A stretch of 64,000 nucleotides of DNA. Source: Lentisphaera araneosa HTCC2155 (GTDB lineage: Bacteria > Verrucomicrobiota > Lentisphaeria > Lentisphaerales > Lentisphaeraceae). Made by a program: the position numbers and the translations under genes. The stretch covers positions 124,001 to 188,000 of the forward strand of contig NZ_ABCK01000009.1 of assembly GCF_000170755.1 (NCBI RefSeq), given 5' to 3'. Numbering within the stretch: position 1 is the stretch's first letter; each line of letters starts with the position of its first letter. A model generated the notes under the pieces. The model was not told the origin of the DNA. It was given only the letters and a program-made list of their open reading frames with translations, and ran no database searches. This document shows, piece after piece, positions 1-64,000 of this stretch.

Positions 1-44
1 AAGTGCCCTTCTAAGAAGTAAGCAAATTATTACTTTTTGATTGA

Positions 45-73
45 GAGCGGCCAAATGGCTGCTCTTTTTTTTT
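45..73 (+). terminator. Rho-independent terminator of an upstream gene
   Basis: GAGCGGCC and GGCTGCTC pair around an AAAT loop with a small internal mismatch, and a run of nine T follows. It probably ends a gene lying before the window and insulates glyA from it. Confidence 0.7.
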
Positions 74-158
74 CTCTGTTTTTAAGGGCTTTTAAATGCC
101 GCTAAATTCTGCATTCTACTTGTGGAGAGCATAGTTTTTAATTAATGATTTTTCGACC

Positions 159-186
159 TTGCAGGTATTAGGTAGTGCTTTATATT
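159..186 (+). promoter_or_regulatory. Putative sigma-70 promoter of the glyA operon
   Basis: TTGCAG and TATATT are separated by 16 bases, about 45 bases before the glyA start. The sequence TTGCAGGT occurs twice here (from 159 and from about 185), which may be chance or an operator. The start codon is preceded by AAGGG at about 218-222. Promoter identity is an inference from box spacing only. Confidence 0.4.
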
Positions 187-230
187 GCAGGTCATTATAA
201 ATAAGAAAACGTACATAAAGGGTTTTATAT

Positions 231-1745
231 ATGAGCGCATTAGCGGCATACATTAAAGATATAGTAGCAAATGGTCAAGAGCCAAATGCTGCTATGGTAG
301 GTTACTTAGCTAATCTCGAACAAGTGGCTAAAGTCGATAAATCTATTCCAGCAGCCATCATTAAAGAATTAGAAGATCAACGTTCTTACTTAAAGATGAT
401 TGCTTCAGAAAATTATTGTTCACTTTCAACTCAATTAACTTTAGGTAACTTGCTTACAGATAAATACGCCGAAGGTTTCCCGAATCATCGTTACTACGCT
501 GGTTGTGATAATATTGATAATCTTGAAGGTCAAGCATGTAAAGAGGCGTGTGATCTTTTTGGCGCAGAGCACGCGTACGTACAGCCTCACTCTGGTGCTG
601 ACGCAAATATGGTGGCTTTCTGGGCGATCTTGAATAAAGTTGTTCAGAAACCCTATATGGATAAAGTTGGAGAAACTAATCTTTATAATTTAACTGACGA
701 GCAATGGGCTGAGTTACGCGCTACTTTTGGTCACCAAAAGCTTTTGGGTCTTAACTATTACTCTGGTGGTCACCTCACTCATGGTTACCGTCATAATGTA
801 TCTGCACGTATGTTTGATGCGTACACATATGATGTGGATCCGAAGACACAAGTTCTCGATTATGATTCTATTCGTAAGCAAGCGGAAGAAGTCAAGCCAA
901 CAATCCTTTTAGCTGGGTATTCCGCTTACCCTCGTAAAGTGAATTTCCGTATCATGCGTGAAATCGCAGATAGCGTAGGTGCTGTTTTTATGGTTGATAT
1001 GGCTCACTTTGCTGGTCTTGTGGCAGGTAAAGCATTTACGGGTGATTTTGACCCAGTCAAACACGCTGACGTTGTAACGACAACTACGCACAAAACACTC
1101 CGTGGTCCACGCGGGGGTTTAATTCTTGCGAAGAAAGAATTTGGTGATTTTATTGATCAAGGTTGCCCAATGGTTCTTGGGGGACCACTTCCTCATTGCA
1201 TGGCAGCAAAAGCGATTGCTTTTAAAGAAGCTAATACTCCTGAGTTCCAAGAATATGCTCAAAACATCGTCAAAAACTCAAAATCTTTAGCAGGATACCT
1301 ATCAGAAGGTGGCGTTAATCTTACGTCTGGCGGTACTGATAATCACCTCATGGTGCTTGATGTGACTAATTTTGGTTTGACTGGTCGTCAAGCTGAGGAT
1401 GCAGTTCGTGCTGCAGGTATTACACTCAACCGTAACTCAGTGCCTTTCGATCCGAATGGAGCTTGGTACACTTCTGGTTTAAGAATTGGTACTCCAGCTT
1501 TGACTACCCTTGGTATGGGTGAAGCGGAAATGAAAGAAATTGCACAGGTTGTAATAGAGATTCTTGAATCCACAACAGCAAATATAATTGCATCAGGCAA
1601 AAATGCCGGTAAAAAATCTCTTGCGAAGGCGACAACTGACGAGGCGGTGATTGCTTCGTGTCGTGAGCGCGTTACCAATCTATTGAATCGTTTTGTTCTT
1701 TATCCGGAACTTGACACGGAAATTTTGAAACAAGTTTTAAATTAG
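231..1745 (+). CDS. glyA: Serine hydroxymethyltransferase (long, chlamydia-like form)
   Basis: Cytosolic PLP enzyme that interconverts serine and glycine while moving one-carbon units to tetrahydrofolate. The 504-residue product has the conserved core SENYCS near residue 60, RYYAGC near 87, and the PLP lysine K288 in TTTTHKTLRGPRGG. Most bacterial GlyA proteins are about 420 residues. This one has an N-terminal extension and an internal insertion after the HSGADAN block, as in chlamydial GlyA. AAGGG lies 8 bases before the ATG. It heads a plus-strand run through hemE and is followed by ilvB after 8 bases, suggesting co-transcription of serine/glycine, branched-chain and heme functions. Confidence 0.95.
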   Translation: MSALAAYIKDIVANGQEPNAAMVGYLANLEQVAKVDKSIPAAIIKELEDQRSYLKMIASENYCSLSTQLTLGNLLTDKYAEGFPNHRYYAGCDNIDNLEGQACKEACDLFGAEHAYVQPHSGADANMVAFWAILNKVVQKPYMDKVGETNLYNLTDEQWAELRATFGHQKLLGLNYYSGGHLTHGYRHNVSARMFDAYTYDVDPKTQVLDYDSIRKQAEEVKPTILLAGYSAYPRKVNFRIMREIADSVGAVFMVDMAHFAGLVAGKAFTGDFDPVKHADVVTTTTHKTLRGPRGGLILAKKEFGDFIDQGCPMVLGGPLPHCMAAKAIAFKEANTPEFQEYAQNIVKNSKSLAGYLSEGGVNLTSGGTDNHLMVLDVTNFGLTGRQAEDAVRAAGITLNRNSVPFDPNGAWYTSGLRIGTPALTTLGMGEAEMKEIAQVVIEILESTTANIIASGKNAGKKSLAKATTDEAVIASCRERVTNLLNRFVLYPELDTEILKQVLN

Positions 1746-1753
1746 GTTATTTA

Positions 1754-3463
1754 ATGAACGCAGCAGAAGCAGTAATTAAATGTTTGGAAAAGCATGGCGT
1801 AGAGTACATTTTCGGCTACTCTGGCGGTGCAGCGATTCCATTCTTTGATGCTCTGGTCACCACAAAGACAGAAATCGAACTTATCCTTGTGCGTCATGAA
1901 CAGGGTGCGACTCATATGGCCGATGGCTACGCTAGAGCAACAGGGAAACCAGGTGTCGTTTTAGTAACGAGTGGTCCAGGTGCGACCAACACGATTACAG
2001 GATTGATAACAGCTCAGATGGACTCAGTGCCGATGATTGTTATTACAGGTCAAACAATCAGCCCTATGTTAGGTAAAGATGCCTTCCAAGAGGCGGATGT
2101 ATTTGGTATTTCTCTTCCAGTGGTCAAGCACAGCTACTTGGTGCGTTCACACGAAGATATGACTCGTATTGTTAATGAAGCGTTTTACGTAGCGACAAGC
2201 GGACGTCCAGGTCCAGTTATTATAGATGTCCCAAAAGATATTAGTTCAACTGAAGGTGTATTTGATTTAGATGCGGCTATGGATTTACCAGGCTACACAG
2301 TGCCAGGCCATGGAGATGTTGACAAAATTAAAGACATCGCAAAAGCATTTAAGAAAGCCCGTAAGCCTGTGATAATGGTAGGTCATGGATGTATTTTATC
2401 AGATGCTGAAGAAGAACTTAAGCTTCTTGCTGAAAAACTTAATGTCCCAGTAGTTAGTACCCTATTAGGCAAAGGTGCTATATCTGAGAAGCATGACTTA
2501 GCTCTCGGTATGCTCGGTATGCATGGTACAGCTTATGCGAACTTCGCAATTAAAAATTGTGACTTAGTTTGTTCTATTGGTTCTCGTTGGGATGACCGTA
2601 TTGTTGGCAAGCTCGATGAGTTTTGTGCCGATGCAGTAAGAATTCACATTGATATTGACCCTTCTGAATATGGTAAAATGATTACACCCGATCATTGGTG
2701 TGTTGGCGATGCTCGTTTAATTCTCGAGGAACTACTTCTTCATGTGGAAGAATGTGATACGGAAGCTTGGGTCAAGCAAGTTAAAGAGTGGCGCAATGAT
2801 TACCCTTTGAAATTTGATACTATTGAAGGTGGTTTAACCATGCAGGAAGTTCTTGCTGAGTTAGACAAGCAGAGCGATAGTGAAGCCATTATTTCGACAG
2901 ATGTTGGTCAGCACCAAATGTGGGCAGCGCAATTTTGTAAATCTACGAAAGGAAAAAACTGGTTGAGTTCTGGTGGAGCTGGTACAATGGGCTTCGGTTT
3001 TCCTGCAGCTATTGGTGCGCAGTTTGGTCGCCCAGGTGACCTCGTTGTTTCTGTTTCAGGCGATGGCGGTTTTCAGATGACTCTTTTTGAGTTGTCGACA
3101 GCAGCCATTCACAAGCTGCCAATTAAAATTTTAGTCCTCAACAATAGTTACCTCGGTATGGTTCGTCAGTGGCAAGAGCTTTTCTTTGATGAGCGTTTGT
3201 CAGGCGTTGATATGGAAGGCAACCCTGATTTTGTGAAATTAGCTGAATCCTACGGTGTAAAAGCTTTCCGTATGTCAAGTAGTGATGATGTGGCAAAGGT
3301 CTGGGAAGAAGCTTTGGCATATAATGATGGGCCATGCTTGATCGAAGCAGTTTGTAACAAAACTGATAATGTTTACCCCATGATCCCTGCTGGCGCTAAC
3401 TACGATAAGATGTTGCTTGAAGCTCCTGAAACGAAGTTAGAAAAGCCAACTGGTTCAACCTAA
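1754..3463 (+). CDS. ilvB: Acetolactate synthase large (catalytic) subunit
   Basis: ThDP- and FAD-dependent enzyme making acetolactate or acetohydroxybutyrate, the first common step to valine, leucine and isoleucine. At 569 residues it is normal length. The catalytic glutamate E49 sits in VRHEQGATHMADGYARATG. The central FAD-binding region lies around residues 190-330. The ThDP-Mg motif begins at SGDGGFQMT and ends near LNNSYLGMVRQWQ. The regulatory subunit ilvN follows within a few bases, so the two subunits are translated together. Confidence 0.95.
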   Translation: MNAAEAVIKCLEKHGVEYIFGYSGGAAIPFFDALVTTKTEIELILVRHEQGATHMADGYARATGKPGVVLVTSGPGATNTITGLITAQMDSVPMIVITGQTISPMLGKDAFQEADVFGISLPVVKHSYLVRSHEDMTRIVNEAFYVATSGRPGPVIIDVPKDISSTEGVFDLDAAMDLPGYTVPGHGDVDKIKDIAKAFKKARKPVIMVGHGCILSDAEEELKLLAEKLNVPVVSTLLGKGAISEKHDLALGMLGMHGTAYANFAIKNCDLVCSIGSRWDDRIVGKLDEFCADAVRIHIDIDPSEYGKMITPDHWCVGDARLILEELLLHVEECDTEAWVKQVKEWRNDYPLKFDTIEGGLTMQEVLAELDKQSDSEAIISTDVGQHQMWAAQFCKSTKGKNWLSSGGAGTMGFGFPAAIGAQFGRPGDLVVSVSGDGGFQMTLFELSTAAIHKLPIKILVLNNSYLGMVRQWQELFFDERLSGVDMEGNPDFVKLAESYGVKAFRMSSSDDVAKVWEEALAYNDGPCLIEAVCNKTDNVYPMIPAGANYDKMLLEAPETKLEKPTGST

Positions 3464-3470
3464 GGATTTG

Positions 3471-3971
3471 ATGATGAAAGAATTTCAAAATCATACAATA
3501 AGTGTTTATATTCGCAATAACCCAGGTGCTTTAATGCGCATGTGTCAGATTTTCTCACGCCGTGGTTACAATATTGATTCTCTCGTTGTTTCACCTGCAA
3601 TGGATGGTCGCTTTTCACGTGTTTCGATTTCTGCGAAAGGGGCAAGCGATAGTTTAAAACAAATTAATTTACAGCTCGAAAAACTCGTCGATGTCGTTCA
3701 CTGTATTGAACACAAAGATACAGAGGCAATTGTTCGCGAAATGGTCTTAGTAAAAGTTGCGGCAAACGCAGTAAACCGTGGTGAAATCCTGCAAATTACT
3801 AAGCACTTTGGTGGAAAAACAGTCGACTTTACAGACAACTCTCTGGTTATTGAGTGTTCAGGTGCATCAACTAAGCTTGATGCAATGATTGCCCTTTTAT
3901 CTAATTACGAAATTGTCGAAATGGTCCGCAGTGGACAGATGTTAATGGCTCGCGGAGAAAAGCCCACATAG
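3471..3971 (+). CDS. ilvN: Acetolactate synthase small (regulatory) subunit
   Basis: Regulatory partner of IlvB; it binds valine and stimulates the catalytic subunit. The protein has an N-terminal ACT domain (ISVYIRNNPGALMRMCQIFSRRGYNIDSLVV) and a C-terminal IlvN domain (EIVEMVRSGQMLMARG). Two adjacent ATG codons at 3471 and 3474 both follow AAGGA at 3462-3466; the second has the better spacing, so the start is uncertain by one codon. It follows ilvB directly and belongs to the same operon. Confidence 0.93.
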   Translation: MMKEFQNHTISVYIRNNPGALMRMCQIFSRRGYNIDSLVVSPAMDGRFSRVSISAKGASDSLKQINLQLEKLVDVVHCIEHKDTEAIVREMVLVKVAANAVNRGEILQITKHFGGKTVDFTDNSLVIECSGASTKLDAMIALLSNYEIVEMVRSGQMLMARGEKPT

Positions 3972-3982
3972 GGTTTCTAGAA

Positions 3983-4798
3983 ATGTCGGGTCAACTTACT
4001 GGAAAGGTTAATGCATTATCAGAACTTCTTTGTCGTCGTGACGAGAACTTTGATGATTTATGTGATTCTCTTTTGAAAAGTGACCTGATTGAACTTCAGA
4101 AAATGACGATGAAGATGGAGGAGCTTGAGTTACCTGCAAAAGGTATTCTGAGTAAGTTACTCCATTCTCGTCGTGTTAATGAGATTAGTAAAAAGATTCA
4201 AGGTACTTTTGAGAAAGCACAAGAAAATTCTTTTGAAGACGTCCTCATTTTAATAGATACGCTGATCTGTAATAAAAATAATGAAGTTGCTATCAAAGCT
4301 CAGCTGAATTCACTTGAAACTCAGTTGGGAGCAGAACCTTCATTGGAAGGGTTTAAAACAGTATTTGCGCGCTTTAGAGCTCGAGCTATTAATTATCAGC
4401 AAGCGCAGAACTGTTCACTATTTAACCTACTCAATTCGAATCAGGGCATGCCGGTAATAATTTGTGCCTTAGTTGTGCTTTTAGCAAAACGTAAAAACCT
4501 TAAGTTCTTTGGTGTAAATTTGCCAGGGCACTTCATTCTGGCTCAAGAATATGAAGATGGTACTTTAGCCTATTTTGACCCCTCCAGCGAGTGTTTTAAA
4601 GAGATGACGAAAGCGGAATTAAGAGTGCTAGTTAATCGTTACGGTTATGAATTGAGAGCCGAAATGCTTGATCCTGTAGGCGAAGTTGAAATTTTAATAA
4701 GAATTATGAATAATCTGTATCGCATATGGGCTGAGCAAAGTAGTAGTCTCAAGTTTCGTGCAGCAGGAAATATCATACAAATGATGAAAGGGGTTTAG
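3983..4798 (+). CDS. SirB1-like transglutaminase-fold protein
   Basis: A 271-residue protein with the SirB1 (COG2912) pattern: an alpha-helical N-terminal half, then a transglutaminase-like region. The tract at about residues 145-200 resembles the SirB1 signature (NSNQGMPVIICALVVLLAK, then FGVNLPGHFILAQ and a YFDPSS element). The histidine and aspartate of a papain-like fold appear kept. The usual nucleophile cysteine is not obvious at its expected place, where the sequence reads GMPVIICAL. No signal peptide is seen. It lies 11 bases after ilvN and its stop abuts the hemL start, so it is in the operon. Its function is not established. Confidence 0.65.
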   Translation: MSGQLTGKVNALSELLCRRDENFDDLCDSLLKSDLIELQKMTMKMEELELPAKGILSKLLHSRRVNEISKKIQGTFEKAQENSFEDVLILIDTLICNKNNEVAIKAQLNSLETQLGAEPSLEGFKTVFARFRARAINYQQAQNCSLFNLLNSNQGMPVIICALVVLLAKRKNLKFFGVNLPGHFILAQEYEDGTLAYFDPSSECFKEMTKAELRVLVNRYGYELRAEMLDPVGEVEILIRIMNNLYRIWAEQSSSLKFRAAGNIIQMMKGV

Positions 4799-6070
4799 AT
4801 GTCTTTATCTAATGATTTTTATTCCAAAGCTAAAGAATTAATTCCTGGTGGTGTAGATTCACCAGTTAGAGCTTTTGGTGCCGTTGGTGGTGATCCACTA
4901 TTTTTTCAAAAAGCACAAGGTGCTTATTTAACGAGTGTAGAAGGTGAAGATTACCTTGATTTCGTAATGTCTTGGGGGCCGGCGGTTTTAGGTCATGCTC
5001 CTCAGGAAGTCGTTGATGCCGTTAAAAAACAGGCTGAATCAGCTTTTAGTTTTGGTATGAGTTGCCCTCTTGAATACGATTTAGCTAAACTAATGACCGA
5101 TACAATTGATGGGCTCGAGATGGTGCGTTTTGTGAGTTCCGGTACGGAAGCGACAATGAGCGCGATCCGCTTAGCTCGTGGTTTTACTGGAAAAGATCAG
5201 TTTATCAAGTTTGAAGGTTGTTATCACGGCCACTCTGATGGCTTATTAGTAAAAGCTGGCTCAGGTGTTTCAACTTTTGGGACGGCTAGTTCTGCGGGTG
5301 TTCCTGAGGGTTACACAGCGACAACGCGCACGGCTATATATAATGATCTAGAATCAGTCGAAAGTATTTTGCGCGATGGAGAAACTTCTGCAATTATTTT
5401 AGAGCCTGTAGCAGGTAATATGGGTTTAGTGCCTGGTGAGAAAGACTTCATTTTAGGTCTACGTAAACTTTGTGATCAGTACGGAGCTTTACTCATTTTT
5501 GATGAAGTGATGTGTGCTTTCCGAGTTCATGAAAAAACAGCTGCAGAACTCTATGGTGTCAAACCTGATTTATTCTGTTTTGGTAAAGTGATTGGTGGTG
5601 GTTTACCAGTGGGTGCTTTTGGTGGGCGTAAAGATGTCATGGAAAAATTGGCTCCCTTGGGTCCAGTATATCAAGCCGGAACTCTTTCAGGGAACCCTCT
5701 CGCAATGGCGGCAGGGATTAAAAACTTAGAAGTTTTCCTCCGTGATAAAGTGTGGGAGAAAACGAACGACTTAGGTAAAAGCCTTAATGATAAAGTTCAA
5801 AAGCTCATAGCAGGACGCAGTGATGTTTGCTTTACGCAGTTAGGTTCGATGTTTACACTTTTCTTTAAAGAAACTTTACCTAAAAACATGGATGAGGTAG
5901 GCGATTGCGACTTTGATCGTTTTGGACGCTTTTTTCAGTTTTGTTTAAAAAACAAAATCCTCCTGCCGCCATCTCAATATGAGGCAAACTTTTTATCCTG
6001 TGCGCACACGGACAAAGACTTTGATCACTATGTATCCACATTAGAACAATTTTTAAAGGAAGATCAATAA
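4799..6070 (+). CDS. hemL: Glutamate-1-semialdehyde 2,1-aminomutase
   Basis: PLP enzyme of the C5 pathway that converts glutamate-1-semialdehyde to 5-aminolevulinate, the precursor of heme and cobamides. The 423 residues match the family. Visible motifs are IPGGVDSPVRAF at the N-terminus, SGTEATMSAIRLARG near 118, FDEVMCAFR near 238 and the PLP lysine K263 in FGKVIGGGLPVGAFGG. The ATG follows the preceding stop with no gap, and the gene overlaps hemE by one base. The pair supplies tetrapyrrole synthesis; cobO and bluB at 30 kb use the same pathway's products. Confidence 0.95.
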   Translation: MSLSNDFYSKAKELIPGGVDSPVRAFGAVGGDPLFFQKAQGAYLTSVEGEDYLDFVMSWGPAVLGHAPQEVVDAVKKQAESAFSFGMSCPLEYDLAKLMTDTIDGLEMVRFVSSGTEATMSAIRLARGFTGKDQFIKFEGCYHGHSDGLLVKAGSGVSTFGTASSAGVPEGYTATTRTAIYNDLESVESILRDGETSAIILEPVAGNMGLVPGEKDFILGLRKLCDQYGALLIFDEVMCAFRVHEKTAAELYGVKPDLFCFGKVIGGGLPVGAFGGRKDVMEKLAPLGPVYQAGTLSGNPLAMAAGIKNLEVFLRDKVWEKTNDLGKSLNDKVQKLIAGRSDVCFTQLGSMFTLFFKETLPKNMDEVGDCDFDRFGRFFQFCLKNKILLPPSQYEANFLSCAHTDKDFDHYVSTLEQFLKEDQ

Positions 6071-7101
6071 TGGGCTTATTACTAGATACCGCCTTAGGGA
6101 AAAAATGTGAAAGAACACCGATTTGGTTAATGAGACAAGCGGGTAGATATATGCCCGAATATCGTGCAGTTCGCGAAAAGTTTTCTTTTCTTGAAATGTG
6201 CATGCAGTATGAGAATGCTGTTGAAGTGACTATGCAGCCTATCGATATCCTCGATGTGGATGCCGCTATCTTATTTTCGGATATTTTGACACCCTTAATC
6301 CCAATGGGTTTCGATCTTAAATTTTATGAGGGACGTGGCCCCGTTATTCACAATCCAATTGAAAATGCTGAAGATGTATCACGCGTTGTGGTTCCAGATG
6401 TAAAAAAGGGTTCGGATTACGTTTACGATGCACTTTCTGCCATTCGTAAAAAATTGTCTCCAGAGAAAGACTTAATTGGCTTTTCCGGTGCACCTTTCAC
6501 AGTTGCGTCTTACGCAATTGAGGGTGGTAGTTCAAAGAATTACCTCAAGATTAAAACTTTTATGTACACTCAGCCTAAAGCTTATGATGAGTTGATGAAT
6601 AAAATTGCTGAGATGACTTGTTACTATTTATTGGAACAGTTCAAAGCAGGTGCTCAAATCGTTCAGATTTTCGATTCTTGGGGCGGTGTTTTGAGTCGCG
6701 AAGATTATTTGAAGTACTCGCACCCATACACGGTTAAGATTATTGATTTTATTAAGAAAGAAACCGGTGGTAAACCAGTTATTCACTTTGTGAAAGGTGC
6801 CAATGCTTATTTCGATTCTGTAGCTGATTCACAAGCTGATGTATTGGGTACGGATTGGACTCTGCCACTAAATGTCGCGAAAGACTTATGTAATAACTCA
6901 CGTGTTCTCCAAGGTAACTTGGATCCTGCATCTTTATTCTCTAATAAAGAGATTTTAGCTGATAAACTCGAGTTGATTCGAGAACAGGCAAAAGGTTTGA
7001 AAGGACACATTTTTAACCTAGGCCATGGTATCATGCCGAAGACTCCAGTAGAAAATGTCAAGTTTGTTGTCGATACTGTTAAGTCTTGGAGAAATAATTA
7101 G
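6070..7101 (+). CDS. hemE: Uroporphyrinogen III decarboxylase
   Basis: Decarboxylates the four acetate side chains of uroporphyrinogen III to give coproporphyrinogen III in the heme branch. The protein (343 aa) carries the N-terminal signature RTPIWLMRQAGRYMPEYR, the active-site FSDILTPL element and a C-terminal FNLGHGIMPKTPVENV. The start overlaps the hemL stop (TAATG), indicating translational coupling. A 7-bp inverted repeat (7105-7124) without a T run follows the stop and may attenuate or protect the transcript. Confidence 0.95.
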   Translation: MGLLLDTALGKKCERTPIWLMRQAGRYMPEYRAVREKFSFLEMCMQYENAVEVTMQPIDILDVDAAILFSDILTPLIPMGFDLKFYEGRGPVIHNPIENAEDVSRVVVPDVKKGSDYVYDALSAIRKKLSPEKDLIGFSGAPFTVASYAIEGGSSKNYLKIKTFMYTQPKAYDELMNKIAEMTCYYLLEQFKAGAQIVQIFDSWGGVLSREDYLKYSHPYTVKIIDFIKKETGGKPVIHFVKGANAYFDSVADSQADVLGTDWTLPLNVAKDLCNNSRVLQGNLDPASLFSNKEILADKLELIREQAKGLKGHIFNLGHGIMPKTPVENVKFVVDTVKSWRNN

Positions 7102-7152
7102 TTGAAGTCCAGTTACTTGGACTTAGATTCTAAAAAGCTTTAGGAGAATTAA

Positions 7153-7512
7153 ATGAAAATTATCAAATTACTAATTGTTATATCTTTCGTTGCCTTTGCA
7201 ACACAATCTTGCCAAAGTGACCCAGGTGAGTACTCATCTGTAAAGGCAGCCAAATATAATTACGCGCCGTATTCAGCTGAAGAAGCGTGGAGTCAAGCGA
7301 TTCAGCTCTTCGGTGCAAAAGTCGTTGCTGATGATAGTGCTACATTGACTTTGGATGTGCAATACTTTGAAACACCAGTTACGATTACTTTTACACCAAT
7401 GACCTCTAGAAGTTCGAAGTACACGGTATCTGCTAGGCGTTATGTTGTTCTTGGAGCAGAAGACTCAATCAACACCGTTTATCGTGAGCTTGAGCGTCAT
7501 TACAATCAGTAA
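7153..7512 (+). CDS. Small hypothetical lipoprotein
   Basis: A 119-residue protein with a lipoprotein signal peptide: lysines at the N-terminus, a hydrophobic core, then lipobox ATQSC with the cysteine at about residue 20. The mature part is a short, soluble, beta-rich-looking domain without a family I recognise. TAGGAGA lies just before the ATG. It is 51 bases after hemE and ends before a strong terminator, so it may be the last gene of the operon. Confidence 0.7.
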   Translation: MKIIKLLIVISFVAFATQSCQSDPGEYSSVKAAKYNYAPYSAEEAWSQAIQLFGAKVVADDSATLTLDVQYFETPVTITFTPMTSRSSKYTVSARRYVVLGAEDSINTVYRELERHYNQ

Positions 7513-7532
7513 TGCTCTAAGTTAGATTTTGA

Positions 7533-7558
7533 AAGCCGGCTTAATCGCCGGCTTTTTT
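7533..7558. terminator. Bidirectional terminator
   Basis: A perfect 8-bp stem, AAGCCGGC paired with GCCGGCTT around TTAATC, is followed by six T on the plus strand. It is placed between convergent genes and could also serve the sulfatase on the minus strand. Confidence 0.85.
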
Positions 7559-7562
7559 AGTT

Positions 7563-9389
7563 TTAAAGGGTCTTGCCTTTGTTTTTGGTGCTGATACCAA
7601 ATTGCTCTTTCATGCGATTGACATACCCACCGTGGCTGTATTGACACTTTTTTAGGGATTCAATGTAAGCATCAGGGCCTTCGCCAATCCAGTCAATGAT
7701 ATTGCATATTTTGAGTGATGCATAAGAGCTGTTACTAAGAAGGAGATTCCAGTGATCTTGCGCGACTTTTTTATCACCCGCTTTGTAAAGGATCCAAGCC
7801 GCCATGATTTGAACGTGATGAGATTTATCCTTAAGGAGTGAGTGAACTTTTTGTTTATTAAGTTGGACTTGGTCTTGTAGGTTAAAGAGGCCAACTATAC
7901 CCCAGTAACGAACTCCAGCATCTTCATTATTAAGCATTTCATAGAAGTCTTCAGTTAGAGTAGGGTCTTTAATTAAGGCTTTTTCTGATGCATTTAAATA
8001 GGCATCGAGATTATAGAGCTTTTCATCACGGACAAAATCGTAGATCGTCTTATTAGCGCGAGCAGCAGCTTCTAAAATCTCACTTTCAGGTAGCATTCCA
8101 GCATCATGATGTTTCTTTTGCCATTGGCTCATTTCTTTGCGCATGCGCTGGATGATTTCTTTATACTCAGGTTCGTTAATGAGGTTATTAATGTTATCTG
8201 GATCTTTTGACGCGTCGTAGAGTTCTTCCATAGGTTTTTGATCAAAGAAGCGCCCTGTGATTGAATCGGTTTTATTCTCTTTGTTATACTGATCCCAAGC
8301 CTGAGTTGCTTTCATTTTCCAGAGGTAAGTGAGTTTTTGTCCCCAGGGAGCATAAGGCATGTAGTTGCGAATGTAGAGGAATTGCTTATTGCGAATAGCG
8401 CGAACATTATCACACCGTTCGTCCATGCGTGTGCGAAAGCTAATATGCCAGTCACGTTCAGGTTCAGCGTTGGGGCCTAAGAAAGTTTTTCCTGATAGGT
8501 GTTTTGGGGTCTCGGCTCCTGCTAAGCTGAGCCAAGTTTTTGGCATATCAACAAAGCTGACGAGTCGATCTACTTTTGAGCCAGGTGCTTCGGCTGGCCA
8601 AAGGTGTTTGAACTTTTCAGGGATGCGAATGATCAGGGGGCAGTGCGTGCCACTATTAAATAGAAATCTTTTACTGCGGGGAAGAACTCCACCGTGATCC
8701 GAATTGTATATGACGATGGTATTTTCAGTAAGCCCACTTTTTTCTAAGTCTTTGAGTGCTTTGCCTATGTCCGCATCCATATTACTGACAGCATCGTGAT
8801 AGTGATTGTAGTTTTGGCGGATTTTGAGGATATCGGGGTGATACTTCGCTAGTTTAACGCGCTTGGGATCGTGTTTAGATTTTGTCACATCGCCGAAAGC
8901 TTTTGATTCATGTGATTTTGTGCTGTTGATAATTTGAAAGAAAGGCTGTTTTTGTTTGAGGATTTTCCAATCGATTTTTCTGGAATCCCAGCAATCGCCA
9001 TCGCTTCTACCGCCGATATTATAATCGGTTTTCCCAGCATTTGAGACATAATAACCAGCAGCTTTTAAAAGGTCAGGGTAGTACTTGATTCTATCATGAG
9101 GGATCTCGTAGCGGCTTCTCATTGGATGAGTTCCCATAGAAATAGCGTGAATACCCGTGATCCAAGTGGAGCGCGAAGGTGCACAGACAGGTGCGTTGGC
9201 ATAAGTTTGAGTATAGAGGAAGCCTTCTTTGGCTAAGCCGTCGATATTTGGAGTACTCGCATTGGGGTTGTCATAGGCTCCGATCCAACGCACACTGTTG
9301 TCTTCACTGGTTAGCCAGAGAATATTAGGGCGTTCTTGAGCAGCTTGTAAACTAAATACGAATAATGAGATTAAGATGTACCTAAGCAT
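7563..9389 (-). CDS. Secreted S1-family sulfatase with C-terminal helical-repeat extension
   Basis: Hydrolyses sulfate esters or sulfamates, probably on polysaccharides or glycosaminoglycan-like substrates outside the cytoplasm. The 608-residue product has a signal peptide ending near ...SLQAA. It has the metal-binding start RPNILWLTSEDN, and the formylglycine motif CAPSRS with the modifiable cysteine C69, so it needs a formylglycine-generating enzyme (none seen here). NSDHGG near residue 235 is a second metal site. The C-terminal ~130 residues look like HEAT-type repeats (GVRYWGIVGLFNLQD; HHVQIMAAWILYKAG). General layout resembles sulfamidase-like planctomycete sulfatases; the exact substrate cannot be told from sequence. 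Confidence 0.88.
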   Translation of the reverse strand: MLRYILISLFVFSLQAAQERPNILWLTSEDNSVRWIGAYDNPNASTPNIDGLAKEGFLYTQTYANAPVCAPSRSTWITGIHAISMGTHPMRSRYEIPHDRIKYYPDLLKAAGYYVSNAGKTDYNIGGRSDGDCWDSRKIDWKILKQKQPFFQIINSTKSHESKAFGDVTKSKHDPKRVKLAKYHPDILKIRQNYNHYHDAVSNMDADIGKALKDLEKSGLTENTIVIYNSDHGGVLPRSKRFLFNSGTHCPLIIRIPEKFKHLWPAEAPGSKVDRLVSFVDMPKTWLSLAGAETPKHLSGKTFLGPNAEPERDWHISFRTRMDERCDNVRAIRNKQFLYIRNYMPYAPWGQKLTYLWKMKATQAWDQYNKENKTDSITGRFFDQKPMEELYDASKDPDNINNLINEPEYKEIIQRMRKEMSQWQKKHHDAGMLPESEILEAAARANKTIYDFVRDEKLYNLDAYLNASEKALIKDPTLTEDFYEMLNNEDAGVRYWGIVGLFNLQDQVQLNKQKVHSLLKDKSHHVQIMAAWILYKAGDKKVAQDHWNLLLSNSSYASLKICNIIDWIGEGPDAYIESLKKCQYSHGGYVNRMKEQFGISTKNKGKTL

Positions 9390-9471
9390 AATGAAATCCT
9401 TTGTTATGAGTTCTTACTGAATAATACACTTACATCGACGAGAAGTGACGATGATTAAAAATATCTTTGAT

Positions 9472-10569
9472 TTAATTTGCCTGATTTGATACTTTATCGT
9501 TTAATACATAGGAAAGGTAGTCTTCAAGAGCTAGGTAATAATTATTTGGGAAGGAGTGGCCCATGCCCTCGATTTTCGTGTAGCTAACTTTTGCCTTGTG
9601 TTGACGAAGCCATTCAAAGTTTGATTTGCTGAGTTTAAGGTTTCCAGAGTGTTCTTCCGCACCACAGATGATAACTGCCTTTTTTTGGCCTAAGTTTGGT
9701 TTAGGCTTAGCTTTATGAAGTTGGCTATCGTACTTGGCTCCAGGGCACAAAGCGATAATTCCTTTAAATAGATTTGGATGACGTGCAAGGATCTCAGTCG
9801 AGAGTTGCGCACCTTGAGAAAAACCAATGAGAATGATCGTTCTATTTTCTGTGGCTAAGTTAATTCCTTTAGTCTTTAAGAGTTTAGTGATGTGTTTGTA
9901 GTCTTTGGGAATATTTTCAGACCACATGAAGGAATTGTTTTCCATGGCTAATGAAGCACTAATTCCAACAAAAGTGACTTGATGTTTGTTAGCGAATTCT
10001 TGATCATCAGGACTCGCAAAGTCCTCGGGTTTTGATCCATAGCCGTGGAGGCCGATTAACAAGATTTTCGATATTTTGTTTTGAGGTTCTATGATATTGA
10101 TGCGTGAATAGCCGCTGTTTCTCCAGGCGTAGGAACATTTCTTGAGCCAGGGCCTAAGTTGTTCCCAGTACTTGGAGTTCATGACGGGGATGAGGTCTTC
10201 ATCGTCAATAACAAAGTCGTAAAAAGTACCTTCACTGATGGCGGCTTTCTGCAAATAATAAACGGAAGCATCAATATTCTTATTTAAAGAATAGTAACAG
10301 GCAAGTTCATATAAGCCATCATTTTTATTGGCTTGGTGGGCCCAGTATTGAAATTGTATGGCTAAATCAAGTTTGCCTTCTCGAACATTTTTCGAGGCGG
10401 TTGAACTTAGAAACTGAACATCGTGTTGGCTTAGATCATATTTGCCGAATTCTTTCGAAGGGATAGGGGGTATTTCTATCTTGAAAACAGGTTCTGGGTA
10501 ATCTTTAAGCGGTGAGCTAAAAAGTGTGCTCAATGATATAAGGTATATAAGTAAAATGCTTCTCATCAT
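9472..10569 (-). CDS. Exported alpha/beta hydrolase (phospholipase/carboxylesterase type)
   Basis: The 365-residue protein starts with a signal peptide (MMRSILLIYLISLSTLFSS). A helical segment of about 130 residues with TPR-like character (LDLAIQFQYWAHQANKNDGLYELACYY) precedes the hydrolase domain. The nucleophile elbow is GFSQGAQLS. An oxyanion-type LIGLHGYGS motif and a late catalytic histidine (GMGHSFPNNYY) complete the picture. The family is serine esterases of the dienelactone/phospholipase type; the substrate is unknown. It lies upstream of the sulfatase on the same strand with an 82-base gap, which may point to linked polysaccharide desulfation and de-esterification. Confidence 0.75.
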   Translation of the reverse strand: MMRSILLIYLISLSTLFSSPLKDYPEPVFKIEIPPIPSKEFGKYDLSQHDVQFLSSTASKNVREGKLDLAIQFQYWAHQANKNDGLYELACYYSLNKNIDASVYYLQKAAISEGTFYDFVIDDEDLIPVMNSKYWEQLRPWLKKCSYAWRNSGYSRINIIEPQNKISKILLIGLHGYGSKPEDFASPDDQEFANKHQVTFVGISASLAMENNSFMWSENIPKDYKHITKLLKTKGINLATENRTIILIGFSQGAQLSTEILARHPNLFKGIIALCPGAKYDSQLHKAKPKPNLGQKKAVIICGAEEHSGNLKLSKSNFEWLRQHKAKVSYTKIEGMGHSFPNNYYLALEDYLSYVLNDKVSNQAN

Positions 10570-10740
10570 AACTCCTAATTTGCTTGACTAATATAATGAA
10601 TACTTAAAGACTAGCTAAGCAATTCTATTTTATTTCTTAAATGTAGATACAGAAAAATAACTATTTCTAGAGTTTTTCGCATGTTGCGTATGGAGCCCTT
10701 ATTTACTGATTTCTCACCGTTCGAAAGAAACCTTTATATA

Positions 10741-11997
10741 TTAAAGGTAAGAGGGCAGTACTTCGTTGGCGAGGATTTGCTCCATTTCTTCACGCTTCCT
10801 AATAATGTGTGCTTGATCATCTTTATCTAAGATGAGTTCTGCAACTTGAGGGAAGGAGTTATAGTTTTTCAAAGACATTGAAGCGCAGTAAGCTCCTGCA
10901 CCTTCGATAATGATTGTATCGCCAATATTAGTTTTTGGCAATGAACGTGGTTCCAGAGTATCGTCAGCAGAAACAGAGAAAAGGTCGCCGCTTTCACAGC
11001 AATGACCCGTGATCACGTACTCAACTTTTTCTGAACTGTCACTTAAGGGTAAGCAAGGGTGGTGAGCTGCGTAGAGGGCAGGGCGTGTGAGCATGTCCAT
11101 GCCCGCGTTGATTTTGAGGAAAGTGTAACCTTCATCACCCGTGTTCGTGATGTCGTCGACAGAGCAAACAAGTGAGCCCGCATTAGCAACGAGAAAGGTT
11201 CCTGGTTCCAGTTCAAGGTGATACTTGCGTCCAGTTTCTTCGGCTTCTTTCTTGAGGACATCAGCAACAGTTTGCCCAACAGCTTCAATAGAAGTGGATA
11301 CTTCGTCTGAGTGGCGAGCGACTTTGAAGCCTCCGCCAAGGTTAAGTACTGTGACTTCAGGGAGTTGGCGAGCGACAGCAAGAGTGAGGCTAGCGGCGCG
11401 TTCCCAAACAGCGGGATCGGCACCAGAGCCAATATGTGAATGGAGACGAGTGATGCGAAGTCCGCAACCGTCTGCAAATCGCTTGACTTCATCGACTTGT
11501 TCGAACCAAATGCCGAAAGAAGAGGAGGGGCCACCAACATTTGTTTTACGGCTAGATCCAGAACCTAATCCGGGGTTAATGCGTATAGAGATTTCACTTC
11601 CCTTTGGAGCTTTGGCTGCATAGCGTTTAAGCTGTTCCAGTGAGCAGGCGTTAAAGCGAACGCCCTCTTTAATAATGAGCTCCAAGTGTTCTGAACTCAT
11701 TTCCTGTGAGGTGAGTTGGATTTTGTCAGCAGCTATACCAGCTTTTAAGCAGCGTATAACTTCATATTCACTTGAGGCGTCAAAGTGGAAGCCCGTATTC
11801 TCAATTACTTTTAATATAGCGGTATTCGGATTGGCTTTGATGGCGTAGCGAGCCGTTAGACCGAAGGGTGCGGGAATCGCCAAAATTGCCTGGCATTGCT
11901 TTTCAATCACTTTTTGTGAGTAAACGTAAAAGGGGGTACGGTGCTGTTCGTTGAGCTTAGAAATGATTTCTTTATTAAGGAAAGTAAAATTTTGCAT
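10741..11997 (-). CDS. lysA: Diaminopimelate decarboxylase-like PLP enzyme
   Basis: Fold-type III decarboxylase expected to convert meso-diaminopimelate to lysine. The 418 residues match LysA. The PLP lysine is K54 in YAIKANPN; the HSHIGSG motif, the glycine loop LNLGGGF and the C-terminal HCCESGD motif (catalytic cysteine) are present. The phosphate-binding motif reads EPGTFLVANAG rather than the usual EPGR. A related decarboxylase (carboxynorspermidine or ornithine type) cannot be excluded, but the CESGD form favours LysA. The gene stands alone; the ATG is close to the divergent ribosomal operon promoter region. Confidence 0.85.
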   Translation of the reverse strand: MQNFTFLNKEIISKLNEQHRTPFYVYSQKVIEKQCQAILAIPAPFGLTARYAIKANPNTAILKVIENTGFHFDASSEYEVIRCLKAGIAADKIQLTSQEMSSEHLELIIKEGVRFNACSLEQLKRYAAKAPKGSEISIRINPGLGSGSSRKTNVGGPSSSFGIWFEQVDEVKRFADGCGLRITRLHSHIGSGADPAVWERAASLTLAVARQLPEVTVLNLGGGFKVARHSDEVSTSIEAVGQTVADVLKKEAEETGRKYHLELEPGTFLVANAGSLVCSVDDITNTGDEGYTFLKINAGMDMLTRPALYAAHHPCLPLSDSSEKVEYVITGHCCESGDLFSVSADDTLEPRSLPKTNIGDTIIIEGAGAYCASMSLKNYNSFPQVAELILDKDDQAHIIRKREEMEQILANEVLPSYL

Positions 11998-12148
11998 AAA
12001 AAATATTTTGAATGGCTTGTTTAATTAATTTGTTCGCCTAATGTTGCACCCATTCCATTCCCCGCAAGATCTAGACATAGATAAAGCCATGATAAATGTC
12101 TTTAGAGTTAAGAAAAAAAGAGTATCTAACTTTTTTCCTAAGCTTGTT

Positions 12149-12176
12149 TTGACAAGTGCATAGCTTCGGCTATTAT
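12149..12176 (+). promoter_or_regulatory. Near-consensus sigma-70 promoter of the alpha ribosomal operon
   Basis: TTGACA (12149-12154) and TATTAT (12171-12176) are separated by 16 bases. The predicted transcription start near 12184 leaves an ~80-base leader before rpmJ. The boxes are seen directly; activity is inferred. Confidence 0.75.
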
Positions 12177-12263
12177 ATGCGCTCATTATTTAGGTTTTAT
12201 GTATATTAATTTAGGACTTGTGTAAACAAATCCAACACAGAGTAAAATTTTTAGGATTTTAAA

Positions 12264-12380
12264 ATGAAAGTTAGAGCTTCAGTTAAAAAAATGTGTGAGC
12301 ATTGCCGCGTTATCAAGCGTGAGGGTATTGTCAGAGTGATCTGCAGCAAGAACCCTAGACACAAACAGAGACAAGGGTAA
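12264..12380 (+). CDS. rpmJ: 50S ribosomal protein L36
   Basis: A 38-residue L36 that starts [14 protein letters not shown] and ends NPRHKQRQG. It keeps the zinc-ribbon residues C11, C14, C27 and H32 (zinc-binding form). It is the first gene of the operon, followed by rpsM after five bases, the usual bacterial order. AGGA precedes the ATG (TTAGGATTTTAAAATG). It is easily missed because of its size. Confidence 0.96.
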
Positions 12381-12385
12381 TTATT

Positions 12386-12778
12386 ATGCCAAGAATTATG
12401 GGTGTCGACATACCGACAAACAAAAAAATTAAGATCTCTCTTACGTATATCTACGGGATTGGTTCAGCGACCGCTCTTGAGATTTTAGAAAAAGCAAAAA
12501 TTGATCCCGATAAGCGTGCATCAGAACTTAATGATGCTGATATTTCGGCAATCGTTAAATTATTAGATTCTTCTTACGAAGTTGAAGGTGACCTCAGAAG
12601 ACAATTAGCTCTTTCTGTACGTCGTCTCCAAGCGGTTAATTGCTACCGTGGTCGTCGTCACAAACACAGTCTTCCTTGTCGTGGTCAAAGAACCAAGACA
12701 AATGCTCGTACCAGAAAAGGTAAGAAGAAGACTATCGGTGCGGTACGTGACAAATCAGCACGTAACCAGATGAAATAA
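12386..12778 (+). CDS. rpsM: 30S ribosomal protein S13
   Basis: S13 of the small-subunit head (130 aa). It starts MPRIMGVDIPTNKKI, has the helix-hairpin-helix region ISLTYIYGIGSATALEIL, and a basic C-terminal tail RGQRTKTNARTRKGKKKT. Order rpmJ-rpsM-rpsK-rpsD-rpoA-rplQ is the standard alpha operon. It is slightly longer than E. coli S13. Confidence 0.97.
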   Translation: MPRIMGVDIPTNKKIKISLTYIYGIGSATALEILEKAKIDPDKRASELNDADISAIVKLLDSSYEVEGDLRRQLALSVRRLQAVNCYRGRRHKHSLPCRGQRTKTNARTRKGKKKTIGAVRDKSARNQMK

Positions 12779-12799
12779 TCTCCTTTAGGAAAATATATT

Positions 12800-13234
12800 A
12801 TGGCAGATTTTTTAGAAGATGACCCGAATGCAATTCAGCTTAAGCAGGTCACAAGAAAGAAGGGTGCAAAAGGTCGCACTCCAGTAAACGTAACAAACGG
12901 CATTGTGCACGTTGTTGCAACATTCAACAATACTAAAGTATCAGTTTCTGACGTACACGGCAATGTTCTTGCTTGGTCATCAGCTGGTAAAATGGGTTTC
13001 AAAGGTTCTAGAAAGAGCACAGCTTATGCTGCTCAACTAGTTGCTACAGAAGCTGCTAAGCGTGCAATGACTTATGGCATGCGCGAAGTTGAAGTTAGAG
13101 TTAAAGGTCCTGGTGCTGGTCGTGAATCAGCTGTTCGTGGCGTAAGCGCTGCAGGTCTTGACATTAGTTTAATCAAAGACGTTACACCCATCCCTCACAA
13201 TGGTTGTCGTCCACCTAAGAGAAGAAGGGTTTAA
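12800..13234 (+). CDS. rpsK: 30S ribosomal protein S11
   Basis: S11 of the small-subunit platform (144 aa). Recognised by [18 protein letters not shown], the [11 protein letters not shown] region and the C-terminal [11 protein letters not shown]. The N-terminal ~20 residues are an acidic and then basic extension. AGGA lies at about 12787-12790, 9 bases before the ATG. Confidence 0.97.
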
Positions 13235-13239
13235 TCCAC

Positions 13240-13857
13240 ATGGGTAAATATTCCGGAAATAAAGGTAAAATCTGCCGTCGCTTTGGTGTTAACCTCTTCG
13301 GCAACATGAAGTATGACAAAGTTTTAGCTAAGCGTCCTAATCCTCCAGGGGTTCACGGTGCTAACGCAGCAAGAAAGAAACTTTCTGAATACGGTAAGCA
13401 GCTCGTAGAGAAGCAAAAACTTAAAATTACTTATGGCCTCAGAGAAAAGCAGTTCCGCATCACTTTCGATCGCGCTGCAAAACTCAGTGGTGTTACTGGT
13501 AACAACTTGATGGTTCTTCTCGAAGCACGCCTCGATAACGTTGTTTACCGTTTAGGTTTTGCACCAACTCGTTCAGCTGCTCGTCAGCTTGTTGGTCACG
13601 GTCACATTCGTATCAACGGTCGTCGTTGTAACATTCCTTCATACAGTGTTCGCCCTGGTGATGTTGTGTCTCTTAAAGATTCATCACGTTCAAAAGCACT
13701 CGTTCAGAGATTCCTTGATGGCGCTCGTGGCGAGACTCCTGAATGGGTTAGTCTTATCAAAGACGAACTTAAAGGCGAAATCGTACGTCTCCCAGAACGC
13801 GAAGAAATTCCTTCTGTTGCAGACGAATTGATGGTCGTAGAACTTTACTCAAAATAA
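13240..13857 (+). CDS. rpsD: 30S ribosomal protein S4
   Basis: S4, a primary 16S rRNA-binding assembly protein (205 aa), and in many bacteria the translational repressor of this operon. The S4 RNA-binding domain is visible at about residues 95-155 (RLDNVVYRLGFAPTRSAARQ, then GHGHIRINGRRC). It lacks the N-terminal CxxC zinc knuckle of some S4 proteins (C+ form), keeping only a single cysteine (KICRRFG). The start is five bases after the rpsK stop. Confidence 0.97.
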   Translation: MGKYSGNKGKICRRFGVNLFGNMKYDKVLAKRPNPPGVHGANAARKKLSEYGKQLVEKQKLKITYGLREKQFRITFDRAAKLSGVTGNNLMVLLEARLDNVVYRLGFAPTRSAARQLVGHGHIRINGRRCNIPSYSVRPGDVVSLKDSSRSKALVQRFLDGARGETPEWVSLIKDELKGEIVRLPEREEIPSVADELMVVELYSK

Positions 13858-13878
13858 TATTATTAATTGGAGATCTTT

Positions 13879-14904
13879 ATGGGCTCTACACAAGCACAAT
13901 TTGCTATGCCTCAAAACATGGTTTTAGACGAAGCTACAGCTACTGAAAAGTACGGTAAATTTATCGCAGAACCATTCGAGAAAGGCTTCGGACACACTTT
14001 AGGCAACGGCCTTAGACGTGTACTTTTGCACTCTTTAGAGGGCGTAGCGGTTACGTGGATCAAGATTGACGGCGTTCTTCACGAATATGCTCAAGCAGCA
14101 GATGTCGTGGAAGATGTTACTGAAATTGTATTAAACTTCAAAAATGTCCGTTTTACTGCAGAGGGTGACCTTCCTCGCAAACTTGAACTTCGTGCTAATA
14201 CGAAGGGCCCAGTTACTGCTGCAGATATTGTTACTGACGGTGTAACTCAAGTAGTTAACCCTGAACAGTACATTTGCACTTTGGACAAAGATACCCCGCT
14301 CAGAATAGAATTTGAAGTAGCTTCTGGCCGTGGCTGGAAGTCTGCTGATGATAATAAGCCTTCAGAAGCACCTATCGGTCTTATTCCTGTTGACTCACTA
14401 TTCAGTCCTATCGAACGTGTTAGTTACGATGTATCAGATACACGTGTAGGTCAAATGACTGACTACGATAAACTCGAATTGGAAATCTGGACAGACGGAC
14501 GCATCTCACCTGAAGATGCCCTCAGAAAGTCTGCTATTATCCTTCGCGATCACCTCTGTGTATTCACAGATGACAATCCAGAAGATAGCACAGCGAGCCT
14601 CATCCAGACTCCTGAAGACGAAGCTATTCTTAGTAAAATGCTCATCCCTGTAACTTCAGTAGAACTCAGCGTACGTGCTCAGAACTGCTTAAGAAATGCA
14701 GAAATTAAGTACCTAGGCGAATTGATTCAGAAAAGTGAATCAGAGATGCTCAAATATAGGAACTTTGGTAAAAAGTCACTCGATGAAATTAAAGATAAAA
14801 TGCTCGAGATGGGAATCACCCTCAACATGAAACTTAAAGATGAAGTTCGTGTGGCTTTCAATAAGAAACTTGAAAAAGAGGAGATGAAGTCAGATGCGTC
14901 ATAG
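13879..14904 (+). CDS. rpoA: RNA polymerase alpha subunit
   Basis: Alpha subunit that nucleates core RNA polymerase and binds UP elements and activators (341 aa from this start). The N-terminal dimerisation domain contains FAEPFEKGFGHTLGNGLRRVL-like sequence near residues 30-50. The C-terminal domain carries ELSVRAQNCLRNAEI and YRNFGKKSLDEIK. The ATG at 13879 has TTGGAG upstream; an in-frame TTG four codons earlier is less likely. The stop overlaps the rplQ start. Confidence 0.96.
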   Translation: MGSTQAQFAMPQNMVLDEATATEKYGKFIAEPFEKGFGHTLGNGLRRVLLHSLEGVAVTWIKIDGVLHEYAQAADVVEDVTEIVLNFKNVRFTAEGDLPRKLELRANTKGPVTAADIVTDGVTQVVNPEQYICTLDKDTPLRIEFEVASGRGWKSADDNKPSEAPIGLIPVDSLFSPIERVSYDVSDTRVGQMTDYDKLELEIWTDGRISPEDALRKSAIILRDHLCVFTDDNPEDSTASLIQTPEDEAILSKMLIPVTSVELSVRAQNCLRNAEIKYLGELIQKSESEMLKYRNFGKKSLDEIKDKMLEMGITLNMKLKDEVRVAFNKKLEKEEMKSDAS

Positions 14905-15343
14905 AAAGAAAGTTTTCAAAATTGGCCGTTCTACAAGTCACCGTAAATGCATGATGGCAAACATGCTCACTAGCCTTTTTACTCACGGTCGTATCAAAAC
15001 TACCGTAGTAAGAGCTAAAGAGTTAAGCCGTCAAGCGTCTAAAATGATTACATTGGCTAAAGCTGGTGATCTTCACCAACGTCGTCAAGCAATCTCAGTT
15101 ATCCGCGATTTGGATGCTGTTAGAGAGCTTTTCGATAACATTGCACCAACATTCAAAGACCGCAACGGTGGTTACACTCGTGTACTCCGTATGGGTAAGC
15201 GTCGTGGTGACAATGCTGAGCTTGCATTAGTTGAGCTCGTTGGTTTTGAACCCAACTTCGAAGAAGCTGAAGAAGCGGAAGAAGTAGTTGCAGAAGATGC
15301 TGCGCCTGCTGAAGAAACTTCAGAAGATACAAAAGAAGCGTAA
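14894..15343 (+). CDS. rplQ: 50S ribosomal protein L17
   Basis: L17 (149 aa) starting MRHRKKVFKIGR with the family's THGRIKTTVVRAKELSR-like block and RMGKRRGDNAELALVEL. It overlaps the end of rpoA by 11 bases, so translation is probably coupled. The final ~30 residues are a Glu/Ala-rich acidic tail (EEAEEAEEVVAEDAAPAEE), longer than in E. coli, likely disordered. It ends the operon before a perfect terminator. Confidence 0.96.
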   Translation: MRHRKKVFKIGRSTSHRKCMMANMLTSLFTHGRIKTTVVRAKELSRQASKMITLAKAGDLHQRRQAISVIRDLDAVRELFDNIAPTFKDRNGGYTRVLRMGKRRGDNAELALVELVGFEPNFEEAEEAEEVVAEDAAPAEETSEDTKEA

Positions 15344-15365
15344 GCGACTTTTAGTATAAGCTTTT

Positions 15366-15394
15366 AACCGCTGGGTTTTCCCAGCGGTTTTTTT
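15366..15394 (+). terminator. Terminator of the alpha ribosomal operon
   Basis: A perfect 10-bp stem, AACCGCTGGG paired with CCCAGCGGTT around TTTT, is followed by a run of T. The next gene's ATG lies only a few bases beyond the T run. Confidence 0.92.
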
Positions 15395-15398
15395 GTCT

Positions 15399-16013
15399 AT
15401 GGAAACCGTCATTATTATTCTCAAAGTGGAAGCCGGCAAGGGTAGAGATTACCTCGTCTGGGCTTTATCCCCCGATATGGGGCGATTAGTCTTTATCTTT
15501 AAAAGAAGTAAAGACTTTTATGAGCCGGGCTTGTTTCGGGTCATGAAGGTTCGCTTAGAGAAGCAGCTTAATAAAACCACTTTACAGTTAGATGAAAATA
15601 GCCTTTATAAAGGTGAAGTCATTGAGATTATTCACAACTATGATCATCTTTCTGAATCATACGAAAATTTCAATAAGGCTTGTGAGTTGTCCCAGACGAT
15701 TCTTAAGATCACTAGCCAGAATCACGCATGTCCCTTAGCCTTTAAAACGGTTCTGCAGGCAATGGAAGACTTTTTGAACGATGGGGAATACTTAGCGTGG
15801 CGAGTATGTTTGTTTATTAACTTCCTCAAAGATTTTGGGGGGCTTCCTGAATTAAGTCATTTTGCCCCTCTACAGCAACAGTTTTTAATAAGATTGGAGG
15901 AGTCAGCTGACTCGAGAAAATCTTTACCTAAGATCTCAAAGCAGAAATGGCTTGAGTTTGAGTTTTGGGCTCTTCAGTTACTCGATGAAAGCGGTGTGAG
16001 AGTTAATATTTAA
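15399..16013 (+). CDS. Possible RecO-like DNA repair protein
   Basis: A 204-residue protein from the ATG at 15399. The first ~75 residues look like a small beta-barrel with the RecO-like pattern (IIILKVEAGKGRDYLVWALS, then GRLVFIFKR). The rest is helical and resembles the RecO core (ACPLAFKTVLQAMEDFL, WRVCLFINFLKDFGGLPE). The zinc-binding cysteines of many RecO proteins are missing. It is therefore a tentative call based on overall pattern. The start codon is about five bases after the ribosomal operon terminator, with no visible ribosome-binding site, so translation would depend on readthrough, a leaderless transcript or a later start. Confidence 0.4.
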   Translation: METVIIILKVEAGKGRDYLVWALSPDMGRLVFIFKRSKDFYEPGLFRVMKVRLEKQLNKTTLQLDENSLYKGEVIEIIHNYDHLSESYENFNKACELSQTILKITSQNHACPLAFKTVLQAMEDFLNDGEYLAWRVCLFINFLKDFGGLPELSHFAPLQQQFLIRLEESADSRKSLPKISKQKWLEFEFWALQLLDESGVRVNI

Positions 16014-16055
16014 ATGGCCATTTTAGTAAATACGTAACATTTTTCTCTCTTAGTC

Positions 16056-16158
16056 TTGTAAATAAGTGTCTCGTAGTTAGTTTATTAATAGGTCGTTGTC
16101 TGTGTATCCTCCTTTCCTCCATACCTCCCCTCCATTTACACAGGCAACGATCTTTTTT
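16056..16158 (+). ncRNA. Candidate small RNA 1 with four CCUCC loop motifs
   Basis: A promoter-like pair TTGTAA (16056-16061) and TAGTTT (16078-16083), 16 bases apart, places a start at about 16090. From there a 16-bp stem forms between 16091-16106 and 16137-16152 with two G:U pairs, followed by TTTTTT. The 30-base loop is almost pure pyrimidine and contains CCTCC four times (at 16108, 16116, 16124 and 16129), in the same sense as the predicted RNA. CCUCC is the core of the anti-Shine-Dalgarno sequence of 16S rRNA. The element could simply be a terminator of the preceding gene, but a second copy with the same plan lies 170 bases away. Confidence 0.6.
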
Positions 16159-16224
16159 AGTGCCCCAAAGTATACAAGTCTGTACTGTATTAATTTTTAT
16201 TTAAGAAAAAGTTATAAGACCGGC

Positions 16225-16335
16225 TTGTTAAATTTAAGTTAAGAGCCATAGTTTATATACAGACTGTTACTTATGCTTACCTCCTATCCTCCATACCTCC
16301 TATCCTCCCCCTAGCATAAGTAACGGTCTTTTTTA
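16225..16335 (+). ncRNA. Candidate small RNA 2 with four CCUCC loop motifs
   Basis: TTGTTA (16225-16230) and TAGTTT (16249-16254), 18 bases apart, predict a start near 16261. A 17-bp stem forms between 16261-16277 and 16313-16329 with one G:U pair, followed by a T run. The ~35-base loop holds CCTCC four times, spaced by TAT, ATA and TAT, giving an 8-base period. The region after the stem (TCTTTTTTATTTCCCC) matches the tail of candidate RNA 1 (TCTTTTTTAGTGCCCC). The stems differ in sequence while loop motif, promoter box and tail are kept, which argues for selection on an RNA rather than on a simple terminator. Confidence 0.62.
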
Positions 16336-16407
16336 TTTCCCCAACGATATTGATTTCTGACGAGCCTTTATTACCTTGAAAGAATAGGTATAAATAGGTT
16401 GTGATTC

Positions 16408-18027
16408 ATGTGTCGAGTAATATCAGGTCCTCAAGTGAGGAGGGTAGAGGATGAATATTTTTCCGTACAAGTTGTTCTTGAAGAAGATGTGGATCTTCAT
16501 TTATGTATATATCACAAGGGAGAACTCTTAAAAAGTCATTGCGATGTTCGCAAAGTACCCTTGTCCTCAAAGCTTTTTTTTTACATCTTAAAGTCTGAAG
16601 TGGATTTGTGTAGCGATGAGCTTTACTCTTATGATGTCATCCATGGACAGGTCAGTATAATAAAAGACTTATCTTTAGGCTTGGTTGAAGAGAGTGAATT
16701 GCCCTCATTTACTTTTGGTAGCGAACGAATACTTACTGGTTCCTGTCGGCAACTTTCTTCAGAACAAGATGATTGTTTGCCGAAAATGTTAGATAGGTTT
16801 AATGATGATAAGCTCAGACCACAGGTTCTCATTCTCACGGGAGATCAGGTTTACGCAGATGATTTATGCTCAGACTTATTGGATAAGATTAAAGAAATTT
16901 GTCAAACATACGACTTGCCCACAACTGCCTTAGATCTGAAAGATCGAAAAGATTTTTGTCAATCTATTGGTTTAACGAGTATGAAGTCGAGTCATCACCT
17001 TTTGTCATTGGGTGAATTTATAGCTTTGTACCTTTTATCTTGGAGTGAAGAATTATGGGAAAAAGATTCTTCAATTGTTGATCTAAGGGATCTAAAAAAG
17101 GTTCGAAAGCTTTTTGCAAATGTCCCTACTTATATGCAGATGGATGATCACGATGTGAGCGACGATCTAAAAATCAATGAATATTGGCTAGAAGGACTTA
17201 AGGAGCAGGGCCAACGAGTGGTAGCAAATGCCTATGCAACGGGGTATTTATTTCAAATTATGGGTAATTATAAACGCTATAGAACTTATGATGAATTGAT
17301 CGTGGCTTATCTTAAGGAAGAAGTGCATGACTGCAGTATGGGAAGACGCATTATCAATGACGCTGATTGGTCCAATGAGCTTATACTTGGAAACAAAGCT
17401 TTTGTGTTTTTTGATACACGAAATCATCGCTTAGGTGGTTCAGATTCTCAGTCTCCAGCGGGTTTAATTATAGAGAGTAAGCTTAAAAAACAATTAAGTA
17501 AGTGTGTAAGTGATGAGTTGGTTATCATTAGTCCATCGCCAGTTTATGGTTATGAACCTATCGAGTCCTTGCAAGAACGTTTGGCATTTCTTCCTCAATC
17601 GGTGAGTTTAATTGATCGAGAAGGTTGGCATGCACCTCCGAAAGGTAGTGAAGAAGCCAAATCTATGGATGTTTTAGAGGCCTTGCTCTCTATGGCAAGT
17701 GCAAAGCGCATTGTGATTATCTCCGGTGATGTGCATTACTCATTCGTTAGAAACGTAAATCTTTGTAATAAGCAAGTGACTCAAGTGGTCTCGAGTTCAC
17801 TAAAGAATAAACCACCTCTAACTTTACTAGCACGCCTTGGCTTCAATTGGTATAATAAATATTCTAAAAATACTCAATACTTAAGTAGTGACCAGGGACA
17901 AAAAATTATACATCATTCTAATTACTGTTTTCTTATATTAGAGAGTGAGATTGAGATATGCATGTATAGTCGAGGGATAGAACATAAATTTAAGCTCGAT
18001 AATGTGACCAATGACTTGGATAGATAA
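16408..18027 (+). CDS. PhoD-like metallophosphatase
   Basis: A 539-residue protein with the PhoD-type calcineurin-like phosphatase core: a metal-binding GSCRQ near residue 113, ILTGDQVYADD near 147, MDDHDVSDD near 250, FFDTRNHRLGGSD near 337 and ISGDVHYSF near 440. No signal peptide is seen, so unlike secreted PhoD it is probably cytoplasmic. The final segment is an accessory domain. Likely a phosphodiesterase or phosphatase; substrate unknown. It overlaps the next gene by 17 bases and therefore starts an operon with the YgfZ-TPR protein and a sigma factor. Confidence 0.75.
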   Translation: MCRVISGPQVRRVEDEYFSVQVVLEEDVDLHLCIYHKGELLKSHCDVRKVPLSSKLFFYILKSEVDLCSDELYSYDVIHGQVSIIKDLSLGLVEESELPSFTFGSERILTGSCRQLSSEQDDCLPKMLDRFNDDKLRPQVLILTGDQVYADDLCSDLLDKIKEICQTYDLPTTALDLKDRKDFCQSIGLTSMKSSHHLLSLGEFIALYLLSWSEELWEKDSSIVDLRDLKKVRKLFANVPTYMQMDDHDVSDDLKINEYWLEGLKEQGQRVVANAYATGYLFQIMGNYKRYRTYDELIVAYLKEEVHDCSMGRRIINDADWSNELILGNKAFVFFDTRNHRLGGSDSQSPAGLIIESKLKKQLSKCVSDELVIISPSPVYGYEPIESLQERLAFLPQSVSLIDREGWHAPPKGSEEAKSMDVLEALLSMASAKRIVIISGDVHYSFVRNVNLCNKQVTQVVSSSLKNKPPLTLLARLGFNWYNKYSKNTQYLSSDQGQKIIHHSNYCFLILESEIEICMYSRGIEHKFKLDNVTNDLDR

Positions 18028-19675
18028 TTACAATAGATTAAAAAACCAAAACTCATTCTATGAATTAAAAACCTTTGGGGTTTTGAGGGTTTCAGGAGAA
18101 GATGCAGATAAGGTTCTGCAGGGACAAAGCACGAGTGATGTAAAAGTGTTGGGGGCTAAAACCGCCCAACTATCTTCATTGCTAAATCCACAAGGTAAAA
18201 TTATTTCCCATCATTTTTTGATAAAATTAGATGAGGCCTGTTTTTACCTTTTGTGCTCTAAATCGGTGATTGACGAAGTTAAGGATCATTTAGAAAAGCA
18301 TATCATCATGGAAGATGCTGACTTAGAAATCTGTAAAAGTTTTAAAACCTTCCATTTAAAGAATACTGACCCGAGCTCTGAATTGATTTCAAATATGAAT
18401 ATTCATCAAATTGAGCCAGAGAAGCTTTATGTTCATGATCAACACTTACTGCTTACTATGGGCATGCTAGGTTTAGATAGTTCGATTCTTATTACTAAGG
18501 ATGGTTCACAGCCGGATTTAGGCTTAGAAATGGACGATGAAACTTTCAAAGCCTTTAGAATGGAAGCTGGCTTTCCAATTATGGATCATGATTATGATCA
18601 GAAAACTTTATTGCCAGAAACGGGCTTACAGTTACACTGTGTTTCTTATACAAAGGGCTGTTTTACAGGCCAGGAGATTGTTGCGCGGGTGAAATACCGA
18701 GGCAATGTCAATCGTTACCTCAGTGCCTTGATCGCGAATGAAGTGCCTAATGACTTACAGCAAAATGACACCTTATCAACGATTGATGGGAATAAAATCG
18801 GCAAGTATAAAAGTCAAACTTGGTCACCGGAATTAAACAAATTTATTCTCTTCGTTTATCTCAATAAAAAATTTAGACAAGCAGAGATGCAAGTGAAATT
18901 CATCGATTCAGAATGTACTGAATTTACAGGAGAAGTTCGCACTTTACCTCCAGTCAGCCATGGCAATGCCATTGTACTTTCAAAACAGGCTTACCACGAA
19001 GCTTTAGAGTTATTTGCGAGCTCCGATGAGGTTAGCGATATTGCAGCTGAACCCTTGTTGAAGAAAGCTCTTTATTTAGATCCTAGCAATCAAGATGCCT
19101 ATGAAGCTCTAGGTGTTTTACTTTCAAGACACGAACGCTTTGATGAAGCTATTGAATTAATGAAGCGCCTCAAAGAGCTCAATCCAGATACGGTGATGGC
19201 ATATACAAACCTCTCAGTTTTTTACATGAAAAAGGGCATGATCGAGGAAGCTGAGGCAGAGAAACAGGAGGGGACTCTGGCGACATTTCGTATTGCAGCA
19301 GCAAAACGTAAAAAGCGTGTGAATAAGAGTGATTTTGATGAGGCAGCGAATGCTGAGCGTGAACGCCGTCGTAAAATGTTTAATGAAGTTTTGGAAATTG
19401 ATCCAGATGATTTGGCTGCAAACTTTGGTTTAGGCAAAATTTCTTTAGAGTTAAAACAAGCTCAAAAAGCTATAAAATATTTGGAAAAATGTCTCGAGAT
19501 TAAAAGAGATTATTCAGTTTGCTGTACTTTGCTATCTCGAGCATATATACTAGAGAACAGACAGGAAGAGGCTAAAGATCTCTTGGTTAAAGGCATTGCT
19601 ATAGCCCATGAAAAAGGTGAGCTGATGCCCAAACAAGAAATGGAGATGCTTCTGCAACAACTAAACGAAGGCTAA
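18011..19675 (+). CDS. YgfZ-type folate-binding protein fused to TPR repeats
   Basis: The first ~300 residues are a YgfZ/GcvT-like domain: QGQSTSDVK near residue 38, LLNPQGKII near 60, and the YgfZ signature K215-GCFTGQE with C217. YgfZ proteins use folate to help repair or assemble iron-sulfur clusters such as that of MiaB. Residues from ~335 to the end are TPR repeats (AEPLLKKALYLDPSNQDAYE, IELMKRLKELNPDTVMAYT, LEIDPDDLAANFGLGKI). Typical YgfZ proteins are ~330 residues, so this is a fusion. The ATG lies inside the PhoD-like gene and the sigma gene follows after two bases. Confidence 0.8.
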   Translation: MTWIDNYNRLKNQNSFYELKTFGVLRVSGEDADKVLQGQSTSDVKVLGAKTAQLSSLLNPQGKIISHHFLIKLDEACFYLLCSKSVIDEVKDHLEKHIIMEDADLEICKSFKTFHLKNTDPSSELISNMNIHQIEPEKLYVHDQHLLLTMGMLGLDSSILITKDGSQPDLGLEMDDETFKAFRMEAGFPIMDHDYDQKTLLPETGLQLHCVSYTKGCFTGQEIVARVKYRGNVNRYLSALIANEVPNDLQQNDTLSTIDGNKIGKYKSQTWSPELNKFILFVYLNKKFRQAEMQVKFIDSECTEFTGEVRTLPPVSHGNAIVLSKQAYHEALELFASSDEVSDIAAEPLLKKALYLDPSNQDAYEALGVLLSRHERFDEAIELMKRLKELNPDTVMAYTNLSVFYMKKGMIEEAEAEKQEGTLATFRIAAAKRKKRVNKSDFDEAANAERERRRKMFNEVLEIDPDDLAANFGLGKISLELKQAQKAIKYLEKCLEIKRDYSVCCTLLSRAYILENRQEEAKDLLVKGIAIAHEKGELMPKQEMEMLLQQLNEG

Positions 19676-19677
19676 TT

Positions 19678-20502
19678 ATGTATTTTATTGATGAAAGTGT
19701 ACGAAGCTATATGAAGAATATCGCAGAATTACCTTTGATCAGTAGAGATGATGAAGTCGAGTTAGCAGAATTAATCAACAATGGTTCCGAGTCCGCTCGC
19801 GAACAACTGATTGTGGGAAATTTACGCTTAGTCGTCAAAATTGCCCATGATTTTAAATCCCTCGGTGTACCCTTAGCAGATTTGATTTCAGAAGGCAACA
19901 TTGGCTTGATGAAAGCGGTAGAAAAGTTCAAGCCAGGTATGGGAGCCAAATTTTCTTCTTATGGAGCGTGGTGGATAAAACAAGCGATTCGCCGTTGTGT
20001 GGCTGAACAGAGTCGAGTCATTAGGATTCCTGTTCAATCAGCGGTTAAGATGTATAAGATTCAGCGTGTAGCCATGCATTTGGCGGAAGAGCTGGGACGC
20101 GTGCCTAGTGAGAAAGAAATTGCGGAAGCCGCAGATATGTCTCAAAGATCTGTTCACAACTTAAAAGTAGCCGCGACTTCGCCGACAATTTCTTTGAGTA
20201 CAAGCTTAAAGGATGGTGAAGATGGTGTTCTGGAAGATATGCTTCCTGACCTTATGGCGAAAATGCCTGGGGGAGAAATGGATGATAGAGATGTAAAGAG
20301 CCTTCTTCAAGATTGCGTTGATCAGCATTTAACAGAACGCGAAAAACTCATTATCAATATGCGTTATGGTTTAAATGGTGGTGAACAGCATACTCTAGAC
20401 GAGATTAGTGAATTAATAGGTCGTACTCGTGAGCGAGTTAGACAGATTCAGCATAAAGCATTGAAGAAATTATCTCGACACTTGGATGAGATAAAGAAAT
20501 AA
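19678..20502 (+). CDS. RNA polymerase sigma-70 family factor
   Basis: A 274-residue sigma factor with region 1.2 (SVRSYMKNIAELPLI), region 2 (NLRLVVKIAHDF, LISEGNIGLMKAVEKF, FSSYGAWWIKQAIRR), region 3 (IRIPVQSAVKMYK) and region 4 (LTEREKLIINMRYGL, TLDEISELIGRTRERVRQIQ). It lacks the long N-terminal region of a primary RpoD, so it is an alternative group 2 or RpoH-like factor. It is the last gene of an operon with the PhoD-like and YgfZ-TPR genes and ends two bases from the convergent TetR gene. No anti-sigma gene is visible. Confidence 0.88.
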   Translation: MYFIDESVRSYMKNIAELPLISRDDEVELAELINNGSESAREQLIVGNLRLVVKIAHDFKSLGVPLADLISEGNIGLMKAVEKFKPGMGAKFSSYGAWWIKQAIRRCVAEQSRVIRIPVQSAVKMYKIQRVAMHLAEELGRVPSEKEIAEAADMSQRSVHNLKVAATSPTISLSTSLKDGEDGVLEDMLPDLMAKMPGGEMDDRDVKSLLQDCVDQHLTEREKLIINMRYGLNGGEQHTLDEISELIGRTRERVRQIQHKALKKLSRHLDEIKK

Positions 20503-20504
20503 GT

Positions 20505-21125
20505 TTACTTCGTTCTAGTCGAGCAAATGTGTTTTATCCCACCAAGAATATAATTGTACATATTTTCAATCATTTCGTCTTCATCTATGTCATTTGTCGC
20601 CTTGTTAGCTAAATGATCATTTAAGCGAATGATGGGGCTATTAATAAAGAAAAATATATGGGCTAAGCTTGATTCAGGAAGTGTTTTTCCAGAAAGTCGA
20701 TTGATCAAATTCAAGATCCAGTTACAACGTTCTTCTATGTAGGTTTCGAATAAATACTCATAGCTTGAGCTTGGGCTATTGAGTTCATAAGAGATTAGCT
20801 TTGAGAGGTAAGCTAGTTCACCTTCATCCATTGTGGATTTTATACGATTACTAACAAATTGTCGTAATTGTAGTTCAGGATCAAGGTCATCTCTAAATAA
20901 CTCTTTGTTAGTCTCTTCATTAATTTTATACAGATGAGTCCATACTGTTTGGTAAAGATTTTCTTTACTTTTGTAATGATAATTCACAGCGGCAATATTT
21001 GCATCACATGCAGTACAAATATCTTGTACTGTAGTGTTTTCATAGCCTTTTTCCGAGAATACGCGTGATGCAGCTATTAGGATTCGGGTTTTTGTGTTCT
21101 GTCGTGAATAAAGGTGTTTATCCAT
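20505..21125 (-). CDS. TetR-family transcriptional regulator
   Basis: The 206-residue protein has an N-terminal helix-turn-helix (ILIAASRVFSEKGYENTTVQ, then NIAAVNYHYKSKENLYQTVW) and a C-terminal ligand-binding region resembling the YbiH/CerR group (HIFFFINSPIIRLN). It follows the RND pump operon on the same strand after 93 bases and probably represses that operon. No operator was identified. Confidence 0.85.
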   Translation of the reverse strand: MDKHLYSRQNTKTRILIAASRVFSEKGYENTTVQDICTACDANIAAVNYHYKSKENLYQTVWTHLYKINEETNKELFRDDLDPELQLRQFVSNRIKSTMDEGELAYLSKLISYELNSPSSSYEYLFETYIEERCNWILNLINRLSGKTLPESSLAHIFFFINSPIIRLNDHLANKATNDIDEDEMIENMYNYILGGIKHICSTRTK

Positions 21126-21218
21126 AAATATAGATCCTGCTATTTAAATATTAACTAAATCTTAACATACAAAACAATCTATTCAAATGAATACTTTAAT
21201 TAAAGTAATTTATTTACT

Positions 21219-24200
21219 TTAATTTGTACTTTTTCTCAGGCATTTTAAATCATTAATGATCAAATAAACCGATGGTGCGAGTAATAACATAACCACTGTG
21301 GCAAAAACAATGCCAAGGCCCAATGAGATCGCCATGGGGATAAGGAAGCGTGCTTGACGTGAAGTTTCCAGTATCATCGGCATGAGCCCGCAGAAGGTAG
21401 TTATGGTGGTCAGCATAATAGGTCTAAAGCGTCGAATTCCTGAAAGTTGTATAGCTTCCATGGGTGTTTTGCCTTTGTTGACTTGTTTGTTGGCATAGTC
21501 AATGAGAACTAAGGAGTCATTAATAACAACACCTGAGAGGGCAATGATTCCCATCATACTAATTAAGCTCAGCGGGTAGCCCATGATAGTGTGGGCCAGA
21601 ATAGCACCGCCAATACCAAAAGGAATACAAAGCATAACAATTAAGGGTTGTAAGTAACTTTTAAATGGGATAGCCAAAAGTGTGTAAATCCCGAATAAAG
21701 CAATAATGAAACTAATCTTAAGTGAATCGACACCTTCACGAAGATCTTTTTGTTTTCCGCGGAATACTTGTTCTAGACCAGGGTATTTCTCTTGGAGTTC
21801 TGGAAGATCTTTTTCTAATACCTCTTGGAGAATAAATTCACTTTGACTTTTCGGAGTGACATTTGCCTTAAGTTGGATAGTCCGGCTTCCATTGAGACGG
21901 TTGATTTTGTTATAAGCTCTTCCGCTCTGGATATGAACGACTTCGTCAATAGGCACATGTTGACCCTCTGGAGTGCGAATAAGTACAGAGTGCAAGTCTT
22001 GCTCACTGCGACGTTCTTCTTTGGGGTAGCGAACCATGATTTTAACTTCATTGCGTCCACGTTGTTGACGAAGTGATTCAGCTCCATAAAAAGCTTGTCG
22101 AATTTGGCGCGCGACATCAGATGAATTCAAACCTAAAGCAATGCCCTCGGGTTTCATGATAAAGTCAAACTGTCTTTTGCCTTTTGAGAAACCTGGATCA
22201 ATATCGCTGACAATAGGGAAACGCTCCAAGCGTTCGGCCAGTTCTTGGGAAGCACTCTCTAGAATATCATTATCAGGGTGGGAAAGCCCTATGCTTAATG
22301 ATGAACCTGAACCTGGTCCACCGCGGTCAGATTCAAACACCATTGAATCGAGACCTTTAATCGAGCGGCACTTTTCTCGCCATTTATCTGTGAACTCTGC
22401 CGTACTTATCGGGCGAATGTCAGGATCTTTTAGGTAGACGAAAACTTCTGTCACATGAGGGCCAGCCTGACTTGTTCTTCCACCACCACCTAGACGTGCA
22501 TAGTAGCCAACAAGAAGGTCATCTCCACCATTCTCAGCGACGACCTCTCGAGCTTTTTCGAGGAGTTGATCGTGGATCTTCATACTTTTTTCTATTGGAG
22601 CTCCATAGGGGAGCGCTGCAGTAACAGAAGAAAAATCTGATTCAATCGACATCATAGGCACCATGCCAATGCGTTTACTTTGAACAAAACCAATTATCAC
22701 CGTGAGGACGGCAATTGCAATCGCTAGTACAATGTAGCGATTTTTGAGAGCGACTTTAAGAAATGGACCGTAAACTTTGTTGACGGCACGCATGAAGAGT
22801 TGAGAGAACTTTTGCTGAATATTAAAAATAATTCTACCCATAAAAAGTCTTTCGCGCTTTTCAGAGTGAGCTAAATGTGAGGGGAGTACAAAAAGACTCT
22901 CAAATAGTGATATGGCAAAAACAGTGATCACAACCACTGGGATGACAGCCCAGAATTTACCAATCGTTCCTGGCATGTACATGAGTGGCAAAAAGGTGAT
23001 GATATTTGTGATAACACTAAAAGTTACTGGGACGGCGACATCTCTTGCCCCATTGATGGCGGCATCGACAAAGCTTTCTCCTCTTTCCCGGTGCTCATAG
23101 ACATTCTCCCCAACGACGATGGCATCGTCGACCACAATCCCGAGGGCCATAAGGAAGGCGAACATGGAAATCATATTGATCGAAATATCGAAAAGTGGAA
23201 GTAGGATGAAGCCCCCAAGGAAGGAAATAGGGATGCCCATCATAACCCAAAAAGCCAAGCGTGATTCTAGAAATAGTGCGAGTGAAAGAAGAACCAAAGC
23301 AAGACCAATGAGGCCATTTCTTGTGAGAAGATCGACTCGCTGAAGATACATTTTTGACTTGTCCATGCGTATGATCGCTTGGACGGTTTTAACTTGGCTG
23401 TTGTAATCATCGACGATGCGGTAGACATCTTCTGAAATTGATAGCGGAGTTTCTTCACCGACACGGTAAATACTGATGTTGAGAGCCGGTTTACCATTCC
23501 AAAAGCTAAGTTTGTCCTGGTCCTCATTAAAGCCATCTTTGATTTGAGCGATGTCTTTTAGTAAAACGGTGTCTCCATTCTGTTGACTGAGTATGGGGAT
23601 ACGAGCAAACTCATCGCCATAATCCCGCCTTTCTTTCATTCTAAGGAGAAGTTCACCATTCTCAGTTTTAATGGATCCTCCGGGAATCTCAACGCTTTGG
23701 CGACGAATGATGCCAGCAACTGAATCGAGAGTTAAATTATAGCGTTCAAGAGTAGCTCGATTGATTGAAATGGTTATCTGATGACTTCGCATGTCAGTAA
23801 TATCAACCTGACTGATTTGACTACTGCTCAGTAATCGTTCGCGTAGGAATTCAGCTTGTGTAGCCAAGGTACGTTCATCAACGTCGCCATATATGGCTAT
23901 ATCAAAAACATCCCGCCTATGAGTTTGGAGCTTGACTTCAGGCCTTTCGATTTCTTCTGGGAAGGTTCGGATACGGTCGACTTCTTGTTGAATGTCTTGA
24001 TAAATCCGCATGCGATCGTGCCCTTTGAGGAGCTCTATAGTAACACGGCCATTTCCCTCTGAGGCAGTTGAGTTGATCTCTTTAATGCCCTCTATCCCTT
24101 GAATGTTTTCTTCAACAGCTCGAATGATACTCTTTTCGACTTCTGAAGGGCTAGCGCCAGGGTAGCCAATGGAAACTGAAACTATATCTAGGTCAAAATC

Positions 24201-24335
24201 TGGGAAAACTTCTTGTTTGATTCTGCCTACAGTCATCAGACCACCCACAATGAGGGCAATCATAATGAGGTTAGAAGCCACGGGGTTCATCACCATCCAA
24301 GCAATGGGCCCCTTTCTTTGTTCGTCAGGGGTCAT
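21219..24335 (-). CDS. RND-family efflux pump inner-membrane subunit
   Basis: A 1038-residue proton-driven exporter of the AcrB superfamily. It has an N-terminal membrane helix (NLIMIALIVGGLMTV), two large periplasmic loops, TM4 with the proton-relay pair in GIVVDDAIVVGENVYEHRERG, and the matching C-terminal half (SGVVINDSLVLIDYAN). It overlaps the adaptor gene by 4 bases (ATGA), so the two are co-translated. The family is HAE-like (hydrophobe or amphiphile export) rather than metal-exporting CusA, judged from overall pattern only; the substrate is unknown. Confidence 0.93.
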   Translation of the reverse strand: MTPDEQRKGPIAWMVMNPVASNLIMIALIVGGLMTVGRIKQEVFPDFDLDIVSVSIGYPGASPSEVEKSIIRAVEENIQGIEGIKEINSTASEGNGRVTIELLKGHDRMRIYQDIQQEVDRIRTFPEEIERPEVKLQTHRRDVFDIAIYGDVDERTLATQAEFLRERLLSSSQISQVDITDMRSHQITISINRATLERYNLTLDSVAGIIRRQSVEIPGGSIKTENGELLLRMKERRDYGDEFARIPILSQQNGDTVLLKDIAQIKDGFNEDQDKLSFWNGKPALNISIYRVGEETPLSISEDVYRIVDDYNSQVKTVQAIIRMDKSKMYLQRVDLLTRNGLIGLALVLLSLALFLESRLAFWVMMGIPISFLGGFILLPLFDISINMISMFAFLMALGIVVDDAIVVGENVYEHRERGESFVDAAINGARDVAVPVTFSVITNIITFLPLMYMPGTIGKFWAVIPVVVITVFAISLFESLFVLPSHLAHSEKRERLFMGRIIFNIQQKFSQLFMRAVNKVYGPFLKVALKNRYIVLAIAIAVLTVIIGFVQSKRIGMVPMMSIESDFSSVTAALPYGAPIEKSMKIHDQLLEKAREVVAENGGDDLLVGYYARLGGGGRTSQAGPHVTEVFVYLKDPDIRPISTAEFTDKWREKCRSIKGLDSMVFESDRGGPGSGSSLSIGLSHPDNDILESASQELAERLERFPIVSDIDPGFSKGKRQFDFIMKPEGIALGLNSSDVARQIRQAFYGAESLRQQRGRNEVKIMVRYPKEERRSEQDLHSVLIRTPEGQHVPIDEVVHIQSGRAYNKINRLNGSRTIQLKANVTPKSQSEFILQEVLEKDLPELQEKYPGLEQVFRGKQKDLREGVDSLKISFIIALFGIYTLLAIPFKSYLQPLIVMLCIPFGIGGAILAHTIMGYPLSLISMMGIIALSGVVINDSLVLIDYANKQVNKGKTPMEAIQLSGIRRFRPIMLTTITTFCGLMPMILETSRQARFLIPMAISLGLGIVFATVVMLLLAPSVYLIINDLKCLRKSTN

Positions 24336-25516
24336 TTCTTGCCTTTCTTAACAACTTTCTTGCCAGCTGCACCAGCCAATTCAAGTTTCATTCCAGGTAT
24401 GGGAGTTGTTAATGAACTTGTGATCAATGTTTCTCCAGGCTTAAGGCCTTCAGTCACGTAAATGAAGTCACTATCTGACCAGAGTGGAACCACTTCTCGT
24501 ATTTCTAGGCGGCTTTCACTATTAATGAGGTGCAGTTTGCGACCATCGTGAAAAGAGCTAGCGGGTATTTTGAACACGTCCTTGATTTGAGGGCCCTTCA
24601 AGCGGACTGTTACGTAGGAGTTTAAAAGTAAGGGGGCTGAATTCTGCTTCAATGGTTCCTTAACTTCGATAATAATTCGAGCTCGACGTGCACCAGTTGA
24701 AATGCCAGGTTTTCTTCTTATAAACTCACCTTGCCATGAAGATCCACTGCGATCACTGGCAGGAGAAATAATAGCTGAGCCATTCTCTTGATCGAGTAAG
24801 GAAAGTTGTTGGTAGGGAATGGCAGCTTCAACCCAAAAAGTATCTGCAGAAACGAGTTCGGCAATGATTGTTTGAGGGTTGACTTGAGATCCCTCGGTAA
24901 TCATTCGAGTCATGACTAAGAGCTCATAGGGAGCTTTGATTTTGCAACGTTCCAAATTGAGTTTCGCCTGTTTGAGCTCGGCTTCCGCAGCTTTTATATC
25001 TGATTGGGCTTTTTTTAGGTGAGGAATTCGTAAAATCAGGTCTTTTTCTAGAGGGCTAATCTCATCTTTCTTTTCAAGGAAATTCCACTCGTATTTAGCC
25101 ACATCCTGTTCTCCTAATTCCAAGCGATAAGCAAATTGTGCTTCACTTAAAGAGCTTTCAGCACGTGTTTGGGCAATGAGATAATCTTGAGGGTCAATTT
25201 CTACAAGGGTTTCGCCTTTGTTAATAACACCGCCAGTATGTAAGTCGGGGTGGATTTTGATGATTTCTCCAGAAACGCGAGGCTTTAAACTCAACATTCT
25301 TTCAGGAATAACCGTGCCACTAGTATTGATAAATATTTGTTCTTTTGTGGGAATAAGTTCTTTGACTTGAACTTTAACAATGCGTTCAGGACGTTGGCGC
25401 TTTTTGTTGGTTGGGGCAGTATCCATGAGGACTTGGTAATAAAACCAGCCACCCACAAGTACGGCGATAATGAGGACTATTTGGATAACTGAAAAGATGA
25501 TAGAGCGAGTTTTCAT
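24332..25516 (-). CDS. RND efflux periplasmic adaptor (membrane fusion protein)
   Basis: A 394-residue HlyD-type adaptor with an N-terminal membrane anchor (IQIVLIIAVLVGGWFYYQ). It has a first lipoyl half (VSGEIIKIHPDLHTGGVINK), a central coiled coil (LEKDLILRIPHLKKAQSDIKAAEAELKQAK-like, residues ~150-185) and a beta-barrel domain. A lysine-rich C-terminal tail follows. It links the outer-membrane channel and the pump on either side in the operon. Confidence 0.92.
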   Translation of the reverse strand: MKTRSIIFSVIQIVLIIAVLVGGWFYYQVLMDTAPTNKKRQRPERIVKVQVKELIPTKEQIFINTSGTVIPERMLSLKPRVSGEIIKIHPDLHTGGVINKGETLVEIDPQDYLIAQTRAESSLSEAQFAYRLELGEQDVAKYEWNFLEKKDEISPLEKDLILRIPHLKKAQSDIKAAEAELKQAKLNLERCKIKAPYELLVMTRMITEGSQVNPQTIIAELVSADTFWVEAAIPYQQLSLLDQENGSAIISPASDRSGSSWQGEFIRRKPGISTGARRARIIIEVKEPLKQNSAPLLLNSYVTVRLKGPQIKDVFKIPASSFHDGRKLHLINSESRLEIREVVPLWSDSDFIYVTEGLKPGETLITSSLTTPIPGMKLELAGAAGKKVVKKGKK

Positions 25517-26962
25517 TTAATTTTCCTTGGTCTCAGCTTGGGGCAGAAGTTCAGTGTTTTCTTCAATATCCCAAGACCCACCTAAGCTACGGTGGAGTTC
25601 GATTCGATTGACAATGAGTTCGGTGCGAACTTCAGTTAAAGTTCTTTGAGCTTGCTGATGAGTGGCTAAAGCGGTGAGTACGGGTAAATAATCACTCAAT
25701 CCACGGCGATAACGGCGCATGGTTTCATCTAAAGTATTTTTGGAGTACTCAACTTCTGTCTGTACGGAATTGATTTGTACTCGTCGCCATTTTTCTGCAC
25801 TCAGGGCTTGCTCGACTTCATTAAGAGCATTGAGAGCGGTTTCTTTATAGTAAAGGTAGTTTTCGTCGCTTTTAGCTTTCGCAAGTAGTTTTTCGTTTTC
25901 TAAGAGTTGTCCGTCGAGTATGGGGGCGGTTAAACCAGCTACAATATTGCTAAACCAGTTATCAAAAACTCGACTGAATTTTTGGTTATTAAAATTGGCT
26001 TGTGCACTGAGAGTCAAACGGGGGAGTTTGGCCTTGTTGGCGCTACTAATACGAAATTCACTGGACTGTAAGAGTAGCCAAGATTGATTGACGTCAGGTC
26101 TTTGGGCAAGAATCTCAGCAGGAATTCCAGTACTTGGGATTTCGTTTAAGTGGGGAAGCTTAAGTTCTCCCAAATCTATTTTTGCATCAAAATTTTCCCC
26201 AGACAAGAGCAGGAGTTTCAAACGTAAATCAGCTTTGCGTTCTTCTAGTTTTGGTATGAGGCTTTTAACACGCGCGACTTGTTGCCTTTGTTGAAAGAGA
26301 TCGACAATGTTGGCGAGTCCCCGTTTTTGACGATAACTAATAAGCCTAAGAGTTTGTTCATTAGTCTTTATTTGATTATCGAGTAGGGCAAGTTGTTCAA
26401 CTATGGCTTTGTAGGTGACCCAGCTTTCTACGACCTCAGCTGAAAGTAACAAGGCTGTTCCCTGTACTTGTGCCTTTTGTGCTTCATAATCCATTGCTGC
26501 AGCCGCATTTTCATCACTGATGCGATCCCACAAGTCCACCTCATAAGTCGCTTTGAGTCCAATACTGTAGCGTTCCGCACCAAAGGTCTGTTTATCTTCA
26601 TTGGGATTAGTATCAATTTTACGTTTGTTCCCCTCTGCATTAGCATCTGCATTTAGCTTAAGTTTTTTTGCGGAGCGACTAATTCCTAGTCGTGCTTCGG
26701 CTTGCCGTAAGCGAGCCCAGCTTTGTGCCAAATCTAAATTGTCGTTAAAAACTTTATCCATGAATTGGTTAAGCTCATCATCGCCGAGCTCTTGCCACCA
26801 TTTTTCTGAGCTCTCCAATAGTGGAGAGTCTGATTCGCTTGTAAAGGTTTTAGGACTGTCAATTGCGGGACGGTGTTTGGCTTCCCTTTCAATGTTTTGA
26901 CAGGCAACTAAAAATAAGCAGATGATTAAATATTTATAAGTCATAGATTTGTACTTTTTCAC
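25517..26962 (-). CDS. RND efflux outer-membrane lipoprotein channel (TolC/NodT type)
   Basis: The 481-residue protein has a lipoprotein signal with lipobox LVAC (about residue 20) and two outer-membrane efflux domains. Recognised by WWQELGDDELNQFMDKVF, LRQAEARLGISRSAKKL, the AEILAQRPDVNQSW-like element of the NodT family and a C-terminal repeat with QAQRTLTEVRTELIVNRIELHRSLGG. It is the first gene of the operon; the adaptor starts one base after its stop. An internal methionine at residue 7 could be the true start. Confidence 0.92.
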   Translation of the reverse strand: MKKYKSMTYKYLIICLFLVACQNIEREAKHRPAIDSPKTFTSESDSPLLESSEKWWQELGDDELNQFMDKVFNDNLDLAQSWARLRQAEARLGISRSAKKLKLNADANAEGNKRKIDTNPNEDKQTFGAERYSIGLKATYEVDLWDRISDENAAAAMDYEAQKAQVQGTALLLSAEVVESWVTYKAIVEQLALLDNQIKTNEQTLRLISYRQKRGLANIVDLFQQRQQVARVKSLIPKLEERKADLRLKLLLLSGENFDAKIDLGELKLPHLNEIPSTGIPAEILAQRPDVNQSWLLLQSSEFRISSANKAKLPRLTLSAQANFNNQKFSRVFDNWFSNIVAGLTAPILDGQLLENEKLLAKAKSDENYLYYKETALNALNEVEQALSAEKWRRVQINSVQTEVEYSKNTLDETMRRYRRGLSDYLPVLTALATHQQAQRTLTEVRTELIVNRIELHRSLGGSWDIEENTELLPQAETKEN

Positions 26963-27197
26963 TAAATCTTAAGTAAAGTGCTCTATAATTACACCCACCT
27001 ATGAAATAATGTAGAGTTAATAAAAATTTAACGAATGGCATTTCTATCTTTTTTCCAGTCCATTTATCGACTAATTCCGTCACAAAACAAATGTTTATTT
27101 TAATTTGGTGAGAATCGTGGCAAGTTTGTGTGTTTCTTGAGCAAGACCTTGACCAAGTTGAAAATTGAGCCAGTTTTTAAAAAAGGAAATACTATTA

Positions 27198-28451
27198 ATG
27201 ATTAAATGTGAATGTTTAAAAGGTGAAAAGAGGCTAGTGCTCTTTAGTGGTGGAGCCGATAGTATGGCTTTGTTACATCTTATGCAGAGCTTAGGGGAGC
27301 TCGATATAGTGCTTCACTTTAATCATAATTTACGCGGCGATGATTCAAAGCAAGATGAACAGTTTTGTCGAAACTACTGTGAAGATAATGGCCTTGAATT
27401 AATCGTTGTGAACCTCGATTTGGATAAGGAGCGTCACGCTAATGAAGGTGACGAGCAATTGGCGCGTCGTTTGCGATTACAGTTTTTGGAAGATCATTAT
27501 TGTGGTTGGAATATTTACTTAGCGCATCATTTGGATGATGTAAAAGAAAGCTTTTTTATGCGGGCCATGCGTGGAGCCAATAGCAGTGGGCTTTGCGCTT
27601 TGCGCAGAGAACGTAAGCTCGGAACTCTCACTTTGATTCGACCTTTGTTGGATTACTCACGAGAGCAATTGCGAAGCTACCTAAAAGAAAATAATTTAAC
27701 TTGGCGAGAAGATTCGAGTAATCAGGATGCCGATTATTGCGATAGAAATTATGTTCGTAATGAATTGATGCCGAAATTATCACGCTTGGGCAAAGGACTC
27801 CAACATACTCTTAAACATATTGCAGAAGATGATGACTATCTTCAATCAGCAGCGGAGAAAGAGTTGATGCAGGGCTTTACGAGCAAACTTTTCTTAAATC
27901 TTCATGCAGCGCTCAAAGCTAGAGTTTTACGCTTTTTTTTAGAAAATCAGGGTTTGGCTTATGTTCCCACACAAGCGAGTATTAATCGACTTCTTAAAGA
28001 ATGTCAAAACTTACCCGAGGCCTTTAAGGATTTTCCTCTTGGAGAAGGAGTGGAATTACGCCTGTGGAATAATGGTGAAATCTCAGTGCCCCCCATCTAT
28101 CAAGAAGTGGAGTGGAATTGGCAGCGGCAGAAGAGTATTGAATTTTCTGGCTACCGTTTTTTTATAAGTAGCTCTCAAGAAGTAGAAAATTTTTCACTAA
28201 GTGATTTGCCGAAAAAATTAACTTTGCGAACTCCGCAAAAAGGTGACAAGATGCAGATCCTCGGACAAAAGAAAAAGACTTTGTTGAGTAAACTTTTTTC
28301 TGATGCAAAGTTAGAACATCAGCAGCGCTGTAGCTTCCCGCTCATTTGTTCTAGCGAAGAAATTATTTATCTACCCGGTCTTCGCCGCGGAGATTTTGCA
28401 AGTGTTAAAGAAGGTCAAGATTTCGTGGGAATAAGCTATGAGCAAATTTGA
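27198..28451 (+). CDS. tilS: tRNA(Ile)-lysidine synthetase
   Basis: ATP-dependent enzyme that turns cytidine 34 of tRNA-Ile(CAU) into lysidine, making it read AUA. The PP-loop motif SGGADSMALLH is at about residue 18. HFNHNLRGDDSKQDE and the AHHLDDVKESFFMR motif follow, with a C-terminal domain (LTLRTPQKGDKMQILGQKK). The start is set at ATG 27198, with AAAAGGAA ten bases before it; an upstream in-frame TTG at 27165 is not needed. It overlaps queG by 14 bases. Confidence 0.92.
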   Translation: MIKCECLKGEKRLVLFSGGADSMALLHLMQSLGELDIVLHFNHNLRGDDSKQDEQFCRNYCEDNGLELIVVNLDLDKERHANEGDEQLARRLRLQFLEDHYCGWNIYLAHHLDDVKESFFMRAMRGANSSGLCALRRERKLGTLTLIRPLLDYSREQLRSYLKENNLTWREDSSNQDADYCDRNYVRNELMPKLSRLGKGLQHTLKHIAEDDDYLQSAAEKELMQGFTSKLFLNLHAALKARVLRFFLENQGLAYVPTQASINRLLKECQNLPEAFKDFPLGEGVELRLWNNGEISVPPIYQEVEWNWQRQKSIEFSGYRFFISSSQEVENFSLSDLPKKLTLRTPQKGDKMQILGQKKKTLLSKLFSDAKLEHQQRCSFPLICSSEEIIYLPGLRRGDFASVKEGQDFVGISYEQI

Positions 28452-29463
28452 TATAAAGACCCTCGCTCAGCAATGCGGGGCACTTTCAGTTGCGTGCATA
28501 GATTTGAACGATGCAGAGTTCCAAAAGGCATTGAAAAAGCATGGGGAAGAACAAGCTCAATGGCTCGCACAGGGCTATGGCGCTGACATGGACTACTTAG
28601 AGCGCATGCTCGCAGATAAGATCGATTTACAAAATACTTTTCCAGGTGCGAACTCCGCAATCATTATTACTTTTACAAATAAATGGGGGATGGAAGAAGC
28701 GGAACACCCTTTCCCCGAAGTCGACCCAAATGCTCTTGTGGGTTATATATCAGGCTATGCCAAAGAGCAAGACTACCATCGTACGGGCCATGAGATTTTG
28801 ACTTCAATTCATGAGTCTTTACAAGAGCAAGTAGGAGAGTTTGAGGCTTACCCTGCAGTCGACACAAAACCTGTTTTTGAACGTTTTCTTGCGGCCTACG
28901 CAGGCTTGGGTATTATTGGACCGAATGATTTACTCAGAACACCTGAACGAGATGTTCGCGTTTTTATAGGGACTTTATTTTGTACAGAAAAGATTGCCGA
29001 ATTAAAATTGAAGCCGGAATTTGCTTTTCCTTGCCATTTCTGTCGAGCTTGTGAAAAACGCGGCTGTCCTACGGGTGCCATAAAAGAGGGGCAGGAGTTT
29101 GACTCTCGCCTCTGTATTTCTTATTTAACGATCGAGAAAAAAGGTCTTCTGAATTCATCGGAGCGCAACTTGATGGAGGATTGGTTGTTTGGTTGCGATT
29201 GGTGTTCAGTTGTTTGCCCACCTAAAGAAAAGGAAGATCAAAGAATTCCAGTGGATTTAGAATGGTTGATGAAATCCAGTGCGGGAGAAATTCGACGATT
29301 GATCAAGGGCAGTGCCGTTGAGTATGCTGGAGTACAGAAATTAAGGCGCAATGCCATAGCCATTTTGCGAAAATCGCAAGACCCAAGAGCCGAAGAATTG
29401 TTGACTTGGTGTGCCAAAAATATGCAGAGTGAAATGCTTTTAAAGCAAATCACTTGTGATTGA
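28438..29463 (+). CDS. queG: Epoxyqueuosine reductase
   Basis: Cobalamin- and iron-sulfur-dependent enzyme that reduces epoxyqueuosine to queuosine in tRNA, the last step of the pathway. At 341 residues it has the catalytic DUF1730 region, a ferredoxin-like domain with CHFCRACEKRGCPTGAI and CDWCSVVCPP, and a C-terminal part with a HEAT-like stretch. It starts inside tilS, making a tRNA-modification operon. Its need for cobalamin fits with the cobO-bluB genes immediately downstream. Confidence 0.92.
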   Translation: MSKFDIKTLAQQCGALSVACIDLNDAEFQKALKKHGEEQAQWLAQGYGADMDYLERMLADKIDLQNTFPGANSAIIITFTNKWGMEEAEHPFPEVDPNALVGYISGYAKEQDYHRTGHEILTSIHESLQEQVGEFEAYPAVDTKPVFERFLAAYAGLGIIGPNDLLRTPERDVRVFIGTLFCTEKIAELKLKPEFAFPCHFCRACEKRGCPTGAIKEGQEFDSRLCISYLTIEKKGLLNSSERNLMEDWLFGCDWCSVVCPPKEKEDQRIPVDLEWLMKSSAGEIRRLIKGSAVEYAGVQKLRRNAIAILRKSQDPRAEELLTWCAKNMQSEMLLKQITCD

Positions 29464-29505
29464 TCAAAAAAAGTGAAAGTAAATGCTCAAGAAGCTTTAA
29501 GTTTA

Positions 29506-29606
29506 TTGCTTTCAAATAGCTTTTCACGTATGTTTATATATGGGCTGCTGACCCGGTTCCACAGCCGTATTTTCATTCCAAGGTCAGCGGCTCGTTTTAT
29601 TATCCC
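29506..29606 (+). ncRNA. Candidate small RNA 3 (same promoter and tail plan, different loop)
   Basis: TTGCTT (29506-29511) and TATGTT (29529-29534) are 17 bases apart and predict a start at about 29542. A 12-bp stem with two G:U pairs forms between 29542-29553 and 29582-29593, enclosing a 28-base loop with two TTCC motifs but no CCTCC. A T-rich run and TTTTATTATCCCC follow, like the tails of candidate RNAs 1 and 2. The TATGTTTATATA box resembles TAGTTTATATA before candidate 2. It may instead be the terminator of queG, 79 bases away. Confidence 0.4.
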
Positions 29607-29723
29607 CTTCAGAACATAAACTGTAAAGACTCATTCTTTTGGATTGAGAAATTGTTTGTATGCTGTGGGAAATGGTATAGATAATTTATGTGTTTTTTAT
29701 AAAATTATAATTACGGGTAAAAA

Positions 29724-30329
29724 ATGAGTGACTCAACACATAAAGAAGATATGAAAAAGCTCCAAAAAGAGCAAAGAGAAAAAGTCAAAGCAAAATATAT
29801 CGATCGTGGCATTCTCGTGGTTAATACGGGTGATGGTAAAGGGAAATCGACAGCGGCATTTGGTACGGCAGTTCGTGCAGTAGGGCATGGTTATAAAGTA
29901 GCTGTAGTGCAATTTATTAAAGGCAATTGGTCAACGGGTGAACAAAAGATTTTTGAACACTTTGACGAGATCACTCATATTGTTTCTGGTGATGGATTTA
30001 CTTGGGATACACAAGACAAAAGTAAAGATATTGAATCAGCTGAAAGTGGTTGGTCAAAAGTCTGTGATTTGATTGAAGAGTGCCGAGAGGAATCTAAGTA
30101 TCACCTCATCGTTTTGGACGAACTCAATATTGCCCTTTCTTACGGTTATTTAGATGTCAATAAGGTAGTAGAAGTTCTCAAAAATAAGCCTGAAAATCTC
30201 AATATTATGGTGACAGGACGTGGCGCCCCACAAGAATTAATTGATATTGCCGACACGGTCACCGAAATGAAGCCCATTAAGCATGCTTTTGATAATGGTA
30301 TTCAAGCCCAAAGAGGCATCGAATTTTAA
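29724..30329 (+). CDS. cobO: Cob(I)yrinic acid a,c-diamide adenosyltransferase
   Basis: CobA/CobO/BtuR-type ATP:corrinoid adenosyltransferase (201 aa). The P-loop is GDGKGKSTAAFGTAVRA near residue 37, followed by VAVVQFIKGNWSTGE and the VLDELNIALSYGY motif. It adds the upper adenosyl ligand to cobalamin precursors. A charged N-terminal helix (~25 residues) precedes the domain. bluB follows, so the pair concerns cobamide completion. The 260-base leader contains candidate RNA 3 but no recognisable cobalamin riboswitch. Confidence 0.93.
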   Translation: MSDSTHKEDMKKLQKEQREKVKAKYIDRGILVVNTGDGKGKSTAAFGTAVRAVGHGYKVAVVQFIKGNWSTGEQKIFEHFDEITHIVSGDGFTWDTQDKSKDIESAESGWSKVCDLIEECREESKYHLIVLDELNIALSYGYLDVNKVVEVLKNKPENLNIMVTGRGAPQELIDIADTVTEMKPIKHAFDNGIQAQRGIEF

Positions 30330-30365
30330 TGATTCGAATTTTGATGTTTGATTGCGGACTTCGCA

Positions 30366-31022
30366 ATGAAATTTAGTGATGAAGAAAAGAACTCTTTTTA
30401 TCGCTTACTGGAATCCCGTCGCGATGTACGCTCGGGTTTCCAGTCAAAAGAGATTCCTGACGAAGTATTAAAGCGCATCTTAACTGCGGCGCATCATGCG
30501 CCATCAGTGGGTTATTTACAGCCCTGGGATTTCTTGATCATTCGCTCAGAGGAAGTTAAGCAGAACATTAAAGATAATTTTCTACAAGTAAGCAAACGAG
30601 AATCACAGTTGTTTACGGGTGAAAAACAGGACTTGTATAAGGCGCTTAAACTTGAGGGGATTTTAGAAGCTCCAGTGAATTTATGCGTAACTTGTGATTT
30701 GAAACGCGATGAAGGCAATCAGCTAGGTCGTTCAGCTCAGAGTAGTATGGATATTTATAGTACCGTATGCGCCATTCAGAATATGTGGCTCGCTGCACGT
30801 GTTGAAGGCATCGGGATGGGCTGGGTGAGTATATTGGAAGAGAAACACATAAGTGAAGTTCTCGACTTGCCCGAGTCAGTAAAACTGATCGGTTATTTTT
30901 GCTTGGGCTACGTGGATGAATTTAAAGAGCAACCTGAGCTCGAAAGCGCAGGGTGGAATCAGCGCGTAGATATAGATGATTTGATTCGTTATGAAAATTG
31001 GAAGACACAAAAAAAGGGCTAA
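30366..31022 (+). CDS. bluB: 5,6-dimethylbenzimidazole synthase
   Basis: Nitroreductase-fold enzyme that cannibalises FMN to make 5,6-dimethylbenzimidazole, the lower ligand of vitamin B12. Residues match BluB: FYRLLESRRDVRSGF near the start, HHAPSVGYLQPWDF, QSSMDIYSTVCAIQNMWLAAR and GMGWVSILE. The start at ATG 30366 is chosen because homology begins there; the upstream TTG at 30348 would add only six residues and there is no clear ribosome-binding site for either. The stop lies inside the terminator of the opposite operon. Confidence 0.9.
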   Translation: MKFSDEEKNSFYRLLESRRDVRSGFQSKEIPDEVLKRILTAAHHAPSVGYLQPWDFLIIRSEEVKQNIKDNFLQVSKRESQLFTGEKQDLYKALKLEGILEAPVNLCVTCDLKRDEGNQLGRSAQSSMDIYSTVCAIQNMWLAARVEGIGMGWVSILEEKHISEVLDLPESVKLIGYFCLGYVDEFKEQPELESAGWNQRVDIDDLIRYENWKTQKKG

Positions 31023-31035
31023 TCAGATTAGCCCT
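31009..31035 (-). terminator. Terminator for the minus-strand DUF1552 operon
   Basis: A 10-bp inverted repeat, AGGGCTAATC and GATTAGCCCT around one base, is preceded on the plus strand by seven A. Read on the minus strand this is a stem followed by seven T, 24 bases after the DUF1552 stop. On the plus strand the following T run is poor, so it works mainly for the minus strand. Confidence 0.75.
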
Positions 31036-31058
31036 CTTAGTTTGACTTGCGTTTGTCT

Positions 31059-32396
31059 TTAGCCAAATAGTTCTTTTAGAGTTCCCGTACTATCACCAAA
31101 GGAATCGACTTTTAAGTCCAATGCTTTTAAGATGGATAAGTGCATGTTATTCATCGGAAGTTTATCTTCGTAGTTAATGTAAGAACCATGTTTAAGGCCC
31201 ATGTTTTTGCCGCCGGCTAAAATAAGTGGGAGGTTTTTGAAGTTATGTGTGGAGCTACAGCCACTTCCGTAGAGGATGACGGTATTGTCTAGAGCGGTAC
31301 CTTGACCTTCTTTAATGTTATCCAAACTGCTCATGAAATAGGCTATGCGAGAATTTAAAAACTGATCGTAACGAGACCAATTGAGGTAGCCACCTTCAGT
31401 GTTTCCGCTATGTGAAAGTCCGTGGTGACCGCCCGTGCCGAAGAGCACAGAGGGGAAAGTATCCGCAATGCCCATACCATCTTCACGAGTCATCATGAAT
31501 GTCGCCGTACGAGTTAAGTCGGCTTCAAAGGCAAGGCTGATAAGATCAAACATTGTTTCTAGATACTTATCGGGTTTAATCGTCATATCTACGTCGAGAT
31601 CTAGGTGGCTGGTATCCACATCTTTGATAGGTGTATCGAGCCATTTTGAACTACGGTTTACACTATCTTCAATTTCACTCACGGAAGATAAGTACTGCTC
31701 CATTTTTTCACGGTCGTTTTTGCCCAACTTTTTATTGAGTTGACGAGCGTTATCCAAAACCATATCGACGACTTTTGCTTCGTAGTTGAGTTGCTGGCGT
31801 TGTGATTCGACTGATCCCGTACCTTCCTTAAAGAGGCGTTCGAAAATTCGTTTAGGATCATTTTCAGAAGGGATGGGACGACCATTGCGGTCAAATGAAA
31901 TGGTGCCAATTCTAGATTTAAAACCCACACCACCGTCACAGGAAATATTTAAGTAAGGGAAACGAGTTTTAGATTTGAATTCGTTAGCTGCCACTTGGTC
32001 GGCAGATATTGTGTTTTTGTACTCGCTACCACCGAGGTTAGCGCCAGTCATCCAAAAGTCACTACAGACGTGAACGTCGGCCAAGGCGGCATTGGGGTGG
32101 TGAAGTCCACCGACAACCGACATCTTGTCACGGAAGGGAGCAAAGGGTTTGAGTGGTTCTGTCATTTTGTAATTAGAACCCGTTTCATGAGGAAACCAAT
32201 GCCAAGTTTTATGAACGGGATTGCTTTCAGGAGGTAGGCTGACGCCGTTGCCAAAATAAATGTGGCAACTACGGCGGATGTTATCTTGTTCCTTTTGAGC
32301 TTCTTCACCCATGGCTTCGAGGCAAGGTAAAGCCAGTGATGCGCCCATTCCCTTGAGGAAGGTTCTACGAGGTAATAACCATTTTGATTTGTTCAT
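31059..32396 (-). CDS. DUF1552 Tat-exported protein
   Basis: A 445-residue DUF1552 protein with a twin-arginine signal (LLPRRTFLKGMGASLALPC). The family occurs almost only in Planctomycetes, Verrucomicrobia and Lentisphaerae, next to a large DUF1587/1592-type cytochrome-like protein, as here with a 9-base gap. The fold is alkaline-phosphatase/sulfatase-like (related to DUF1501); DNTVILYGSGCSSTHNF near residue 375 may carry metal ligands. The role is unproven, presumably periplasmic and working with the upstream partner. Confidence 0.85.
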   Translation of the reverse strand: MNKSKWLLPRRTFLKGMGASLALPCLEAMGEEAQKEQDNIRRSCHIYFGNGVSLPPESNPVHKTWHWFPHETGSNYKMTEPLKPFAPFRDKMSVVGGLHHPNAALADVHVCSDFWMTGANLGGSEYKNTISADQVAANEFKSKTRFPYLNISCDGGVGFKSRIGTISFDRNGRPIPSENDPKRIFERLFKEGTGSVESQRQQLNYEAKVVDMVLDNARQLNKKLGKNDREKMEQYLSSVSEIEDSVNRSSKWLDTPIKDVDTSHLDLDVDMTIKPDKYLETMFDLISLAFEADLTRTATFMMTREDGMGIADTFPSVLFGTGGHHGLSHSGNTEGGYLNWSRYDQFLNSRIAYFMSSLDNIKEGQGTALDNTVILYGSGCSSTHNFKNLPLILAGGKNMGLKHGSYINYEDKLPMNNMHLSILKALDLKVDSFGDSTGTLKELFG

Positions 32397-32405
32397 AAAG
32401 ACTCC

Positions 32406-35400
32406 TTAAAACTTGAGGAACAGGTCACTGTTCACAATTGATTCGATAATAGCATGGAGGTGATAATCAGAAGCTTCTGCATCTTTCATGATGGCTTTGA
32501 TTTCATCTTCGTCTGCAAATGACGTTGAGCGTCCGATGGCATAAGTACTGAGGTATTTGATCAGTGAGCGACTTACGAGTTCTTTTTTATCCTTGAGGAG
32601 ATAAGCTTTGAGCTCGTTTAAGCCATTGACTTCGGTACCGTCAGGGAAGGTTGTGTCGGCAGAGATTTTTTCTGAAGGTTTTTTGATTCTACCTGTGGTG
32701 TCGTAATGCTCAAAGGGAAGGCCCCAAGGGTCAATTTTCATGTGACAGTCACGGCATGCGGCTTTGTCACGGTGAAGCTTGAGTTGTTCTTTAATGGTCA
32801 ACTTAGCTAACTCAGGGTCTTCTTCATCAAGAGCAGGAACATTGGGCGGTGGTTTTGGTGGTGGAGAATCGACAATTTTCTTCGCTAGCCATACACCGCG
32901 TTTAATAGGGCTTGAGTGTTTACCTGTAGAAAGTGCAGTTAACAAGCCACCATTAGTGATGATTCCGCCACGTTGATGCTGGACTTGAACAGCCGTAGCA
33001 CTGAAGTCGAGGCTATTAACTGGTGGTAAGCCGTAGAAATCAGCCAAGCGCCAGTCGACAACAGCATATTCCGAGTCGACGAGTTTCATGACGCTCTCAT
33101 CGTTTTGAAGAACGTGATGGAAGAATGAGTAAGTTTCTAGCTTAAAGCTATTTTTGATGTCTTGGTTATAGCCATTGGAGTACTTTTTATCTACAACAAC
33201 GCGCTCGAGACGTTCCACGTCTAACCACTGACTCGCGAAGTTCTTTGAAAAGTTAAAACTTCTCGGATCGGCAATCATGCGCTTAAGATGTTGTTTCATA
33301 TTTTTGCGTAGAGTACCATTTGCGGCTGCGTCAAAAAGCTCTTCGTCAGGCATCGTATTCCAAAGAAAATACGAAAGTCGAGAAGCCAATTCAAACTCAG
33401 TGAGTTGTTTAGTTCGTGTTCCTTCAGGCTCGTTAATATAAAGGAACTGAGGTGAACTTAACACGATTGCGCATAGTTCTTTGATACTCGCCTTAAAATC
33501 TTTTTTGTTATTGTAGATGATTTTCCAGAAACCATGATGGCGCGTGAGTTCTTCTTCACTGACATGGCGACGGTAAGCCTTAGGAAGGAAATTAGCTAAG
33601 ATTTCTTTTGCGTAGGCGCTCTGATTCGTCGAGTTTGCGGAATCCACAAAAATATTCTTGTGACTTGGACTCGGCCAAGTGGGGAAAGAATTACTTTCAA
33701 ACTCAATTGAGTGAATGATTAAATCAGTATTGCGTTTCGTATTCCAAGGCGTATTCCAAAAGCCAATATGAAGAAGATTTGCTAAGTAGTTTTTGTTCTT
33801 GGGGTCATAAGCAGGGAGAGGGTAGTCTTCGATATAGGTAGTGAACTCATAAGTTTCAGGAGCGTGGAGAGGCGCCGAAATCTTTTTGATTTCTTTGAGA
33901 GGACGGAACTCCTGGCCATCATCACGACGATTACCTATAAAGGGTCTTAAGTAGGCATATTGATTATCATTATATTCTTTGTATTGAGCTAAGTTGTGCT
34001 CGTCGCTTACTTTTGTTATAATGACTTTTTGAACAGGAATTTCTGCTCTTGAGTAAATATGTAGGTGTTTCTGACCTGGGTTTAACTCGATGAGACCAGC
34101 TGAATATTGATGCTGACCCTCTTTGAAGTTGTAATTGAGGTTTTTAACTGCAGCAGTATTGATATGGACATTTAAACCCGCTTGATTTTTTTCTGATAAA
34201 ACTAAATCAAGTTGATAAACGCCGAGCTCACCTTTAAAATCAAAACCGTGATTAATCGTATGGTGAATAGGCTTAGGCATTTCGTACTCACCTTCATTAA
34301 TGGGGCGCACATAATTGGTCTTAGCAGTAATCACTTTTCCTGTAAATTTACCTAGCTTAGAATTGTATTTGGCGACGGCATTTTGTTTGTACTCAATCGC
34401 CAAAGCCTTAGTTTTTCTTGTGGCTTTCGAAAACTCACGTTGTTTTCCATCCTTACTAGCTAAAGCGGTTAAAATGAAGTAAGTAAATTGTGGCTTCTTC
34501 TTAGCCGTCAATTGAATTTTGACTTTCCCTTTTTTGAGCTTGGTGAGTGCTAAGGGTACAATTAATTGCTGAGCACCTTTCTTCACTTTGATGTTCTGTA
34601 GTAAAGTTTCACCAATTCGTAAATTGATAGGGCCGTCGACTTCGCTGAGGAGTTTAGCATCGACTTGGTAAAGACCATCTGCTTTTACATTCACGCTTTC
34701 TTCTATGATGAATTCTGGCTTTTCAAGGTTTGTATTAGGTGCGTAAGAGGGCTTTTGTTTTAGCTTATCAATCACTTGTTCTGCATTTTTTACAGGTGCT
34801 AGATTTGTGTTTTTCAAAAAGGTCGAATTGGGACCCATGGATGCTTTAACACGGATTGTTACAGGTCCTTGACGAGGAAAATCACGGACAACGAGGCGCA
34901 TGTGTCCACTTGGACCACGGCCACCGGCTTTACCAAGCTGGAGGTCACCACGAGGATTGAGTATTAAGCCTTCACGAACAACTTTACCATGATCTGGGTA
35001 AACGGCGTGATGTAAACCTTTGAAAGTTACGGCACCTTTTACGGTACTATTTCCTTTATAACCTTCGTGATAGACGTATTCATCTTTGAGTTTGCGATGA
35101 GTAAATTCGTAATCATGTAGCGGTGAGGGCTCAGTAACTTTATAGTTTTGGGTGGGGACGAGGCGTCCCATTGGGCCCATGGTCAATTTTTCTTTATGCT
35201 TTGGATTAATATTCTCGCCAAAATCAATTTTGAACTTCATGATCTCGGGTTTTGTGGCAGCGGGCACAGCTTTATCCATCGCTTCACGAGCGATCTTTAA
35301 GTAGTACTCCATTTGTAGAGCCGATACATCGAGTGTTTCTCCGTTGTTTTTGAAACCTTCGGGAGAAAAGGCATCTTCGGGAAGGTCGCGTGAGAAATTG

Positions 35401-36161
35401 AAATCAACACCTAAGAGATCTCTGAGAGTATTGTTATATTGATCGTTGTTTAAACGACGCATTACGGTACTGATTTGACCTTTGCGGACTTCTTTGGCTT
35501 TTTGAAGTTCTGCGGTAAGAGTTTCAATTAAAGTGTTGCGCTCATTGTCATTGAGTTGGTCGGCTTTTTTTGGTGGCATTTCGCCAAGATTAATAATATC
35601 TAGAACTTCATACCATCTCTGTGCGTGGACACCATAGACTAAGTCTTGATCCATATCATCAATACGGAAATCGCCTTTCTGTTTGTCTTCATTATGACAT
35701 TCGATACAGTATTTATTGATAATAGGGACGAGGTGCTTAAAGGTCTCTTTTTTAGCTTCCATTTTTGCGATGTCCGCACGAGTCTCTGATTTGTCTTCGA
35801 GTTCGAGCCCCTTTGGCCACTTGGCGCCTTCAGCAATCCAAGTTTTGATTAATGATATTTCACTTTTGCTGAGTGGGTCACCTTTGCCGGGAGGCGGCAT
35901 GAGGTCATCGTCGTTATGTTCAAGGCTAATGAGATCTACTAGCCAGCTGTCCTCAACCTTACTGGGCTCAACTACATCACCTTCCATCATGAATTTATGA
36001 GTATGGAGTCTGAGCTTACCTTTGTCCTTTTCTGGTCCATGGCAGCTAATGCAGCTTTTTTCTAAGATGGGTTTGATTTGCTTGCTGAAATCAATGGGCT
36101 TGGCACTTACTCCAAAAGAAAGAAGTAAAGCACTTGAAAGTGTGATGTATTTTATACGCAA
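32406..36161 (-). CDS. Giant PSCyt1/DUF1587-1595-1592-1588-1585 planctomycete-type cytochrome protein
   Basis: A 1251-residue exported protein with a signal peptide. An N-terminal cytochrome-like domain holds CISCHG near residue 37 and a second heme motif CIECHN near 155. DUF1587 follows (RLNNDQYNNTLRDLLGVDF). Long beta-rich middle regions probably bind carbohydrate or protein. Then come DUF1595 (FLPKAYRRHVSEEEL), DUF1592 (FELASRLSYFLWNTMPDEEL), DUF1588 (QRGGIITNGGLLTALS, with a third heme motif CRDCHMKIDPWG near 1136) and DUF1585. Three CXXCH sites suggest multi-heme electron transfer. The partner DUF1552 gene follows on the same strand. The unusually large middle region (~400 residues) is not assigned. 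Confidence 0.85.
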   Translation of the reverse strand: MRIKYITLSSALLLSFGVSAKPIDFSKQIKPILEKSCISCHGPEKDKGKLRLHTHKFMMEGDVVEPSKVEDSWLVDLISLEHNDDDLMPPPGKGDPLSKSEISLIKTWIAEGAKWPKGLELEDKSETRADIAKMEAKKETFKHLVPIINKYCIECHNEDKQKGDFRIDDMDQDLVYGVHAQRWYEVLDIINLGEMPPKKADQLNDNERNTLIETLTAELQKAKEVRKGQISTVMRRLNNDQYNNTLRDLLGVDFNFSRDLPEDAFSPEGFKNNGETLDVSALQMEYYLKIAREAMDKAVPAATKPEIMKFKIDFGENINPKHKEKLTMGPMGRLVPTQNYKVTEPSPLHDYEFTHRKLKDEYVYHEGYKGNSTVKGAVTFKGLHHAVYPDHGKVVREGLILNPRGDLQLGKAGGRGPSGHMRLVVRDFPRQGPVTIRVKASMGPNSTFLKNTNLAPVKNAEQVIDKLKQKPSYAPNTNLEKPEFIIEESVNVKADGLYQVDAKLLSEVDGPINLRIGETLLQNIKVKKGAQQLIVPLALTKLKKGKVKIQLTAKKKPQFTYFILTALASKDGKQREFSKATRKTKALAIEYKQNAVAKYNSKLGKFTGKVITAKTNYVRPINEGEYEMPKPIHHTINHGFDFKGELGVYQLDLVLSEKNQAGLNVHINTAAVKNLNYNFKEGQHQYSAGLIELNPGQKHLHIYSRAEIPVQKVIITKVSDEHNLAQYKEYNDNQYAYLRPFIGNRRDDGQEFRPLKEIKKISAPLHAPETYEFTTYIEDYPLPAYDPKNKNYLANLLHIGFWNTPWNTKRNTDLIIHSIEFESNSFPTWPSPSHKNIFVDSANSTNQSAYAKEILANFLPKAYRRHVSEEELTRHHGFWKIIYNNKKDFKASIKELCAIVLSSPQFLYINEPEGTRTKQLTEFELASRLSYFLWNTMPDEELFDAAANGTLRKNMKQHLKRMIADPRSFNFSKNFASQWLDVERLERVVVDKKYSNGYNQDIKNSFKLETYSFFHHVLQNDESVMKLVDSEYAVVDWRLADFYGLPPVNSLDFSATAVQVQHQRGGIITNGGLLTALSTGKHSSPIKRGVWLAKKIVDSPPPKPPPNVPALDEEDPELAKLTIKEQLKLHRDKAACRDCHMKIDPWGLPFEHYDTTGRIKKPSEKISADTTFPDGTEVNGLNELKAYLLKDKKELVSRSLIKYLSTYAIGRSTSFADEDEIKAIMKDAEASDYHLHAIIESIVNSDLFLKF

Positions 36162-36368
36162 AATTTAAATCCTTAAAATTTTTACTAAGATCTGTTTGTA
36201 GTTTATTACGCCCTAGCTCTACAGATAATTAACAGTAAGAATGAAAATAGTTAACAAATTCTTAAAAATTTCATTAAATTTATTTATTTTGGAAGCTATT
36301 TAATGAGGAAGATTGAGTTCAGAAAAAGCCTTTTTATAGTAAAGGAATTATAAAATTTAAGGATTTTT

Positions 36369-37109
36369 ATGAAAATAAAAGAAGAAGTCGTTTTAGTTCC
36401 CACTCCCACAGTTCCCATGCGTACAGTGATCTACCGTCCACAAGAAGAAGGGGAGTACCCCGCCATCCTCTTATATTCAGAGATTTTTCAATTGTCGGGG
36501 CCTATTTTGCGTTCGGCGCAAATGATGGCTGGGCATGGTTTTGTTGTTGCTTGCCCAGAAGTTTACTACGATAATTTGGAGGCAGGAACGGTTTTAGCCT
36601 ATGATGATGAAGGCAAGGAAGTCGGTAATAACTTAAAGTGGGATACGCCGATCGAGAGTTTTGATAAGGGAGCGCAATCACTTATCAGTTTTTTGCAAAA
36701 ACAAACTTACTGTACAGGCAAGATTGGCACCATGGGGTTCTGCCTGGGCGGTCATTTGGCCTTTAGAGCCGCACTCGAAGATGAAGTGGAAGCTTGCGCG
36801 ATTTTTTATGGAACAGATATCCATTCGGGAACTCTTGGGACAGGCAAGAATTGCGACACCTTTGAGCGCATTGGTGAACTTAAAGGCGAGGCGATGATGG
36901 TTTGGGGACGTCAAGATCCACATGTGCCAAAGGAAGGCCGTCAGCGTATCTACAATCAAATGTGTGATAAAGAGGTTCTTTTTTCTTGGCATGAGTTTAA
37001 TGCGGTTCACGCATTTATGCGTGATGAAGGGGATCGTTATAATCCCCAGTTAGCACACCAGTGTTATGGGATGGCAGTAGATTTGTTTAATCGTAGGCTC
37101 AAGATTTAG
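36369..37109 (+). CDS. Dienelactone hydrolase family protein
   Basis: A 246-residue cytosolic alpha/beta hydrolase. The nucleophile elbow reads GFCLGGH with cysteine as nucleophile, as in carboxymethylenebutenolidase, and the late histidine is in VHAFMRDEGDRY. The aspartate is in WGRQDPHV. No signal peptide. The mutarotase-like gene follows after one base. The natural substrate is unknown; dienelactone hydrolase family proteins often act on small esters or lactones. Confidence 0.82.
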   Translation: MKIKEEVVLVPTPTVPMRTVIYRPQEEGEYPAILLYSEIFQLSGPILRSAQMMAGHGFVVACPEVYYDNLEAGTVLAYDDEGKEVGNNLKWDTPIESFDKGAQSLISFLQKQTYCTGKIGTMGFCLGGHLAFRAALEDEVEACAIFYGTDIHSGTLGTGKNCDTFERIGELKGEAMMVWGRQDPHVPKEGRQRIYNQMCDKEVLFSWHEFNAVHAFMRDEGDRYNPQLAHQCYGMAVDLFNRRLKI

Positions 37110-37110
37110 C

Positions 37111-37968
37111 ATGCTTAAACTCCAAAATGAAAATTTCTTATTGGAGATCTTAGATCCTAGAAAGGACCATGAGCTTCTGGGAGCGCGTTACTGCCGTGGG
37201 GGACAAATTTTTCAAGTGAAGAACTCGCAAGGTGAAGCCTTGTTTTGTGGCCCGACTTACCCTGAGGCTTATAATGCCTTTGATTCTCAAGGTCTACCAG
37301 ATGCCTTTAATTCTTACCCCAATTTTGAGCAATCACAGTTGGGAGACGAGATTTTTGTTATTGGCGTGGGGCGCGTTAAGTACTCCAATCCCATAGAGAC
37401 TTTTTTTGCTTGCGATAATCGCGAAGTGGCGAAAGCTGTTGATTGGGAAATCAAACAAGAAGGCCAAAAGATCACCTTTAGCTGTGAAGACGAGTATCAG
37501 GGCTTTGCCTATCGTCTAGAAAAATCAGTTGAATTGAAAAATTATGCCATTGAACAAAAATTTAGACTCGTGAATACGGGGGATAAACAATTGCCAGTAT
37601 CCTGGTTTGCTCATCCATTCTTTTTTCATAGGGAAGATCTCGTCTTTGGCAACCTTCCAGTGAAACAGGAAGCCAATTCGCTTTATTTCCGCAATCAAGA
37701 TAATGAGATAACAGTAAGTCTACCGGAAGATTTTGATACGGTGAGAGATCAAACTTTTGTCATGGGCCAAGCCATTCAAAACGAAGAAGTTTTACATGTG
37801 CCAATTCGCCACAAGTTCCTCGATAATTTTTCCATTGATTGCCATTTTAAAGTGGCGCAATTTCCCCTGTGGTACAACCAGAAAACAATAAGTCCCGAAC
37901 CGTTTTTGATTCAGGACTTGGAACAATCATCTATACTAAGTTGGGGGATAGAGTACTGCTTTTCTTAA
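37111..37968 (+). CDS. Aldose-1-epimerase-like (galactose mutarotase fold) protein
   Basis: The 285-residue protein has the galactose mutarotase-like beta-sandwich pattern: LGARYCRGGQIFQV near the start, YRLEKSVELKNYAIEQKFRLVNTG in the middle, then a SWFAHPFFFH element that resembles the catalytic-histidine region of mutarotases. It is one base after the dienelactone hydrolase gene and overlaps the convergent esterase stop by 4 bases. Probably sugar epimerisation or binding; the exact family is uncertain. Confidence 0.6.
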   Translation: MLKLQNENFLLEILDPRKDHELLGARYCRGGQIFQVKNSQGEALFCGPTYPEAYNAFDSQGLPDAFNSYPNFEQSQLGDEIFVIGVGRVKYSNPIETFFACDNREVAKAVDWEIKQEGQKITFSCEDEYQGFAYRLEKSVELKNYAIEQKFRLVNTGDKQLPVSWFAHPFFFHREDLVFGNLPVKQEANSLYFRNQDNEITVSLPEDFDTVRDQTFVMGQAIQNEEVLHVPIRHKFLDNFSIDCHFKVAQFPLWYNQKTISPEPFLIQDLEQSSILSWGIEYCFS

Positions 37969-38693
37969 ATGTAGAGAGGTGCCATACGGCGCCAGTAGTA
38001 CCCACTATGAGCTCGATCATCCCAGTAATGAAGTTGATGCTTGATCCCCTTTTGCCAGAGAAGGTGACTCAAATGTTCGTTGTTTTCTTTGAAGGGATCT
38101 TCTTTGCCGATAGTAAAAACCATATCCATGCGTCTCAAGTCTTTGAGCCTTTGACTACAGTTTAAACCAGGGAGGTAATGTGTGGGATTGTGAAAGTAAA
38201 TGTTATCATCGTAGTAACCACAAAATAAATCTCGAAAACTTTCTACACTTAATGTGACGTCATAACGTCCTGAAAATGCCGCTAGTTTTTGAAAGAGGTG
38301 AGGATGGCGGAAGGCGATATTTGCGGCATGGAAAGCCCCTAAGCTGCAACCATGAGAAATGGTGCATTCATGGGAGTTGATGCTGTTCATAAAGGGCATG
38401 ACTTCATTTAAGATATACTCTTCATAGGCAATATGCCTTTGAATTCTTCCCGTGGGGTGAGCCCAGTTGCAGTAGAGTGATTCACTATCGATGCCGTCAA
38501 TGCAGAAAAGCTGGAGCTGGCCTTTATTAATTTTATCACTTAATTTTTGAGGTATGCGCAAATTTTCATATTCATAGAAGCGACCCATTCGCGTCGGGAA
38601 AACAAGAACTTTTGCACCTGCGTGGCCAAATACTAACAATTCCATATTCCTGCCAAGTCGTTCAGTCCACCATTTGTGATATGCCCGTTTCAT
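37965..38693 (-). CDS. Esterase-like alpha/beta hydrolase (COG4947 type)
   Basis: A 242-residue cytosolic protein resembling the putative-esterase family: GHAGAKVLVFPTRMGRFYEY near residue 24, nucleophile elbow SHGCSLGAFHAAN near 111 (GCSLG), and a late His in DDRAHSGYYWRR. The gene abuts the AXE1-type esterase by one base. Substrate unknown; the pair likely removes ester groups from sugars or similar compounds. Confidence 0.75.
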   Translation of the reverse strand: MKRAYHKWWTERLGRNMELLVFGHAGAKVLVFPTRMGRFYEYENLRIPQKLSDKINKGQLQLFCIDGIDSESLYCNWAHPTGRIQRHIAYEEYILNEVMPFMNSINSHECTISHGCSLGAFHAANIAFRHPHLFQKLAAFSGRYDVTLSVESFRDLFCGYYDDNIYFHNPTHYLPGLNCSQRLKDLRRMDMVFTIGKEDPFKENNEHLSHLLWQKGIKHQLHYWDDRAHSGYYWRRMAPLYI

Positions 38694-39653
38694 TTATAAG
38701 TCTTTGAAAAAATCCTTGAGTTCTAGGAGTAGTTGACGTTGTTCTTTTTCCTTGTCGTCATAGTCAAAGTGTCCAGCACTTAAAACGAATAATTCCTTGT
38801 TTTCTGTGAGGGCATTATAAATAGCGAATTGTCCAGGTGGAGCTACGTAAGGATCAAAAAGTGCGCAGGCAAAATGAACGGGAATTTGTATGTATTTAGC
38901 ACTTGTTGCCGCATCGAAGTAAGCAAGAGTTTTTTCCACCATTCGAGGTTCTCTTTTATGGAGATCTTGTAGACTTTTGGCACTGCCAAATGAGGGGAGT
39001 TCTAGCCGTAGAGTTTGATTGCCAAAGGTAGGAATGTTGAAGTGTGCTTTTTTGATTCGGGAGTCCCAGGCACTCGCCATGACACCAATCCCTCCACCAA
39101 AGCTAATGCCCATGAGGCCGACTCGGCCGCGTACTTGAGGGAATAGTTTTTCAGCAATACTGACAGCTACCCATAAATCCTGAACACAATGACCGATTAT
39201 GTATTCACGCCGATCGTGAATATTGTGACGCACATGCCATTTTGGCTCAGGAGATATAGGGTAGTGGTGACTACGCCCAAGTCCTCGACTACAGGGAAAA
39301 AAGAGGGCGGAATCTTCGAAGGGTAAATGGAAATCCGGCTCATGTCGGCCACCATAGCCGTGAGAAATTATCAAAGCTTTTTCAACCGCGCGATCTTTTG
39401 GTGTTGTTAACCAACCTCTAATGCGGACTCCATGGGTCGATTGATAGTCGAGAAAATAGACTTGGCATTTTTCTCTTTCTTCCAAGTATTCAATCGAGAA
39501 ATCAACAGGGAAATCTACTGTTTCTTGGTAGAGTTGTTTCCAGAAATTTTTATATTTCCTAGGCTCATTCGGGCTTGAGACTTTAAGAAGTTCTTGAAGT
39601 CCATAGCCGTAAGTGGGATCAAAATCGTAGTTGTGTATAAAGTCAGTTTTCAT
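38694..39653 (-). CDS. Acetyl xylan esterase (AXE1) family hydrolase
   Basis: The 319-residue protein has the AXE1/cephalosporin-C deacetylase pattern: VRIRGWLTTPKDRAVEKAL, SHGYGGRHEPDF, DLWVAVSIAEKLFPQVRGRVG, nucleophile elbow GISFGGGIG, and CALFDPYVAPPGQFAIYNAL before a late histidine (SAGHFDYD). It has no signal peptide, so it probably deacetylates imported sugars in the cytoplasm. It is co-transcribed with the next esterase on the minus strand. Confidence 0.85.
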   Translation of the reverse strand: MKTDFIHNYDFDPTYGYGLQELLKVSSPNEPRKYKNFWKQLYQETVDFPVDFSIEYLEEREKCQVYFLDYQSTHGVRIRGWLTTPKDRAVEKALIISHGYGGRHEPDFHLPFEDSALFFPCSRGLGRSHHYPISPEPKWHVRHNIHDRREYIIGHCVQDLWVAVSIAEKLFPQVRGRVGLMGISFGGGIGVMASAWDSRIKKAHFNIPTFGNQTLRLELPSFGSAKSLQDLHKREPRMVEKTLAYFDAATSAKYIQIPVHFACALFDPYVAPPGQFAIYNALTENKELFVLSAGHFDYDDKEKEQRQLLLELKDFFKDL

Positions 39654-39742
39654 AGTATTTAAATTTTCTTAACTGACTCTACTTGAACAGAAAATTACGT
39701 AGAGGCCTGTTCTTTAAAAAAATGATGAAGTTAGCGTTAATT

Positions 39743-40183
39743 TTAGAAGGAAAAGCCGGGGAGTGATTTTTTCAGGGCATCGCCACCACTTTTTAGGAGG
39801 GTGTCTTTGAGTCCTGATTTCCACTCTGAGATAACGCCAACAGATTTTTCTAAAATTTCTGGTTGAGCGTCTACAAAGCCTTTGCCAACCGGGCTCTTGA
39901 AGAATTTGATCATGGATTTCAAGTCATTCTCAGTCACGTACTGTTTATATATAGGTGTGAGGTCTGAGTTGAGCTTAGAGATTTGTTCGCCGAGAACTTT
40001 GGTATATTTCGAATCTGTTGTCGAAACGCCAAATTTAGTGGCTAGATCATTAGCTAGCTTTTTATGAGTGGAGGTAACACCAGAAGCTTCGAGAAATTCA
40101 GCAAGTGTCGACGTGTAAGAATCCGCAGCATTGAGAGTGAAAAATACGGAGAAAAAGAGTAATAAACTTAGTAAGCGCTTCAT
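39743..40183 (-). CDS. DUF2059 exported protein
   Basis: A 146-residue protein with a signal peptide (MKRLLSLLLFFSVFFTLNA). The remainder is helical with the DUF2059 signature: a short tract ending YVTENDLKSMIKFFKSPVGKGF. The function of DUF2059 is not known. It lies alone between the AXE1 gene and psd, all on the minus strand, with gaps of about 90 bases. Confidence 0.75.
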   Translation of the reverse strand: MKRLLSLLLFFSVFFTLNAADSYTSTLAEFLEASGVTSTHKKLANDLATKFGVSTTDSKYTKVLGEQISKLNSDLTPIYKQYVTENDLKSMIKFFKSPVGKGFVDAQPEILEKSVGVISEWKSGLKDTLLKSGGDALKKSLPGFSF

Positions 40184-40278
40184 GACCTATCCTATTGATT
40201 AATTAACTTGCTTAAAGATAAAAGCCAAGTAAAAATAAAGCAATGGATTCGAGGACTTATGTCAGCTTATTCTTAGAA

Positions 40279-41145
40279 TTAATTGGCAGGTTTATTACTT
40301 TTGATGTTTGGGTTAATGAATGAACCCAAATCTTCACCCATGCGTACGGCATCACCAGGCTTGAGCGTCTCATTGACTTTAAAAGAATCTTTTTCGAAAA
40401 GCATCACCACTGTTGAGCCCATGGCGAAGTAACCGAGTTCGTCGCCTTTTTGAACTTCAATGGGAGTTTCGAAAGTTTTTGCCATCGCCAAGCCTTTGTT
40501 AGATTCGGCTTTGTGATAAGCTAATTTAATTTTACCTACAATCGTAGCGCCCACTTTTACAATGGCAGATTTTTGCCCGAATTTATTCTCTATATAAGTG
40601 ATAATACGCTCGTTAATCGGAAAGAGGTTGCGCACATTATTGACTGCAAAAACATTGACTGGAAAGAGGCGGCCAGGAATGACGCGCATTTTTTGGATGA
40701 TTCCCGTGGCGTAGTGATGCATACGGTGATAATCCGTTGGCGCGAGGTAAATCGTCATATAGTAACCATCTTGATAGGCTTCGGCTTCTAAAGTAGAGCC
40801 GATTAGATGGTTGAGTTGATAGTCGAGGCCCTTGGCTTGGATCATGGAACCGTTGACGATGTCACCCATCTGGGCAATTTTGCCATCCACTGGGCTAACG
40901 ACATTAGACGGATCGTCTAATTTGTGAACGGGGCGGACACCAGCTTTTAAGTGGCGCGTGAAAAATTGATTGAGAGTGGGGTAATCCGCAATATCTTTTT
41001 CAGCTTCGTTAAGATCGATTTTGTAGCGTTTGGCAAACCAGGGGATAAAGGCTTTACTAATGGCTAAGTTAGCGAAAAAGCCTACGAAGCGACTCAGAAG
41101 GTTTTTGGGTAATAAATTGAGTAAAGTAAGTAAAGTGCGGTCCAT
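40279..41145 (-). CDS. psd: Phosphatidylserine decarboxylase
   Basis: Membrane enzyme making phosphatidylethanolamine from phosphatidylserine; the proenzyme cleaves itself before S244 in the motif FAMGSTVV to make a pyruvoyl cofactor. Other hallmarks are LNQFFTRHLKAGVRP, VSPVDGKIAQMGDI, and YLAPTDYHRMHHYATGII. The motif reads MGST rather than the common LGST, a minor change. At 288 residues it is normal length. No pssA neighbour is seen. Confidence 0.92.
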   Translation of the reverse strand: MDRTLLTLLNLLPKNLLSRFVGFFANLAISKAFIPWFAKRYKIDLNEAEKDIADYPTLNQFFTRHLKAGVRPVHKLDDPSNVVSPVDGKIAQMGDIVNGSMIQAKGLDYQLNHLIGSTLEAEAYQDGYYMTIYLAPTDYHRMHHYATGIIQKMRVIPGRLFPVNVFAVNNVRNLFPINERIITYIENKFGQKSAIVKVGATIVGKIKLAYHKAESNKGLAMAKTFETPIEVQKGDELGYFAMGSTVVMLFEKDSFKVNETLKPGDAVRMGEDLGSFINPNIKSNKPAN

Positions 41146-41258
41146 TTGGTAAACTCCCTAGTCTTTTGCTGGATCATGTGCAAACTCTGAATGGCATTAT
41201 CTATATCATCAGTTAAGTTATTTCCCAATTTTTCAATATAGATTTAAGTAGGTTATTT

Positions 41259-41786
41259 ATGGGCTTTTGGACAAATTTTAGCCATTTTTTAACGTTGAGG
41301 CCTATGCCACTGGGGCAGGAGTGGGTGGACTTCACTATGAACAAGTTCAAAGTTCATGACAAGAGTCCCGTTAAACTCAACGATTTTACTTTGTTTCCTG
41401 AGCCTATGCTCATGCGCAAATACATTGCACCAGAATTTTTAGAAGATAAGATTCACGAAATCGAGGATCTCCTCATATACATGTGTAGTCGCGATTACCG
41501 TGATTCATGTGGTTTCATGCATCTCGCAGATGAAGAAGAACTCAAGTGCTACGGATCACTTACGATCAGTATGATTGGTGGTAAGACTGGCAAAAAGCCT
41601 GGACTTTTCATCAAAACTCAGGATCACATGGATGAAGCCTTTGAGTATAACTTACGTGCGGCACTTAAGCCGATGCTCGCTCCATTTAAACTTAAACCAG
41701 AGATCGGTTTCACATTAAACTTTCAGATCAATCCGGTTCACCCCAAATGGAAAGTTCCAGCTAAGTACAAAAAATTAGAATTCTAA
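41259..41786 (+). CDS. Unknown protein upstream of pxpBAC
   Basis: A 175-residue protein I do not recognise. It has no signal peptide or membrane segment. Visible are a conserved-looking acidic-basic pattern (IHEIEDLLIYMCSRDYRDSCG, ELKCYGSLTISMIGGKTGKKPGLF) and a C-terminal beta-rich part (IGFTLNFQINPVHPKWKVP). The stop is one base before the pxpB start, so it probably belongs to the 5-oxoproline operon. This is an inference from spacing; it could be an unrelated leading gene. Confidence 0.6.
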   Translation: MGFWTNFSHFLTLRPMPLGQEWVDFTMNKFKVHDKSPVKLNDFTLFPEPMLMRKYIAPEFLEDKIHEIEDLLIYMCSRDYRDSCGFMHLADEEELKCYGSLTISMIGGKTGKKPGLFIKTQDHMDEAFEYNLRAALKPMLAPFKLKPEIGFTLNFQINPVHPKWKVPAKYKKLEF

Positions 41787-41787
41787 G

Positions 41788-42429
41788 ATGTCAATTAAGC
41801 GAGAGTACAAATGCCATCAACTGGGTGACTCATGCTTAATTTTTGTTTTTTTTGACTCTATCTCTGAAGATAATAGTCAGTTCATTTTAAGCCTTTTTCG
41901 CTCTTTACAGAATGAAAAAGGCTTTTTAGATTTGGTGCCAGCTTACTGTGATATTGCGATTCATTATGATCCTTTAGGCAATGAGGCGCAAGAGATTCGT
42001 TTGATAGTGGATAAACACTTAGAAAATTTAGAATTGAAGCAGGATTTTTTAGAGAAGACACACCGATTAGCAGTTGTCTATGATGGTCAAGATCTCGCTA
42101 GGGTAGCGGACTTAACAAAATTGAGTACGAATGAAATCATTCATCGACATAGTCAGGCTCAATATACAGTAGCAATGATAGGGTTTTTGCCGCATTTCCC
42201 TTATTTGATTGGTTTAGATCCTTCCTTGCATGTTCCGCGTTTGGAAACGCCAAGAGAAAGAGTTCCAGAAGGTTCTGTGGCCATCGGAGGAGAACAAACC
42301 GGAGTGTACCATGAAGCATCACCTGGCGGCTGGAATTTAATTGGGCGCATGAACCCAGAGCATTTACAGCTCTTGGAGCCGGGAGATAAAGTTGAATTTT
42401 TTGAGGTTAAAAATGAAGATCAATTGTGA
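41788..42429 (+). CDS. pxpB: 5-oxoprolinase subunit B
   Basis: KipI-like subunit (213 aa) of the prokaryotic ATP-dependent 5-oxoprolinase PxpABC, which hydrolyses 5-oxoproline to glutamate. Visible are GDSCLIFVFFDSIS near the start, the conserved AMIGFLPHFPYLIGLDP core (residues ~130), the LETPRERVPEGSVAIGG motif and the STGGW-like stretch EASPGGWNLIGR. It overlaps pxpA by 17 bases. Confidence 0.9.
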   Translation: MSIKREYKCHQLGDSCLIFVFFDSISEDNSQFILSLFRSLQNEKGFLDLVPAYCDIAIHYDPLGNEAQEIRLIVDKHLENLELKQDFLEKTHRLAVVYDGQDLARVADLTKLSTNEIIHRHSQAQYTVAMIGFLPHFPYLIGLDPSLHVPRLETPRERVPEGSVAIGGEQTGVYHEASPGGWNLIGRMNPEHLQLLEPGDKVEFFEVKNEDQL

Positions 42430-43126
42430 TATAGGTGAACGAGGCATAGATAATGTCATTGATCAAGAATTGATCACGCTAGTGGATATTGCGAATCTCG
42501 CATGCGGCGGACATGCGGGTGATGCGGACTCCATAAAATTTTTCAGAAATTTAGCCGATGAAAATGACGTTCAAATCACTGCCCACCTCTCTTATCCCGA
42601 TAAAGAGAATTTTGGGCGGATAAGTATGGATCTAAGCTCAGAGGAGCTTCTGAATGCACTGGATCAGCAATATGCCTTAGTCAGCGATATCAAATGGATT
42701 AAGTTTCACGGAGCTCTCTACAATGATTTAAATAAGGACAGAGAGCTAGCCCAAGTGATTTATCACTGGCTTATAAAAAATAAGATTGAAGTCTTGTTAT
42801 GTCCGCAAAATTCCGCAATAGCGCAATTATGTGAGACTGAACAGCTGATTCACATCATGCCCGAAGTCTTTGCGGAGCGCGCGTATATTTACGATGGAGA
42901 AAAGCAACAATTTGCTCTCATGCCCCGTGGTAAGAAAGGCGCGGTTTTAGAGAGTTTAGAAGAGGCGCTGATTCATAGTGAGCAACTCTTACAAGGTACA
43001 GTGTTCACTCATGAAGAGGATGGAACAAAAGTCTGTCGCGAAATTTATGGTGAGAGTATCTGCATTCATTCTGATGCGACAATTGCCTTAGAACTCGCAA
43101 AAGAACTACGGGGTCGCCTTGCTTAA
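42413..43126 (+). CDS. pxpA: 5-oxoprolinase subunit A (LamB/YcsF family)
   Basis: The 237-residue LamB/YcsF protein starts at ATG 42413 (MKINCDIGERG), inside pxpB; homology begins there, so a slightly longer upstream start is unlikely. Conserved LACGGHAGD near residue 38, SYPDKENFGRISMDLS and IKFHGALYNDL support the family. The order pxpB-pxpA-pxpC is complete here. LamB/YcsF proteins have an unusual TIM-like fold with a metal-binding aspartate. Confidence 0.92.
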   Translation: MKINCDIGERGIDNVIDQELITLVDIANLACGGHAGDADSIKFFRNLADENDVQITAHLSYPDKENFGRISMDLSSEELLNALDQQYALVSDIKWIKFHGALYNDLNKDRELAQVIYHWLIKNKIEVLLCPQNSAIAQLCETEQLIHIMPEVFAERAYIYDGEKQQFALMPRGKKGAVLESLEEALIHSEQLLQGTVFTHEEDGTKVCREIYGESICIHSDATIALELAKELRGRLA

Positions 43127-43877
43127 GTTTATCAAAAAAGGTTTGAGTACAAACTATGAAGCCAAGGATTGTTTGCCTACTTATGGCGAGCAATTTCGTG
43201 GGCTGAGTCCTAAGGGGCTTATGGATCAAGGCGCGTATCAGGAAGCCTGTGTGCTTTTTGGTGAACAGGTGAATTGCCTGGAATTTATTTTAGCGCCAGA
43301 AATCGAGTTTTCAGAAGCGGGAAGCATAATCATTACGGGTGTTCCTTATCAAGAAATTAAACTGGATGATGAGCTTTTGCTTCGTCACAAAGTTTATCAT
43401 GTGCAAGTGGGCCAGCGCTTGCGCTTTTCGCAAAAACTCAAAGGCTTTCGCACTTACTTAAGCTACATGAATAAAATTGCCGATCGTGCCAGTGATCAAA
43501 GGACTTATGCAGAACGTTACCCCAACGCAGCTCCCGAAGGAGTGATTCGCTTAATGAAGGGACCAGAGTTTGCACAGCTCGCAAACCCCGAAGTGATCCT
43601 TGAACAAGGCTGGCAAGTGGGAAGTCAGCTCAGTACAATGGGCATGGCTTTGACAAAATGGGGCGAATCACTGGCTTTAAATAGTAAGGGGAAAATGATT
43701 TCATCTGCGGTCGCCGACGGCACTATGCAAATGACTCCCAAAGGCCCTTTTATCTTGCTACGCCACCGTCAAACAATCGGCGGCTACCCTCGCATCTTTA
43801 ACGTCACCTCAGAAGATATCGACCGCCTCGCTCAGCTCGGCCCCCGCGATTTTATTCGCTTTAAGCTGCTTTTGTAA
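43119..43877 (+). CDS. pxpC: 5-oxoprolinase subunit C (KipA-like, short)
   Basis: A 252-residue KipA/biotin-dependent-carboxylase-like protein. Recognised by the YGEQFRGLSPKGLMDQGAYQ segment, the SAVADGTMQMTPKGPFILLRHRQTIGGYPRI element and a C-terminal LAQLGPRDFIRF. Most family members are 300-330 residues, and the usual DRMGYRL motif is weak here (STMGMALTKW), so it is a short or divergent form. The start is a TTG at 43119, overlapping pxpA. It ends inside the convergent 46.6-kb gene by 17 bases. Confidence 0.75.
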   Translation: MLKFIKKGLSTNYEAKDCLPTYGEQFRGLSPKGLMDQGAYQEACVLFGEQVNCLEFILAPEIEFSEAGSIIITGVPYQEIKLDDELLLRHKVYHVQVGQRLRFSQKLKGFRTYLSYMNKIADRASDQRTYAERYPNAAPEGVIRLMKGPEFAQLANPEVILEQGWQVGSQLSTMGMALTKWGESLALNSKGKMISSAVADGTMQMTPKGPFILLRHRQTIGGYPRIFNVTSEDIDRLAQLGPRDFIRFKLLL

Positions 43878-46620
43878 AGTTTGTTTTCCTTAAAGCTTGA
43901 AGTTCTTTTTTGAGCTTTTTAAGTTTGTTTTTTTGACCTTTATTGAGTTTGAGTTGCTGGATCTCTGAAATGATTTGATTTACTTTATTTTGATTCTGCA
44001 TAGAAGCTGCCAGTTTACATATATTGACTTTTAGATTGTAAACTTGACCACCCTTTGCTTTTTTGAGCTGATCTTCAAGCCGTTTTGTAAGTTGTTCTGC
44101 AAGATCGTTATTAGGCGCTTTTAATAGGATAGCTACTGTATAGTCAATGCTTCTTTTAATAATCACCCCTTGTACTTTGGAACTTATGATTTTTTGAAAT
44201 AACGGTAGAGCATCTTCATATTCATCTAGATTTTTATAAGCAATAGCAAGATGGTAAGCATTAAATTCTGACGGGCTTAATTGATAAGCTTTTTCGAAAT
44301 AGGTTTTAGCTTCAGTAAATTTCTTTTGGTGCTCTAGTTTATTGCCGAGGTAGACGTTTACTGCAGCATTAGTTTCTAATAACTTTGTTGTTTGAAGGTA
44401 TTCTCTATGTTTTTTATTGGAAGCAAGGTCAGGGTTTTGAGTTTTATGAATTCTAAATCTCAGATTAGATAATTTAAACTTTCCCTTTGGGTAATTATTG
44501 TAACTGGCACCGATTTGAAAGCGCTTTATTTTATCTAAATCTATTTTGATAATGTCGAAATAATTACCATCATTGACATCGTATTGAAGTGTGTCTTCCC
44601 AAAGTTTTATATTCATTTTATATGATTCAGCTTTAGGTAAAAAGCATGCTGTCCAGATTTTTTTACTAGGAACTTCGTGACCGGTTAAAGTTTTCTTCCC
44701 ATCAATATGGACGCTCACTCTATTGCTGTGTTTTTCAGGAACTGCTACGAATGTGAACATCGAAATCTGATTATAATTGTCTAAATGCTCAACTTCATAT
44801 TCTATTTCAAAATGGCTATCCATAGCCCGATGGTATTTAAAAGAGCTAGCTTTTATGGAGTCTATAATAACAGATGACTTATCAATCACTTGTACTGAGC
44901 TGATGTTATTTGTGAAAAGATTTGCTAAATCTTTGGTGAAATCAATTTCCACCCATTCGCCATTTTGTAAAGTGATTTCTGTTTTGATTCGTAGTTCTAA
45001 GAGATCAAGTACGGGTTTTAGAGCTATAGAAGAATTGTTAGATTGGATAGTTTTGAGCTCTTCGAGGTATGTTTTAAGATCCTCAAGTTCTATTTGACTT
45101 AGGGCAGTATTGCTAAAGTCTGACAATACTTGAGAAGCAATGTATTTGAGTTTGTCACTATATTCGGAGTGTTCTATATGAGCAGCAGATTTAAAAATCT
45201 TTAAATCACGTATATTTGTTTTAGCTTCACCAAAATCTAAATTTTCTGATGAATACATTTGCTCAAGTTTATCGATTTTGTTAAATTGTTCGGTGTAAAT
45301 ACAGAGTTCTAAATACCTATCTCCAAAATTGATAGGATCTTTTTTGAATCGAATATTTTCATTTTTTGCATGGTAGTAACCTAAGAGCATTTCTTCGGTA
45401 ATATCTACAATGTTGAATTCCTGAATTTTAGCCCAGGCTTGCTTACGATTATCATAATCTTTACGTATTGCACGGATTGTTCCCCAAATCATGAGGGGGA
45501 TTTGCGTGTCGTAACGCTTGGTTGCAGCACAGGCCTTTCCGAATTGCACGAGTTGTGCTTGTGAACCTCCCCAGCGCGGTTGAATAGCCCAAATATATGT
45601 ATTGTAAACAGGGTAGTAATCGAATTCGATTTTGACAGCTTCATAAAACCATTCAAGAGCAGTTTTTTCAGATTGGCCGGCGGTAGCAATAGTAATCATT
45701 CTTTGGGGAGCTTCAGGACATTTTGGATTGATTTCAAAAGCTTTAGTATAAAATTCGCCTGCTTTGTTTAAATGCTCATGGAAAATGGGCCAAGCCTCTT
45801 TTTTAACTGTACTAGCATATCCGCTACCTCTTACGTCCCAAGCCTGTTTTACATTAAGCTGGCCTTTTAGCATGTTCATGATCCAAGGGTGTATCTTTGG
45901 GTTGTCTTTAAGGAGTGTTTTTATATTTTCAACATCGTTTCTTCGGTCAATAATCACGTCGTATAAATGCCACCATGCGTATCGTAGTTGATGAGGATCA
46001 TCTGTAAGTTCGGTTAACCATTTTCGAGTGTTTGAAAGTGTACTCATTTCTTTGACATGGTAGGAAGTCCAGTTTTCGAACATAGCTCTTACATAAGGCG
46101 AGTATTTTTTTATGGACTGATTGCTAATGTTGATTTTCTGGTGAAGGTAGTTGTGAGTGAAAGCTAGTGTAAAAGGGTCTTTTGGTCGGTGCTTTAGAAT
46201 CTCTCGACATTGCTCTTTGACATAATCATAACTTGGAAAGTCGCCAATCATTGCCATGCGATTGGTATAATCTTCAATAGCAATCAAGACAAGTTTTTTA
46301 AGCTCTGGAGGATCAATTGATTTAGCTTGATATTCACGTATGAGTTCTTGCTTAAATTCACCGCGTTTTGCGAGGTGATCACGATGAGAAGCGCCATCTA
46401 AAGGGATTATGACTTTTTCAAATTCAGGAGGTTTAATTTTAAAATCCATGGGGATTTCGAAGAGTTCACCATTGGGTTTTCTTAGAATTATAATTTTTTT
46501 GTCATGATCAATTTTTTCTATTTCAAAATCACCATCACTTTCAAAACTAAAAGTTGTCTCATTTGCATAGCTCGCAATTGTGAAACAAATAAAAATTAAA
46601 TAAATAGCCCATCTCGGCAT
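43861..46620 (-). CDS. Large secreted TPR-containing protein of unknown function
   Basis: A 919-residue protein with a signal peptide (MPRWAIYLIFICFTIASYA). A short PPIase-unrelated beta segment (residues 25-65) is followed by long helical repeats. TPR units are visible at about 730-820 (AAVNVYLGNKLEHQKKFTEA, YQLSPSEFNAYHLAIAYKNL). A beta-sandwich stretch near 530-690 resembles a carbohydrate- or ligand-binding module (YNQISMFTFVAVPEKHSNRV). I do not recognise a catalytic domain. No partner gene is evident; the neighbouring sulfatase is upstream on the same strand with a 113-base gap. Confidence 0.6.
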   Translation of the reverse strand: MPRWAIYLIFICFTIASYANETTFSFESDGDFEIEKIDHDKKIIILRKPNGELFEIPMDFKIKPPEFEKVIIPLDGASHRDHLAKRGEFKQELIREYQAKSIDPPELKKLVLIAIEDYTNRMAMIGDFPSYDYVKEQCREILKHRPKDPFTLAFTHNYLHQKINISNQSIKKYSPYVRAMFENWTSYHVKEMSTLSNTRKWLTELTDDPHQLRYAWWHLYDVIIDRRNDVENIKTLLKDNPKIHPWIMNMLKGQLNVKQAWDVRGSGYASTVKKEAWPIFHEHLNKAGEFYTKAFEINPKCPEAPQRMITIATAGQSEKTALEWFYEAVKIEFDYYPVYNTYIWAIQPRWGGSQAQLVQFGKACAATKRYDTQIPLMIWGTIRAIRKDYDNRKQAWAKIQEFNIVDITEEMLLGYYHAKNENIRFKKDPINFGDRYLELCIYTEQFNKIDKLEQMYSSENLDFGEAKTNIRDLKIFKSAAHIEHSEYSDKLKYIASQVLSDFSNTALSQIELEDLKTYLEELKTIQSNNSSIALKPVLDLLELRIKTEITLQNGEWVEIDFTKDLANLFTNNISSVQVIDKSSVIIDSIKASSFKYHRAMDSHFEIEYEVEHLDNYNQISMFTFVAVPEKHSNRVSVHIDGKKTLTGHEVPSKKIWTACFLPKAESYKMNIKLWEDTLQYDVNDGNYFDIIKIDLDKIKRFQIGASYNNYPKGKFKLSNLRFRIHKTQNPDLASNKKHREYLQTTKLLETNAAVNVYLGNKLEHQKKFTEAKTYFEKAYQLSPSEFNAYHLAIAYKNLDEYEDALPLFQKIISSKVQGVIIKRSIDYTVAILLKAPNNDLAEQLTKRLEDQLKKAKGGQVYNLKVNICKLAASMQNQNKVNQIISEIQQLKLNKGQKNKLKKLKKELQALRKTNFTKAA

Positions 46621-46733
46621 AATACACTCCCATGTTTTAGTTAGGCCTAAAAGTAATGTTTATGTATTACTGGTCAACTTCTTAATTCTTCTTAAATTAA
46701 GTCTATGTCACAATTTATATGTAAAATTAATTG

Positions 46734-47999
46734 TTATGGATTCCACCAGGCATCGATTTCTTTTTTGAGCTTACTGACTTTTTCGGGGTTTTGATTGGCG
46801 AGGTTCTTTTTCTGCATGGGGTCATTTTTGAGGTCAAAGAGCTCGATTTTATCTTCTGGAGTAGGTTTCTGCCAGCCTTTTAAATCAAGTTTTGGATCGG
46901 GTGTGCTCCATACGGTGAGTTTCCATTTTTTACCGACGTATGAACGGGCGCGTAGGCCTGCTTCTGGGCGATTGACATCGAGCATGTCGTGTGTGAAGCA
47001 GCCGAGGAAAATGCTATCGCGATTATTAACCGCATTAAAATCTAGGAGATCGATGCCAGGAAGTTCTTTGGGTATCTCGACGCCAGCGGCAGCAAGAATA
47101 GTGGGGACGATGTCGATATTGCTCGCTAAATTTTCTTTGTCCACTTGAGGAGAAAGCTTACCGGGCCATTTGATCATGATAGGAGTGCGAACGCCTTGTT
47201 CATGCGGAGAAGCTTTCACGGAGCCTCTGCCCATGCTACCCCAGCCATTATCACAGATATAAACAATCATGGTCTTATCAGTCAGCTTCTTTTGATCGAG
47301 ATAATCGAGCAATTGGCCGCAAGTCTCATCGAACCATTCGCACATCGCATAGTATTTGGATTGCCCCTTAGCCCCCAGGGCTTGGTACTTATCTTCCAAA
47401 CGCTTTGGTGGTGTGTGAGGTGTGTGAGGCATGAAGGGCGCATACCAAATGAGGAAGGGTTTGTTTTGAGACTGAGCTTCGTCAATAAAATCATAAATGG
47501 GTTGCATCGTTTCGCGTCCAATACTCAAGGAATATTCGGAGCCATGGCGAAGAGTAGGGCCCATGTCATGGGTGAAACCTGAGTTTTTTGGATCCGCATG
47601 CCAGTACTTACCCGTTTGTAGAGAAAGGTAGCCTTTGCTAGCCAGTAGAGCTGGCACTTGTGGGCATTCTTTAAATTTCTCAATCCATGGTTTACGGCTA
47701 ATTCCCGAAAGTGGATCGTTACCCGTTTGGCCATTTTGGTGTGAATAAAGCCCCGTAATGATAGTGGTGATGGAAGGGCCGCAGACTGAAGTCGCCACAT
47801 AGCCGCGTTCATAGACCACGCTCTCACTCGCAAGTTTATCGATGCGTGGCGTATCAATGAGCGTGTGGCCCATAAAACTATAGTCAGCATAAGCTTGGTC
47901 ATCACTGAGGATCATGACGATGTTGAGGAGTTCAGTTTGCTTGGCAAAAGCGCCACAAGCACAAAGTAGCAGTAGGGTGAAAAGTCTATAGGGATTCAT
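46734..47999 (-). CDS. Secreted sulfatase with altered CGPSI active-site motif
   Basis: A 421-residue S1-type sulfatase with a signal peptide (ending near ACGAFAKQ; a lipoprotein variant is possible because of LLCAC). Metal ligands are in MILSDDQ (D33, D34). The modification motif reads CGPSI (C73): the usual CxPSR has Ile instead of Arg after Ser. The cysteine, proline and serine remain, and the later VYICDNGWGSMGRGS metal site is intact. Loss of the arginine may affect formylglycine formation or the stabilising salt bridge, so activity is uncertain. It resembles planctomycete sulfatases of the iduronate-sulfatase/heparan type. Confidence 0.82.
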   Translation of the reverse strand: MNPYRLFTLLLLCACGAFAKQTELLNIVMILSDDQAYADYSFMGHTLIDTPRIDKLASESVVYERGYVATSVCGPSITTIITGLYSHQNGQTGNDPLSGISRKPWIEKFKECPQVPALLASKGYLSLQTGKYWHADPKNSGFTHDMGPTLRHGSEYSLSIGRETMQPIYDFIDEAQSQNKPFLIWYAPFMPHTPHTPPKRLEDKYQALGAKGQSKYYAMCEWFDETCGQLLDYLDQKKLTDKTMIVYICDNGWGSMGRGSVKASPHEQGVRTPIMIKWPGKLSPQVDKENLASNIDIVPTILAAAGVEIPKELPGIDLLDFNAVNNRDSIFLGCFTHDMLDVNRPEAGLRARSYVGKKWKLTVWSTPDPKLDLKGWQKPTPEDKIELFDLKNDPMQKKNLANQNPEKVSKLKKEIDAWWNP

Positions 48000-48131
48000 G
48001 TTTTCCTGTGGGTGATCTTATGTTTGACGTGTTAGCTAAGTAAACATAGGATTTTTTATTCTGTTACGAATCCATGGGAAATTCCAACAAAAAGCCAGTA
48101 GAGAAGGCCTTCCTAAAGAACTTGAGCTAGG

Positions 48132-48557
48132 CTAAGCATTAAGATTTTTAACATTATTGTGAGCCATGTTTTCCAGCTGGACGTAAAGAGCAACGACGTC
48201 GAATTTTTTTGGGAACTCAAAGGTTTTGGAGCCGAGTAAGAGCTCGTTGGCTTTACGGTAAGGGGAACGAATATAAGTGATGGTGATTTCGCTATCATCC
48301 ACACCCATGCCGGCCGTTTCGCAGCTGACTTCGCAAATGGTGTCTAAGTAAATAGAGTGGATGCGCGTTTTCTTGCCTGTGGCACCTTGCGTATCAAAGT
48401 CCAAGATTCGTAAATTAGTAAAAATTAGTGTGTCGCGAACGAGTTTGAAGCCAGTTTGAATTTCTTCTCCTTCAATGAGGTAAGCCCCGTGCTTTTTTTG
48501 GAGCTCTTCTAAACTAACTTCTGAATAATTGCCAAAAAGGCCCTGAAAAAATCCCAT
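48132..48557 (-). CDS. Bacterial PH-domain protein
   Basis: A 141-residue cytoplasmic protein of the bacterial PH domain (PF08000) family: a short helical N-terminus, then FTNLRILDFDTQGATGKKT, a beta-hairpin core and a C-terminal helix (FDVVALYVQLENMAH). Proteins of this family are of unknown function but often form ring oligomers. It has no obvious operon partner; terminators were not seen. Confidence 0.75.
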   Translation of the reverse strand: MGFFQGLFGNYSEVSLEELQKKHGAYLIEGEEIQTGFKLVRDTLIFTNLRILDFDTQGATGKKTRIHSIYLDTICEVSCETAGMGVDDSEITITYIRSPYRKANELLLGSKTFEFPKKFDVVALYVQLENMAHNNVKNLNA

Positions 48558-48734
48558 TGTGTATCTCCGTTTTGATTAAGCAGTAATTTACTGCTCTAGA
48601 TGAATTAGGTAAAGTGGAGGCTAGAGGATTTTTGAGATGAAGCGAAGCTTATTCACTCTTGGATGAATTTCTTATTGCCCTATGGAAAATATTGCCACTC
48701 TCATTACTTTAGCGAAAAAATTTAAGGATAAAAA

Positions 48735-48962
48735 ATGATTACAAAAAATCAGCTTGTGAGTCTGGATTACTTCATCAAAGATGAAGCGGGTCAGGTTTTA
48801 GAGAGTTCTGCTGAAGGCTTATTAACGTATTTACATGGCTATGGCTCCCTACCGAGCCCCTTAGAGCAAGCGCTCGAAGGGAAAGATCAAGGGGCAAATG
48901 CCTGTTTAGATGTTCCTGTATTCAATGTTATGGTGAACACGATGCGAGTTTATTTATTGGGA
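48735..48962 (+). pseudogene. Broken slyD-type FKBP copy
   Basis: The first 58 residues are closely related to the intact SlyD-like gene at 49770 (shared SLDYFIKDE, SSAEGLLTYLHGYG, LEGKDQG). At about residue 60 a one-base deletion shifts the frame: read in the next frame the DNA gives QCYGEHDASLFIG, matching QCFGERNEELF of the intact copy. The similarity ends at about 48960, where the 3' end of the convergent lipoprotein gene begins. The reading frame after the shift is meaningless (93 codons total). Only the N-terminal half of the PPIase is present, so it is not expected to work. Confidence 0.8.
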
Positions 48963-49414
48963 ATAATTTTTTGGACTTCTTTTAAGGATATAATTCTATC
49001 GATTTCTTTTTTGTAATCACCATCTTTTATTTCATTTGGCATTTGAGATATAGAAATTTTTGAATTTTCAGTCGTGATTATAAAAATTCTTCCTGTATTA
49101 AAGTCGTAGTTATTCCCATTGATATTCATACTTTTTGATGATGCAGAATATTCAATTGATGGACCTTCAAGAGGTTTGATGTACCCTTTCCATGCAGACC
49201 CATCGTGCCCTTTCCATTCAGTCCCACCAGAACTTATAGTTCCAATTGAGCTAATATCACTACATATTATAAAACCCAAAGTTTTGTCTGATTTGATTCC
49301 GAAGGTAATAACTTTAGAATTTATACTTCTACTTCCGCCTCCAATTTGCTCGCTACAGCTAATCAGACTTATCAATAAGCTGACTACTAAGATGAAATTT
49401 ACCGGTTTTATCAT
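48950..49414 (-). CDS. Hypothetical lipoprotein overlapping the broken slyD
   Basis: A 154-residue protein with a lipoprotein signal peptide and lipobox LISC (MIKPVNFILVVSLLISLISC). The mature part is a small beta-rich domain (VITFGIKSDKTLGFIICSD, GGTEWKGHDGSAWKGY). The ATG at 49414 is chosen because AGGA lies ten bases upstream; a start five codons earlier at 49429 has no ribosome-binding site. Its 3' end overlaps the remnant slyD. Family not recognised. Confidence 0.6.
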   Translation of the reverse strand: MIKPVNFILVVSLLISLISCSEQIGGGSRSINSKVITFGIKSDKTLGFIICSDISSIGTISSGGTEWKGHDGSAWKGYIKPLEGPSIEYSASSKSMNINGNNYDFNTGRIFIITTENSKISISQMPNEIKDGDYKKEIDRIISLKEVQKIIPNK

Positions 49415-49539
49415 TTGTTGGGTCCTCATGTTCTTATTAACATAAGTAAGCAAACTCCTTTTGAACTTCGTCGTTACAAACCTTAATGATTTTGATGCAG
49501 TAAAATTTGGCAGGTGTTGAATAAAAGGTATTCGCAGCT

Positions 49540-49557
49540 AAGGAGTCGGGACTCCTT
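49540..49557. repeat. Perfect palindrome AAGGAGTC-GG-GACTCCTT
   Basis: An 8-bp perfect inverted repeat around GG, nested in a larger imperfect one (AGCTAAGGA at 49537 and TCCTAGCT at about 49587). It lies in the 355-base gap between the lipoprotein and slyD that holds no credible gene. It has the look of a REP-like element; there is no T run, so it is not an obvious terminator. Confidence 0.5.
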
Positions 49558-49769
49558 GCAGGGAGAGTTTGAGGAGGAGCGGCGTCCTAGCTCATATATA
49601 GATTTATCGAAGAGATCTCTATTCCTCTCGAACACCCCTAGAAAGAACTTGCTAGTCCTTTACCATGTGAAGCTTATTGATGAAAACAGAGTTTCCCTTA
49701 TAATATTTTCTTTACTCATGGAAAAATTAAATAATTTGGTTAGCGTGGGGAAAAATTAAGGAATTGATT

Positions 49770-50339
49770 ATGATTACAAAAAATCAGGTTGTGAGTCTGG
49801 ATTACTTTATTAAGGATGAAAAGGGCAATACGCTCGAGAGTTCAGCGGAGGGCTTATTAACATATTTACATGGCTATGGTCACTTGCCAATCGCACTGGA
49901 AAGAGCTCTGGAAGGTAAAGATCAGGGAACGCATGTTTCTTTAACGCTTCCTCCAGTTCAATGTTTTGGAGAACGAAATGAAGAACTCTTTAGAGTTGTT
50001 GGGCCCGAGATGTTTGAGGATGGGCTCGAGATTAAGGCGGGCTTGAGTTTTCAGAATATGACCGAGCATGGGCCTCAGCTCATTCGCGTGGTTAAAGTCG
50101 ATGGAAATCAAATTACAATTGATTCCAACCACCCCTACGCAGGGAAAAACTTAACTTGGGACGTGGTGGTCTTATCCATGCGTCACGCCAATGCTGAAGA
50201 AATGCAACAGGGCTATGCCTCGGGCATGTACACGGGTAAGGGCTGCGGAGCTCGCAAATCTTGCGAAGATCGCAATGCCTGCACAACTGAAGACAAATCC
50301 TGCCACGACCACGATCATAGCCAAGGCTGCAGTCATTAG
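49770..50339 (+). CDS. slyD: SlyD-like FKBP-type peptidyl-prolyl isomerase
   Basis: A 189-residue cytoplasmic prolyl isomerase and chaperone. The FKBP core starts with VVSLDYFIKDEKGNTLESS, keeps the insert-in-flap region of SlyD, and ends with a cysteine/histidine-rich tail (GKGCGARKSC, DKSCHDHDHSQGCSH) that binds nickel or other metals in SlyD. The ATG at 49770 has AAGGAA before it. Upstream lies a broken copy, so this is the working member of a tandem duplication. Confidence 0.88.
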   Translation: MITKNQVVSLDYFIKDEKGNTLESSAEGLLTYLHGYGHLPIALERALEGKDQGTHVSLTLPPVQCFGERNEELFRVVGPEMFEDGLEIKAGLSFQNMTEHGPQLIRVVKVDGNQITIDSNHPYAGKNLTWDVVVLSMRHANAEEMQQGYASGMYTGKGCGARKSCEDRNACTTEDKSCHDHDHSQGCSH

Positions 50340-51298
50340 TTTGAATTGATGGTTTAGCATTAAGCTTGAGTCGGAAGTCTAGGGACGCTGTCCCTGTCCC
50401 TGCGAGGGTGGCTACCCATCGACGAGCAGAAGGGCAATGATGAATTACTTACAAGAATGAGTTTTTACTGCAGTGAGCCTGCGAACGATCTGCAGCGAAT
50501 GAAATGAGCGATCGGCTAACTTTTTCAAGTCTGTCCCCATGCCTGCGAGGGTGGCTACCCATCGACGAGCAGAAGGGTAAGGTTAATTTTGAATGGTGAA
50601 TTGTAAATTTTGAATTGTTTTAACTCTGCGTCACAGCGCCTCTGCGTGATGAGATTAAATCTGTAAGTAAAGTCGATTTGAAAATAGCTACAACACGTGA
50701 ACAAAAACTTAGTGTCTTGGCGTCTTCGCGAGAGGATTCTATAGCTTGCTCTCATTTGTAAATTAACTCACGCAGAGTCGCGGAGGCGCAGAGAGGTGTC
50801 AAGGGCAATGATGAATTACTTACAAGAATGATTTTTTACTGCAGTGAGCCTGCGAACGATCTGCAGGCGAAGCCGATCTGCCAACTTTTATGATTTTAAC
50901 CACTGAAAAGTACAGAAAAACACAGAAAGGTTTGTGAGGATTTGCGGGCTTCAAAATGATTTTTTGCTAAGGAATTAAGAGCAATTATAAATTTTGAAAC
51001 TCTACGTCTCCACGACTCTGCGTGATGAGATTAAATCTGTAAGTAAAGCCGACCTATCAACAACTATAATAAGTGAACAAAAAACTTCGTGCCTTGGCGT
51101 CTTAGCGAGAGACCTCTAAGACTTATTCCTATCTGTCAATAAAAGAGTGTTTGAGTTAAATTAACTCACGCAGAGGCGCGAAGGCGCAGAGAGCAATAGA
51201 TGATTGAAAAATGGATTAGTGGAGTCGGCGCTTGGAGTTTAACCATGGAAATTTTCCATCCTATTTTGAAGTCCTATAAAACCAAGGTTAAAATTTTA
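50340..51298. repeat. Repeat-rich intergenic region (four repeat types)
   Basis: No gene is credible here. Type A (GGGACGCTGTCC...GCTACCCATCGACGAGC): 50381-50433 and 50530-50579. Type B, ~180-195 bases whose ends are inverted copies of CTCTGCGTGATGAG / CTCACGCAGAG and could fold into a long hairpin: 50619-50800 and 50995-51192. Type C (ACTGCAGTGAGCCTGCGAACG): 50467-50514 and 50838-50880. Type D (AAAAGTACAGAAAAACACAG): about 50895-50950. Copies recur at 54.8-55.5, 57.4 and 59.4 kb. Confidence 0.8.
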
Positions 51299-52714
51299 CT
51301 ATTTAATAGATTCAAATAGTTGTTTAGCCGTTTCGTTTGCTTTTGTAGAAAAATCAGAAGTGTTAAAATCCTTTTTGTCAGCAAGGAGAATAAGGTGAAC
51401 ACCTGGGCTTTTTCTAAAACCTAGCGTTTGCCACAAATAATCATTATGGTTTGAAACGAGTTTGTCTTTAATGATAAAAAATTCTGTAAACCAGCGTTCG
51501 CCATCGGTTTTTACTGATTTTAATTCCGTGCCTTTTAAATAGATGCCGCGATATTGTAGGCAGACCTCAAGAGCGTGGTGCCTATTATTACCTTGTGGAT
51601 CATACCATAATAATCCAAGTTTTGGGGATTGATCATTAAGTCTCAGTTGGTAGCCCATGCCCTGAATCACCTTTTTTTTGATTGTGCTTGGTGGTTTTAA
51701 ATGCTTAGAATCTAAACTAAATAGGGTTGAGGAAATAAATGGAAGAAAAAGAACTGTAGCGATACAGGATGTTAGTACACCATTTAGCCTTGAGTTTGTT
51801 GGTTCAGTTGATCGTTTAGGCGGTATGTTAGTAACTTTATGCCACTTTAATACAGTGAATATGAAAATTGTAATGGCCCATATATCCGCATAGGGGATTA
51901 GTACAAATAGTGGGCATGATGCGCTTAGACATAAAAAGCCTGGGATACTTAATAACCATTTCGAATTGACTGTGAGGGGACAGACTAATAACCAAGGTAG
52001 CCACAAAGATTCAATTCCAGACCAGCTTATTGCGATAGCAATACTTACCCATAAACCAAGAGCTCTGAAATTAAAAACTTCACTATGATCTTTGTAATTG
52101 CTATTTAAAAGTAAGAACAATACACCAATGGCAGTGACCCAATGATTACTTAAATTGAGTAATGGAGCAATGAGTCCAATAACTGCTGAAATATGTAAAA
52201 GTTCAAAACACAGTGATTTTTTTGAGCGTTTTGTATCCCTTGGAATAGCATACAGGGCAAATGGTATTAACCAAAATAACCCCCAAAAATAATGCATCTG
52301 TGGGGTCTCGACTTCAGGATACAGGAAATAGCGATAAGCAACTAAGGTTAAGATTCTTAAGACATTAGATAAAATGGCTAAGGGTATCATGCATAGCATT
52401 TTCAGCCAGTAACTGGAATTCTGTGGGCTATGGCGATTCATCCAAGCATATATAGCTAAAAGAACTAGTAAGATGTTCATGCCAGCACAATCTCGAGTCC
52501 AAGGAATGCTTAAGTGAGCAACGTTGAAGTTAACTCCTTGATCACTGACTGCTAAGCCCGTTAGGCTTATTATAAATAAGGCAATAGGTTTGCAAATACT
52601 GCCATATATATCTACGACAATATCCGATGACGAGAGTGTAGAAAAAATTAAGAGGGGTAATAGACCCTTCCATAAAGGATGAGTGTCATTTGGCTTATTC
52701 TCAGTATCGGTCAT
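51299..52714 (-). CDS. Exosortase fused to an EpsI-like domain
   Basis: A 471-residue membrane protein with several helices. The transpeptidase triad of exosortases is visible: C76 in TRDCAGMNILL, R120 in LSNVLRILTL and H141 in MHYFWGLFWLIPF. Exosortases cleave C-terminal sorting signals of exported proteins and attach them to the surface. The C-terminal ~160 residues resemble EpsI/DUF3485 (GLLWYDPQGNNRHHALEVCLQY: a His followed by a conserved Cys). The gene is ten bases after the first of two adjacent target proteins, so it is a dedicated module. The specific Xrt subfamily is not assigned. Confidence 0.85.
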   Translation of the reverse strand: MTDTENKPNDTHPLWKGLLPLLIFSTLSSSDIVVDIYGSICKPIALFIISLTGLAVSDQGVNFNVAHLSIPWTRDCAGMNILLVLLAIYAWMNRHSPQNSSYWLKMLCMIPLAILSNVLRILTLVAYRYFLYPEVETPQMHYFWGLFWLIPFALYAIPRDTKRSKKSLCFELLHISAVIGLIAPLLNLSNHWVTAIGVLFLLLNSNYKDHSEVFNFRALGLWVSIAIAISWSGIESLWLPWLLVCPLTVNSKWLLSIPGFLCLSASCPLFVLIPYADIWAITIFIFTVLKWHKVTNIPPKRSTEPTNSRLNGVLTSCIATVLFLPFISSTLFSLDSKHLKPPSTIKKKVIQGMGYQLRLNDQSPKLGLLWYDPQGNNRHHALEVCLQYRGIYLKGTELKSVKTDGERWFTEFFIIKDKLVSNHNDYLWQTLGFRKSPGVHLILLADKKDFNTSDFSTKANETAKQLFESIK

Positions 52715-52724
52715 TTTTTTACTT

Positions 52725-53576
52725 TTAAGCTAAAAACTTGGTTTTTATAAATGCAGCTAAGAAGAAAAGTAAAGCGAAAAATGGTGGATTTGGAGCCCCT
52801 GGAGCACTTTCATCAAATGCCCAAGCCCAATCTTCTGACGGAGTATCAACATTTGTTGTTTCTGTGCCAGATACTTCTGCTATTATGGAACCTAATGCTT
52901 CTTGACTATCAGTTTCCGGATTAAAGGTTTCAACACGAGTGGTATAATTGTCTGACTCGAAACCACCCGATCCAGTGGTAGACAGTTTTATTTTATCCCA
53001 AGTAGTTTCAGCATCACCATAGAAATTAATAAATGCATAGGGTTGACCGGAGTTTTCACCTGTTAATGGATTGCCATAATAATCTTGGCCAAGTGCCAAA
53101 CTTCCAAACATTGACGCGGTTGAATATTGAGAAACGATTTGATCATCATTGTAAAATGTAAGTAAGTTGGAAGAATCACCTGCAGACCACCACATTCCAA
53201 AATAGGAACTTGGAGTATCTAAAGTTAAAGTACTATTTTGTATATTATAAGCATTTTTAACATAGGAATAGTTGGAGCCTAAACCAGTGTTTTCATCTAT
53301 GGCACCACCATATTTATTAGCACTACGAACATAGACTTGATCAAATGATCCCACATTGTCCCATGCAAGATTATAGTTGAAGCCAGTTTCTAAATCATTA
53401 AAGTTAAATTCATTGGTGTTTGATAATGAACTTGTAGTAGCAAATGGGTCTTCGGCTATTGTTACTAATGTAGATTGACCATAGGAAACTTGTGAACTTA
53501 AAATCAATAATATTAATGTTTTAGCTAACTTAAACTTTGAAAAGACACTCATAGTTACACATTTTTGTAGTTTCAT
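52725..53576 (-). CDS. Exosortase target protein 1 with PNPP-type C-terminal signal
   Basis: A 283-residue exported protein: signal peptide (ILLILSSQVSYG), then a beta-rich surface domain with YFGMWWSAGD, QDYYGNPLTG, PYAFINFYGDAETTWDKI and GGFESDNYTTR. These resemble exosortase-dependent surface proteins of the Npun_F0296 type. The C-terminus is a sorting signal: acidic stretch EDWAWAFDESAPGAP, motif PNPP, hydrophobic helix FFALLFFLAAFI, basic end KTKFLA. The canonical PEP is replaced by PNPP. The exosortase starts ten bases after its stop. An alternative methionine at residue 9 could be the start. Confidence 0.8.
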   Translation of the reverse strand: MKLQKCVTMSVFSKFKLAKTLILLILSSQVSYGQSTLVTIAEDPFATTSSLSNTNEFNFNDLETGFNYNLAWDNVGSFDQVYVRSANKYGGAIDENTGLGSNYSYVKNAYNIQNSTLTLDTPSSYFGMWWSAGDSSNLLTFYNDDQIVSQYSTASMFGSLALGQDYYGNPLTGENSGQPYAFINFYGDAETTWDKIKLSTTGSGGFESDNYTTRVETFNPETDSQEALGSIIAEVSGTETTNVDTPSEDWAWAFDESAPGAPNPPFFALLFFLAAFIKTKFLA

Positions 53577-53746
53577 TTTGTACTCTTTCTAAGTTAAAAT
53601 TATTATTTTAAAATTTCTTAAATAACATAAACACCATAAAAATTCTTAAAGAAATCATATCCGAAGAAATTGTACTGCTGTATAAGGTTTGGATACTATC
53701 ATTAATGTATTCAATTCAAATGATTTACGAAATAGTTATTTGATGT

Positions 53747-54574
53747 TCATGACGAAAACTTGGTTTTTATAAATGCAGCTAAGAAGAAAAGTAAAGCGAA
53801 AAATGGTGGATTTGGAGCCCCTGGAGCACTTTCATCAAATGCCCAAGCCCAATCTTCGGAAGGAGTATCAACATTTGTTGTTTCTGTGCCTGATACTTCT
53901 GCTATTATATTACCCAATGATTCTTGACTATCAGTTTCCGGATTAAAGGTTTCAACACGAGTGGTATAATTGTCTGACTCGAAGCCGCCTCCACCATTTT
54001 GAGTTAGTTCAATTTTATTCCATGAGGTTTCTGCGTCCCCGAAGAAATTTATAAAGGCGTAGGGTTCACCACCATTACCACCTGTGAGTGGGTTCCCATA
54101 GTAATCTTGACTTAAATTTAAACTCCCAAACATAGATTCAGTTGTATATCTGGCAACGAGCTCATCGTCATTATAAAATGATAACTGATTGTTTTTATCG
54201 CCCGCAGACCACCAGAAACCAAAATATGAACTGTTCTCATTTAGACTTAGAGTACTAACAGGTGTCCAGTTATTCCCCTGCCATGAAAATTGAGATGCCT
54301 GGCCTGTGCTTTCGTCAATGGCGCCTCCCCATACGTTAGAATTTGAAATATAGAGACTATCAAAAGTTCCTACACCATCCCAAGATACATTATTATTGAT
54401 CCCATTTGAGAGCTCATTAAAGGTGTACTCACTTGTGTTTGCAAGTGAACTTGTTGTTGCGCTCGCGTCTTCTGCAATAGTAACCAAAGTAGATTGCGCA
54501 TAGATAGGTAGTGAAAATAATAATATCATTATTAATATTATTGATTTTTTTATAAAACTAGATGAGTTAAACAT
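53747..54574 (-). CDS. Exosortase target protein 2 with PNPP-type C-terminal signal
   Basis: Paralogue of the preceding protein (about 275 residues from this start). AGGA lies 9 bases before this ATG and directly abuts the upstream ATG at 54583, so the third-codon-later start is preferred. The N-terminal domain differs at many positions (for example YFGFWWSAGDKNN, AETSWNKIEL), while the last ~80 residues, including the PNPP signal and KTKFSS end, are almost identical. The last ~100 bases of coding DNA are the same in both genes. Separated from target 1 by about 170 bases. Confidence 0.8.
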   Translation of the reverse strand: MFNSSSFIKKSIILIMILLFSLPIYAQSTLVTIAEDASATTSSLANTSEYTFNELSNGINNNVSWDGVGTFDSLYISNSNVWGGAIDESTGQASQFSWQGNNWTPVSTLSLNENSSYFGFWWSAGDKNNQLSFYNDDELVARYTTESMFGSLNLSQDYYGNPLTGGNGGEPYAFINFFGDAETSWNKIELTQNGGGGFESDNYTTRVETFNPETDSQESLGNIIAEVSGTETTNVDTPSEDWAWAFDESAPGAPNPPFFALLFFLAAFIKTKFSS

Positions 54575-54583
54575 TGAAAACAT

Positions 54584-55339
54584 TCCTATTTAAAATTTGA
54601 GTATTAATAATGAATTTTTTTTGTTAGTTTTGATGTAAGCAAATTTAGGGTTTTAATTTCATTTATAATTTGTAATTAATTGATTTTAAACATCTTAAAA
54701 ATCACCTCATGCTTTTTGAGGTGTTTTTTAGAAACAATTCACACACAATTTACAGGAGAATGTGTGAGTTTATACATACCAAATAATCGTCCTTTTAAAC
54801 TCTGCTTCATAGCACCTCTGTGTGATTGAATTAAATCTCTAAGTAAAGTTGATCTAATAATAGCCCTAAGACCTGAACAAAAACTTCGTGCCTTGGCGTC
54901 TTAACGAGAGAATTCTAAGACTTATTCCTATGTGTAAATTAAATAGTTTTTTAAGTTAACTCACGCAGAGTCGCGTAGGCGCAGAGAGGTATTAAGGACA
55001 ATTTTTAATGGTGAATTCTAAATTTTAAATTGCTTATAAGAAAAATTCTTTCACTGCAGTGAGCCTGCGAACGATCTGCCAACTTTTATGATTTTAACCA
55101 CGGAAAAGCACAGAAAAACACGGAAAGTTTTGTGAGGTTTTTGCGGTGTTCGCAAGTCATTTTCTCGCCAAGGCGCGAAGTCGCCAAGTTTTTTAAGAGA
55201 TAGAAAGAGTTAGGTAGTTCACACTTCAGTGTGTGTGACAGAGATTAACTGATGTTTAATCGACATCTTGGGGAGTCAGAAAAATGGGTTTACCACAGAG
55301 TTTACTGAGGACACAGAAAAATATAATATGTATACTGTT
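54584..55339. repeat. Intergenic region with repeat types B, C and D
   Basis: No gene is credible. Type B occupies about 54798-54995 with the same inverted ends (ACTCTGCTTCATAGC... and ...ACTCACGCAGAG), type C about 55053-55080 and type D about 55092-55146. A copy of the CGCCAAGGCGCGAAGTCGCC motif follows at about 55173-55195. A short imperfect inverted repeat (CACCTCATGC...GAGGTG) near 54705-54722 precedes TTTTTTAG and could end transcription from the left. Confidence 0.75.
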
Positions 55340-55435
55340 GACTTAGCGACTTAGCGACTTAGCGACTTAGCGACTTAGCGACTTAGCGACTTAGCGACTT
55401 AGCGACTTAGCGACTTAGCGACTTAGCGACTTAGC
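55340..55435. repeat. Tandem array of 12 x GACTTAGC
   Basis: Twelve perfect copies of the 8-bp unit GACTTAGC (96 bp), with a further partial copy (GA) at the end. All reading frames contain stop codons, so it is not coding. The unit matches part of the conserved segment of repeat B (GTCTTAGCGAGAG), suggesting expansion from a B-type remnant by slippage. Confidence 0.95.
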
Positions 55436-55470
55436 GAGAATTTTTCTTTTGCTTTGAAATATAAACCTTT

Positions 55471-55517
55471 ACTGCAGTGAGCTTGCGAACGATCTGCAGC
55501 GAATGAAATGAGCGATC
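55471..55517. repeat. Type C repeat copy
   Basis: ACTGCAGTGAGCTTGCGAACGATCTGCAGCG followed by GAATGAAATGAGCGATC, as at 50467; it lies between the 8-bp array and gamma-glutamyltransferase. Confidence 0.85.
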
Positions 55518-55545
55518 TACTAACTTAAAAAGCCTTACCCAATAA

Positions 55546-57240
55546 TTAATAACCTTCTGCGTGGCCGTCTTTGCGGGATTCGCTAGCGCCGATGTAGGTT
55601 TTATTTTCTTTGTCCCAAATGACACCTTGGAAGCCTCCAAAACCTGAACGTGAATTTGGGCGCACATCATGTCCCATCGAGCGGAGTTTTTCAATGCTTT
55701 CAGAACTGACACCTTTTTCGAGGCGTAGAGTTCCGCTATCACTCATTTTATAACCCGTAGAAGTCGATGAACCATAGTGACGGAAACGAGGGGCATCGCA
55801 AGCTTCTTGTAGGTTCATATCAAAATCAATGAGGTTACAGACAATCTGAACATGACCTTGGGGTTGCATTGCGCCACCCATGAGGCCGAAACTTAGCCAG
55901 GGTGCTCCATCTTTTGTGATGAAAGCGGGAATGATTGTATGAAAGGGGAGCTTGCCGGGTGCGTAGGCATTGGGATGGTTTTTATCTCTGATGTTAAAAA
56001 GGGCGCCGCGGTCTTGGAAAGAAAAGCCCATTCCATCGGGAACAACACCACTTCCAAATCCAGCATAATTGCTTTGAATAAATGAAATCATATTACCTTC
56101 TTTATCACCAACGGAGAGGTAGACGGTGTCGCCATTTTGTAAAATGGGATTTCCTGGCTCAAAATGTTCACTTACTTTTTCGGAGTTAATTAGCTGACGT
56201 CTTGCATCGGCATATTCTTTTGAGATAAGTCCTTTTAAGGGAGCGGGGCTGAGTTGAGGATCGGCGTAGTATTTGGTGCGATCCTCATAGGAAAGCTTTT
56301 TGGCTTCCACCATGTGGTGCAAAGTTTTTGCACTATTATGTCCCCAAGATCTGAGCTCGTATTTTTCGAGGATATTGAGCATTTGTAAAGCGGCGATTCC
56401 CTGAGTGTTGGGGGGGAGTTCCCAGATATCATAGCCTCGGTAATTACTTTTTAAGGGTTCTACCCAAAGAGATTTATGAGAAGCAAGATCTTCGTAACGT
56501 AGGAAATGTCCATGTTTCTTACTGAATGCATCCATTCGCTTTGCGAGGCTGCCTTTATAAAATGCATCGCGACCCTCTTGGGCAATGATTTCTAGAGTGT
56601 TTCCGAGGTCGGGGTTTTTAAAGCTTTCTCCTTCTTTAGGCGAACGTCCATTGGGGAAAAAAGTAGACGCAAAGTTCGGTTGCTTAATTAGATCATCTCC
56701 ATAAGACCAATGCCTAGCAATGATAGGTGTTAATTCAAATCCTTCTCGGCAGTACTTGATAGCTGGAGCTAAAATTTCCTTCATCGGAAGCTTTCCGAAT
56801 TTGCCATGTAACTCAAACCAGCCATCAACACAGCCTGGAACCGTTACAGGAAGTGGGCCAGAGTAGGGGACACGGTTCAAATTATGCTCGCGAAAGTAAT
56901 CCCAAGTTAAAAGTTGAGGAGATCGTCCACTCGCATTCAGTCCATAGAGTTTTTTATCTTTGGCAGACCATACAATAGCAAATAGATCCCCTCCAATGCC
57001 ACCACCAGTAGGTTCCATGAGGCCAAGTGCCGCATTTGCGGCAATAGCAGCATCTATGGCATTACCGCCATCTTTAATGATTTGCAGACCAATTTTTGTA
57101 GCAAGGGGGTGGCTTGTGGCAAGCATGCCATTCTTGGCTTTGACGACGGGGCGAGTCGCATAAGAACTTGAGTCGGCATGTATGAGTCCATAAAATAAGA
57201 AGGTGAAGCAGAAAAAGAATGAGGAGGTTTTGAGTGGCAT
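55546..57240 (-). CDS. ggt: Gamma-glutamyltransferase
   Basis: A 564-residue exported Ntn-hydrolase that splits gamma-glutamyl bonds such as in glutathione. It has a signal peptide (FFFCFTFLFYGLIHA), then GGNAIDAAIAANAALGLMEP and GIGGDLFAIVW. The proenzyme cleaves itself before catalytic T372 in NGDTVYLSVGDKEGN. The small subunit follows with SNYAGFGSG and PGKLPFHTIIPAF. Length and layout match bacterial GGT. It is a single gene on the minus strand, flanked by repeats. It releases glutamate, and 5-oxoproline handling by pxpBAC may be linked in a broad sense. Confidence 0.92.
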   Translation of the reverse strand: MPLKTSSFFFCFTFLFYGLIHADSSSYATRPVVKAKNGMLATSHPLATKIGLQIIKDGGNAIDAAIAANAALGLMEPTGGGIGGDLFAIVWSAKDKKLYGLNASGRSPQLLTWDYFREHNLNRVPYSGPLPVTVPGCVDGWFELHGKFGKLPMKEILAPAIKYCREGFELTPIIARHWSYGDDLIKQPNFASTFFPNGRSPKEGESFKNPDLGNTLEIIAQEGRDAFYKGSLAKRMDAFSKKHGHFLRYEDLASHKSLWVEPLKSNYRGYDIWELPPNTQGIAALQMLNILEKYELRSWGHNSAKTLHHMVEAKKLSYEDRTKYYADPQLSPAPLKGLISKEYADARRQLINSEKVSEHFEPGNPILQNGDTVYLSVGDKEGNMISFIQSNYAGFGSGVVPDGMGFSFQDRGALFNIRDKNHPNAYAPGKLPFHTIIPAFITKDGAPWLSFGLMGGAMQPQGHVQIVCNLIDFDMNLQEACDAPRFRHYGSSTSTGYKMSDSGTLRLEKGVSSESIEKLRSMGHDVRPNSRSGFGGFQGVIWDKENKTYIGASESRKDGHAEGY

Positions 57241-57377
57241 GTTTGATCCAAGATTTGTTATGATTAACTAATCTAATGACCCATGCTTCGCCAGCCAAGT
57301 TTACTTTTCCTAAGCTAGTGACAAATCTTAATTATTTATTTGGTCAATGATCGGTAATAAGTTTGAATTGGAAATGT

Positions 57378-57490
57378 AGGGACGCTGTCCCCATCCCTGC
57401 GAGGGTTGCTACCCATCGACGAGCGGAAGGTGGAGATAATTTTGAATGGTTTTAACTCTGCGTCCCAGCGACTCTGCGTGATGATTTTAA
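57378..57490. repeat. Type A copy followed by partial type B, interrupted next to the intron
   Basis: Type A occupies 57378-57430. From 57449 the start of type B is visible (ACTCTGCGTCCCAGCGACTC) but it stops after TGATGA. The right-hand part (AAACTTCGTGTCTTTGCGTC) reappears on the far side of the intron at about 59494, so the intron is in a broken repeat. The rest of 57241-57377 is featureless. Confidence 0.75.
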
Positions 57491-57497
57491 TAACTCA

Positions 57498-57514
57498 GCA
57501 GGCAGGATGCCTGC
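57498..57514. repeat. Perfect hairpin in the intron 5' exon
   Basis: GCAGGCA-GGA-TGCCTGC is a perfect 7-bp inverted repeat that ends four bases before the intron. Group IIC introns favour sites just after hairpins, so it probably is part of the target. Confidence 0.8.
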
Positions 57515-57518
57515 GGTC

Positions 57519-59407
57519 GTGCGCCTGAGAGCGCACACAATCAGTGAGGTGAAAGTCCTCATCAACAAAGGCTGATTATGTTGTAGTCGAACCTAACTGC
57601 GTTGTCGTGAGGCGGGGTGGAGAGCAAGGCAAGGCGAAGCAGCAGTCCGTAGGATGACGAACTCGATTCGGCTTTATAGTACTAGCGAGCCTGCGATCGC
57701 GTGGCGAAGCTTGGAACGGAATGAAAATAATAATAATAAGGAGTAATTCTGAAGATCCTCTATGCTGAATATCAGCGAGTAGCAAAGCAGTAGAGGAAGT
57801 CTATAGAGTGGTTGGAGACGGAATGCGGTGAAGGTTGTGTGACGTTAATCAGGGAGATCTGCATGTGCAGTGCAATAAGGCATGCAGAAGTCAGAGCTCT
57901 CATAGTAGCGAAGAAGGCGGTGAAAGCTGTTAGAGCGAAGGAGAGTAGGAAGATGAAACTGAGAAGAAAAGAATGAAGGAGTGAAACAATTGTCAGAGAT
58001 GACTAAACATACATGGGAGCACTTAGGGCGCACCGAAGAAATTCGTGCGTGGGCCTCGACTTCAGTCTGGACAGATCAGATGCTGGGAACTCTTGAAACA
58101 AGAGTTGAAGGTAAGAAATGGTATAGCTTAATAGATAAAGTAGCGCGAGAAGTAAACCTTATAGAAGCTTGGGAATCTGTTCGTGCAAACGGCGGGAGTC
58201 ACGGGGTGGATATGGTGAGCTTGGATCGTTACGAATCAGAGCTAGAGCACAATACAAAGCAATTGATGAAGCAACTGCAGGCAGGGACTTACCTGCCACA
58301 ATGCGTTCGCAGGGTAGAGATCCCAAAAGCAGATGGTAAAACGCGTGCTTTGGGAATACCGACCGTGCGCGATAGAGTTGTTCAGACTGCGCTCAAGAAT
58401 GTTATTGAACCGATATATGATGTGGATTTTTCTACACAAAGTTTTGGTTTTCGTCCGCAACGTGGATGTAAAGATGCGCTTCGGCGTGTTCATCATCTAC
58501 TTACGCAGGGACAGCTCTACGTCATTGATGCGGATATTCAAAGTTACTTTGATATGATACCGCACGACAAACTCATGGAACGAGTCAAAGAGAAAATAAG
58601 CGATGGCAAGACCCTAGATCTTATAGAAGCTTTCCTCAAAGCAGGAATATTTGATGGGATCAAGGAGTGGGATCCCGAGAAAGGGACTCCGCAAGGAGGC
58701 GTAATTAGCCCACTACTTGCCAATATTTACCTCAATGAATTCGACCACAGGATGACAGCGGCTGGCTTTGAAATCGTAAGGTATGCGGATGACTTTCTGG
58801 TGATGTGTGATAATGCGAAATCGGCTAAGCGGGGCTTGCGCAAAATCAAGCGTTGGATGAAGGCTCATGGTCTGAACCTCCATCCCGATAAAACCCGAAT
58901 TGCCGACATGAATCAGCAGGATGAGTACTTTGAATTTCTAGGTTATCACTTTGAGCGCTCGAAAAGAACGGGCAGGATAAATAGGTGGCCAAGAAAACAG
59001 AGTATGGCTAAAATGAAAGACACTGTGCGAAAGCATACGAGGCGTTGTAACTGGCAATCGGTAGAAGAAATCATTAAAGGTCTCAGGCCTAGTCTCAAAG
59101 GTTGGTATGAGTACTTCAAACACTCAAATCGTTGGGCTATGCTCGAAGTTGATGCTTTCTTTCGTCGAAGGTTACGAAGTATTATCGCTAAGTACAATCG
59201 TAAGAAAGGTTCACATCGCTTTATAGATAACAGGAAATATACCAAGAAATACTTTGCAGAGCTAGGGTTCTTTTCACTGGAAGAGGCTTGGCTATTGGAA
59301 TCTCAGTCTCTTCGGAGTAAGCATTGACCGGAGAGCCGTATGCGGGAGATCCGCACGTACGGTTCGGAAGGAGGGGAGGCTCCGCAAGGAGCTTTCCCTA
59401 CCCTTAT
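57519..59407 (+). mobile_element. Group II intron with encoded maturase
   Basis: The 5' end is GTGCGCC (57519) and the likely 3' end is CCCTTAT (59407), ~1.89 kb. Domain V is the 34-base hairpin at 59333-59366 (GAGCCGTATGCGG...CGTACGGTTCG) with the AGC catalytic triad. Domain VI follows at about 59369-59398 (GGGGAGGCTCC, GCAA loop, GGAGC). Domains I-III occupy 57519-57980. The joined exons would read TGCCTGCGGTC + CCAGC. The boundaries are inferred from motifs, not from an empty-site comparison. Confidence 0.88.
57981..59327 (+). CDS. ltrA: Group II intron reverse transcriptase/maturase
   Basis: A 448-residue protein with a GTG start and GGAG seven bases upstream. Reverse-transcriptase motifs are GIPTVRDRVVQTAL, DADIQSYFDMIPHD, GTPQGGVISPLLANIYL and RYADDFLVM (YADD catalytic). 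A maturase/thumb region follows, ending in a YFAELGFFSLEEAWL block. There is no C-terminal HNH endonuclease. The stop is five bases before domain V, the usual layout of a compact group II intron. It mobilises and splices its own intron. Confidence 0.95.
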   Translation: MKQLSEMTKHTWEHLGRTEEIRAWASTSVWTDQMLGTLETRVEGKKWYSLIDKVAREVNLIEAWESVRANGGSHGVDMVSLDRYESELEHNTKQLMKQLQAGTYLPQCVRRVEIPKADGKTRALGIPTVRDRVVQTALKNVIEPIYDVDFSTQSFGFRPQRGCKDALRRVHHLLTQGQLYVIDADIQSYFDMIPHDKLMERVKEKISDGKTLDLIEAFLKAGIFDGIKEWDPEKGTPQGGVISPLLANIYLNEFDHRMTAAGFEIVRYADDFLVMCDNAKSAKRGLRKIKRWMKAHGLNLHPDKTRIADMNQQDEYFEFLGYHFERSKRTGRINRWPRKQSMAKMKDTVRKHTRRCNWQSVEEIIKGLRPSLKGWYEYFKHSNRWAMLEVDAFFRRRLRSIIAKYNRKKGSHRFIDNRKYTKKYFAELGFFSLEEAWLLESQSLRSKH

Positions 59408-59721
59408 CCAGCAAAAATAAGTCTTTGACTGCAGTGAGCCTGCGAACGATCTGCAGGCGAAGCCGATCTGCCAACTGTCAACTTTTTGATAAAAAACTTC
59501 GTGTCTTTGCGTCTTCGCGAGAGAGACCTAAGGACAATTCCATGTGCTAGTCCGTTTGAAATCGGGATAATATTTAACGCGAAGTCTCCAAAAGAGATTC
59601 AGGGCTAAGGAACCTAAGAGTGCTAATGACTAAAAGCTATTTCTTCTCTGAGATATCTCTGAGTTCGGTGGTAATTGATTAACTATGGCAGCATCAGTTT
59701 AAGTTTTCTTAGTCAGGGGAT
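59408..59721. repeat. Right-hand repeat remnants and featureless spacer
   Basis: Type C copy at 59428-59470 (ACTGCAGTGAGCC...CTGCAGGCGAAGCCG) and the right part of a type B repeat at about 59494-59535 (CTTCGTGTCTTTGCGTCTTC). The remaining ~190 bases before batE show no gene or clear motif. Confidence 0.7.
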
Positions 59722-60513
59722 TTACTTGAGGAGGGCGATGTCGGAGTTTTTGATCCAGCAAGTGGAGCCGTTGACGAGTTCGATGTGCAACCATTCACCG
59801 CGGTCTTCGAGCAGGGCGAACTCAGTGCCGGCGTGGAGGGGGTTGGTGAAGGCGTTGTTGTAGATGTAGCCATTGCCTTGTCGTGGGTTGCTTTCTTTGC
59901 TGACAATGACGCCATCAATATTCTGATCGAATGAGCTCACGCTGATGAGGATTGAAATCGCAAAAATGAGGCTGAGCAAGCCGGTGTAAAGGCGAGTTTT
60001 TTTCACCCAGGTTTTATTGCTGTGAAGTGCGTAAGCACAGAGGCCAAAGAAACTGAGGTTGAAGAAAAAGAAGAGACCAAGGCGAAGTTGTGGATTCCAT
60101 GCATGCCAAAAGCAGACGAAGTTCAAAATCTCTTGAAAGGAGTTTTGGGGGACAACGTCATTTGTTTGTGCTTGCGCATAACGCAAGTTATGGGAAATAT
60201 CGGCATTGGTGGGATCCAAGCGCAGGGCACGGTGATAATGCAAAATGGCTAAGCCCGCTTCGCCATGCATAAAATAAGCGTTGGCGAGGTTGTTGTAGAG
60301 TTGACTATTTTTATAAGCTTTTTCTTCGATGAGGAAGCGATAGGCATTGATTGACTTGATGTAGAGGTCTTCTGCTACTTCGGGGTTCTGCAAAGCGGCA
60401 AATTTAGCTTGCTCAAAATCATTGTTGGCCTGAGCTAAAATTTCTTTATCGCTAAGCTGTGTGGCGAAAATTGAGCTACAAAAGAAAAGCAGGCATAGGA
60501 TTAACTTAGGCAT
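59722..60513 (-). CDS. batE: BatE-like TPR/SH3 membrane protein
   Basis: About 263 residues from the methionine at 60513, which gives a signal peptide (MPKLILCLLFFCSSIFA) and overlaps batD's end by eight bases. TPR units are visible at residues ~45-110 (YNNLANAYFMHGEAGLAIL, YHRALRLDPTNADISHN). Two membrane segments follow (FFNLSFFGLCAYAL, TGLLSLIFAISILIS), then a C-terminal SH3-like domain (AGTEFALLEDRGEWLHIEL). It is the last gene of the Bat operon. Bat proteins are linked to aerotolerance and stress survival; the biochemical role is not established. Confidence 0.8.
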   Translation of the reverse strand: MPKLILCLLFFCSSIFATQLSDKEILAQANNDFEQAKFAALQNPEVAEDLYIKSINAYRFLIEEKAYKNSQLYNNLANAYFMHGEAGLAILHYHRALRLDPTNADISHNLRYAQAQTNDVVPQNSFQEILNFVCFWHAWNPQLRLGLFFFFNLSFFGLCAYALHSNKTWVKKTRLYTGLLSLIFAISILISVSSFDQNIDGVIVSKESNPRQGNGYIYNNAFTNPLHAGTEFALLEDRGEWLHIELVNGSTCWIKNSDIALLK

Positions 60514-62347
60514 TGGGAAGGCTCCTTTCGATGAGTCGTACAATTTTTTGACTGCGCTGAATCAATTCATCTAATTGTATATTCGACTGATGGGTTTCCG
60601 TAAAACGGGGGATCTTTAAATGATCGAGTAGGGACCGCAATTCATCAAAATCGTTTTGCGAAATGTATTGCTTTAAGGTCTCTTGTAAATCCTGCGCGAT
60701 GATGGCGCCGGCAGTTAATTGCAGGCGATCGGCAAAGTACGTTTGTACTTGTTCATCGAGTTCATGAATTGATTTGGCACGGTTTTGTGATTTGAAATTG
60801 CGGAAAGCGCGAATAGCCAAGGCGCGTTTAGGATCACTGACTTTAAGTCGCGAGTAGGCACTCAATTGATAATAGATTAGAAAGAGGCCAGGGGGAATAA
60901 GGAAAGCCCAGATCCAGTCAGAAACGAGTGGGTCACTCTTGAGTAAGTTTGCCGAGAGATTGTTGTGACGAATGCCCTCGGAGTTTTCTTCTAAATGATT
61001 CTTGAGTTTGTTGGGACCGCTGACGATGGCATCAAATGCCGTGAGCTCGCTCGCTGCGGTAACTTTAATGGCAATGGGCTCACTCTTGGCGACGCCATAA
61101 GTTTGTCTTTCTGGATCAAAGTAAGGAACGCGAATCGAAGGGATAACTTTCACATCGATATCGATGGGACGCAGGGTGCGTTGAAATTTTGTGCCATCTT
61201 CGCGCAATTCGCCAATACGCTTGTTGGGCAGAAGCTTAAAGCTTTGGGTAAAAGGAAGTTGTTGGTTGAGGACGGGGATCTCTAAGATTTCGGGGAAGCT
61301 ATGTTTTGATAAGTCGATATCCAATTTAATTGGTGAGCCTGATTCGAGCACGACTTTATCGGCACTTACTTTGAGATCAACTTTTCCCACGAGGCCATAA
61401 AAGTCATTGGGGCGCCCCTGCGTTGGGAGTTCTTTTACCCTTACAGTGAGTTTAGGTGAGAGGCACATGAGCTTCTTCACATTGCTATTATTCACTTCGG
61501 TGTCGAAGAAGTTGTTATTGAAAAAGCTCGGATAAGTGGGACGCCAGCGCTTTTGTTGTTGCGTTGTTTTTAATTTAGTTGGGAAGACACTAAGCAAGCG
61601 GGCATCGCCGAGCTCAAAAGAACCTGGGCTTAAGGGGACAATGACGCGTTGGAAGCGCAGGAACTCATATTCTTTTTCTTCGATGGTGGTGGAGCCACGA
61701 AGAGCAATGATGCGGTTTTGGGAAACGGGAAGTCCAATAGCATTTTTGTCGTTGGGGTTGGGCTCATGGCGACTATTGAGCACGCGGAAGGAAGCGTTCT
61801 GTAAGATGGGAACTTCGAGATCAACGGCTTTGAAGGCGTAAAGGGGCAGGGAGGTGTACCAAGTGACGGTGGCGAGGATGGGCTCGCCTACATACACGTC
61901 GGTTTTCGATAATTGAACGTCGAGCTTAATATCTTTGCTGATTTCGGGGCGCTTAACTTCGATGGCAAGCTCTTGGGTTTCGTAAGTCTTGTCAGCGACT
62001 TTAATGAATTGGGGGGGGATGACCATTTGGCCTGATTTCACAGGGACGAGGGCGAGGCGAATGTGGTAAGCCTTCTCCTTTTGAACCTGCAAGGGCTTTT
62101 GGCTGACGATTGTGTGTTGAAAGCCCGGGAACTCACTAGCTTCGAAGGGAGTGACGGTGTCGCTGCCCATGAGCATGATATCGAGAAAGAATTTCTCACC
62201 TAAAAAATAGGTATTTGTCGAGCTCGTGGCATGTACTTTGATGGGGTCGCTTTCTGCCGTTTTGTTGGGGTCGTTTTCAACTTGTGTTTCTTCTGCCCAC
62301 GTTAGGCTTGAGAAAAGTAGTAAAACGACGATAAATAAATTTTTCAT
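60506..62347 (-). CDS. batD: BatD-like exported protein (oxygen-tolerance domain)
   Basis: A 613-residue protein with a signal peptide (LFIVVLLLFSSLTWA), a long beta-rich periplasmic region typical of BatD (VHATSSTNTYFLGEKFFLDI, FRVLNSRHEPN, VGKVDLKVSADKVVLESG) and one membrane segment near residue 485 (WIWAFLIPPGLFLIYYQL). A cytosolic tail follows. It overlaps the upstream fusion by one base and batE by eight, an operon with coupled translation. Confidence 0.88.
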   Translation of the reverse strand: MKNLFIVVLLLFSSLTWAEETQVENDPNKTAESDPIKVHATSSTNTYFLGEKFFLDIMLMGSDTVTPFEASEFPGFQHTIVSQKPLQVQKEKAYHIRLALVPVKSGQMVIPPQFIKVADKTYETQELAIEVKRPEISKDIKLDVQLSKTDVYVGEPILATVTWYTSLPLYAFKAVDLEVPILQNASFRVLNSRHEPNPNDKNAIGLPVSQNRIIALRGSTTIEEKEYEFLRFQRVIVPLSPGSFELGDARLLSVFPTKLKTTQQQKRWRPTYPSFFNNNFFDTEVNNSNVKKLMCLSPKLTVRVKELPTQGRPNDFYGLVGKVDLKVSADKVVLESGSPIKLDIDLSKHSFPEILEIPVLNQQLPFTQSFKLLPNKRIGELREDGTKFQRTLRPIDIDVKVIPSIRVPYFDPERQTYGVAKSEPIAIKVTAASELTAFDAIVSGPNKLKNHLEENSEGIRHNNLSANLLKSDPLVSDWIWAFLIPPGLFLIYYQLSAYSRLKVSDPKRALAIRAFRNFKSQNRAKSIHELDEQVQTYFADRLQLTAGAIIAQDLQETLKQYISQNDFDELRSLLDHLKIPRFTETHQSNIQLDELIQRSQKIVRLIERSLPNA

Positions 62348-64000
62348 TACCAGTCCTTTTCAACCTTGCTTCGCTTGGCCGGCTTTTTATTGGCCTCGCG
62401 AATTTTTTGAAGTTCTTGTTCCATTTTTATAATATCTTGAGGGTTCTTAGCGGGGGGAGGAAGCTCCTGGCGCCCGAGGTCCATCTTGGAACTATCGGGC
62501 ATGGCTTCGTCATCGCCTTCTTCCCCTTCCTCATCAGATTCTTCGTATTCGTCGCTTTCTTCACCTTCTTGTGATTCGCCATCCGAGTCCTGCTCTTGCT
62601 GCTGTTGGTCTTGATTCATGAGTTCGAGAGCTTTGCTGAGGTCGTCGATGATTTCTTGATTGGTGTCAGGGCTTTCGATTTTGTTTTCTTTGAGTTCAAG
62701 CATTAAGTTCAGGGATTTTTCAGCGGCGCCTTGTGTGAGTGCCTGTGATTCACCGAAAGGAAAGTCGGGATCTTCAGGAGAATTGAAGAATTCCTGCTGC
62801 AATTCAGTGAATTTCACATCAATGGCTTTGATGCTTTCTTGAATGATTTTTTGCTCTTTTGCGCTTTCCGCAATCGCTTTTTGTTGACTCAATAAATCTT
62901 CTAGCTGAGCTTTAAATTGGCTCTCATCTGCAATCGCTTTTTGAAGTTGTTCTTTGATGACTGCAATGGCTTCTTCAAGTGCGGCCTGTTTAGCTTCGGT
63001 TTCTTTTTGCTCTTGAGTTCTTTGCGCCAAATAGCTTTTACTGAGTTCTAAATTATAGATCGCCTTTTTAAGGCTGGGCTCAGTGAGTACAATTTTGCGG
63101 TAGAGGCGAATGGCATCTTTGATGTAGTTTTTTGCGAGATAAAAATCTGGCTCGCTTTGCGCTTCTTTGATGTGTGCATTGGCTAAGTTGAAGGTGAGCA
63201 AGCAGACTGCGTAGGGCTTGTCGAGCAGGGAGATCGCTTTGCGGTAGTAGTGAAATGATTGCGTGTAAGCTTCTTCTTTGACATATTCTTCGGCGAGGGC
63301 ACGGTTGATAGCGAGGGACTCGGGGAAGGCCTTAAGCTTTTCTAATAAAGCCAAGATCTCAGGAGTTTCGACGATTTCCTCTTCCTCTTGTTGAGCTAAG
63401 ATTAATTCTTTCATATCTTCATCCATGCCCTTGAGATCTTCGGCAGAAAATTGCTGAGCTCGCAAAGGGTTGAGGCCGATGAGGCAGAAGAGTAAGATAA
63501 GAGAATGAGTTTTGCCCATTTTTAGATCCGGTGTAAACAGTAGGAGAAGGAAAGAAATGAGGGCTAAGTAGAGGAATACTTTGAAGCGCTCAATAGGAAC
63601 TTGAATGGCATTTTTGGAGAGTTCTTGCGCAAGTTGCTGTTCACTGATTTGACGATAGATGCGAGCGAGGTTCATTTGCTTCGTTCCCAAGGGCAAATAA
63701 ACGGCATTTTTGCATTGTTCGCTAAGGTAGAGCATGGTTTCGCTTTCCAGTTTGGTGAGAACTTCACGACCTTCATACATCATGTAACCATTGCCATCGA
63801 TGGTTGGGATGGGGGCGCCATTCTTTTCGTCACCCATACCAATGAGCATGAGGCGTGCTTGTTTTTCATTGACCGTCTCAATAGCTTTGTCGAGTAGTTC
63901 ACCTTGGTCACCGCCATCTGAAATGAGGATGATATCTTTGTGCTGCTGCGTGTCGCCACTAAAGAGTTTATCGCAAGCTTTCATCAAGGCGTCCTCAATG
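62347..64000 (-). CDS. BatB-BatC fusion (VWA domain plus TPR), 5' end outside window
   Basis: Partial: the reading frame continues to the window edge (IEDALMKACDKLF), and the MIDAS start of the VWA domain lies beyond it. Visible are the end of the VWA domain (ILISDGGDQGELLDKAI, then ARLMLIGMGDEKNGAPIP), a membrane helix (VFLYLALISFLLLLF, ~185), a second hydrophobic stretch (LILLFCLIGLNPL) and TPR units (LAINRALAEEYVKEEAYTQS). A C-terminal coiled coil and very acidic tail (QEGEESDEYEESDEEGEEGDDE) end in a basic segment. In most bacteria BatB and BatC are separate; here they are one frame. Confidence 0.85.
   Translation of the reverse strand, partial: IEDALMKACDKLFSGDTQQHKDIILISDGGDQGELLDKAIETVNEKQARLMLIGMGDEKNGAPIPTIDGNGYMMYEGREVLTKLESETMLYLSEQCKNAVYLPLGTKQMNLARIYRQISEQQLAQELSKNAIQVPIERFKVFLYLALISFLLLLFTPDLKMGKTHSLILLFCLIGLNPLRAQQFSAEDLKGMDEDMKELILAQQEEEEIVETPEILALLEKLKAFPESLAINRALAEEYVKEEAYTQSFHYYRKAISLLDKPYAVCLLTFNLANAHIKEAQSEPDFYLAKNYIKDAIRLYRKIVLTEPSLKKAIYNLELSKSYLAQRTQEQKETEAKQAALEEAIAVIKEQLQKAIADESQFKAQLEDLLSQQKAIAESAKEQKIIQESIKAIDVKFTELQQEFFNSPEDPDFPFGESQALTQGAAEKSLNLMLELKENKIESPDTNQEIIDDLSKALELMNQDQQQQEQDSDGESQEGEESDEYEESDEEGEEGDDEAMPDSSKMDLGRQELPPPAKNPQDIIKMEQELQKIREANKKPAKRSKVEKDW

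Follow-up and report, generated by a model that had tools for sequence, protein, structure and literature searches.

The closest described systems are small RNAs (sRNAs) in which anti-Shine-Dalgarno or C-rich sequence is presented to mRNAs. In the alpha-r14/cuckoo RNAs an anti-Shine-Dalgarno (anti-SD) loop motif is conserved, while the stems that carry it vary freely (PMC3927594, PMC10746234), and the Sinorhizobium alpha-r14 member NfeR1 silences mRNAs by start-region pairing (PMC10746234). CcsR is tied to a DUF1127 protein and to an RpoHI/RpoHII promoter (PMC10253847). Listeria has several copies of an sRNA, LhrC1-5, whose three redundant C-rich (UCCC) sites attach to the SD region of a target (PMC4132741). 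In Helicobacter pylori, the C/U-rich terminator loop of RepG pairs with a G-rich stretch of an mRNA leader, and that stem-loop by itself suffices (PMC8295292).

Here we describe a family of ten short elements in three Lentisphaera genomes, of which two, A and B, lie in tandem in the window, the 64,000-nucleotide stretch of Lentisphaera araneosa HTCC2155 DNA that was analysed. We know of no sRNA of this type from Lentisphaerota, and none was found in the papers and Rfam searched. We would class the elements as a new family, restricted to the genus, within a functional kind that is already known; their single-loop layout is unusual.

Architecture of the tandem elements

Elements A (16056-16158) and B (16225-16334) sit in the 394 bases that separate the gene for a 206-aa protein from that for a PhoD-like phosphatase; the elements and both genes are on the + strand. 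The features of the locus are as follows.

15393-16013, + strand: upstream neighbour, 206-aa protein with no Pfam match; neighbour in all three species, outside the RNA genes
16056-16083, + strand: element A promoter, -35 TTGTAA at 16056-16061, 16-nt spacer, -10 TAGTTT at 16078-16083
16090-16158, + strand: element A predicted small RNA, 69 nt, stem-loop plus U-run, from the fold, the covariance model and the stem pairs
16107-16136, + strand: element A loop, UCCUCCUUUCCUCCAUACCUCCCCUCCAUU, 30 nt, 30/30 columns identical across three species
16153-16158, + strand: element A U-run, T6, 6/6 columns conserved in three species
16225-16254, + strand: element B promoter, -35 TTGTTA at 16225-16230, 18-nt spacer, -10 TAGTTT at 16249-16254
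16261-16334, + strand: element B predicted small RNA, 74 nt, stem-loop plus U-run, from the fold and the covariance model
16278-16312, + strand: element B loop, UACCUCCUAUCCUCCAUACCUCCUAUCCUCCCCCU, 35 nt, 31/35 columns identical in three species
16408-18027, + strand: gene on the downstream side, for a PhoD-like phosphatase by a weak Pfam match; conserved as neighbour in the three species, outside the RNA genes

Both stems are 16 bp long (16091-16106/16137-16152 in A, 16262-16277/16313-16328 in B), and a T6 run follows B at 16329-16334 as it does A. The predicted folds are strong (-23.6 kcal/mol, z -7.25 for A; -21.9 kcal/mol, z -10.38 for B), with 0/200 shuffles as good in either case, and each G-free loop is wholly open and fully unpaired on its one long stem. 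An earlier, sequence-only reading had placed tandem hairpins here, each with a TTG-type -35 and a TAGTTT -10 at 16-18 bases, four copies of CCTCC in the loop and a T run after the stem, and all of this was borne out, the boxes being conserved in the orthologues as well. The spacing of about 8 bases that it gave for CCTCC describes B (8, 8, 8), but in A the intervals are 8, 8 and then 5. The A-NNN-CCCC tail that it proposed is not a family feature: the orthologues of A have TTTTTTTTGCGCTC and TTTTTTTTGCGACC, CCCC is absent from A in two species, and only B and C retain a C-rich tract 3' of the U-run. Tracts of up to C10-C12 directly after the U-runs of B and C were observed (including L. araneosa contig C5, 50589-50659), and this sequence likely lies beyond the transcript end.

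The promoter type, TTG...TANNNT, is conserved. In both A and B the -35 is identical at 6/6 columns and the -10 at 5/6 in the three species, so that the boxes are conserved at 83-100% while the spacers drift (38% in A). Spacing between the boxes is 16-19 bases; in A and B, about 7 bases separate the end of the -10 from the stem. Neither of these two promoters was picked up by a generic sigma-70 scan. A 274-aa sigma-70-family factor is encoded close to the RNA genes, at 19678-20502 of the window. Every element has a U-run 3' of its stem, and in A the two together likely form an intrinsic terminator.

Distribution and conservation of the family

A pattern search for three CCTCC repeats in the L. 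araneosa genome (6,023,180 bases, 81 contigs) revealed a third copy, C, elsewhere, and the same set was found in two more Lentisphaera genomes, the genus being sampled by three species with one genome each. A and B in tandem and C are present in every genome, and L. marina has a further element, D. The two elements first described are thus present, but the count is three in the genome and ten in the genus. A covariance model recovered these three elements from every genome at E values of 1e-15 to 1e-22 (98.9 bits for element A and 85.3 bits for element B) and D with an E value of 9e-5. The stem of D consists of 15 plus 2 pairs, its loop core is CCTCCATACCTCCCCTCC, and its promoter, TTGTTG-16-TATGTT, is of the same type. 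Across the family, CCUCC occurs three or four times per loop and stems measure 13-17 bp. Exact matches to CCTCCATACCTCC in the three genomes fall within family hairpins in 10/10 cases, and single-mismatch sites occur outside them. Copy C is flanked by secG and an araC-type gene in two of the species, whereas in the third its neighbour is exbD, and the block conserved across these differing surroundings consists of promoter plus hairpin only.

When 388 genomes of the phylum were searched with the covariance model, all strong hits fell within Lentisphaera. Of the weak matches in other genera, those inspected proved to be ordinary terminators or to pair by chance, and they lacked the promoter and CCUCC loop. 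CCTCC-WWW-CCTCC-WWW-CCTCC had one occurrence outside the genus, a sequence match. An Algoriphagus MAG with the exact 21-mer was judged a chance match, as neither hairpin nor promoter is there. In Rfam, no family reached its gathering score and no bacterial sRNA matched at E values up to 5. As far as these genomes allow it to be read, the family is restricted to the genus Lentisphaera, with three copies per genome and four in L. marina.

The stems were compared in an alignment of nine elements with 15 stem pairs and 126 cells. All 126 cells hold standard pairs, both sides have changed in 8/15 pairs, and the covariation score was 0.656, versus 0.370 in shuffled alignments and at most 0.181 with partners slid. 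Part of the signal comes from comparing paralogues, the stems of which may have separated at an early stage. Among the orthologues of A, all pairs are retained across species and one G-C to A-U swap is clean; the orthologues of B show several one-sided G-U changes. Loops are far more constrained than their surroundings, with identical columns across species amounting to 100% in A, 89% (31/35) in B and 100% (30/30) in C, versus 14-41% in the intergenic flanks. The A loop equals that of C letter for letter, so that one 30-nt loop sits on differing stems, and its UUU/AUA spacers are exactly conserved, beyond what CCUCC by itself would require. The sequence-only reading had noted that the stems differ while loop motif and promoter agree, a description that extends to the ten-element family with its invariant A/C loops. 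It had also named homologues with covarying stems as the check on its proposal, and these were found; loops varying freely among relatives, which it took as the contrary outcome, are the opposite of what the alignments show. The elements are very probably discrete, selected small-RNA genes.

Proposed anti-Shine-Dalgarno function and candidate targets

The 3' end of the 16S genes is GGATCACCTCCTTTTT, and the A and C loops contain CCUCCUUU, an octamer shared with this tail; because the 16S 3' end has this sequence, CCUCCUUU in the loops equals the anti-SD, in agreement with the first assignment of CCUCC as the anti-SD core. Pairing of the loop with SD sequences is plausible on sequence grounds. 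A and B are probably autonomous, multicopy, trans-acting sRNAs with a terminator loop that occludes SD sites, for which we infer transcription, termination, pairing, repression and targets. Each element would be transcribed from its own sigma-70-like promoter. The RNA would start at the stem base and end at the U-run, giving a predicted length of about 65-75 nt, so that the whole RNA would be one terminator-type hairpin. The stem would keep the pyrimidine-rich, G-free loop open, presenting CCUCC three or four times, and the loop would most likely pair without Hfq to the SD purines of target mRNAs, blocking ribosome binding and lowering translation. Redundancy would come from the repeated sites within a loop and from the multiple copies within a genome. 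Hfq was not detected in the L. araneosa genome by a search whose control recovered it in 5/14 known genomes.

Two features of multicopy anti-SD sRNAs, a functional kind and not a lineage, are seen in these elements: a promoter and a terminator of their own at a discrete intergenic site, as judged from the conserved promoter boxes, hairpins and U-runs, and a conserved unpaired loop holding the anti-SD core. Like alpha-r14/cuckoo and CcsR (CcsR1-4 of Rhodobacter), they combine an anti-SD loop on variable stems with several motifs per RNA or cluster. Alpha-r14, however, has three hairpins with one CCUCCUCCC each, whereas in the Lentisphaera RNAs a single hairpin carries as many as four CCUCC, spaced by 8 nt. 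The several-hairpin CCUCCUCCC motif of cuckoo/alpha-r14/CcsR is thus not matched, and the Lentisphaera RNAs belong to another phylum and have no Rfam match. DUF1127 (PF06568) was not found in the L. araneosa genome, and the neighbours of the RNA genes are unrelated. The likeness to cuckoo and CcsR that had been suggested from sequence therefore holds as analogy only, since Rfam match and DUF1127 are lacking and the motif differs. LhrC resembles the Lentisphaera RNAs in being multicopy with redundant C-rich sites, but distributes those sites over two stem-loops and a single-stranded linker, whereas here all sites lie in one loop. RepG shares the C/U-rich terminator loop in anatomy only; it has homopolymeric G-repeat targets and a further stem-loop, while the Lentisphaera RNA is a single hairpin in several copies. 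The best reading, by analogy, is that the Lentisphaera RNAs would work like alpha-r14/cuckoo, LhrC and RepG, with no demonstrated relatedness to any of these. NfeR1 of the alpha-r14 group, LhrC and RepG are precedents that such a mode of action is workable.

Candidate targets were sought in 864 kb, about 14% of the L. araneosa genome, with crude start calls. Shine-Dalgarno use is moderate in this sample: of the predicted start sites, 33% have AGGA, 16% have GGAG and 0.9% have GGAGG. The full GGAGG precedes 5/585 genes versus a Markov expectation of about 20, and because such SDs are rare, few mRNAs could pair with the whole CCUCC plus flank. A complement of at least 6 nt to the A/C loop occurs at 19.7% of start sites versus 6.4% of coding windows. 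Since shuffled C/U-rich loops do nearly as well (41/200 match starts as well as the real A/C loop) and the excess is expected of any anti-SD, this complementarity is no proof of targeting. Two strong candidates, a eutC-like gene that matches B over 9 nt and the gene with the best energy, which encodes a 173-aa membrane protein, were rejected as conserved targets, neither having a match in the two sister species. Sulfatase genes carry a 6-nt match to the A/C loop in 18/50 cases versus 90/497 others, but the 16S tail itself gives the same excess, which points to better SDs or start calls and not to a sulfatase regulon. Sulfatase-like genes make up about 50/547 in sampled contigs C2 to C5, many with AAAGGA-type ribosome binding sites. 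On contig C2, three gene copies near 61557, 103764 and 118512 have identical start regions and N-termini (MIVFILIACLYLMIQFSQHSLLKKF) and may belong to a mobile element that is repeated. In the window, a group II intron was seen at 57981-59407, where a 448-aa ORF resembling reverse transcriptases precedes a match to Rfam RF00029 at 59331-59407 (+).

Alternative explanations and significance

Among the alternatives, an unlikely one is that the loop is a decoy titrating one or more RNA-binding proteins, such as Rho, a cold-shock-type protein or another pyrimidine binder. Rho prefers unstructured YC-rich RNA, and CsrB regulates CsrA by titration. An open, G-free, C-rich loop with an 8-nt period would suit such a role, as would spacers conserved like CCUCC itself, an entire loop identical on differing stems, and redundancy in copy number, which is typical for decoys. 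No extended mRNA complement exists either: a search for sites complementary to the A loop over 21 nt, allowing as many as 3 mismatches, returned only the family hairpins themselves. Yet the CCUCC pentamer and the CCUCCUUU octamer are the anti-SD of the ribosome, which a YC binder would not demand.

More doubtful still is a global form of anti-SD mimicry, in which abundant loops would compete with 30S subunits for strong SDs, tune initiation genome-wide and have driven the loss of GGAGG from Lentisphaera ribosome binding sites. GGAGG was found in 10/870 sampled Lentisphaera genes; within GGAG genes it accounts for 10/140 versus 17/108 in two sister-genus genomes (p = 0.04). Avoidance relative to sister genera is only suggestive (p = 0.12 overall, 0.04 within GGAG genes).

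It is very unlikely that the hairpins are mere terminators or cis elements (the end of the 206-aa gene, a phosphatase leader, the secG 3' end), even though stem plus U-run looks terminator-like and element A lies about 77 nt downstream of a stop codon. A terminator needs no invariant 30-nt loop, tandem A and B would be redundant, and a conserved -35/-10 set precedes the stem in each copy. C, moreover, is retained beside unrelated neighbours, sits downstream of its same-strand neighbour and is the leader of no gene.

A dispersed selfish repeat (REP-like or an integration hairpin) with no regulatory role would explain several similar hairpins per genome and the one copy differently placed between species, but we consider it highly improbable, given that there are just 3-4 copies, that A and B are syntenic in three species, that promoters are retained and stems have diverged with compensation, and that no family member was found in the viral contigs, phage and plasmid records searched. 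The idea that the opposite strand is functional, as a GGA-rich hairpin for CsrA/RsmE-type proteins, draws on the GGAGG repeats in the loop complement and is nearly excluded: promoter and U-run are both on the + strand, and the + strand is taken as the transcribed one because seven stems hold 14 G-U and 0 A-C pairs on it and its folds are always more stable, by 4-10 kcal/mol, than those of the - strand. A short ORF opposite A and C was rejected by reading and is interrupted in B.

Read as anti-SD sRNAs, the elements would have a compact design, in which a single hairpin is the entire RNA, both regulator and terminator, with up to four anti-SD modules in its loop. The family would then be evidence for multicopy anti-SD loops as a recurrent, convergent solution. 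Tests would be simple, since the loci are small, number three and belong to a marine bacterium that is in culture, and its genome, having no detectable Hfq and few full SDs, would allow Hfq-free anti-SD regulation to be tested cleanly beyond the phyla studied so far.

Follow-up and report, generated by a model that had tools for sequence, protein, structure and literature searches.

A candidate exosortase Z/PGAP-CTERM sorting module with adjacent and dispersed targets in Lentisphaera araneosa

Three minus-strand genes at positions 51299-54583 of the analyzed 64,000-nucleotide stretch of the Lentisphaera araneosa HTCC2155 genome (hereafter, the window) are best read, with a probability of roughly 0.8, as an exosortase Z/PGAP-CTERM sorting module, in which the exosortase (XrtZ) would serve its two neighboring targets along with four others dispersed in the genome. 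Modules of this kind are already catalogued in NCBIfam, where the enzyme, the tail and the ectodomain are all named families, and the present one is a well-formed member of this catalogued, little-described enzyme-target family. The new detail, as judged from sequence comparison, is the mosaic makeup of the target genes.

The genome (6.02 Mb) is assembled in 81 contigs, with the window on contig 9. The exosortase gene, xrtZ (51299-52714), codes for 471 residues, which comprise the core with Cys76, Arg120 and His141 and a C-terminal soluble domain (approximately residues 336-471). It is preceded by two target genes, T_C9b (52725-53576, 283 residues) and T_C9a (53747-54583, 278 residues). As the earlier note had pointed out, the exosortase start codon follows the T_C9b stop codon after 10 bases (52715-52724). 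Scanning for promoters did not reveal any excess over shuffled sequences (16 versus 15.5 expected).

XrtZ matches the NCBIfam exosortase Z profile, NF050190, with 626.6 bits over residues 15-470 (E = 1.9e-188; cut-off 475 bits). It also exceeds the cut-off of the family profile TIGR04178 (38.1 versus 23 bits), and its score against the XrtA profile (30.9 bits) is well under the corresponding cut-off of 208. The catalytic triad proposed earlier is indeed present, and all three residues are invariant in the 24 aligned XrtZ sequences. So are their motif contexts, CxG (C76, G78), NxxR (N117, R120) and HxxxG (H141, G145), all three of which are described for EpsH (PMC1569441). The PADLOC scan of XrtZ returned no match. 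The structural model (pLDDT 85.2) combines a helical part with an alpha/beta domain that starts near residue 336. There were no sequence relatives in the PDB at E <= 1, and Foldseek searches with the model gave no match at E <= 0.001. For the C-terminal domain model there were weak PsbP-like matches (Z 5.5, 4.0 Å over 108), a likeness that may represent only a common arrangement. Some EpsH proteins are described as having an EpsI region, whose function is unknown, fused to them (PMC1569441). The EpsI-type family TIGR02914 was absent among the 15 families listed for the 24 XrtZ sequences at E <= 0.01. Aligning XrtZ residues ~305-471 with six EpsI-type sequences by hhalign, which sets XrtZ HH....C against EpsI HxPExC, produced a probability of 12% (E 0.0024), falling to 0.3% with four of them, so that a relationship of this domain to EpsI is suggestive only.

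The two target proteins share one architecture: a hydrophobic N-terminus, an Npun_F0296 ectodomain and a PGAP-CTERM tail. Their identity (190 of 276 aligned residues) bears out their earlier description as paralogues. Both match the Npun_F0296 domain profile NF050191 far above its cut-off of 29 bits (E ~1e-45), T_C9a with 154.9 and T_C9b with 153.8 bits. Sorting-signal-like C-termini had likewise been proposed, and they correspond to the PGAP-CTERM profile NF050189 (cut-off 25 bits): T_C9a scores 28.3 bits in hmmscan and 32.3 in the genome search, and T_C9b, whose tail matches that of T_C9a except for the final two residues, scores 24.2 (just under the cut-off) and 28.6, respectively. Each protein ends in APGAPNPP, a hydrophobic helix (residues 260-275 in the T_C9a model) and K-x-K, the basic cluster being small (two lysines). 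The tail motif of 16 Npun-type targets reads P-x-A-P-x-P-P and is followed by a hydrophobic helix. The PNPP/KTKF signal of the earlier note is thus present locally as one form of P-[GA]-A-P-x-P-P, but neither its asparagine nor KTKF is conserved. Neither target has a Pfam match, including PEP-CTERM PF07589 (cut-off 20.7 bits), for which nothing in the genome exceeds the cut-off, and ordinary PEP-CTERM identity was rejected on these grounds. The T_C9a model (pLDDT 71.8) is a beta jelly roll. Foldseek gave its ectodomain probabilities of 0.93-0.97 for CBM6cm-2 and a pectate-lyase carbohydrate-binding module, although with weak E-values (best 8.6e-3, none <= 0.001), and structural alignment to carbohydrate-binding jelly rolls reached Z up to 7.9 (3.3 Å over 125). 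The modeled ectodomain thus weakly resembles carbohydrate-binding modules most.

The genome-wide profile search placed PGAP-CTERM over the cut-off at six sites. Besides the local pair there are four proteins on three other contigs (C2:284642, C2:228278, C1:259034 and C13:115346), so the two neighbors of xrtZ, regarded in the earlier note as the enzyme's own pair, are unlikely to be its whole target set. The six proteins fall into three unrelated ectodomain families with only the tail in common: the Npun_F0296 type (T_C9a, T_C9b and T_C2a), T_C2b, and the T_C1/T_C13 pair, whose alignment to the other PGAP-CTERM proteins of the genome covers just the tail. T_C2a is probably decayed, judging by a stop codon in the signal-peptide region of its frame and an adjoining transposase-like ORF. 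T_C2b shows 54-55% identity, across 241 residues, to proteins encoded directly upstream of xrtZ at two loci in other bacteria (L053 and L055) and is hence a plausible substrate of XrtZ.

Altogether, four exosortase genes were found by PF09721. The three additional ones, on contigs 7, 4 and 6, do not exceed any named-subfamily cut-off, and each adjoins targets with a different tail: VPEPETW (C7), VPEPEE/VPEAQE (C4) and VPAGAPEPE (C6), the last of which resembles PGAP. The search suggested in the earlier note therefore did bring up other exosortases, and none of them, as far as neighboring tails can tell, was found to process the local pair; some cross-processing of targets by these enzymes may occur. 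Such an arrangement also bears on strict dedication, according to which XrtZ would cut the two adjacent proteins only, the four dispersed tails being left uncut or served by the other exosortases. In line with it, T_C2b immediately follows a protein whose tail is of the type associated with the C4 exosortase, and XrtZ in other genomes has a single detected target (see below). However, all the dispersed tails exceed the PGAP-CTERM cut-off, three of the four outscoring both local ones, T_C2b has its xrtZ-adjacent homologs, and the other exosortases keep company with tails of other types. We therefore rejected strict dedication to two targets, considering it unlikely, and prefer XrtZ as the enzyme of both the adjacent and the dispersed PGAP-CTERM proteins.

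Among 387 genomes of the phylum, XrtZ exceeds the cut-off in five, and PGAP-CTERM does so in exactly the same five; a sixth genome (G319) has a match under the cut-off. In each of the other four XrtZ genomes there is one PGAP-CTERM protein over the cut-off, encoded directly upstream of xrtZ. Dedication thus fails in L. araneosa, with its six PGAP-CTERM proteins, and appears to hold in these four genomes. One of them, G190, has a second XrtZ-like gene (308.7 bits, under the cut-off) with its own upstream protein bearing an APAAPAPS-type tail. The same distribution weighs against another explanation, in which one of the three other exosortases processes the targets and XrtZ is a non-functional remnant. 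The presence of four exosortase genes leaves room for it, but XrtZ is intact with all its motifs, and none of the 387 genomes has a PGAP tail over the cut-off unless it also has XrtZ; we regard this explanation as highly improbable.

Scanning genome contigs with the XrtZ alignment revealed 34 loci (a single-protein scan revealed none). The count includes the 28 loci with a near-complete XrtZ match, some of which are not independent (close pairs L047/L048, L056/L072 and L062/L063), and leaves out the partial matches L071 and L073-L077. In 22 of the 28, the ORF immediately upstream of xrtZ codes for a protein with a PGAP/PAAP-type tail. In five more (L064, L065, L067, L068 and L069) the tail protein is one ORF further upstream, with an extra protein between; two of these cases, L067 (tail SPPGSPEP) and L069 (broken frame), were judged by eye. 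Only L066 has no upstream tail protein. As for the partial loci, L073 has a tail protein directly upstream, L074 and L076 have one with an ORF between, and L071, L075 and L077 gave no tail match. All 16 Npun-type targets in the alignment, which includes T_C9a and T_C9b as well as a truncated member from L063, contain the NF050191 domain together with NF050189 (E <= 0.01). For ten further proteins PGAP-CTERM is over the cut-off in five (L053, L055, L047, L065 and L068), under it in L064 and L074, and absent in L067, L038 and the second L060 protein. The pairing of enzyme and target proposed earlier is thereby upheld, and gene order supports the view that the two form a conserved unit.

Phylogenetic analysis suggests that this unit has moved between lineages. 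In the XrtZ tree, with L064, L065, L066 and L068 as the outgroup, three Lentisphaera sequences and Rubritalea marina form a clade (support 100/100) placed inside the Verrucomicrobiota sequences. A second tree was computed without the long branches L038_G190b, L067 and L069, and L070 (broken frame) was in neither tree. Constraining the 21 non-Lentisphaera sequences to group together, apart from Lentisphaera, lowered the log-likelihood by 106 and was rejected (p-AU 2.2e-5), with the caveat that the Lentisphaera sequences are unusual in composition and the constrained group was chosen once a first tree had been seen. Vertical descent of the Lentisphaera XrtZ was rejected accordingly. Gene surroundings differ as well. 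The xrtZ of Lentisphaera marina IMCC 11369 is 70% identical to that of the window. In this species the counterparts of the sulfatase (46734), FKBP (49764) and ORF 43119 genes are grouped at C2:1.63 Mb, where the module is absent. Its xrtZ and one target are on another contig, adjoining ATP-synthase genes (by eye), and part of the gene at 48132-48557 recurs immediately upstream of this target. These data support lateral movement of the module.

Whether the unit might move by itself, as an element bounded by direct repeats, is a separate matter. Long repeats in direct orientation bracket it, a composite dispersed repeat at 54789-55190 on the right and copies at 50618-50972 (72% identity) and 50993-51193 (79%) on the left. 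Together with the lateral descent and the flanking FKBP and sulfatase genes found without the module in L. marina, they would fit such an element. Among the scored candidates (40 of 138), no long copies of the flanking repeats were found elsewhere in the genome, and the right repeat has long matches only to the left of the module. Yet these repeats have diverged and are thus not fresh, they are built of units found genome-wide, the ORF listing shows no recombinase, integrase or transposase between them, and a group II intron maturase (57981-59327) is separate from the module. Because of the lack of an internal recombinase and the divergence of the repeats, self-mobility seems rather improbable. 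Of the mobile system suggested in the earlier note, lateral spread is supported and self-mobility is not. We read the module as one that travels laterally and changes place and not as a proven mobile element.

Compared with the genome G194, third codon positions of xrtZ are 40.8% identical (0.32-0.52 in 50-codon windows). For T_C9a and the G194 target this identity rises to 0.88 at residues 128-177 (reached in none of 5000 shuffles), and for T_C9b and the G194 target it is raised to 0.74 at residues 210-259 (10 of 5000 shuffles). Between T_C9a and T_C9b themselves third positions are 46-48% identical over alignment columns 36-205 and 86-93% identical from column 205 on, with 94% at T_C9b residues 231-280. 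The longest exact match between the two genes, 103 minus-strand bases over the sorting signal (52733-52835 in T_C9b and 53755-53857 in T_C9a, coordinates derived from match offsets), lies in this part (clustering in 0 of 5000 shuffles). No such clustering was seen in the remaining seven of the ten pairs compared, which include every pairing with L. marina or R. marina; in these, the real value was equalled or exceeded in 1847 to 3755 of 5000 shuffles. The target genes thus appear to be mosaic, with an ectodomain stretch in common with another species (G194) and homogenized local sorting-signal ends. Interspecies recombination and local gene conversion would be the simplest reading of these patterns, and selection on the DNA itself may also account for the third-position likeness. 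Going further, the module could be a cassette, in which a carbohydrate-binding-like ectodomain is swapped between species by recombination, while gene conversion holds the local sorting-signal ends identical so that the resident XrtZ always recognizes them. In L. araneosa the signal would, in addition, have been joined to ectodomains of unrelated families, so that an enzyme with one target came to have several. We put forward this idea as speculative, with the odds against it.

Overall, XrtZ probably cuts and sorts the two adjacent secreted proteins. A signal peptide would direct the export of T_C9a and T_C9b, and the C-terminal helix would anchor them in the inner membrane. At the periplasmic face XrtZ, using Cys76 with Arg120 and His141, would recognize the P-[GA]-A-P-x-P-P segment, cut near it and transfer the ectodomain to an acceptor, so that the jelly-roll, carbohydrate-binding-module-like domain would end up on or outside the outer membrane. 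The four dispersed proteins with the same tail would be served likewise. Alternatively, the cut ectodomains might be released to the exopolymer or medium and not kept on the cell. The literature search found Npun_F0296 named in one paper (PMC12188702), which reports exosortase-dependent proteins of Nostoc punctiforme, including Npun_F0296, in the exoproteome. In that report, deletion of cyanoexosortase B lowered, with low statistical confidence, the exoproteome levels of a co-expressed five-gene PEP-CTERM set that includes Npun_F0296. Moreover, the neighborhood of xrtZ in G190, read by eye, includes one ORF resembling a glycosyltransferase and another that is probably for polysaccharide export. 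In the window, however, the ORF listing does not place the module among polysaccharide genes. Release is a realistic, if less favored, outcome compared with retention at the cell surface.

The comparison with known systems shows both likenesses and differences. In agreement with the NF050190/NF050189 system, the enzyme exceeds its cut-off, the tail motif matches and the target is directly upstream, as in most relatives; the differences are six PGAP-CTERM proteins versus one in each of the four other XrtZ genomes, and two local target copies with homogenized tails. The ectodomain of T_C9a, T_C9b and T_C2a belongs to the Npun_F0296 family, but here it carries a PGAP tail, whereas the Nostoc proteins are attributed PEP-CTERM and their exosortase is cyanoexosortase B (PMC12188702). 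With EpsH (XrtA)/PEP-CTERM the module shares the three motifs and the motif-helix-basic architecture of the tail (PMC1569441), yet it lacks both PF07589 over the cut-off and an XrtA score near its threshold. In the sense used for rhombosortase/GlyGly-CTERM, a dedicated system pairs an enzyme with one target only, and such pairs tend to adjoin (PMC3237569). The other XrtZ genomes, with enzyme and sole target consecutive, look similar. Multi-target rhombosortase genomes are described as having no enzyme-target adjacency, named exceptions aside (PMC3237569), whereas in L. araneosa adjacency is kept despite several targets.

Our literature search did not find the names exosortase Z or PGAP-CTERM (the match for XrtZ was an unrelated plant paper), so the comparative facts on this family may be useful. 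They include strict co-occurrence, the gene order of target and enzyme, a second clade in which one more gene separates the two, and lateral movement between Verrucomicrobiota and Lentisphaera. For studying exosortase cleavage and the acceptor, the other four XrtZ genomes offer uncomplicated settings, a single target having been detected in each. The mosaic targets would allow a direct test of whether ectodomains are exchanged while the sorting signal stays fixed.

The genome of L. araneosa codes for three exosortases besides XrtZ, on contigs C7, C4 and C6. The C7 enzyme is XrtQ-like, scoring 149.3 bits for XrtQ (below the cut-off of 270), and its gene overlaps the end of the gene for an 865-residue protein with a VPEPETW-type tail (the pair spans L024:6818-10188). 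The C4 (549 residues; L025:5749-7398) and C6 (557 residues; L026:5446-7119) exosortases both have an EpsI-type C-terminal region. Neither reached the cut-off of any named subfamily in NCBIfam, and they possibly represent unnamed subfamilies. Each is adjoined by targets with a tail type particular to that exosortase. The C4 exosortase operon is flanked on either side by the copies of a 2,325-base direct duplication (L025:1384-3708 and 10621-12945; 97.5% identity). At another locus (L021:4613-6356), a target bearing the C4-exosortase tail directly precedes a PGAP-CTERM protein, and therefore targets of two exosortases adjoin.

Around the XrtZ module, window positions 48869-49663, containing an FKBP fragment and an ORF (48950-49453), are 90-92% identical at the DNA level to C1:1610689-1611649 of the congener G194. 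In contrast, xrtZ and the sulfatase reach only roughly 61-69% identity to G194. This stretch was probably exchanged recently. The window also holds a group II intron maturase gene (57981-59327), copies of which occur in both congeners at about 92% identity. Repeat search also revealed a tandem array of the 8-base unit GACTTAGC (55332-55443) between a gamma-glutamyltransferase gene and the XrtZ module.

In the second XrtZ clade (loci L064, L065, L067, L068, L074 and L076 of other genomes), an additional gene upstream of xrtZ separates target from enzyme. Its product, roughly 330-350 residues where the start is clear, has a C-terminal end resembling W..EL.RR.P...V..W and is a candidate partner protein.
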